Virus record (IMG/VR): IMGVR_UViG_3300020446_000065
Location: 1-26,751 of that record
DNA length: 26,751 nt
Source: a virus
Direction: 5' to 3' (one strand)
A model generated the notes under the pieces. The model did not search any database and had not been told where the DNA came from. It saw only the letters and a program-made list of their open reading frames with translations. Shown here one piece after another: positions 1 to 26,751 of this stretch. How positions within the stretch are numbered: the stretch's first letter is position 1; each line of letters starts with the position of its first letter. Both the position numbers and the translations under genes were made by a program.

Positions 1-3000
1 GCGTTGTTCTGCTCAGGTGTTCTAGCTTCGGCAGGAAGATCAATGACACGGTTAGTAAACGCGTGTGATAATTCATGAACTAGAGTTTGAGCTACGCCAC
101 CCTCTGCGTCTCTTGCAAGATTGATGACGATATTTGTTACACCATTTCTATCCGTGTAAGTTTTACCTGCGTAGTTCGCAGCAGTTGCCTCAAAAGAAAA
201 CTTAATCTTCCTGATAAAGGACGTGTCCGTTAAGAACACTTCAGCTGCGGCACCTAAAGGACTCAAAGGAGATTTCTTGTTTTTGAAAGTGGTTAGCTTT
301 TCGAGCGCGTTAATAACTCCTTCTGGGCTATTGTCCGTGATACCTAGTCCTTCCAAGTGTGTACGGTTAATAGCTTCGTTTATGTCCATTGACCTACCAT
401 TAACAATAGCCCGTTGATGGTTAGCCTCTTGAGATTTAGATATGTCGGTATAGAAAGTAACTACTTGATCGTCTGTAACGGTGTAGTCAGCACCAGCTAT
501 TTGCTGTAGGTCTGTCTTAAATTCTTGTAAGAAGAAAGCATCATTCTCAATGGTCGCATCTACGTTAGGATTCATCAGGCTAAACGTCCTGAAAACCTTG
601 CGAACTGTCTGGCCTTGTTCACCATACAACCCACGCTTTAAGTCTGACTGTAAATCAACAAGAGGGCGGTTGTTTCTAAATGCACCTTTGGAAGCAAACT
701 GAATAAGTTCGTCAAACAATTCGTCTGGCTCTAAGTCAAAAGCTCTGCCAGCCTCATTGTGATATTCCTTGTCGACTATCGCAGCTACTTTAGCAGTCAA
801 TTCGGTACTGCCTTTCATAGCTTCCACCCCCTCTTCAATCAATGTCTCACCATAGTCTTTTACTTTTCTCGTTGGCAGGGGTGGTAATGGGTTAGGCTTA
901 GGTGCTACGTAAGTATCTTGTGCCACCGCAGCAACATTGGTGTCTTGGTAAAGATCGCTGTTTGGATCTAGCACACTGACAAAACTTCTAGTGGCTCTCT
1001 TCTTTCTAGCAATCTGCTGGCCCATTGCATACTTACCCTGTCTTCTCAAGACCGCAGAAGCGTTGAATGGGGTCGGGTCTACCTCTGCATTAGCAGAAAT
1101 ATTTTGGGCATACTCAAGAACAGAGATCTGCATCTCAAGGCTGGCAGCTATATTTGCCGTTTCCTTAAATGCTTTAGACATTCCTTTATAGAAGCTGTCC
1201 GTAGCATAAATGTTCTCGAAGATATTGGTGAACGTATTGAAGTCTTTTACTCTATCGTAAATAGTAGACAGCTTAATGCTCTTTGTTCTAGTGTTAAACG
1301 GGTTAACAACTTTGAGATCCTCAAGTTGATTGAGGTTAACATTTTGTTTCAGCTCGTTAAGTCGGCTCGCAAGATTAGCAATAACAGAGTAGTCTTCTTC
1401 CAGCGCACCAACTTTGTTGAACGCTGTCTTTGCTGATACTGTGCCTCCTGATTCCTGAACCCTGATGTCTGTAACATAACGCTGGCCCGTTCCAGTCGAG
1501 AGTTCGAAAGAAGGATTAATAGTCCCACTATCTATAGCGGTGGAAGGTACAGGAATCGCGATGCCACTCTCCAAGAAAGTGAGCATGGCTACAGGATCGT
1601 TATTAAATATACCCCTACCTTTATCGTCTAAGAAAACTTTGCCCTGACCTCCGTAAACCTTAGGCATTGAACTAGCCTTCTTGGTGAATGCGTCTGTCTG
1701 AACAGGATACTTTTCTTGAATTCTCTTCTTCAGTTCCTTAGTCAAGGTGTTCAATGACGCCCTGTCCATTTTGTCAGTAGCGACACCCAGACGTTCCAAC
1801 TGATCCACAGTAAGTTGATGCGCAAAACCTGCGTTAACCAAAGGGTCTATTCCTGAGGCTTTTATTCCTCTCTGTTGTGCTTTAATTTTTCTCTGTTGTG
1901 CTTCAAACTTTGCTACTTCACTACCAACCAAAGGTTGGTCACTATGTCCCTCAGTTAATTTAAAGGTACCGTTTTCCTCCTCTTTGATATTCTGTGACGT
2001 ATTTTCGGGAGCACCTACTTTTCTTACTCTAGCAGCACGAAGCCCTCTTTTCTTGTCCTCTTTATACTCAATAAAAATTGCAGTATACGGGGCACCTTCA
2101 CGGTCGTAATAAGTCACCTTATCACCTTTTTTGAACTGCCCTCTCTTTGAAAATTGTTGCTCTAATGTTAGCTCAGTACGAGTATCAACTCCCTTGGCAT
2201 CTGACTCAGCTTGCTTTGCTAAGTTTGCATCGAGAGTTTCCTTTGCTTTCATCCGCATGAAAGCCGCTTTCTTCTTTGAGAAAGCACGGTTCTCATTTTC
2301 AGCAAGCTTGAGTTCTCTAGTAGCTCTAACAGCAGGGTTACCTGTTAAGGCCATGATACGCTTTTCCATTTTTTGATGGAGCTTCCTCTTCGCATCTATG
2401 GATAGAAGCGTGGCCTCGTAGTCTTGTTTGTAGTCTGGGTTTATTTTCTTAGCTGGGTGCTCAGAAGTAATTGCAACACTACCAGCTACAGCTTGTCCTT
2501 CCGAATCAGCTAACGCCTGTTCAGCGGCAGTTCCTTCTATTTCAGGGTTGTTACCCTGTTGAAGGTTCTGCGCCTGCATGTTTGATATCTCCGCTTCGAT
2601 GGCCTCGCTAGTTACCTCTGTCTGCAAAAGATAGTTAATCTCATCTAAATCTTCTTGAGTTAGTTCTTGGGTTTCTTCCTCAATAACTACATCTGCCTCG
2701 CCTACTACATCTTCTTCTTCGTCAATTGGCGCAGAAGATAAACGCGCCTCCATTTGTGGACGCTCTGATCTTTTGTATTGCCTTACTTGTCTCTCCGCTT
2801 CTTGTGCTGTGGCAGGAGATCCTGCTTCCCTTAGTTGATCGCCAAGTCCTTGAGCCTCTACGTCAGCTTCGAACTGTTTAAATACTTCTTGCTCCACTCG
2901 TGCAGCAGCGGCTCTGTCTAAAAATTTATCGGGAGCAATATTTTTAGCGGCCTTGCTAACAACATTACCTCCTCCACCTAATGCAGCACCTATGAGGAAT

Positions 3001-5462
3001 CCATGCCAAACTTGCTGTATCCTATCTAGCATCCCCGTGTCTTGGTTCGTGTAGACATCCTGAACTATGATGTTGAAGAACTCGTCTAGTCCTTCTTCAA
3101 ATCCTTCGTCCAATGCCGACCTTGCAAACTTCTTGGGGGCTTCCATCAATGCGTGTTTGCGCGTCACTTTCTTGAGTGAGTTCTTAATTAACGCTTTGAA
3201 AGTTTCGTCGCCTACGTTACGGCCAAGAACATTAGACGTGATCTGCCTCATCTGTCGGAAGCTCATCCCTTGAAGAAAGGCATCTTCCAAACCACCCCTC
3301 CCAAGAACTGAGAAAGAGGACGTTAGTAAACCAGTTATTGTTCCTGCTGTTAGGGCAGATCCAAATGCTTTATCGTGCGATTCTTGTTTTACCCTTTCTT
3401 CGCTCCACCCTTCTTCCCATTGTCCGTCTTCCCCTTTATGCTTACTGGTTAAGTCATCGGATACTGTTTTAAATACTGCACCATAAGTATTAGCACCTGA
3501 CCTAGTAGCGGCAGGAATAAATGCAGCGGTTCCAACTCCAAGCTTCGAAGCGATGTTGCCGTTGTATGCTTTGACAACGGCGAGAGTTCTTTCTTTGGTG
3601 GCACCTTTTAAGGCACCTGCTTTTAAAATTCTTTCGGCTGCTTGCTCGGCAGTTTCTTTACCGACTGTCTTTAGCATACCCCTAGAAGCTGCGGATATAA
3701 CAGCTCTAGCAGAAGCCGTAGCTGTTGATTTTGCCCCAGTGTAAGCAGCCAATCCAGCTAAACTGGTGCCAGCAGTGGGCTTAGTTACAAGAACAAGACC
3801 AGCTGTAACAAGGGCATCTGCAAATAGTGGAGCAATAGCTTCCGCTAGATCTTGTTCGCCGCCCATTTCTAAGCCAAACACTTTAGCTATTTCTCTGTCG
3901 TGCGCGTTGTCTTCCGCAATTTGAAGTAATCCTTCGCGCCCCCAGTCAGTGTCCATGGCAGCACCTATTCCATAAGCAATAGACGTTGCTCCTTCCCACA
4001 CACTACTTAGTACCCCTTTAGCTCTGTGTAGTATTGGGCTGAAATCAAATTCAGCTCTAAATTTTTCTAGGATCTTAGAGTTGCTTAGACCTCTCTGCTT
4101 TCCTTCAATAAGTGCGTCTCCCCACTCCTCAGAAAACGCATCGTCTTTACTTAAAAGACCAGATATCCTTTCGAAGTTATCTACTACGGCTAGTTCTCTT
4201 TGAGCATTTGCTTGGGCTGCTTCGGCTTCAGTTACGTTAGCTTGTCTTAAAGCTCTGTTAAAATCAGAAGGAGATAGCATAAGTTCGTTAGCAACGAGAA
4301 CCCCACTGTATCTTGTCTGGTATACGTTCTGCCCCAACTCCTCTTCGTTATCAGTATACTTGAGAAATGGTTTAACGTTTTCTTTAGAGTCTCCTTCGAA
4401 CGCATACTTGACTATTAGCTCACTGACTACGTCTTCCAACACTTCTGAACTAAATCCAGTAGCTTCGGACAATTCTCCTATGAGCCTGAGTTTAGCTACA
4501 TCAGTCCTTTCTTGATAATAGTCTTGGAGAGTTTTTTTATTACTCTCCGCTATAAGTTCGTCACGTTCCTCATCATCCCCCACCAAATCATTCCATCCTA
4601 TGCGGAATGTACGCACGATATCGCTGAACCCATCGGTCGCCCAATCGTTAAGCTTATCACCAGCATCCCAAGTTGCATTCTCCCCATAGTTTTTAGCCAG
4701 CCCATATAGGGCCGCTTTGTTTGCTGGGTCAATGTTCTCAATAACTTCTCTTACCTCAGCTTCTGCCAGAAGTCTTTGATCAACTTCATATCTCTTGAGA
4801 CCTTTGCCTTGCGGATGTTCTTCTCTCTTGTAGCGTAAATTAAATAAATGCTTCGGAGTTACCCCATACTTAGCAGATTCCCTAATAACGTCTGACTCAG
4901 TCATTCCTTCGGGAATGTTTCCCCCTAAGAAAAACTCGTTTCCTTCTTCGTCTTCAATGACTGCTGCAAGCAGCTCTCCCTTTTTAAACTTATCTGTAAA
5001 TTTCTTTTGGTTTGTTCTACGAACAATCTCAGATAGTTCTACAGCTTGATCTGGATCAATATCGAACGGCGATGCATCTTCATCTAAGTCTTGCGCAGTA
5101 GCGTATAAGTTGATCTTCTGCCTATCTTCCTCAGACAAGTATTGATTCTCAGTGTCTTCTTCATCGAGAAGTGTTTTTATTGAAGAGCCTAAATCTGGCT
5201 TAGAGTAAGAGCTAAGTATGTCCTCAATTTCTTGTGAGTTGTCCTCAGTAAGTATTCCTTCCTCACTTAAAACTTGACTGAGGTTATAATTGATTTGGCT
5301 CTCTATTGTTTCATCATACTTGCCTGCTGCTAAGTATTCATTTCTGACATTTTCAGTATACCTTCCGTAACTTTCGAGAGGGTTATCGTAAGGGTTTTCA
5401 ATAGACCAATCTTGATAGGTCGTTTCAACGAAGGGTGCGTTTAGGTTGCTTGGGTCTGACAT
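1..5462 (-). CDS. Giant internal-virion/ejection-type protein with HELSH metallopeptidase motif (3' end outside window)
   Basis: Reading the minus strand from the ATG at 5462, the frame stays open to the left edge, giving at least 1,820 residues. An in-frame TAA lies just upstream, so this ATG is the natural start. The N-terminal third is charged and helical. Glycine/alanine-rich hydrophobic stretches lie near residues 540-575, 700-721 and 820-839, an acidic patch near 912-944, and a possible small beta domain near 1106-1152. HELSH, a zinc-metallopeptidase HExxH motif, is at residues 1796-1800 (nt 63-77), preceded by an IVINLARD-like strand. It follows two probable virion genes downstream of terL. 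Inference: a very large ejected or polyvalent virion protein whose hydrophobic segments could enter the host envelope. The protease activity and the third zinc ligand cannot be verified because the gene runs off the window. Confidence 0.85.
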   Translation of the reverse strand, partial: MSDPSNLNAPFVETTYQDWSIENPYDNPLESYGRYTENVRNEYLAAGKYDETIESQINYNLSQVLSEEGILTEDNSQEIEDILSSYSKPDLGSSIKTLLDEEDTENQYLSEEDRQKINLYATAQDLDEDASPFDIDPDQAVELSEIVRRTNQKKFTDKFKKGELLAAVIEDEEGNEFFLGGNIPEGMTESDVIRESAKYGVTPKHLFNLRYKREEHPQGKGLKRYEVDQRLLAEAEVREVIENIDPANKAALYGLAKNYGENATWDAGDKLNDWATDGFSDIVRTFRIGWNDLVGDDEERDELIAESNKKTLQDYYQERTDVAKLRLIGELSEATGFSSEVLEDVVSELIVKYAFEGDSKENVKPFLKYTDNEEELGQNVYQTRYSGVLVANELMLSPSDFNRALRQANVTEAEAAQANAQRELAVVDNFERISGLLSKDDAFSEEWGDALIEGKQRGLSNSKILEKFRAEFDFSPILHRAKGVLSSVWEGATSIAYGIGAAMDTDWGREGLLQIAEDNAHDREIAKVFGLEMGGEQDLAEAIAPLFADALVTAGLVLVTKPTAGTSLAGLAAYTGAKSTATASARAVISAASRGMLKTVGKETAEQAAERILKAGALKGATKERTLAVVKAYNGNIASKLGVGTAAFIPAATRSGANTYGAVFKTVSDDLTSKHKGEDGQWEEGWSEERVKQESHDKAFGSALTAGTITGLLTSSFSVLGRGGLEDAFLQGMSFRQMRQITSNVLGRNVGDETFKALIKNSLKKVTRKHALMEAPKKFARSALDEGFEEGLDEFFNIIVQDVYTNQDTGMLDRIQQVWHGFLIGAALGGGGNVVSKAAKNIAPDKFLDRAAAARVEQEVFKQFEADVEAQGLGDQLREAGSPATAQEAERQVRQYKRSERPQMEARLSSAPIDEEEDVVGEADVVIEEETQELTQEDLDEINYLLQTEVTSEAIEAEISNMQAQNLQQGNNPEIEGTAAEQALADSEGQAVAGSVAITSEHPAKKINPDYKQDYEATLLSIDAKRKLHQKMEKRIMALTGNPAVRATRELKLAENENRAFSKKKAAFMRMKAKETLDANLAKQAESDAKGVDTRTELTLEQQFSKRGQFKKGDKVTYYDREGAPYTAIFIEYKEDKKRGLRAARVRKVGAPENTSQNIKEEENGTFKLTEGHSDQPLVGSEVAKFEAQQRKIKAQQRGIKASGIDPLVNAGFAHQLTVDQLERLGVATDKMDRASLNTLTKELKKRIQEKYPVQTDAFTKKASSMPKVYGGQGKVFLDDKGRGIFNNDPVAMLTFLESGIAIPVPSTAIDSGTINPSFELSTGTGQRYVTDIRVQESGGTVSAKTAFNKVGALEEDYSVIANLASRLNELKQNVNLNQLEDLKVVNPFNTRTKSIKLSTIYDRVKDFNTFTNIFENIYATDSFYKGMSKAFKETANIAASLEMQISVLEYAQNISANAEVDPTPFNASAVLRRQGKYAMGQQIARKKRATRSFVSVLDPNSDLYQDTNVAAVAQDTYVAPKPNPLPPLPTRKVKDYGETLIEEGVEAMKGSTELTAKVAAIVDKEYHNEAGRAFDLEPDELFDELIQFASKGAFRNNRPLVDLQSDLKRGLYGEQGQTVRKVFRTFSLMNPNVDATIENDAFFLQEFKTDLQQIAGADYTVTDDQVVTFYTDISKSQEANHQRAIVNGRSMDINEAINRTHLEGLGITDNSPEGVINALEKLTTFKNKKSPLSPLGAAAEVFLTDTSFIRKIKFSFEATAANYAGKTYTDRNGVTNIVINLARDAEGGVAQTLVHELSHAFTNRVIDLPAEARTPEQNN

Positions 5463-5489
5463 AGCAGAAGCGGTTATGTGTTGTTTGAT

Positions 5490-6587
5490 TTACTGTGATT
5501 TAAAGGATTCTATCAATTGTTGCAATTGTTGAAGCTGATCTGATGTCATGCCATCGGGCAAGGCTATGGTTTGCTTTCGTCGCATGCTATTAGCAGCCCC
5601 TTGTGGGTCTGCTGCTTTTTCTAATCTCTCTCGCATTAGCGCAGGTTCTCTTCTTTTCTGAAGAGCCTCTGCATCTAACTCTGCAAGAGTTACTAGCGCA
5701 CTCGAAATGTCTGTAACACCACGATTTTTTAACGTTGTGCCATCACTAAGTTTAAGGTTTTGAACAATCTCGGCTTGTTCTCTGGCTATCCTGTCACTTG
5801 TCTCGTCTGGTTTTTCTCCATCAAGAGGTGCCGATGTAAAGTTATCTTGAATGTCTTTAATTGTTGTTCGTAGCTTTGAATATTCATCTTGAGATAACTT
5901 GAGTTCAGCATCTAGTCTTGCTTCTTGTGCTTTAGATGCAGTCGCGCTTGCTTCAGCAGTTCTTCTTTCGGCGGCAGCTCTGCCCCTATTGAAATTAGCT
6001 TCATTGATTTTTGCCTCCATTGCTTCTGCTGGAGTCGTGATCCCATCAGCATTGGCAAAGTTTTTAAAGTCTACAGGGTCAATACCAGCGGTAGCCATTC
6101 TAGCCATAGTCTGTAGGTTTTTATCGGCGGCATCGGCTTCAGCTTGGCGTGACTTCAATGAATCTGTGGCTGATTTAAATATAATATTAGCTGCTGGGTG
6201 CTTACTTAATATCTTGGCATTCTTCATACCAAAGGCAGCTATGTCCCTTTGCTTTTGGAAATTATTCTTGTTGGGATCGTCGATAATATTGTTTAAAGAT
6301 TTTGTGAGTTCTTCTGTGCGTTCACCAAAATCTATTTCTTCTTGTGCCTTGCGTTTCTTTTCTTCGAACTCAAGCAAACTACTTTGGTAAGCTAATTCAG
6401 AATTCCTTTCTCTCAGTAACTGAGAGCGTAACTTCATCATTTCCTCTAGCTGAGGCTGAAGTTCTTGGTTCTCGTACGCAGTGATGAAGCCGCTTTCCCT
6501 ACTAGTCAGACCATAAGTATTCCTTAATGGCTTGATATCACGGTTAAAGAAATCGTCAGTTGCAACTGGAAATTGTGGTTCAGCCAT
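5490..6587 (-). CDS. Coiled-coil protein, probable internal virion protein
   Basis: A 365-aa product that I do not recognise. It is almost entirely charged and helical: long stretches near residues 45-100 and 185-250 are rich in Glu, Lys, Ala, Arg and Gln and look like coiled coil. The C-terminus ends in a Gln-rich helix (DQLQQLQQLIESF). There are no cysteines, signal peptide or membrane segment. It begins 4 nt after the stop of the 440-aa gene and ends 27 nt before the giant gene, so the three are probably one operon. Its position between terL and a giant ejection-type protein suggests a scaffold-like or internal virion role (inference). Its stop codon is in the same frame as the giant gene, nine codons upstream of that start. 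Confidence 0.8.
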   Translation of the reverse strand: MAEPQFPVATDDFFNRDIKPLRNTYGLTSRESGFITAYENQELQPQLEEMMKLRSQLLRERNSELAYQSSLLEFEEKKRKAQEEIDFGERTEELTKSLNNIIDDPNKNNFQKQRDIAAFGMKNAKILSKHPAANIIFKSATDSLKSRQAEADAADKNLQTMARMATAGIDPVDFKNFANADGITTPAEAMEAKINEANFNRGRAAAERRTAEASATASKAQEARLDAELKLSQDEYSKLRTTIKDIQDNFTSAPLDGEKPDETSDRIAREQAEIVQNLKLSDGTTLKNRGVTDISSALVTLAELDAEALQKRREPALMRERLEKAADPQGAANSMRRKQTIALPDGMTSDQLQQLQQLIESFKSQ

Positions 6588-6591
6588 GGCT

Positions 6592-7914
6592 TTATGCTAT
6601 TTTGATTGGAGGGTTTCTAACTTCCATAGTTCTTATGGGTTGGCTCTTTCCATCAATAACCATATTGCCATCCCTGAAAACTGGCCCCATATTGCCTCCC
6701 CTGAAAACTGGCCCATCCTGTCCTCCTACGTTAACGTTTGGCATAAAGTTAGGGTTATTTTTCATACGATCCATAAGCATTTCTTGAAGGCGCATATTAC
6801 TCTCTCTGGTTTTAGCAACTCGTGCTTCTGCTGCGTCTCTCGCAGCTAAGAACTGCGGCGTAGCTACAGCTGGTGCGTTGCTTTCTGGTGAACTAGCCCA
6901 ATCAGCCGCTGCTTTATTTGCCGCAGCAATGAATCCTTTTTTCCTAAGCATCCTTGCTTTTCGTAAACCAGCGTTTCTTGAGTATAAAGACCTTCTTGAA
7001 CCAGACCCCAAGGTTCTGTTAGGGTCTTGCATTCTTTTATAGAAGTCTTCGTAGCTCCCTAATTGCTTCCGCTCACGTTCCCTCCTTTTGGCTATCATCT
7101 CTTTGGATTTGCCTCGGACAAATTTTCTCCTCTCCTCCATTATCTCCCTGTCCATTTCTTTCCTGCCAATGCCCAGCTCGGTCATTCCAATTTCACGCAA
7201 GTCATTAACGCCACCGTCTCCATCTATGTTATTAGCTTTAACTTGTTCCGTGATTCTTCTCCTCAACGCTCTACGTTGGTTGAGATTAGAACCGTAATCT
7301 GGATCAGTTAGAGAACCTGACTCTATGCCTGCTTGAGAGTAAGGGTCGGTAACTAACTTAGGCAATTGACCGCTACCAGTGACTCCCTGATCGGGGTTGG
7401 TGGCAGGTTGATCTGATACTCGTCCTTGTGATTCTGGTTCAGCGGCAGCCGTGGCTCGTGTGGGGTTGTTCTCATCAAAGGCCGCAACCATATCTGAAGT
7501 TTCGCCTGCTGCTATAAGCCTCTCACGCTCTTCTCTATTTTCACGAGCTGTTTCTTCGGAGATGGCAGGTTGCTCTGATACTCGCTCCCCCATAGGTGGA
7601 GTGTTATATTCGATGACATCACCACGATTTGGTTTTCCTGTGGGTACATTAGCAGCTTGACTAACTGCACCTCCTGTTACACCTGCCGTTCCAGCATCAC
7701 CTGTCGGGCCAGTCACTCCAGATTCCCCCAGCCTCTGCTGCTTGTCCTCTTCCATCCTACCCTGAACTATTCTATTACGTTGTTCTACCTGTTCGGGAGT
7801 TCTAAGCTGATCTAATGAAGAACTACTCAAACCCCCTGATGGTTGCAGCTTTCCTGTTTGCAAACCCCCCGATGATTTAAGTGCCTTTGCTTTCTTTTTT
7901 TTAGGTTCAGCCAT
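6592..7914 (-). CDS. Disordered basic protein with collagen-like and Ca-loop-like stretches, probable virion protein
   Basis: A 440-aa product without a recognisable family. The start is Lys-rich (KKKKAKALK). Residues 66-83 form a short Gly-x-x collagen-like run (GVTGPTGDAGTAG). The middle is rich in Pro, Glu, Gly and Asn and looks disordered. Residues 229-241 (NIDGDGGVNDLRE) resemble a dockerin/EF-hand calcium loop, though the twelfth position is Arg rather than an acid. Residues 245-340 are strongly basic and helical. Near residues 400-418 a nonapeptide (GPVFRxGNM) is repeated in tandem. The gene is preceded by a near-consensus sigma70 promoter whose -10 box is 7 nt from the ATG, so it may be translated from a leaderless mRNA. 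A virion or DNA-binding role is inferred only from position and charge. Confidence 0.75.
   Translation of the reverse strand: MAEPKKKKAKALKSSGGLQTGKLQPSGGLSSSSLDQLRTPEQVEQRNRIVQGRMEEDKQQRLGESGVTGPTGDAGTAGVTGGAVSQAANVPTGKPNRGDVIEYNTPPMGERVSEQPAISEETARENREERERLIAAGETSDMVAAFDENNPTRATAAAEPESQGRVSDQPATNPDQGVTGSGQLPKLVTDPYSQAGIESGSLTDPDYGSNLNQRRALRRRITEQVKANNIDGDGGVNDLREIGMTELGIGRKEMDREIMEERRKFVRGKSKEMIAKRRERERKQLGSYEDFYKRMQDPNRTLGSGSRRSLYSRNAGLRKARMLRKKGFIAAANKAAADWASSPESNAPAVATPQFLAARDAAEARVAKTRESNMRLQEMLMDRMKNNPNFMPNVNVGGQDGPVFRGGNMGPVFRDGNMVIDGKSQPIRTMEVRNPPIKIA
6662..6715. repeat. 27-bp tandem repeat inside the 440-aa gene
   Basis: Two adjacent, nearly identical 27-bp copies start at 6662 and 6689, each beginning ATATTGCC. 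On the minus strand they encode two nonapeptides differing at Gly/Asp (GPVFRGGNM, GPVFRDGNM). The period is a multiple of three, so copy number can vary without a frameshift. Confidence 0.8.
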
Positions 7915-7921
7915 AAGTTAA

Positions 7922-7950
7922 ATTATACAATTTGAATTAAAAAAAGTCAA
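7922..7950 (-). promoter_or_regulatory. Near-consensus sigma70 promoter for the 440-aa virion operon
   Basis: On the minus strand the -35 box is TTGACT (7950-7945, 5 of 6 consensus), then a 17-bp spacer, then TATAAT (7927-7922, 6 of 6). The -35 box overlaps the TGA stop of terL. Only 7 nt separate the -10 box from the ATG at 7914, so transcription is expected to begin at or next to the A of the start codon. Confidence 0.8.
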
Positions 7951-9734
7951 TCGACTAGGGTAGTATCAGCGTTTTGTAAAGCTCCACTTAATGTTTTTAT
8001 AGATCGTGGAGGCTTATTGAAAGATACATCTCCTTCTTTTGGTGGGTCGACAGCTACTAAACCTAGTCTTTGACGAGCGCAATCTAACGCTAAAAACGCT
8101 GCATCTGCAAGGTCTGGACTTTTACCAAAGCGAGCTTTGTATTCAGGTTTACTTTCAATTTTCATACGAAGGGTCGAACCCTTTACATGATCATAATTTC
8201 TTCCTGTTATTTCTTGTGCTAAATCTGAACTGACCCCAAAGATTTGACGAGTCCTCATCAACTCTTTACCAACAAACCAAAGTTCAGATACCCTATTAAC
8301 GTAAAGTTCATGTCCTACAAGTTTGCTGTTGACGCTGACGCGCTTGTCACTTGCTTTGCCTCCGAATGAAACCCTCATAAAGCGGCCAGACCATTCACCT
8401 GCCAGAACGTCACAAAACGGAGCACCAGCTCCAGTAGCGTCCACACTTACATTTTCAGGTGGGACGTTATGCTTTGTGCATAAATCTTTGATTTGTTTTA
8501 CAATTTGGTAAGTCCTTGGAATCGCCTTATTAGTTGCGTCATCGTTTAAATGAACGGCTTGTCCAAACTCTATAACATATTGACCACTGCTGTCATAACC
8601 ACACTTAGCTAAAAAAGCGATACACCTATCGCCTCCATTCGTGAAGGCCGGATCGATACCGCAAAGGTTAATCGGAGTGCTCTGCCATTGAACAGAGTTC
8701 ATAGCTTTACTATTTGCTATTTCGTTTTCTGTATAAATACCTGTGGTCTCATCACTATCAAAGAAAACAGCTCTGACCATTCGCATATAACCTCTGCTTT
8801 CAACTCCAAGTAATGCTTTGTCTTCGGCAAGTTTTTCTTCCGTGGGTAGCCATGGGTAAATAGTTTCTCCTGCTAGAATGTTGGGAGATCTCTCTCCATC
8901 TAAACGAACATATTTTCCTTTCCATTTAGTGTCCCACTCATCGGCAGTATTTGTGTCCACACTATCCCATCCGTCTTTAGGGGTTGACCAAACCCCAAAT
9001 GCGTCGAAGCGGCTATTAGGGTTAGACATACCGATCATTTGAAATGAAGGGTTTTTACTCAAGTTTGTAAGACCTGCGTTAAGGATAGCTTCAGAAAGTT
9101 CTGAAAGCTCGTCGCCAATAAGGATCACGCGTTTTTGTTTAATACCAATGAATTTACCTACCGCTTCTTTGGTTTTACTTTTTTCCGCTGAGATCAATGA
9201 AAGCCCAGCTCGTTCTATAAGAATGTCTTTTTCGTTTACATAAGAAGCGTTGCCTATTGAATCCCGTATCTTGATCGGTGCATCATCAATCACGGATAGG
9301 AGAGACATCACACTGCCCCATATACGTTTACGAGCTTCGCGTAGTGTAGTGGAAGTCATAAGGACTAGAGTGTCTTGGGGTTGACACAGCCAATTGATTA
9401 TCCCCCACGCAGCCATTGTATGTGATTTTCCAGATGATGCACTTCCCCCAACAGCAAGATATTTATTGTTGATCGCAGCTCGTATCATCATCTCAGCCCA
9501 CGGATGCTTAACCATTAACTTTTCTGGGAGATCTTCGCGGTTCCATAACTCATCACAAATTCTCCAGAAATAATATTCACGAGCAAGAGGTTCTTCATGT
9601 TTAGCAAAACCATAAAGAAGTGCTGTCAATAAGCTAGTTGGGGGGATAGAGAAACCGCCCACGTCCATCCTTTTTGTTTTAGGACAAATTTTAGGTTCTA
9701 GTAACTGCTTGCTCCTCTCTTCCTTTAAAGCCAT
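7947..9734 (-). CDS. terL: Terminase large subunit
   Basis: A 595-aa packaging motor with ATPase and nuclease domains. Walker A is at residues 97-104 (GSASSGKS) and Walker B at 203-209 (VILIGDE). A Thr/Ser-rich segment, VLMTSTT, lies near 123-129. The C-terminal RNase H-like nuclease shows acidic residues in the expected order: Asp361 (CGIDPAFT), Asp432 (VSVDATG) and Asp541/Asp544 (SPDLADA). The length is normal for a complete phage TerL. The ATG is preceded by an AT-rich stretch without a Shine-Dalgarno sequence. Its partner terS starts 26 bp away on the opposite strand, an unusual divergent arrangement. The stop codon overlaps the -35 box of the next gene's promoter. Confidence 0.97.
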   Translation of the reverse strand: MALKEERSKQLLEPKICPKTKRMDVGGFSIPPTSLLTALLYGFAKHEEPLAREYYFWRICDELWNREDLPEKLMVKHPWAEMMIRAAINNKYLAVGGSASSGKSHTMAAWGIINWLCQPQDTLVLMTSTTLREARKRIWGSVMSLLSVIDDAPIKIRDSIGNASYVNEKDILIERAGLSLISAEKSKTKEAVGKFIGIKQKRVILIGDELSELSEAILNAGLTNLSKNPSFQMIGMSNPNSRFDAFGVWSTPKDGWDSVDTNTADEWDTKWKGKYVRLDGERSPNILAGETIYPWLPTEEKLAEDKALLGVESRGYMRMVRAVFFDSDETTGIYTENEIANSKAMNSVQWQSTPINLCGIDPAFTNGGDRCIAFLAKCGYDSSGQYVIEFGQAVHLNDDATNKAIPRTYQIVKQIKDLCTKHNVPPENVSVDATGAGAPFCDVLAGEWSGRFMRVSFGGKASDKRVSVNSKLVGHELYVNRVSELWFVGKELMRTRQIFGVSSDLAQEITGRNYDHVKGSTLRMKIESKPEYKARFGKSPDLADAAFLALDCARQRLGLVAVDPPKEGDVSFNKPPRSIKTLSGALQNADTTLVD

Positions 9735-9743
9735 ATTTAAGTA

Positions 9744-9771
9744 ACAATAAGTCTTTTAATATGAGTATCAA
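9744..9771 (-). promoter_or_regulatory. Weak candidate promoter for terL
   Basis: On the minus strand TTGATA (9771-9766) is followed after 16 bp by TATTGT (9749-9744), 9 nt before the terL ATG. The match is moderate (5/6 and 4/6), and the -35 box lies inside the start of terS. It is listed because it is the only promoter-like pair I found for terL in the 26-bp divergent gap and flanks. Confidence 0.3.
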
Positions 9772-10321
9772 TTCCAAAGAAGAAATACAAAAACGCGCAG
9801 TCGAAATGTATGAAGCAGACTGGAAAACTGCGGCTATTGCCAAAGAACTTGGTGTTCATGCTGGTACAGTAAGAAGATGGTTTAAAAAACGTGGTATTCC
9901 TGCCCGTAAAAACGGTGGAATTGAGTCTAAAATCGACACAACAGAGAAACATGTCGAAGAAGTGGACGAAAGTAAACTCACAAAAGAAGCTGCCATACTA
10001 GCCAAACATGATGCGCGTATGAAAGAAGAGGAAGAGATATTGCAAATTGCAGAAAGCCAAGCAAGTCCTGCCGATAAATATCAAAATTATATAGCTATGG
10101 CAGCGATTAGATTGGCTAGGGACAATATGAAAAACATAAGTGGCCCTAGAAATATTAAAGAGCTTTCTGAACTAGACCAACTTATCCGCAGGAATCTTGG
10201 TCTGAATTCTAAAAGTAGTGGGGGTGACGCCAACAAAATGCAAATTGATATTTCTATACTGAATAATAAAAGAGCCGATACGGGTAATGGAACAGTAATT
10301 GATATACAGTCAGATGATTAA
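9761..10321 (+). CDS. terS: Terminase small subunit
   Basis: A 186-aa DNA-recognition subunit of the packaging terminase. Residues about 20-44 form a helix-turn-helix (AAIAKELGVHAGTVRRWFKK). A charged linker and helix follow. The C-terminal part reads ELDQLIRRNLGLNSKSSGG followed by QIDISILNNKRA, a signature I associate with small terminase subunits and their TerL-contacting tail. It is the first gene of the plus-strand block, divergent from terL, and its last codons overlap the next gene by 8 nt. A transcriptional regulator is the alternative reading of the HTH, but the C-terminal signature favours TerS. Confidence 0.85.
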   Translation: MSINSKEEIQKRAVEMYEADWKTAAIAKELGVHAGTVRRWFKKRGIPARKNGGIESKIDTTEKHVEEVDESKLTKEAAILAKHDARMKEEEEILQIAESQASPADKYQNYIAMAAIRLARDNMKNISGPRNIKELSELDQLIRRNLGLNSKSSGGDANKMQIDISILNNKRADTGNGTVIDIQSDD

Positions 10322-10643
10322 CAACTTTGAAAATTTTTCGTGGGAGTATAATCCAGAGGAAGATCCTTATGTAAAGCGGCAGATAACGCCAGAGAACACT
10401 AAGGCAGTTCGGTATGAAGAAATAATGTTCTTCAATCAACTACATGAAGCCCTTGTAGGAGTAGTTGAAAAACCAGATGGGCCACCTATTGCGTGTTATG
10501 ACAGCCTCAAGTCTCTTGCAATTTTGCAAGATGAACACGGTCTTGATGAAGACGATGCAAGAATGGCACTCAACCAATTGATGGATACTGACCTTGGCCC
10601 AACGGCTCCTTGTTTCCTAGATACAACAATACTTGAAAAATAA
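10314..10643 (+). CDS. Unknown small protein
   Basis: About 109 residues from the ATG at 10314, which overlaps the end of terS by 8 nt. An in-frame TTG at 10299 would add five residues, but the ATG is the simpler choice. The protein is acidic, beginning MINNFENFSWEYNPEED, with a helical C-terminal half (LDEDDARMALNQLMD). There is no membrane segment or catalytic motif. It lies between terS and the resolvase in a tightly coupled operon, so a role in DNA metabolism or its control is possible but not shown. Confidence 0.7.
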   Translation: MINNFENFSWEYNPEEDPYVKRQITPENTKAVRYEEIMFFNQLHEALVGVVEKPDGPPIACYDSLKSLAILQDEHGLDEDDARMALNQLMDTDLGPTAPCFLDTTILEK

Positions 10644-10870
10644 TGAGCTTATTTAAAAACAAAGAACTCGTTCATAATCCAAGAGTTTTAATTCGTAGAA
10701 CTGATACTGAAGATGTTTCCTTTACAGTGAAACAACTTGAAGGTGCTTTTTATAGAGTTAAACCAGAAAACATGAAGGAGATTTTGTTTTTACAAGGACT
10801 TAAAAAAAACATATTTTTATATAGTCCTGCTTCTGGGGACGGATTAATTATTACCCTCAACTTGTTTTGA
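10643..10870 (+). CDS. Unknown small protein
   Basis: A 75-aa product starting in a TAATG overlap with the previous stop and ending in a TTGA overlap with the resolvase. The sequence alternates basic and hydrophobic residues, like a small beta-rich fold (PRVLIRRTDTEDVSFTVKQL). No family is recognised. The overlaps at both ends support it as a real, translationally coupled gene. Confidence 0.65.
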   Translation: MSLFKNKELVHNPRVLIRRTDTEDVSFTVKQLEGAFYRVKPENMKEILFLQGLKKNIFLYSPASGDGLIITLNLF

Positions 10871-11343
10871 TCGTAGGTATTGATAACGGATTGAACGGGG
10901 GTCTGTGTGCCATATCTAAAGCTGATGGTCTTGTCATAGATAAAATGGTAATGCCTACAAAGGTAGTATTAAAAAAGAAAGAGGTTGATACTCTAAAAAT
11001 AAAAGAGTGGATCTTAGATTTAAATACTCCTTTTACAATCGCGATAGAAGAGCCACTCAAACACGCCAAAAGTTCACAAGCAGTAAGGTCGATGGCTTTA
11101 AGCTTTGGTAAGATTGTAGGTATGGCAGAAGCAAACAGGTATGACGTGCAAAGAGTTTCTGTGCATAAATGGCAAAAGCGTATGTTGGGTTTTGTGCCCA
11201 AAGGAAAATCAAAAGAAGTTGCACTCGAACGTGCGCAACAACTGGCCGAAGACGAGTGCTGGATCAAAAACAAAAGGTGCCGCAAACCCCATGACGGGAT
11301 GATAGACGCATTCTTGATTGCTCGCTATTTGTGGGAGGTCTAA
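10867..11343 (+). CDS. RuvC-like Holliday junction resolvase
   Basis: A 158-aa RNase H-fold endonuclease expected to cut four-way or branched DNA before packaging. The first strand has Asp6 in VGIDNGLNGG, followed by IAIEEP with Glu61/Glu62, and HDGMIDAFLIARY with Asp143 and Asp147 near the C-terminus. This is the D-E-D-D order of RuvC and phage RuvC-like resolvases. Translation must start at the TTG at 10867, overlapping the previous stop as TTGA; there is no suitable ATG before the essential first strand. The length fits the family. Confidence 0.9.
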   Translation: MIVGIDNGLNGGLCAISKADGLVIDKMVMPTKVVLKKKEVDTLKIKEWILDLNTPFTIAIEEPLKHAKSSQAVRSMALSFGKIVGMAEANRYDVQRVSVHKWQKRMLGFVPKGKSKEVALERAQQLAEDECWIKNKRCRKPHDGMIDAFLIARYLWEV

Positions 11344-11361
11344 AGAATTTGAAAAATTTCT

Positions 11362-11390
11362 TTGACCGTTCTACGCTCCTGTGATTACGT
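11362..11390 (+). promoter_or_regulatory. Candidate promoter for the Fe-S nuclease gene
   Basis: In the 53-bp gap after the resolvase, TTGACC (11362-11367) is followed by a 17-bp spacer and TTACGT (11385-11390), with an upstream TG. The -10 match is poor, but 6 nt to the ATG at 11397 repeats the geometry of the two stronger promoters in this window. Confidence 0.35.
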
Positions 11391-11396
11391 GGGCGA

Positions 11397-12512
11397 ATGA
11401 ATCAACCCGACCACTCTGAAAGAGGCCACGCAGAGTTTTCACCATCGTCACTAAAATACGTGGCAGGGTGCGCTGGATACAAAGGCAGAGATGGTTCTTC
11501 CGCAGCAGCAGAAATGGGGACAAGGATTCATGAGGCTCTTGAAATAGAAGATCCTAGTAACTTACAGAGTGAGGAAGAAGTAAGCATTTATCAGGAGATC
11601 ATGAATGATCAGGCTGAGTATCTTATGAACTTCGATTCGTTGGAGCTTACCGAAACTCACTCAGAGATTATGTTAGACGTTGCACTCAACGGCACTTCAA
11701 CATATGGAACCTGTGATTTCTTAAATGTGTATGAGGGCACAAAGGGGGTGTTGATCGATTATAAGACTGGCATAAGCAAGATCGACACCCCCGATAAAAA
11801 CTGGCAATCTAAAGCTTACACTCTTGGATGCTTTCAAAAGTTCCCCAAACTAGAAACCATTGAGTTTGTCTTTTTTATTCCGCAAAGGAATGAAATCTTA
11901 TCTCATACTTTTAAGAGAAGTGACGTAAAGCAACTTACTGAAGAGTTGTCCGAAGTAATTATCAAAGGTGAAAAAGTAAGACCTAAATGGGATACAGGAA
12001 CACCTGATCTTTCAGAGCTTACCCCCACAGTAGATTGCAGATTTTGTAGGTATGAAGATGTGTGCCCAGCTTTAGGGGGGCTTGTTGTTGAAGTAGCGAA
12101 GAAAATAAATCCCCGTCTTCCTGATGTGGATATTGACTCCACTGAAGACCCCGAAGTTGTAGAACAACTCTGGGCTATCGCAAAAATAGTAACTAACTGG
12201 GCAGAAGGGTTTAAGAAAAGGGCGGTTGCTTTGGCCGAGGATGGCGTCGAACTCCCTACGCTACGCCTTAAAAAACTTGGGGTAAGGAAAAAAGTTACCG
12301 ACCCCAGCACATTTATTTCTATTGCAGACAAATACGGTGTTGACACTGAAACAATCCTGAGCAATGTAAGCCTCCCTGTGAGCAAGATTGCTAAAGCCGT
12401 AGGAGACACTGCTGAAAAAGGAGGCAAACAAAAACTGTCTGCTGAGTTTTTAAGCGAATGTCAGGACGCAGGAATCATAGAAGAATCTCCCTCTCGACAC
12501 ACACTGTCGTGA
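11397..12512 (+). CDS. PD-(D/E)XK nuclease with Fe-S cysteine pattern (Cas4/RecB-like, DUF2800-like)
   Basis: A 371-aa predicted exonuclease for recombination or end processing. Nuclease signatures in order are GTRIHEALE (His45), Glu90, GTCDF (Asp107), LIDYKTG (Asp121-x-Lys123) and QSKAY (Gln137-x3-Tyr141). Cys214, Cys217 and Cys223 (CRFCRYEDVC) together with an N-terminal Cys25 match the four-cysteine [4Fe-4S] arrangement of Cas4 and AddB-type RecB nucleases. The last 100 residues are helical. It resembles the DUF2800 phage proteins as I recall them; no database check was possible. It sits between the resolvase and replication genes and probably acts with the next protein. Confidence 0.85.
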   Translation: MNQPDHSERGHAEFSPSSLKYVAGCAGYKGRDGSSAAAEMGTRIHEALEIEDPSNLQSEEEVSIYQEIMNDQAEYLMNFDSLELTETHSEIMLDVALNGTSTYGTCDFLNVYEGTKGVLIDYKTGISKIDTPDKNWQSKAYTLGCFQKFPKLETIEFVFFIPQRNEILSHTFKRSDVKQLTEELSEVIIKGEKVRPKWDTGTPDLSELTPTVDCRFCRYEDVCPALGGLVVEVAKKINPRLPDVDIDSTEDPEVVEQLWAIAKIVTNWAEGFKKRAVALAEDGVELPTLRLKKLGVRKKVTDPSTFISIADKYGVDTETILSNVSLPVSKIAKAVGDTAEKGGKQKLSAEFLSECQDAGIIEESPSRHTLS

Positions 12513-12540
12513 GGAAACATAGAACCAAGAAACAAGAAAC

Positions 12541-13197
12541 ATGAGTAAAGAAAAAACTGAGCTTGCGAAAGCTCCCTCTACTGCCCTAACAACATCTGCA
12601 ATTTCAGATACGTTAGATCAATCAGACATTGATATTCCAAGAGTCAATGTCGTTCAAAAGACCAGCGACATAACTGGCCCTGATGGAACTCCTGCTCCGT
12701 ATGGGTCTCTTGTATTAGACAAGAGAATCATTCTTGCACAACCAGAGGAACCAATTCAAGTGGTTCCCCTTAGTGCTACTAAAGCATGGAGAGAAGATGT
12801 TCCGTTTGAATCGGATGACATCCCACGCATTGCAAATAATGTCGAAGAGAAGAACAAACTCAGCACGGACTCGGAATATCCTATTCTTGAGTTTGCTGAA
12901 ATTACTCTTCTGTTTAAGGGTAGTGATGACGTTGAGTCGTTTCCTTTCCCCCTTGGTAAAGACAATTATGCAATGGGCAGGATTAATGTTGCGAAGGATG
13001 CTTATCGTCAAACCTTCAAAAGGTTGGCGACATTTGCTGTCTTTAACAAGACAACGCCCATTCACAAACGTCTATGGAACTTTCAATCAACTGCTATCAC
13101 CCGTGGTAAATACAGTTGGTTTGCGCCGTCCCTAACCATTACTAACGAAGAACCAAGTGATGAAGTCGTAGACTTTATCTCTGGTTATTTAGGATAA
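12541..13197 (+). CDS. Unknown DNA-metabolism protein
   Basis: A 218-aa product with a Ser/Thr-rich N-terminus, then IPRVNVVQKTSDITG near residues 33-47 and a probably beta-rich core ending in a compact Trp/Phe segment (KYSWFAPSLTI). There are no membrane segments or nucleotide-binding motifs. Its place between an Fe-S exonuclease and DNA polymerase makes a single-stranded DNA-binding or annealing role plausible, but that is inference from context. A 28-bp purine-rich leader without a clear Shine-Dalgarno sequence precedes the ATG. The stop overlaps the next start as TAATG. Confidence 0.75.
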   Translation: MSKEKTELAKAPSTALTTSAISDTLDQSDIDIPRVNVVQKTSDITGPDGTPAPYGSLVLDKRIILAQPEEPIQVVPLSATKAWREDVPFESDDIPRIANNVEEKNKLSTDSEYPILEFAEITLLFKGSDDVESFPFPLGKDNYAMGRINVAKDAYRQTFKRLATFAVFNKTTPIHKRLWNFQSTAITRGKYSWFAPSLTITNEEPSDEVVDFISGYLG

Positions 13198-13412
13198 TGG
13201 ATGCGGTACAAACTCAAATGGAAGTCTTATCGGTTGAAATCGAAAGGCTTGGGGAAATAATCGACAACATTGAAAAGGCCGTCGAAGCAAGCAAAGTTGA
13301 TTTACAAGCCACAAAGATTATCAGAGATAGTCTTGTAACAGTGCTTGGCAGCTACTCCACCACAGCTCCTCTAGAACTGGGGTTGGATGTTGAGGAAACG
13401 GCACAAGAATAA
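13197..13412 (+). CDS. Small coiled-coil protein
   Basis: A 71-aa acidic protein whose residues about 8-50 form a continuous amphipathic helix with heptad-like hydrophobic spacing (VEIERLGEIIDNIEKAVEA). It ends in a short acidic tail. It is translationally coupled to the preceding gene by TAATG. The function is unknown; an oligomerisation partner or accessory subunit of the preceding protein is possible. Confidence 0.65.
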   Translation: MDAVQTQMEVLSVEIERLGEIIDNIEKAVEASKVDLQATKIIRDSLVTVLGSYSTTAPLELGLDVEETAQE

Positions 13413-13431
13413 TTCCGACAAGGAATAGGTA

Positions 13432-13486
13432 ATGCGGCGGCCTTGGCTTGGGCTGGTTAATTTCATTCACCTAGAGGTAACCGCAT
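13432..13486. other. Imperfect stem-loop in the gap before the polymerase gene
   Basis: ATGCGG (13432-13437) can pair perfectly with CCGCAT (13481-13486), with a possible inner CCTT/GAGG helix. It lies in the 148-bp gene-free stretch 13413-13560, next to a stronger hairpin. No ORF or tRNA is visible there. An RNA structure or replication element is possible. Confidence 0.35.
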
Positions 13487-13503
13487 AAAAGCCTCTTCCC
13501 CCA

Positions 13504-13543
13504 CCCCGACTCCCCTTTTTAGGCAATCAAAGGGGGGTCGGGG
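13504..13543. promoter_or_regulatory. Strong GC-rich hairpin upstream of DNA polymerase
   Basis: A 15-bp stem: the arm at 13504-13518 begins CCCCGACT and the arm at 13529-13543 ends GTCGGGG. Pairing is complete with a single G-U wobble, and the loop is 10 nt (TTAGGCAATC). It ends 17 nt before the polymerase ATG. No T-run follows on either strand, so it is not a standard intrinsic terminator. It could control polymerase translation, stabilise a processed mRNA end, or act at a replication origin. Confidence 0.8.
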
Positions 13544-13560
13544 TTAACCCTATATACCCT

Positions 13561-15324
13561 ATGGATAAAAATATTTATGCAGTAGATTTTGAAACCTACT
13601 ATGACAAAGAGTGCAGCATTAAAACTCTAGGAACGTTAGGCTATTTTAGCCACCCACAATTTGATGCATACATGGTTTCCGTTGTAGGAAACGATGGAAC
13701 TAGTTTTGTTGGGCACCCAAAAGATTTTAACTGGGATATCCTTACAGGAAATATTGTGCTTTCGCATAACGCTAGTTTTGATGAGACCCTGTATCTTTAC
13801 GGAGTAGAACATGAATGGTGGGATTCATGTGACCCATTTGAGTGGCACTGCACAGCAGACCTAGCCGCTTATTGTAAGCTCCCAAGATCCTTGAAAGGAT
13901 CAACGGCAGAATTGTTTGACTTAACAGTAGATAAAAGCACGAGGGATAACATGTCTGGCAAGAGGTGGGAGGAAATGACAAAAGAATTTAAAGATGAGGT
14001 CAGTGAGTATGCACTAAAAGACAGTGAACTGTGCCTTAAATTATGGGAGACATTGAGTGATAAGTGGCCTGAGTTCGAAAGGAACATAAGCAGATTGAAC
14101 AGAAAGATTGTTCAGGAAGGAATCCCCATCAACGAAGATCTTTTAAAGGAGCAACTAGAAACTATTAAAGTTAAGTTGTTTGAAGCAGAAGAAGTTATTC
14201 CGTGGCTGGGTGAAAAACCGTTACTTAGTCGTGCAGCATTCGATGAGCAATGCTTGCTGGTAGGGATTGAGCCTCCAGTAAGTTTAGCTGTGACTGATGA
14301 AGAATCCCAGAAATGGGTAGAATACCATAGCAAAGAATTTGCGTGGATAAGTGCGGTAAAGGATTGGCGAAGGATTAACTCTCTCCAAAAGAAGTTGGAA
14401 AGTTTTGATTACGCAACGATGCCTAACGGCAGATATTACGGGGGATGCATGTATTTTGGAGCGCATACTGGGAGATTCTCTGGATCTGGGGGAAACCTAA
14501 ACTTACAGAATTTACCAAGGGAGGAAATGTTTGGTGTAAACCTAAGGCATTTAATAGCCCCTAATTCTGACAAAAGATTAATCGCAGTTGATCTTTCTCA
14601 GATTGAAGTCAGGACACTTTGCTGGTTAGCTAAGGATTCCGAAATGCTTGAAGAGATACGTAACACAGATGATATCTATGAAGCTTTTGCCATAAGGTTT
14701 GGTATGTGGGATGAAGAAAAAGGGTCAATAAAACAAGACCCCAAACTTAGGCATGCAGTGAAAGGAATGGTGTTGGGTTGCGGCTATGGGGCAGGAGCTG
14801 CTAGGTTTGCTTCTATGTCTGGTATTAGTGAAGACGAAGCTGGGAAAAGAGTTCGTAAATATCGGATGAAGATGAGAAGGGTTAAGAACCTTTGGGATAA
14901 ATACACTAGTGATATCGAATGCTCCCACCAAGCTAAGTCTGAATTTACTGTGGATCTTCCTAGTGGCAGAGTTATTAACTATGGTCGGCTAAAAGCTTTA
15001 GCGGAAGGAGGAAGACTTCACTTTATAACCAAAATGCCTAAGCACGGTAAAAATATTACAGTCCGTCTTTGGGGAGGGCTTGTGGCAGAGAATGCCAGCC
15101 AAGCTTTAGCCAGAGATATTTTTTCTGATATGCTCCTGAGGGTAGATAAAGCAGGACATAGAATCATTATGCACGTTCATGACGAGATGGTAATTGAAGC
15201 AGATGAAGATAAAGCCAAGCAAACACTAGAGGATGTTATCTCCATAATGTCCAAACCTCCTGAATGGATTCCCGATATCCCAGTAGATGCAGAAGGATCA
15301 ATACTAACAAAATATGAAAAATGA
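13561..15324 (+). CDS. Family A DNA polymerase with 3'-5' exonuclease domain
   Basis: A 587-aa replicative polymerase of the phage PolA type. The N-terminal proofreading domain has Exo I (VDFET, Asp9/Glu11), Exo II (NASFD, Asp74) and Exo III (YALKD, Tyr150/Asp154). The polymerase domain has TGRFSGSGG near 303-311 and LQNLPR at 315-320, motif A VDLSQIEVR (Asp344), motif B with Arg397, Lys401 and Tyr409-Gly410, and motif C HVHDE (Asp541/Glu542). There is no 5' nuclease domain. All catalytic residues needed for polymerisation and proofreading are present. The start lacks a Shine-Dalgarno sequence and follows a 148-bp structured gap. The stop overlaps the primase-helicase start as ATGA. Confidence 0.97.
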   Translation: MDKNIYAVDFETYYDKECSIKTLGTLGYFSHPQFDAYMVSVVGNDGTSFVGHPKDFNWDILTGNIVLSHNASFDETLYLYGVEHEWWDSCDPFEWHCTADLAAYCKLPRSLKGSTAELFDLTVDKSTRDNMSGKRWEEMTKEFKDEVSEYALKDSELCLKLWETLSDKWPEFERNISRLNRKIVQEGIPINEDLLKEQLETIKVKLFEAEEVIPWLGEKPLLSRAAFDEQCLLVGIEPPVSLAVTDEESQKWVEYHSKEFAWISAVKDWRRINSLQKKLESFDYATMPNGRYYGGCMYFGAHTGRFSGSGGNLNLQNLPREEMFGVNLRHLIAPNSDKRLIAVDLSQIEVRTLCWLAKDSEMLEEIRNTDDIYEAFAIRFGMWDEEKGSIKQDPKLRHAVKGMVLGCGYGAGAARFASMSGISEDEAGKRVRKYRMKMRRVKNLWDKYTSDIECSHQAKSEFTVDLPSGRVINYGRLKALAEGGRLHFITKMPKHGKNITVRLWGGLVAENASQALARDIFSDMLLRVDKAGHRIIMHVHDEMVIEADEDKAKQTLEDVISIMSKPPEWIPDIPVDAEGSILTKYEK

Positions 15325-17486
15325 AATACAGATACCTTAAAAATCTTAGAGCCAAAAAAATTACAGCTTGCGATGACATGTCGCAGATTGTTGCCCAGAG
15401 ACCAGTCTTTAAATCAAAAGCATTATATAGAGAGTGGTGCGGTAAAACTGACACTGATCATTATTTCTTTAGTTTGGCAGAGGGCCTTAATAGTGGGGCG
15501 CGTATCGAAGGTGAGAATAAAGTAGTTAAGGTACATGGTGTTGCTGCTGATTACGATGCGCCCGTTGACTGGGCTAACGTCGATAATATTATCGCCGCTA
15601 AGTGTGTAGATTGTATGCCTTCATGGAGGGCGATGACATACAGCGGATACATTCGTGTCGTTTTTGAATTCGAAGAAGTATGTTCTGTGCCTCATTTTCT
15701 TTATCGTCCTTTTATGGGCGAACTGAAGAAGCTTATAAATTTTTCTAAGATATTTGCTGGATACGATAAGAAGTCCGAAGAGCCATCACAGTATTTTGAA
15801 TTGGGAACCGAGTGGGTTGCGCTGAATGGAAAAGTTCCAGCGGCGGTTGTCCAGACTGCACTTATCAAAGCAGCTAAGAATAACCCTCCCGAATCTGCTG
15901 ACACATCTATACCCATAGAAGAAGTCGCTGCTGAAGTTCAAAAGAAATTTCCAAATCGTTGGATAGGAGACTTTGAAGTGGGGTCAAGAGGCCCTTTGTT
16001 CTGGATTGATGATGGAATTGATAGGGAGGGGTGTCAGGTATTTGAAGATGGGATGATTGTCTATTCAGACAGAGACTATGGGTGGAAGCCTTGGAGAGAA
16101 ATATTTGGGCCTAGCTTTGTTAAAGGCTATGAGCAAAAGAAGATGGGGGGCTTGCTTGATGAGTATTGGTTTAATGGCAGACAATTTTTTAAGCTGTTAC
16201 ATGGAGCCGCACAACCTATCCCTAGAGATCAGCTTGTCCTAGAACTTAGACAGCGTGGTTTTAAGAACTCTACAAAGAAAGGAGACAACATTTCTGAAGT
16301 GGAGAATGCTATATTAGTTATAAGCAACCAGAATAGAATAAATGAAATAGCTCCTGTTGTGTTTAGACGTAACGAAATAGTCGTTGATTTCAACGGCCTT
16401 AGGATACTTAACAGTTCTAACATCCAGCCCATATTACCTTCGGGTGATCCTGACCCCTCGAATTGGGCTTGGCTCGATATGTTCTTTGATCAGTTCTTTG
16501 TGGACTCAACTGAGGTGAGAACTAAGTATTACTTCTTTGCGTGGATGAAGCGATACCACGCTGGTGTTGTAAACAACAGGGAAGATCAAGGGCAAGCGTG
16601 TATTCTTGTAGGGCCAGCTAAGAAAGGTAAGACACTTGTATCCAATAAAATTATTGCCGCCGCAGTAGGAGGGTATGCAGATGCTAGTGACTACTTGTCT
16701 GGGGGAACAAAGTTTAACAAAGATTTGGGAAGAGCAGCTTGTTGGGTAATTGATGATACCGTTAGTGCTGCTTCATTTCAAGATCAGCGCAAAGCGACAG
16801 AGCTTATTAAAAGAGCTGTAGCTAATCCCCGTATTGAATTTATGGCTAAGTATGCAGACGCTGTAACTTTACCATGGGCAGGGAGAGTTGTTGTCAGCCT
16901 TAATGATGACGCGAATAGTATGAGCGTTATACCAACTCTTGATTCAAGCAATAAGGATAAGCTCATGGCATTTAAAGTTTCGGACACGCCTTTTAATTTC
17001 CCTGTCAAAGCAAAGCTAGAAAACATTATCGCTACTGAATTGCCCCATTTCCTTGCTTGGTTGGATCAATGGAACCCACCTGCCGAGATCCTAGATGATG
17101 ACAGGTTTGGTGTAAAAAGCTTTATCGACAAGAGTATTGCTCATGCGGCCTACGACAACTCAAGTAGATCACAAGTAGCAGAGCTTGTTGATTTCTTTGC
17201 TAAAGCAGCTCGTGAAAACGATGTCGAAAGAGAATGGAGTGGGACATTGACTGAGTTTCAGCGAGCTTTACACACCTACAACAACGGCAGAACTTTAGGT
17301 GCCTCAAACAAAATTGAGTTCGTGCGGAATGGATTAGCACATATGGAAGATGGTGGTAAGTCCAACTTGAAACTTAGGCCCATCAAGTCTGTTGGTAAGG
17401 GCGGTGGTAAGATATGGACTATCAATATAGAGGAGAAATATGATATCGACTTTACAGAGAATTCGAAGGACGCAATGCTCCAATAG
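15321..17486 (+). CDS. Primase-helicase: AEP-like N-terminus and SF3 helicase
   Basis: A 721-aa probable replicative primase-helicase. The N-terminal third resembles an archaeo-eukaryotic primase: VAADYD supplies a DxD pair (Asp77/Asp79), and TYSGYIRVVFEF and QYFELGTEW follow in the expected order. The His usual in the second motif is not evident, so priming activity is uncertain. The C-terminal ATPase is clear: Walker A at 431-438 (GPAKKGKT), Walker B at 475-479 (WVIDD) and an SF3-style motif C ending in Asn528 (RVVVSLN). The gene is coupled to DNA polymerase by ATGA. Its last 35 nt overlap, tail to tail, the opposing nuclease gene, and an intrinsic terminator begins 25 nt beyond its stop. 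Confidence 0.9.
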   Translation: MKYRYLKNLRAKKITACDDMSQIVAQRPVFKSKALYREWCGKTDTDHYFFSLAEGLNSGARIEGENKVVKVHGVAADYDAPVDWANVDNIIAAKCVDCMPSWRAMTYSGYIRVVFEFEEVCSVPHFLYRPFMGELKKLINFSKIFAGYDKKSEEPSQYFELGTEWVALNGKVPAAVVQTALIKAAKNNPPESADTSIPIEEVAAEVQKKFPNRWIGDFEVGSRGPLFWIDDGIDREGCQVFEDGMIVYSDRDYGWKPWREIFGPSFVKGYEQKKMGGLLDEYWFNGRQFFKLLHGAAQPIPRDQLVLELRQRGFKNSTKKGDNISEVENAILVISNQNRINEIAPVVFRRNEIVVDFNGLRILNSSNIQPILPSGDPDPSNWAWLDMFFDQFFVDSTEVRTKYYFFAWMKRYHAGVVNNREDQGQACILVGPAKKGKTLVSNKIIAAAVGGYADASDYLSGGTKFNKDLGRAACWVIDDTVSAASFQDQRKATELIKRAVANPRIEFMAKYADAVTLPWAGRVVVSLNDDANSMSVIPTLDSSNKDKLMAFKVSDTPFNFPVKAKLENIIATELPHFLAWLDQWNPPAEILDDDRFGVKSFIDKSIAHAAYDNSSRSQVAELVDFFAKAARENDVEREWSGTLTEFQRALHTYNNGRTLGASNKIEFVRNGLAHMEDGGKSNLKLRPIKSVGKGGGKIWTINIEEKYDIDFTENSKDAMLQ

Positions 17487-17985
17487 GTAAGTGATATCCA
17501 TCTACTTTATAGGTGAATCCGTAATCATCGGGTTCACCTTTTTTCTTGTAGAGTCCTGATTTCTGAATCTTGAGTCCTGTAGCCCAACCCAGCATCCATG
17601 CTCTGGTAAAATCTTTTTTTACCCTGACAAAGAAATAAGCATTGGCAGGAAGCTTCTTTCCTTCAGCACAATTAACTGAAGCAGTGTAATGAGGCTGCGG
17701 TTTGCCAGCGCAACTCTTTGCCTTTACGTCTATCTTACGTTTACCAATCTCGTAGTCGTGGGTGTATGTTTTATCGCCCACATAAACAGCTTCAGGGTAC
17801 AGTTTTTCAAAGGCAACCTCCCCCAAAAAACCTGTCATTCTTCCTGCCCCTCTCGTAAAGGAGTTGGGTAGCACCCCTAATTCTTCGCTTCGTTCGAACG
17901 CTTCTTTTATATTGTCGCTGTTAGGCGTAAAGATTAGCATGCCCTTAGTTCTATGGAACTGAGGGGGCAGCTTCTTGCGTTTCAT
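17452..17985 (-). CDS. PD-(D/E)XK family nuclease
   Basis: A 177-aa small nuclease-like protein. Residues 51-56 (TGFLGE, Glu56) begin a helix, followed by HDYEI (Asp77) and IDVKAKS (Asp86-x-Lys88), the core D-(D/E)xK arrangement. Lys90 adds a further basic residue. The C-terminal half is a beta-rich region with aromatic residues. It might process DNA or act on host DNA; no specificity domain is evident. Its start overlaps the preceding stop as ATGA. Its 3' end overlaps the opposing primase-helicase gene by 35 nt and also contains the plus-strand terminator at 17511-17544. Confidence 0.8.
   Translation of the reverse strand: MKRKKLPPQFHRTKGMLIFTPNSDNIKEAFERSEELGVLPNSFTRGAGRMTGFLGEVAFEKLYPEAVYVGDKTYTHDYEIGKRKIDVKAKSCAGKPQPHYTASVNCAEGKKLPANAYFFVRVKKDFTRAWMLGWATGLKIQKSGLYKKKGEPDDYGFTYKVDGYHLPIGALRPSNSL
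17511..17544 (+). terminator. Intrinsic terminator of the replication operon
   Basis: AGGTGAATCCG (17511-17521) pairs with CGGGTTCACCT (17529-17539): 11 bp with one G-U wobble and a 7-nt loop, followed by a run of six T (17539-17544). It lies 25 nt after the primase-helicase stop. The minus-strand side of the stem is followed by ATAAAG, not a T-run, so it should stop only plus-strand transcripts. It is embedded in the coding sequence of the opposing nuclease. Confidence 0.9.
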
Positions 17986-18281
17986 CCACTACTGGTTCGT
18001 TTATTTAATCTGTCCCAAGCAGGAAAAAATACTTCATCCATGCATCGGACTACGGCTTCTTGTTCAAAGGTTTCACAGAAGCCTACTCCAGATATACAAA
18101 GACTAGCCTCCATTAACTCGTGCCTCAGTGTTTGCATTATCTGTTGGTCTTTTAAATGCTTTGATAAAATTATGACTTTTCTATCGTGACTGTAGTAACC
18201 AAACAAACCGTCATCACTTAAATCTTCTTTTAAGATACGAACTGTTTGTCCTGCTACTCGTATAGTTTTGGGAATCCTCAT
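17982..18281 (-). CDS. Small metallopeptidase-like protein (HELME variant of HExxH)
   Basis: A 99-aa product resembling small phage ImmA/IrrE-like domains: a short beta part (TIRVAGQTVRILKED), a segment like YYSHDRKVIILS, then TLRHELMEAS at 51-60 and a C-terminal helix with several Glu. In the usual zinc motif the last residue is His; here it is Glu58. Either Glu acts as a ligand, as in some related folds, or the site is inactive. It is coupled to the amidase by TAATG and to the nuclease by ATGA. The role could be regulatory proteolysis or purely structural. Confidence 0.6.
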   Translation of the reverse strand: MRIPKTIRVAGQTVRILKEDLSDDGLFGYYSHDRKVIILSKHLKDQQIMQTLRHELMEASLCISGVGFCETFEQEAVVRCMDEVFFPAWDRLNKRTSSG

Positions 18282-18826
18282 TACACATAAAAATTGTTGA
18301 TTCCCTTTGCATAAACTTTAGCTAACTTGTCCAAGTCAGACATAATCAAGGATACATCACTAGAATTTGATCCAAAGAACGGTTCAGATATTACAGCGTA
18401 GCAAGGCGTCTTACGCAAGAACAGTGCTCCTCGTTGCCCTCTTCCTCGCGCCTTAACCCCACGGGAACGCAACGTAGGATAATACTTATCCATTTGTTCT
18501 TTTAGTTTTGTAGCGAGTCTTTTCCCTCCCCTACTAGTCTCCCAATGTAGCCACTCATGTCCTGTAGCTTTGGGGCCAGCAGCGTTAAAATGTAATTCAA
18601 TACACGCGTCGACATTATCTTCCCTCATTTTACGGGACACATAATTCATTGCCCCTACATAACTACGAGCGTTGTAATCGTCGTATACTTTGTATGGAAC
18701 TTTGAGCATAGGCGTTATCAAAGGTACAAGTTCTGAGTTGAACTTATGCTCACTGATACTGTTAGGCCCTACAGTGTAAGCCCCGTTATCTCCTTCCCTT
18801 GAATGTCCTATGGCGAGTCCTATCAT
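18281..18826 (-). CDS. N-acetylmuramoyl-L-alanine amidase endolysin (Amidase_3-like)
   Basis: A 181-aa endolysin expected to cut the amide bond between muramic acid and the stem peptide. Zinc and catalytic residues fit Amidase_3: His8 (AIGHS), Glu26 (ISEH), His79 (ELHFNA) and Glu148 (VISEPFF). There is no signal peptide or separate wall-binding domain, so release by a holin is required. It begins in an ATGA overlap with a holin-like gene and ends in a TAATG overlap with the metallopeptidase-like gene. The length is typical of a single-domain enzyme. Confidence 0.92.
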   Translation of the reverse strand: MIGLAIGHSREGDNGAYTVGPNSISEHKFNSELVPLITPMLKVPYKVYDDYNARSYVGAMNYVSRKMREDNVDACIELHFNAAGPKATGHEWLHWETSRGGKRLATKLKEQMDKYYPTLRSRGVKARGRGQRGALFLRKTPCYAVISEPFFGSNSSDVSLIMSDLDKLAKVYAKGINNFYV

Positions 18827-18996
18827 TTTTTGTACTTAAAAATTAATCGATAAAGAGATACAGCGGCTACTGCGATTCCTAGTATAAGAGATATCACGCG
18901 TAACCAATATTCTATCTGCTCTTGCATAGACGCAGCAATTGCTATCGTTGGAGTTAAAGTCCCAAGAAGGGTGTCTATTAATTTTGAAGAGTTCAT
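18823..18996 (-). CDS. Short membrane protein, holin candidate
   Basis: A 57-aa product beginning MNSSKLIDTLLGTL. It has an amphipathic or weakly hydrophobic N-terminal segment (about residues 6-22), a short polar turn (MQEQIEYW), a clear membrane helix at about 34-53 (VISLILGIAVAAVSLYRLIF) and a Lys-rich tail, which is holin-like architecture. It shares ATGA overlaps with the lipoprotein upstream and the amidase downstream. Its position directly before the endolysin supports a holin role. Confidence 0.75.
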   Translation of the reverse strand: MNSSKLIDTLLGTLTPTIAIAASMQEQIEYWLRVISLILGIAVAAVSLYRLIFKYKK

Positions 18997-19235
18997 TTGC
19001 TGCCAATTGTTATAGCCCTTAGGTATGAGTAATGACTGTGAAACTTGTGTTCTTCTCTACCCATTAGGGTACCTTCAACAAATTGATATTTTTTACCTTC
19101 AATCAACGTTATCGTCGGTGGATCGTAAAGTGCGCTCTCGTTCGCGGCTGAGTCGTTTGCCCAATCTTTCGATGCGCAACTTTGCAGCAGGACTACCAAT
19201 ACGGGCAAGCTCATCAATTTCATCTTCAATCTCAT
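18993..19235 (-). CDS. Small lipoprotein, o-spanin (Rz1-like) candidate
   Basis: An 80-aa product with a lipoprotein signal: a basic start, the hydrophobic stretch LPVLVVLL and lipobox LQSC with Cys20. The residue after Cys is Ala, compatible with outer-membrane sorting. The mature part is only about 60 residues. The gene starts inside the preceding 71-aa gene in another frame (overlap about 137 nt), the nested layout known from Rz/Rz1 spanins. Internal Met5 and Met8 are alternative starts. A lipoprotein of this kind implies a Gram-negative host. Confidence 0.75.
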   Translation of the reverse strand: MRLKMKLMSLPVLVVLLQSCASKDWANDSAANESALYDPPTITLIEGKKYQFVEGTLMGREEHKFHSHYSYLRAITIGSK

Positions 19236-19314
19236 CTATATACCGTGTCTTTTTTAGTTCTATTAATCCTACAAAAGCTTCTAAGGCTGCTGTGATTAAA
19301 CGCATTATGCGCAT
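19099..19314 (-). CDS. Short helical protein, possible i-spanin (Rz-like)
   Basis: A 71-aa product with a hydrophobic N-terminal segment (LITAALEAFVGLIEL) and a highly charged helix (RYIDEIEDEIDELARIG, then RIERLGKRLSRERER). It starts 1 nt after the preceding holin-like gene and contains the start of the lipoprotein gene in another frame. That layout and the helical body fit an inner-membrane spanin, but the membrane segment is short and includes two Glu, so the assignment is tentative. Confidence 0.6.
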   Translation of the reverse strand: MRIMRLITAALEAFVGLIELKKTRYIDEIEDEIDELARIGSPAAKLRIERLGKRLSRERERTLRSTDDNVD

Positions 19315-19315
19315 A

Positions 19316-19504
19316 TTATTTCTGTTTGCTCTTTCCGATATTTAACGCCAGCCATTCGACCACGACATATAGCTTCCGCACAATGCCATCATCTTTAGGT
19401 GTGGGAGTTAAAGCACAGATAGCCGATGCCACTGCCACAACCGAAGTTAAAACTCCGACAACTTGCTGTTTGTTTTCAGTAATGAATGTAATAAGGTCTG
19501 TCAT
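19316..19504 (-). CDS. Small membrane protein, second holin candidate
   Basis: A 62-aa product with a membrane helix at about 15-33 (VVGVLTSVVAVASAICAL), a TPTPKDD turn and a second hydrophobic helix (LYVVVEWLALNIG) ending in KSKQK. I recall similar TPKDD...LALN small proteins near lysis genes of many phages. It starts 2 nt after the preceding structural gene and is followed after 1 nt by the i-spanin candidate. It could be a holin, antiholin or accessory lysis factor. Confidence 0.7.
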   Translation of the reverse strand: MTDLITFITENKQQVVGVLTSVVAVASAICALTPTPKDDGIVRKLYVVVEWLALNIGKSKQK

Positions 19505-19506
19505 AA

Positions 19507-20487
19507 TTATAATAAGTTAGGGACGCGTGAGCCAGATCCAGACGGATCGAAGCGAATAGTTGGTTTGGCAGCTCCCCTGTATGCGTCTAATTCTTCTTCA
19601 AGAAGCTGCTTGCATATGGCCCAATGGTAATTGGCCCGTTCAATATCTGCATTATCCTCAGCAACTGAACCCAACAAGGCGTGTTTGATTGCGTTTAAAT
19701 TGCTAGGACGAACCACATCGTAAGAATTTACTAGTGGTTTAAATTGTCTTTTAACCAGTAACTTGAGAGTTTGAGATGTTTGCGTTACATCTTTACCTAT
19801 TCTGTATCTTCTGAATCTAGTTACTGTGTTTGCTTGTTGTATTTCTGCCAGCTCTAACTGCTCGGTTGTATTTCCGGCAGCTGTATTTACTTCAAGAGCT
19901 TCGACTAATACAGGGTCTGGTAAGTTAGAATCCCCCGTGCGTATTTGAGTTACCGCAGTAAAGGTTTCTCCAGTCGCAGAACTTGACAACATCCCTGCCC
20001 CAGCTGTTTCAAAGTTAGTGGTGTACTCAATTGTTTCCGGCGTTGTGCTGTTATTTAAACCCGTAACAGTTATAAAATTATTGCTAGTTCTGGGTATCTG
20101 AGTCCTTGGTTTGATAGGTAACACCCTTATTATGTATTCTTTTTCAGGGTTCAACTCGTTAATGGTGGGCACAAACCCATCATCAATTAGCCCATACATA
20201 CCTAAAGTTGTTCCATCAGTATTTCTTCCAGTCAACCTGTAGTCATGGAACTGCGCTCTAACCTGAGCAGGATCATCTTCAAGCAGTGCTAGAACTACAG
20301 ATTCTGCTTCAGGTAATGTAAAATCTCCATCGGTTGTTTGTATCGTAGTCTCATAAAGAAGATCACGCCACATGCCCATCCCATACAGACGGGGTAGGAT
20401 CAAATTAAGCTCCGCTATAAAGCTTGACCCTACGGTTTTATATTTAGACAAGGCTTCTTCTACGCCTGCCACAGTTAAAGTAGCCAT
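19507..20487 (-). CDS. Probable virion structural protein
   Basis: A 326-aa product with no assigned family. The N-terminus (KYKTVGSSFIAELNLILPRLYGMGMW) looks helical, the middle is beta-rich and Thr/Asn-rich, and the C-terminal 60 residues are helical (NAIKHALLGSVAEDNADIERANYHW) followed by a short Gly/Ser tail. The mixed layout suits a virion or connector component. It is the first gene after a strong sigma70-type promoter and lies directly upstream of the lysis cassette. Confidence 0.7.
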   Translation of the reverse strand: MATLTVAGVEEALSKYKTVGSSFIAELNLILPRLYGMGMWRDLLYETTIQTTDGDFTLPEAESVVLALLEDDPAQVRAQFHDYRLTGRNTDGTTLGMYGLIDDGFVPTINELNPEKEYIIRVLPIKPRTQIPRTSNNFITVTGLNNSTTPETIEYTTNFETAGAGMLSSSATGETFTAVTQIRTGDSNLPDPVLVEALEVNTAAGNTTEQLELAEIQQANTVTRFRRYRIGKDVTQTSQTLKLLVKRQFKPLVNSYDVVRPSNLNAIKHALLGSVAEDNADIERANYHWAICKQLLEEELDAYRGAAKPTIRFDPSGSGSRVPNLL

Positions 20488-20492
20488 ACCTC

Positions 20493-20521
20493 ATTGTAAT
20501 GGCTAACACCGTTAAGGTCAA
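20493..20521 (-). promoter_or_regulatory. Strong sigma70-type promoter for the structural/lysis operon
   Basis: On the minus strand TTGACC (20521-20516, 5/6) and TACAAT (20498-20493, 5/6) are separated by exactly 17 bp. Only 5 nt lie between the -10 box and the ATG at 20487, so a leaderless transcript is predicted. It would drive the 326-aa gene and the lysis genes. Confidence 0.75.
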
Positions 20522-20522
20522 G

Positions 20523-20550
20523 TTATCAACTTTATCAAGTCTTTTGATAA
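20523..20550. promoter_or_regulatory. Cluster of three TTATCAA heptamers upstream of the promoter
   Basis: TTATCAA occurs at 20523-20529 and 20532-20538, and its inverse TTGATAA at 20544-20550. The first copy is 1 bp from the -35 box. An 8-bp inverted repeat (ATCAAGTC/GACTTGAT) overlaps the cluster next to the upstream stop codon. Possible binding site for an activator or repressor; a weak RNA hairpin is the alternative. Confidence 0.45.
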
Positions 20551-20559
20551 GGGACTTGA

Positions 20560-22032
20560 TTACGGGTCTTGGCAATAGTCACATTGACTTGATTCAGGTT
20601 CTTTAACCACCTTCAAATTATCGTAAGAACCTGTATATACCTGCTGAGTTCCGGTAGGAGTAACAACATCCACACAGGTAAGCTCTGTAATTGAACTTGT
20701 CTGTGTTAAAGAACCGTCATCAGAAATTCCAGTTATTTGAACAGCACTCGTAACTCCCACAACTTCACTAGGGCTATCAACATATGTAACACTGGCTGGC
20801 GTAGCTTCTAATGCGGAAGAAGTAATCTCATATCCTACGACCCAATAGCATGCTTCACTAGCTCCTGAGTAACCAGTCGTAGATGTTTCCACACAAATTT
20901 TAACCCAAGGTAATGTTCTTTCAGTTCCATCAGCCCACATCTTGTTATGGGGTGTTCCTTGGATCATACTGGAGTTGGACTGTCCGTCAGCCCAAGCAGT
21001 AGTTATTGTTTGAGTTGTGGTGGGGCAGGAAGCAACAGAAACACTAGTAGTTGTAGTGGCAGGAACTGTCGTGAGTGTTAATGTTTCAACGGGCAAATCT
21101 CCGAAGCAACGAACCAGCCCATCTTCTACAATCCCCACAAACTTATCTCCAACTTTGATTGTTTCGTTCTTACGATTACCGTAAATCTCAATAGTGTCCC
21201 CATTTGTAGCTACGTTTATCTGAGCAACTCCAGAAACCCTATTATCCCCAGAACAATTTTCTGTTTGGCCTTTACTCGTTAGTGTTCGTAAATTTTTAAA
21301 GTCATCACTCTCTGTATAGTCTTTGTAAACATTCTGGCCCCCACCTACGTTTTTGAGTGCATCATACCCATGTATCCAAAACATAGGGCCACGCTGCCCT
21401 TCTAAAGCTCCCATGACTTGGGCTTGTCTACCGTCTACATCTGAATCGAACTGATGCTTTACAAATTTAAAATCCTGTATGAAGCATATGGGGATATTGT
21501 ATTCCCCATCTTTCCCCACACCCCCAACACCATCAGGTAAAGTAAAATTAGTAGATGCTGGGACTTCAGTGCCTTCTCCAACTTTTAATACGTAAGGTGA
21601 AGGTGCTTCTTCTCCTTCGTTCTCTGCCTCCTCTGTTTTTATGTTCCCGTGATCATCAGTTTTAAACTGAGCGTAAACTACACACTCAGATTGAACTGCT
21701 ATCTGCAACGGTGTTAGTGGGTATCTCTTTACAGATTCAGCGAGTGGGTGAATTACATACAAGAATGCTTTAGATATACATACAGTTTTATCTTCTTCCT
21801 GAAGATTATATGGTTCGTGCTCTTCTCTGAAAGGGATAAACTCTCCGGCAATCCTCTCCCCTTTTTGATCAGAAAAAGGTCTTGCCTGATAAAACTCAGA
21901 GTTGCCCTGTTCTATTGTTGGGCTTGGGGCGTAATCACTAACCCTAGTTAACTCTGGTTCTTCACCCGTCAAACCCATCTTAGGTCTGTTATATTCTACA
22001 TTGAACCCTGAATCTGTATCATTATCAGCCAT
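20560..22032 (-). CDS. Probable virion structural protein, Thr/Ser-rich
   Basis: A 490-aa product of unknown family. The N-terminal 70 residues are Pro/Glu-rich and look disordered. Residues about 80-250 form a mixed domain (CISKAFLYVIHPLAESVKRY, later GPMFWIHGYDALKN). The C-terminal part is Thr/Ser/Val-rich and beta-like, ending in CDYCQDP, a CxxC pair. It is coupled to the 430-aa gene by TAATG. Its place between the tail fibre and lysis genes and its beta-rich composition suggest a tail or surface decoration protein. Confidence 0.7.
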   Translation of the reverse strand: MADNDTDSGFNVEYNRPKMGLTGEEPELTRVSDYAPSPTIEQGNSEFYQARPFSDQKGERIAGEFIPFREEHEPYNLQEEDKTVCISKAFLYVIHPLAESVKRYPLTPLQIAVQSECVVYAQFKTDDHGNIKTEEAENEGEEAPSPYVLKVGEGTEVPASTNFTLPDGVGGVGKDGEYNIPICFIQDFKFVKHQFDSDVDGRQAQVMGALEGQRGPMFWIHGYDALKNVGGGQNVYKDYTESDDFKNLRTLTSKGQTENCSGDNRVSGVAQINVATNGDTIEIYGNRKNETIKVGDKFVGIVEDGLVRCFGDLPVETLTLTTVPATTTTSVSVASCPTTTQTITTAWADGQSNSSMIQGTPHNKMWADGTERTLPWVKICVETSTTGYSGASEACYWVVGYEITSSALEATPASVTYVDSPSEVVGVTSAVQITGISDDGSLTQTSSITELTCVDVVTPTGTQQVYTGSYDNLKVVKEPESSQCDYCQDP

Positions 22033-23324
22033 TACATTCCATTAGAAGAGGGTTTATGGACAGTCCATTTTGTCCTGAGATACCCTCCTCTTGCTGGTTC
22101 CTGAGTGTCTTTGGCAACATGAGTTTCAGGTATGCTAGACGGGCTAGTTGTTGGAACTGTTTTAGTATAAGCGGTATACTTGTATACAGGATCTACTGTT
22201 CCTGAAGTGCAGCTAAGTTCACCCCCGTTCATCAAACAAGGAGGTATATTGATTTGAACATACGGGGTTCCGAATGTAAAAGACTGAGGCTCAAAGTTTT
22301 GAACTTGAAGACCAGTGAAAGGAGCCGCAGACCAAGAAACAGCAACATCTGTTTGGCACGATCCCCTAAACGATTCGGGGTTCATATTATACTCCACGAA
22401 GGTTGTATTCTGACCATCGTGTTTCTCCCACGGTATTATCTGAATAGATTCCAATACGGGAGGGAATGAGTGATCCATAGCAGTTGAATAAGCCTGCACA
22501 AGGATGTTGCCAACTCCATTAGAGACCGCTCCGTCAGGTGCCCCAGCTACTGTTTCTTTTTTTACCACCTCAAACCAATCGGTAGATACTTGCCTGCCCT
22601 CCCTGTAAGAAGCTATTCTTCTAGAAGGGATAGATGATGTATCTCTAGTTTGGGACTTCCAATATCTGGCACCCCCATCACTAACTAAACTCTCAATACT
22701 TTGATTAGTAGCAGTATTTGCTTCACTTATTGTTTCCCCTCTGTAGTGGTAAGAAACTGTTTGAGTTAAGTTATACTGGGATAAGTCATCCCATGCTATT
22801 GTTTTTATGGGGGTAGGATCAATGTATGTCCTTTGCTCAACAACAAAAACCCCGTCTAACTCTTTATCACCAATTCGCTTTTGATCGCGAGCCATCAGCA
22901 CGTAACCTTTGCCTGTGAAGTTAGCTGAAGTTGGTGCAACAGGCATAGCAGTTCCTGCGGCATGAGCTGCGGCATCTTCGGTAAATGAAGAACGAAGATC
23001 TACATAAGTCCTTACAACGGTATCAAACTTTGTCTGCCCCAAGTTGGCTTGAGAAAATTCAAAGTTATACTCATCTTGTGATTCCCTAGCATTGACGTAA
23101 AAGTAAAAATAAAGCTGACCATTTTGATCAGCTTGTTTGACATGCGCCAATATGTGATTAGGAAACTGCACCTTGTCTGGGTGCGGTGTTCCATAAGCAG
23201 GAGGAGTCTTGCCCACCCTCTGAGCGTCTACAGTTTCGTAGAACAGAAGGTCTTGTACATTCGGAGATACGAACGTTAAAACAGTCTGCCGCTGAGGGCT
23301 GGGCTGGTTCCTCTGTACAGGCAT
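22032..23324 (-). CDS. Probable virion structural protein
   Basis: A 430-aa product of unknown family. It is beta-rich, with many Tyr, Thr and Val residues, two Ala/Gly-rich linkers and a few Cys in the C-terminal third (FRGSCQTD, PPCLMNGGELSC). There are no membrane segments or catalytic motifs. It is joined by TAATG overlaps to the 68-aa gene before it and the 490-aa gene after it, and probably forms a structural unit with the latter. Confidence 0.7.
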   Translation of the reverse strand: MPVQRNQPSPQRQTVLTFVSPNVQDLLFYETVDAQRVGKTPPAYGTPHPDKVQFPNHILAHVKQADQNGQLYFYFYVNARESQDEYNFEFSQANLGQTKFDTVVRTYVDLRSSFTEDAAAHAAGTAMPVAPTSANFTGKGYVLMARDQKRIGDKELDGVFVVEQRTYIDPTPIKTIAWDDLSQYNLTQTVSYHYRGETISEANTATNQSIESLVSDGGARYWKSQTRDTSSIPSRRIASYREGRQVSTDWFEVVKKETVAGAPDGAVSNGVGNILVQAYSTAMDHSFPPVLESIQIIPWEKHDGQNTTFVEYNMNPESFRGSCQTDVAVSWSAAPFTGLQVQNFEPQSFTFGTPYVQINIPPCLMNGGELSCTSGTVDPVYKYTAYTKTVPTTSPSSIPETHVAKDTQEPARGGYLRTKWTVHKPSSNGM

Positions 23325-23530
23325 TACTCTGCTACTTCTTCAACTTCAACTGGGGCAGGAGCATCTTCTTCCTCAGAAGGAACGGGGTCATCTGCAAACT
23401 TCTCAGCAAGATATCTGGCGGCACCTGAAACCGCAAGCCCACCCTCTGTTGGATGCTTGACTGCGAGGTCGATTAGATTGACGAGCACTCGTCTTTCGTC
23501 GGCGTTTAGTTCGATTGTTTTAGTATCCAT
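23324..23530 (-). CDS. Unknown small acidic protein
   Basis: A 68-aa protein: a helical first half (ELNADERRVLVNLIDLAVKH), a short second helix and a strongly acidic Pro/Ala/Val/Glu-rich tail. Coupled by TAATG to the 430-aa structural gene. A 42-bp gap precedes it, with only a poor promoter-like pair (TTGAAA, 17 bp, TAGTTT). An assembly chaperone or minor virion component is possible from position alone. Confidence 0.6.
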   Translation of the reverse strand: MDTKTIELNADERRVLVNLIDLAVKHPTEGGLAVSGAARYLAEKFADDPVPSEEEDAPAPVEVEEVAE

Positions 23531-23572
23531 ATGGGTTCAAACTAGGGTTGATAGGCAAATTTTTCAAGGTTT

Positions 23573-24262
23573 TTAAACGAAAAAAGATTTTAGGTGGCCT
23601 ACGCGTAACTTAGGCACTACCAAAGGCTTAATACCTGTAGCATCGTAGCAGTTGCGGCAGAAGCTTACATCTTCAAAAGACATGTCTTTTATGTCCATTT
23701 TAGCTCCTCCGTTTGGGTTTTTGCATCCTTTTATCTCTACAGGATTAAGAGGGTAGTAGGGATACTCCATCTCTTCATAAATAGATCTGTGGACTTTGGT
23801 AAAACCAAACCCACACCAGTCTACTTTAATTAGCTTTGAGGGAGACTCTTGTGCTTTCTTCTCCATAAAATCTCCAGACAAAAAGGGCATGTGTAAATGT
23901 TTACGGAAGTAATCCTCATCCCACTTACCTACCATTGCTGTATCCGATCCATCACTCTTATACCAACCCGTTACAAATTTGTGTTTAGGATCTATTCGAT
24001 GCAAATGATCTATTTGATCTATTGAAAATTGTATATCGGAATCAATCCAAAATAACCATTCTGCTTCAATTGGTCTTGTGTCGTAGTTGCCCCTACCTCC
24101 TGTGGCTAAGAAATTTCTAGCGAAATTTAAGAACAAACCACTACAGGTAAATATCTGTGAATTGTTTTTCTCGCACCAAGACTGAAGTTCTAGGTATTGT
24201 TGAAATAACTTACCATCTATACCTCGATGATCTATTGGGATTAAAAATACTGTATTAAGCAT
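23573..24262 (-). CDS. GT-A-fold glycosyltransferase-like protein
   Basis: A 229-aa product with a glycosyltransferase layout: an N-terminal strand (VFLIPID), then EAEWLFWIDSDIQF with the metal-binding DSD at 74-76, VDWCGFGFTKVHRSI at 147-161, and near the C-terminus FEDVSFC followed by RVGHLKS. It is short and lacks a membrane segment, suggesting a soluble single-domain enzyme. It overlaps the end of the tail-fibre gene by 8 nt, so it may modify the fibre or another virion or host glycan. Substrate and donor sugar cannot be read from the sequence. Confidence 0.75.
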   Translation of the reverse strand: MLNTVFLIPIDHRGIDGKLFQQYLELQSWCEKNNSQIFTCSGLFLNFARNFLATGGRGNYDTRPIEAEWLFWIDSDIQFSIDQIDHLHRIDPKHKFVTGWYKSDGSDTAMVGKWDEDYFRKHLHMPFLSGDFMEKKAQESPSKLIKVDWCGFGFTKVHRSIYEEMEYPYYPLNPVEIKGCKNPNGGAKMDIKDMSFEDVSFCRNCYDATGIKPLVVPKLRVGHLKSFFV

Positions 24263-26751
24263 TAGCTAAAGAATCGATGTATTCAACTGAGGTAGTGTCC
24301 ACTTCAGCAGGGCTATCTGCTATGGCCTCCTCTTCATCATCTTCTTCAACATCAACCTCTATTACAAGTTTATCAATATCTTTTCTTTCTCCATAAACAA
24401 CGTAGTAGTAATTCAAAGGCTCATCAGTATTTGATCCAACAACAACATCTCCGTTAGCCTCCATAGAAGAAACGAAGAGACATTGTTTAGATCCAATAGC
24501 TGTAAGCTCTACTGTCATGCTATCGAGATCTACTAACCCATCCCAATAATCCGGCATAGTTATAGTGTTGGAGGTGCTCTTACCTCGGAAGTATACACCA
24601 ATCTCTGGCCCCTCAAGAGAGGCATGTACAAGCTGCTTGTTCTCTTTGGTTGGGTGATCAATTACGAAACTCTTATAAGATCCTTGAATGCTACCATTGA
24701 CTTGTAGTGCGTAGTAACCCGATACAGAACTGGTTCCTATACCTACGTTGCCTTGGATAAGCATTCCGTTAGTAGGAGCCGTAGATGAAGTGTAACTAGC
24801 TCCGATAGCTACACCCCCATTAACTGCGAGTTTGCTCGAAGCAGTTGTAGTTCCTATTGCAAAATTACCTCCGCTAGTAATTGCACTCTCTACACCACTA
24901 CTAGCACTTCCCCCATTCGGTCTGAACCTAAATCCTTTGCCACTTCTAGCAGCAAAATACATATGATCGCCAGCTTTAGCGAAGATTCTGTGGTGACCAT
25001 TTGTTAAGTTTGTTGTTCCGATTCCAAATGATCCATAGTCCCCACCATAAGTGCCATCGACATCAATCTTACTGTTGGCATCAGTGATAGTGACATCAGC
25101 TAAAGAAGCGTTGCTTCCTGATTTGTAAAATGTAGAAGCATGATACCCATCTAGTTTATCCGCATCTAATCCAGAGCTACTGCCGTCAACGGTCTTGATT
25201 GCGGTAAGAATCTCACTAGCAGTCTGATCTCCTTTAGCTCCGCTTTCAATTCCATCTAACTTATTCTTGAGTGTTGTGGTAAAATTCTTTTGAGTAAGTC
25301 CTCCGTCTCCGACTGAGTAAGTTGTATTAGTATCTGTCCAAGGAACGTTGACATACATCTTCTCAGATGAAAGTTCGACGGGATAGTTCTTTCCGTTCTC
25401 GGAATACCCAATCTTAACACCGCCTCTAGTAGAACTAGTAGCAAGTGGAAGAGAGTAGTTATTCGCGTTAGTCGCAATACCATCTAACTTACTCTTGAGT
25501 GTTGAGGTAAAATTCTTTTGAGTGAGTCCTCCGTCTCCTACTGAGTAAGTTGTATTTGTGTCAACCCAAGGAACGTTGACATACATCTTCTCAGATGAAA
25601 GTTCGACGGGGTAGTTCTTTCCGTTCTCAGGATACCCAATCTTAACACCACCTCTAGTAGAACTAGTAGCAAGTGGTAGTGAGTAAGCAGAAGGGATTGT
25701 GGGAGTATTAGTAAAATTATTATAATTTAGATAATGTGAGCCATGGTTTCCATCAAGTGTATCTGCGTTTACATTATCATTAGTAGTAAGAACTTTGTAT
25801 TGGGTCGTGTCACCGTCAGCGTAGATTGGGCCAGTCGTTGCAAAACCACCCTGTGCAATTTGATCTAAATCAATTCTAGAACTTTCAGTGAAAGATCCGT
25901 AGTTGTCTACAGAGGGTGGGGTGGTAGCATCTGGAATAAAATCTCGAAGAACCCAACCGGAAGATTGAAAGTTATCTCCAAGGATAGCTACATTCAGTGC
26001 ATTCTGAGCGTTATCAATATATACTTGAAGGGCAGCACCATCATAAGTTCCACCTGCTTTGATTCTTAGGTAACGCAAAGGACTAGTGCCGTAGTAAGAA
26101 TTATCTAAAACAGTAATCGTATCGGCTGCTGCATTTCCATATTTATGTGCTGCATAAAAAGTCACACTCTGGTGACGGCTACTATCTGTATCCCAAATAC
26201 CAAATCTAGCTGTAGCTCTATCACCTGTGTTAGTCGCAATGGTATACCAACCAACAGAAAGGTCAGAGGCTGTATGCCCAGAAATGTAAGAGTTATCCAT
26301 AAACGTCTGGATCTCACTTTCTGTATAATAACGTGAATCTAAGTTGGTACTACTTAATCCAGTTACGTGACCAAAAGTATCAAGAGTAACGTCTTGAATA
26401 ACCGAGCCATTACTATTGTTAATAGATGACTGCGAAGATGTATCAGAGTGACTAAACGTAGTGCTAGATAAATTTAATCCTGATCCAGCAGCGTAGGTTG
26501 TATTGGTATTTGTGTCTGTCCAAGGAACGTTGACATACATCTTCTCAGATGAAAGTTCGACAGGGTAGTTCTTTCCGTTCTCGGAATATCCAATCTTAAC
26601 ACCACCTCTAGTAGAAGAAGAGGCAAGTGGAAGAGAGTAGTTGTTCGCGTTAGCAGCAATACCATTTAACTTACTTTTAAGTGCGTCCGTAAAATTGTTT
26701 TGAGTAAGTCCACCATCCCCTACCGAATAAGTTGTATTAGTATCAACCCAA
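24255..26751 (-). CDS. Tail fibre protein with tandem repeats (5' end outside window)
   Basis: The minus frame is open to the right edge, giving 831 residues in the window; the ATG at 26540 is internal. The fibre body contains near-identical repeats (TSSTRGGVKIGY, NGKNYPVELSSEKMYVNVPW, TTYSVGDGGLTQ) spaced by KLDGI linkers. LDADKLDGYHAS and GIGTTN-type motifs typical of phage tail fibres follow. The C-terminal part (KSFVIDHP, LVHASLEGPEIGVYFRG) resembles the terminal domain of T4-like and cyanophage fibre proteins. The last 40 residues are very acidic. It should mediate host-receptor binding. A glycosyltransferase-like gene overlaps its end. Confidence 0.9.
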   Translation of the reverse strand, partial: WVDTNTTYSVGDGGLTQNNFTDALKSKLNGIAANANNYSLPLASSSTRGGVKIGYSENGKNYPVELSSEKMYVNVPWTDTNTNTTYAAGSGLNLSSTTFSHSDTSSQSSINNSNGSVIQDVTLDTFGHVTGLSSTNLDSRYYTESEIQTFMDNSYISGHTASDLSVGWYTIATNTGDRATARFGIWDTDSSRHQSVTFYAAHKYGNAAADTITVLDNSYYGTSPLRYLRIKAGGTYDGAALQVYIDNAQNALNVAILGDNFQSSGWVLRDFIPDATTPPSVDNYGSFTESSRIDLDQIAQGGFATTGPIYADGDTTQYKVLTTNDNVNADTLDGNHGSHYLNYNNFTNTPTIPSAYSLPLATSSTRGGVKIGYPENGKNYPVELSSEKMYVNVPWVDTNTTYSVGDGGLTQKNFTSTLKSKLDGIATNANNYSLPLATSSTRGGVKIGYSENGKNYPVELSSEKMYVNVPWTDTNTTYSVGDGGLTQKNFTTTLKNKLDGIESGAKGDQTASEILTAIKTVDGSSSGLDADKLDGYHASTFYKSGSNASLADVTITDANSKIDVDGTYGGDYGSFGIGTTNLTNGHHRIFAKAGDHMYFAARSGKGFRFRPNGGSASSGVESAITSGGNFAIGTTTASSKLAVNGGVAIGASYTSSTAPTNGMLIQGNVGIGTSSVSGYYALQVNGSIQGSYKSFVIDHPTKENKQLVHASLEGPEIGVYFRGKSTSNTITMPDYWDGLVDLDSMTVELTAIGSKQCLFVSSMEANGDVVVGSNTDEPLNYYYVVYGERKDIDKLVIEVDVEEDDEEEAIADSPAEVDTTSVEYIDSLANA
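25254..25691. repeat. 238-bp direct repeats in the tail-fibre gene
   Basis: The stretch beginning at 25254 recurs at 25492 (period 238 bp) with scattered base differences over about 200 bp. A further copy of the same period lies at 26521-26751, aligning with 25339-25569 and cut by the window edge. Differences between copies are partly synonymous, so the units have diverged but stay under selection. Copy-number change by recombination is plausible. Confidence 0.85.

Follow-up and report, generated by a model that had tools for sequence, protein, structure and literature searches.

A giant, most likely polyvalent ejection protein of a tailed phage, with a predicted zincin domain and a variable bay bounded by repeated peptides

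The giant reading frame and its neighbourhood

The window analysed is the whole IMG/VR record IMGVR_UViG_3300020446_000065 (26,751 nucleotides). At its left edge it contains the truncated gene of a giant protein, preceded on the same strand by two smaller genes and a terminase gene. The features discussed below are the following:

3..5462, minus strand: N-terminal 1,820 codons of the putative giant ejection protein (open frame, completed in contig L002/L009)
3..263, minus strand: visible part of the predicted zincin domain (zincin 1), residues 1734-1820 (AF2 topology, alignment of 18 sequences, VIA-align rows)
63..77, minus strand: HELSH (HExxH) motif, residues 1796-1800 (frame translation, alignments)
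2913..3845, minus strand: Gly/Ala-rich, mildly hydrophobic region, residues about 540-850 (hydropathy of five proteins, alignment of 17)
5490..6587, minus strand: 365-aa gene directly upstream of the giant, first partner (related ORF at the same place in relatives)
6592..7914, minus strand: 440-aa gene, second partner (weak collagen-like match, PHROG E 0.011)
7947..9734, minus strand: terminase large subunit, terL (phrog_2, E 1.6e-14)

As described in the first-pass annotation, which was made from the sequence of the window alone, the minus-strand frame is open from the ATG at 5462 to the left edge. It is not an edge artefact, because the IMG/VR contig L002/L009, which is 100% identical to the window's giant over residues 1-1820, carries the same frame on to a stop after 4,022 amino acids (protein P0005, L009:10001-22069). 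Relatives have 4,264 and 4,124 amino acids, and two cut ones 3,822 and 3,893; residues 1-1500 of the giant were matched at all 23 giant loci scanned (22 contigs). The expectation that more domains lay outside the window was borne out by the completed P0005, which holds a second domain with an EExxH...E pattern, a bay with a DUF7178 module, and a C-terminal domain.

The location of the giant beside terL was likewise confirmed, and the terminases of 12 Arthrobacter phages were matched to it by tblastn with 23% identity. The order terL, two small genes, giant was found with all four genes matched in 9 of the 23 loci scanned; at the other 14 at least one of the four was unmatched within the available DNA, and in L023 and L024 terL is present and one or both small genes are without a match. 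The two small genes had been proposed to encode internal virion proteins: they do precede the giant in relatives, but family searches named neither the 365-aa nor the 440-aa gene as such. The sole PDB match of the 365-aa gene, a "circular tendon repeat protein" (E 3.5e-5), was judged spurious, as were UBA_3, DED and designed-protein matches. A search of phage records with the N-terminal half of the giant returned no matching record, and of 26 stretches in genome_contigs that matched a pattern none was confirmed as a relative. At the other end of the window, 24255-26750 encodes a tail-fibre-like protein (PHROG E 4.6e-39) that runs off the right edge.

The Gly/Ala-rich region at 2913..3845 is a candidate membrane-active part of the protein. 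The hydrophobic stretches noted in the first-pass annotation are mild, the strongest 19-residue window in the visible part (residue 542) reaching a Kyte-Doolittle value of 1.96; in the relative P0008 no window of at least 1.2 was found in the first 1,800 residues. Profile comparison of the N-terminal region with Y3 or phi18:3 gave probabilities of 0.5% and 0.7%.

The conserved domains of the giant

The visible part of zincin 1 consists of a helix, three strands and a helix bearing HELSH. A candidate for the third zinc ligand, which the first-pass annotation had suggested looking for, lies outside the window in the stretch NIEEF (residues 1851-1855). HExxH is invariant in all 18 aligned giants and, with near-copies included, present in 25 of 26, the exception being L072 with EExxH; this conservation rules out a chance motif. 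The aligned third-ligand position is acidic in 26 of 26 giants (Glu in 24, Asp in L011 and its near-copy L012) and, in the 18 rows measured, follows the second His by 53-80 residues.

Two solved phage proteins stood out when the zincin 1 profile was compared with the PDB: 9sfn_G, "Internal virion protein" (E 6.3e-10), and 8vb2_A, the PhiM1 tetrameric ejection protein gp48 (E 2.9e-7), both with HEAxH and a later Glu; the third sequence came at E 0.44. In a search of nine proteins six were scored (iE 3e-12 to 5e-17), namely the internal virion protein of phage PP16, a Klebsiella N4-like virion RNA polymerase (vRNAP), an Acinetobacter phage giant, two crAss-like proteins and one Helicobacter prophage protein, while phi18:3 gp123 and two Y3 proteins were unmatched (best iE 0.5 or worse). 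Among phages, tblastn of zincin 1 returned 34 records at E up to 1; the matches to those annotated as "virion RNA polymerase" or internal virion/core protein were weak (E 8e-3 to 0.5). A SprT-like Pfam match to P0005 (E 0.084) is below the cut-off and counts as a hint only.

An AF2 model of zincin 1 together with the EExxH domain (28 sequences, mean pLDDT 72.7, pTM 0.42) places helices at 95-113, 150-168 and 213-222 and strands within 115-142, that is, a helix, three strands, the HExxH helix and then a later helix with the acidic ligand. Foldseek found no PDB match to this model at E 0.001. VIA-align, a second look at Foldseek's rows, placed 8vb2 first among the rows over zincin 1 (Z 8.7, 97 residues, rmsd 3.0); further rows were anthrax lethal factor entries (Z 5.9-8.5) and N4 vRNAP gp50 (9pnt, residues 2124-2363; Z 7.3). 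These Z values are middling, yet they agree with the sequence matches. HELSH thus likely sits in a zincin domain of the lethal-factor/N4 type, with a predicted fold and putative zinc binding, and the metallopeptidase-like fold suggested for it in the first-pass annotation is consistent with the model.

Several functions of this domain can be weighed on the same evidence. First, it could help to breach the cell wall, as the published PhiM1 label "endolysin/exotransglycosidase-like" (Asp268-Asp528; PMC11440229) spans the zincin-profile match (8vb2_A residues 382-507). However, HEAAH followed by a Glu is present in the matched stretch, several metallopeptidases are among the fold rows over zincin 1, and Pfam found no lysozyme or transglycosylase family in the giant; a role in wall degradation is highly improbable. 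Second, the domain could be a catalytically inactive scaffold needed for packaging: N4 vRNAP, which bears a related zincin, is reported as packaged unprocessed, its C-terminal region being needed for encapsidation (PMC5512222). The near-invariance of HExxH (25/26) and of the acidic third position (26/26) exceeds the needs of a scaffold, which makes this quite improbable.

The second domain, with the EExxH...E pattern, is modelled as a helix (314-337), three strands (343-365), a helix with NEEIAH (388-407) and a helix with the later Glu (451-475). It is called zincin-like solely because the order of its predicted elements is the same as in zincin 1. The hhalign probability of its profile against that of zincin 1 was 0.7-0.8%, whereas unrelated flanking control segments reached up to 11.2%, so that an origin as a duplicate of zincin 1 is unsupported; most VIA-align rows over residues 387-540 of the model were phycobiliproteins and globins (Z up to 7.1) rather than zincins.

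The distribution of the pattern follows that of the cargo. All 23 giants with a bay of at least 214 aa have EExxH...E, and none of the three with a bay of 20-25 aa does. The latter, cargo-less giants (L020, L021 and L026) have neither the joint peptide described below nor the EExxH...E residues, while HExxH is kept. In a FastTree tree rooted on L072 they form one clade nested among cargo-bearing giants, and the loss of cargo, joint peptide and EExxH...E therefore counts as one event. Since the EExxH domain is decayed where cargo and sites are absent, it appears to be linked to the cargo.

The retention of HExxH and the acidic third ligand even in the three cargo-less proteins would also suit a zincin that acts as an effector, cutting a host or envelope protein during DNA entry, and among the fold rows is lethal factor, which as a protease acts in trans. 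Nevertheless, L072 has EExxH in place of HExxH, and a protease within a packaged giant could equally process itself. We regard the effector function as rather unlikely.

The C-terminal domain comprises the last ~1,100 amino acids and is mostly helical. With residues about 3156-3830, tblastn found the Pseudoalteromonas phage vB_Pun_Y3 protein WPJ21803 (9e-22) and Cellulophaga phage phi18:3 gp123 (1e-15); gp123 is annotated, on MS/MS evidence, as a virion protein. Profile comparison by hhalign gave 99.9% for WPJ21803 and 99.6% for gp123, whereas none of the ten remaining targets, made up of three candidate relatives, one crAss-like protein, four further proteins and two reversed sequences, exceeded 1.2%. 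Homology to the C-terminal parts of other giant virion proteins found no support in the profile comparison: the N4-like C2 of the Klebsiella vRNAP scored 0.1% (a single-sequence target of low power), and the Acinetobacter phage At2 giant (0.3%) and the PhiM1-type protein of PP16 (1.0%) did no better than the controls. The C-terminal model (mean pLDDT 67.1) had no PDB match in Foldseek at E 0.001 and 26 BFVD matches at E 0.001 or better, with TM-scores of at most 0.52; these include phi19:3 and several "large polyvalent protein associated domain" proteins, one of them LPD38. In structure it resembles 8vb2 only weakly (Z 4.7, 243 residues). In phage vB_Pun_Y3, WPJ21802 ends with the same 319 residues with which WPJ21803 starts (L005:14122-15078 and 15122-16078), which is either a duplication or an assembly artefact.

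The giant is probably packed in the virion and ejected with the DNA, because its C-terminal domain has a virion homologue, its gene order is that described above, and relatives of its zincin occur in ejection proteins.

The cargo bay and its joint peptides

Between the second and the C-terminal domains, outside the window, lies a variable bay of 20-2,057 aa. In 13 relatives it is bounded by peptides of the form L[QE][ST][RQ]xG, more fully L[QE][ST][RQ], a mostly hydrophobic residue, G and [AS]; a second clade has SG[IV][TSF]. In P0007 two copies of LQSRxGA stand 343 residues apart and flank a whole inserted module; in P0008 copies of LQSRxG flank an inserted module at a distance of 305 residues.

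The pattern L[QE][ST][RQ].[GS] occurs 25 times in 18 distinct giants (near-copies removed), always in the bay, as against 1.21 copies expected from shuffles. Six of the 18 lack it, namely the three cargo-less giants and L037, L039 and L040; the distant L072 is also unmatched. The 13 motif-bearing proteins, which are homologous so that their copies are not independent, have 28 copies in the bay and none outside, the bay making up 18% of their 51,343 aa. L and G are present in all 28 copies, S in 25, R in 23 and a hydrophobic fifth residue in 26. The pattern was drawn from the data, and the only held-out positive is L065, fetched after the pattern had been fixed: among ten loci fetched later it has three of three copies in the bay, and the other nine (four of them contigs already counted) have none. 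A stricter form was sought in the ORFs (at least 60 aa long) of 14 sources, 121,439 residues in total, and was found 22 times, each time in a giant. A blind search for the best internal repeat returned the joint peptide in 7 of 8 proteins and above all eight shuffles in 6 of 8, the exceptions being L065 and L002; in L002 a different repeat ranked best. A looser pattern was not enriched in 20 other polyvalent or phage proteins (14 seen, 17.5 expected).

In the second clade (8 proteins) SG[IV][TSF], a pattern chosen after looking, occurs 33 times in the bay, which is 34% of the length, and 8 times outside, as against 3.3 expected in all; seven of the eight outside copies stand at one N-terminal joint. 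P0005 has a further internal repeat, EDGQWEEGW at residue 678 in the N-terminal part and EDGIFEDGW at residue 2754 in the bay, which scored above eight of eight shuffles.

Few of the modules carried in the bay could be named. Residues 2282-2474 of P0005 match DUF7178 (E 1.9e-9), and the other modules of its bay are unnamed. Among 13 bays scanned, DUF7178 was above the cut-off in six and no family was found at E 0.01 in six; the bay of L018 has a 2H phosphoesterase match, that of P0007 a DUF5591 match below the cut-off, and ART-like and kinase-like modules were recognized by eye only. The DUF7178 module (L009:16706-17920, P0005 residues 2236-2640) has an invariant K (mostly GRKT) and D (T.D) in 17 of 17 sequences, an arrangement reminiscent of the OGG1-like K...D motif of HhH-GPD DNA glycosylases. 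The only matches to the profile of the module were weak ones to sulfhydryl oxidases (E 0.002-0.007), and no glycosylase was among the VIA-align fold rows shown; a DNA glycosylase function is a lead only. DUF7178 also occurs in the giants L042-L057, there without a match to the zincin or C-terminal profiles. The bays of L069 (residues 2164-2383) and L071 (residues 1954-2203) contain an extra HExxH with weak zincin-profile matches (40 and 31 bits), perhaps additional zincins.

Our tentative account, to which we give slightly less than an even chance, is that the giant is a virion-packaged ejection chassis with exchangeable bay modules, whose joints are proposed processing sites. The chassis would comprise the N-terminal ~1,500 aa with its Gly/Ala-rich segments, the HExxH zincin, the EExxH...E domain and the ~1,100-aa C-terminal domain, with the exchangeable modules carried in the bay between the last two. 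The giant would be packed in the head and then ejected along with the DNA, and the joint peptides would be cut during assembly or after entry, the modules then working apart in the host. The candidate cutter is zincin 1, or the EExxH domain if this is a protease at all; a cut just ahead of the hydrophobic residue at position 5 would fit zincin specificity. The persistence of zincin 1 in the cargo-less giants, which have no such sites, counts against this account, and the domain may have another substrate there. The first-pass annotation had suggested that the protein cuts a host or virion target; self-processing at the joints is at least as likely, because the repeated peptides stand at module joints.

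The main rival to processing is that the joint peptides are flexible linkers, or recombination seams for module swapping, and stay uncut. This is possible, at well below an even chance. The copies do flank whole inserted modules in P0007 and P0008, they are almost identical in DNA in L028, the bay is the variable part of the giant, and the copy at residue 2219 of P0005 lies in a low-confidence stretch (pLDDT below 50) that is probably flexible. On the other hand, position 5 is hydrophobic in 26 of 28 copies, and the seven other multi-copy proteins keep the peptide while their synonymous codons differ between copies (e.g., AGG and CGC for Arg), a sign of selection acting on the peptide. All copies within any one of the eight multi-copy proteins agree at positions 2-3; at position 4, L019 has both R and Q.

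The giant could also be an ejected polyprotein, whose changeable set of host-takeover enzymes would be freed at a self-specific peptide by an unusual EExxH domain paired with the classical HExxH zincin, site and protease having co-evolved. We consider this unlikely. A recurrent site restricted to module borders holds for L[QE][ST][RQ]xG (28/28), whereas only 33 of 41 copies of SG[IV][TSF] are in the bay. The mismatch between the profiles of the second domain and zincin 1 lowers the weight both of this reading and of our tentative account.

Comparison with known systems

The giant is most likely a polyvalent ejection protein of a tailed phage, of a known kind: it is very large, lies beside packaging genes and has an HExxH zincin with a later acidic residue. 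The first-pass annotation had arrived at the same class, which is consistent with the matches to two solved podophage internal or ejection proteins and with fold rows led by PhiM1. Polyvalent proteins are known, and zincin-based processing has been described for them as a prediction; the bay with its joint peptides, outside the window, looks new. The family offers putative cleavage sites, domains that may be the protease and, in the cargo-less clade, a natural negative control, and zincin processing of polyvalent proteins thereby becomes testable. If true, our account would reveal a way for phages to carry early effectors in a single slot of an ejection protein and to exchange them there. The results also suggest re-examining the endolysin-like-labelled stretch of the PhiM1 ejection protein as a zincin.

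For polyvalent proteins with a zincin-like MPTase domain, processing by the zincin was predicted in general terms and on domain grounds (Iyer et al., 2017; PMC5512222). As described in the available part of that paper, these proteins resemble the giant in being large and multidomain, in lying beside packaging genes, in having exchangeable domains, in the giant putative effectors, and in having a zincin whose HExxH is followed by a Glu on a later helix; they differ from it in that the giant has a fixed chassis with a single cargo bay, an additional domain with EExxH...E and a joint peptide specific to its family. That part of the paper names no sites of the joint type, "cleavage site" occurring solely in its reference list, and a literature search by title and start of abstract, in a scope outside bioRxiv and most subscription journals, returned no such joint peptides. 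P0005 matched none of the polyvalent-domain Pfam families at E up to 1. In a protein of the crAss-like phage cr116_1 (L008:8129-15652), ART-PolyVal occurs together with an HExxH zincin and a stretch that by eye looks macro-like.

The N4-type vRNAP gp50 (PMC12633501) is likewise a giant ejected protein in which an HExxH domain (C1) is followed by a large helical domain. The giant itself is not a vRNAP of this type, no RNA polymerase family having been found in P0005 at E up to 1. PhiM1 gp48, a solved podophage ejection protein (PMC11440229), shares the related zincin, but its 1,263 aa could not accommodate the whole chassis. Phi18:3 gp123 and Y3 WPJ21803, by contrast, have no zincin-profile match and share the homologous C-terminal domain, and in Y3 ddrB-ParB, LPD1, LPD5 and ART domains are encoded in the preceding 3,421-aa gene.
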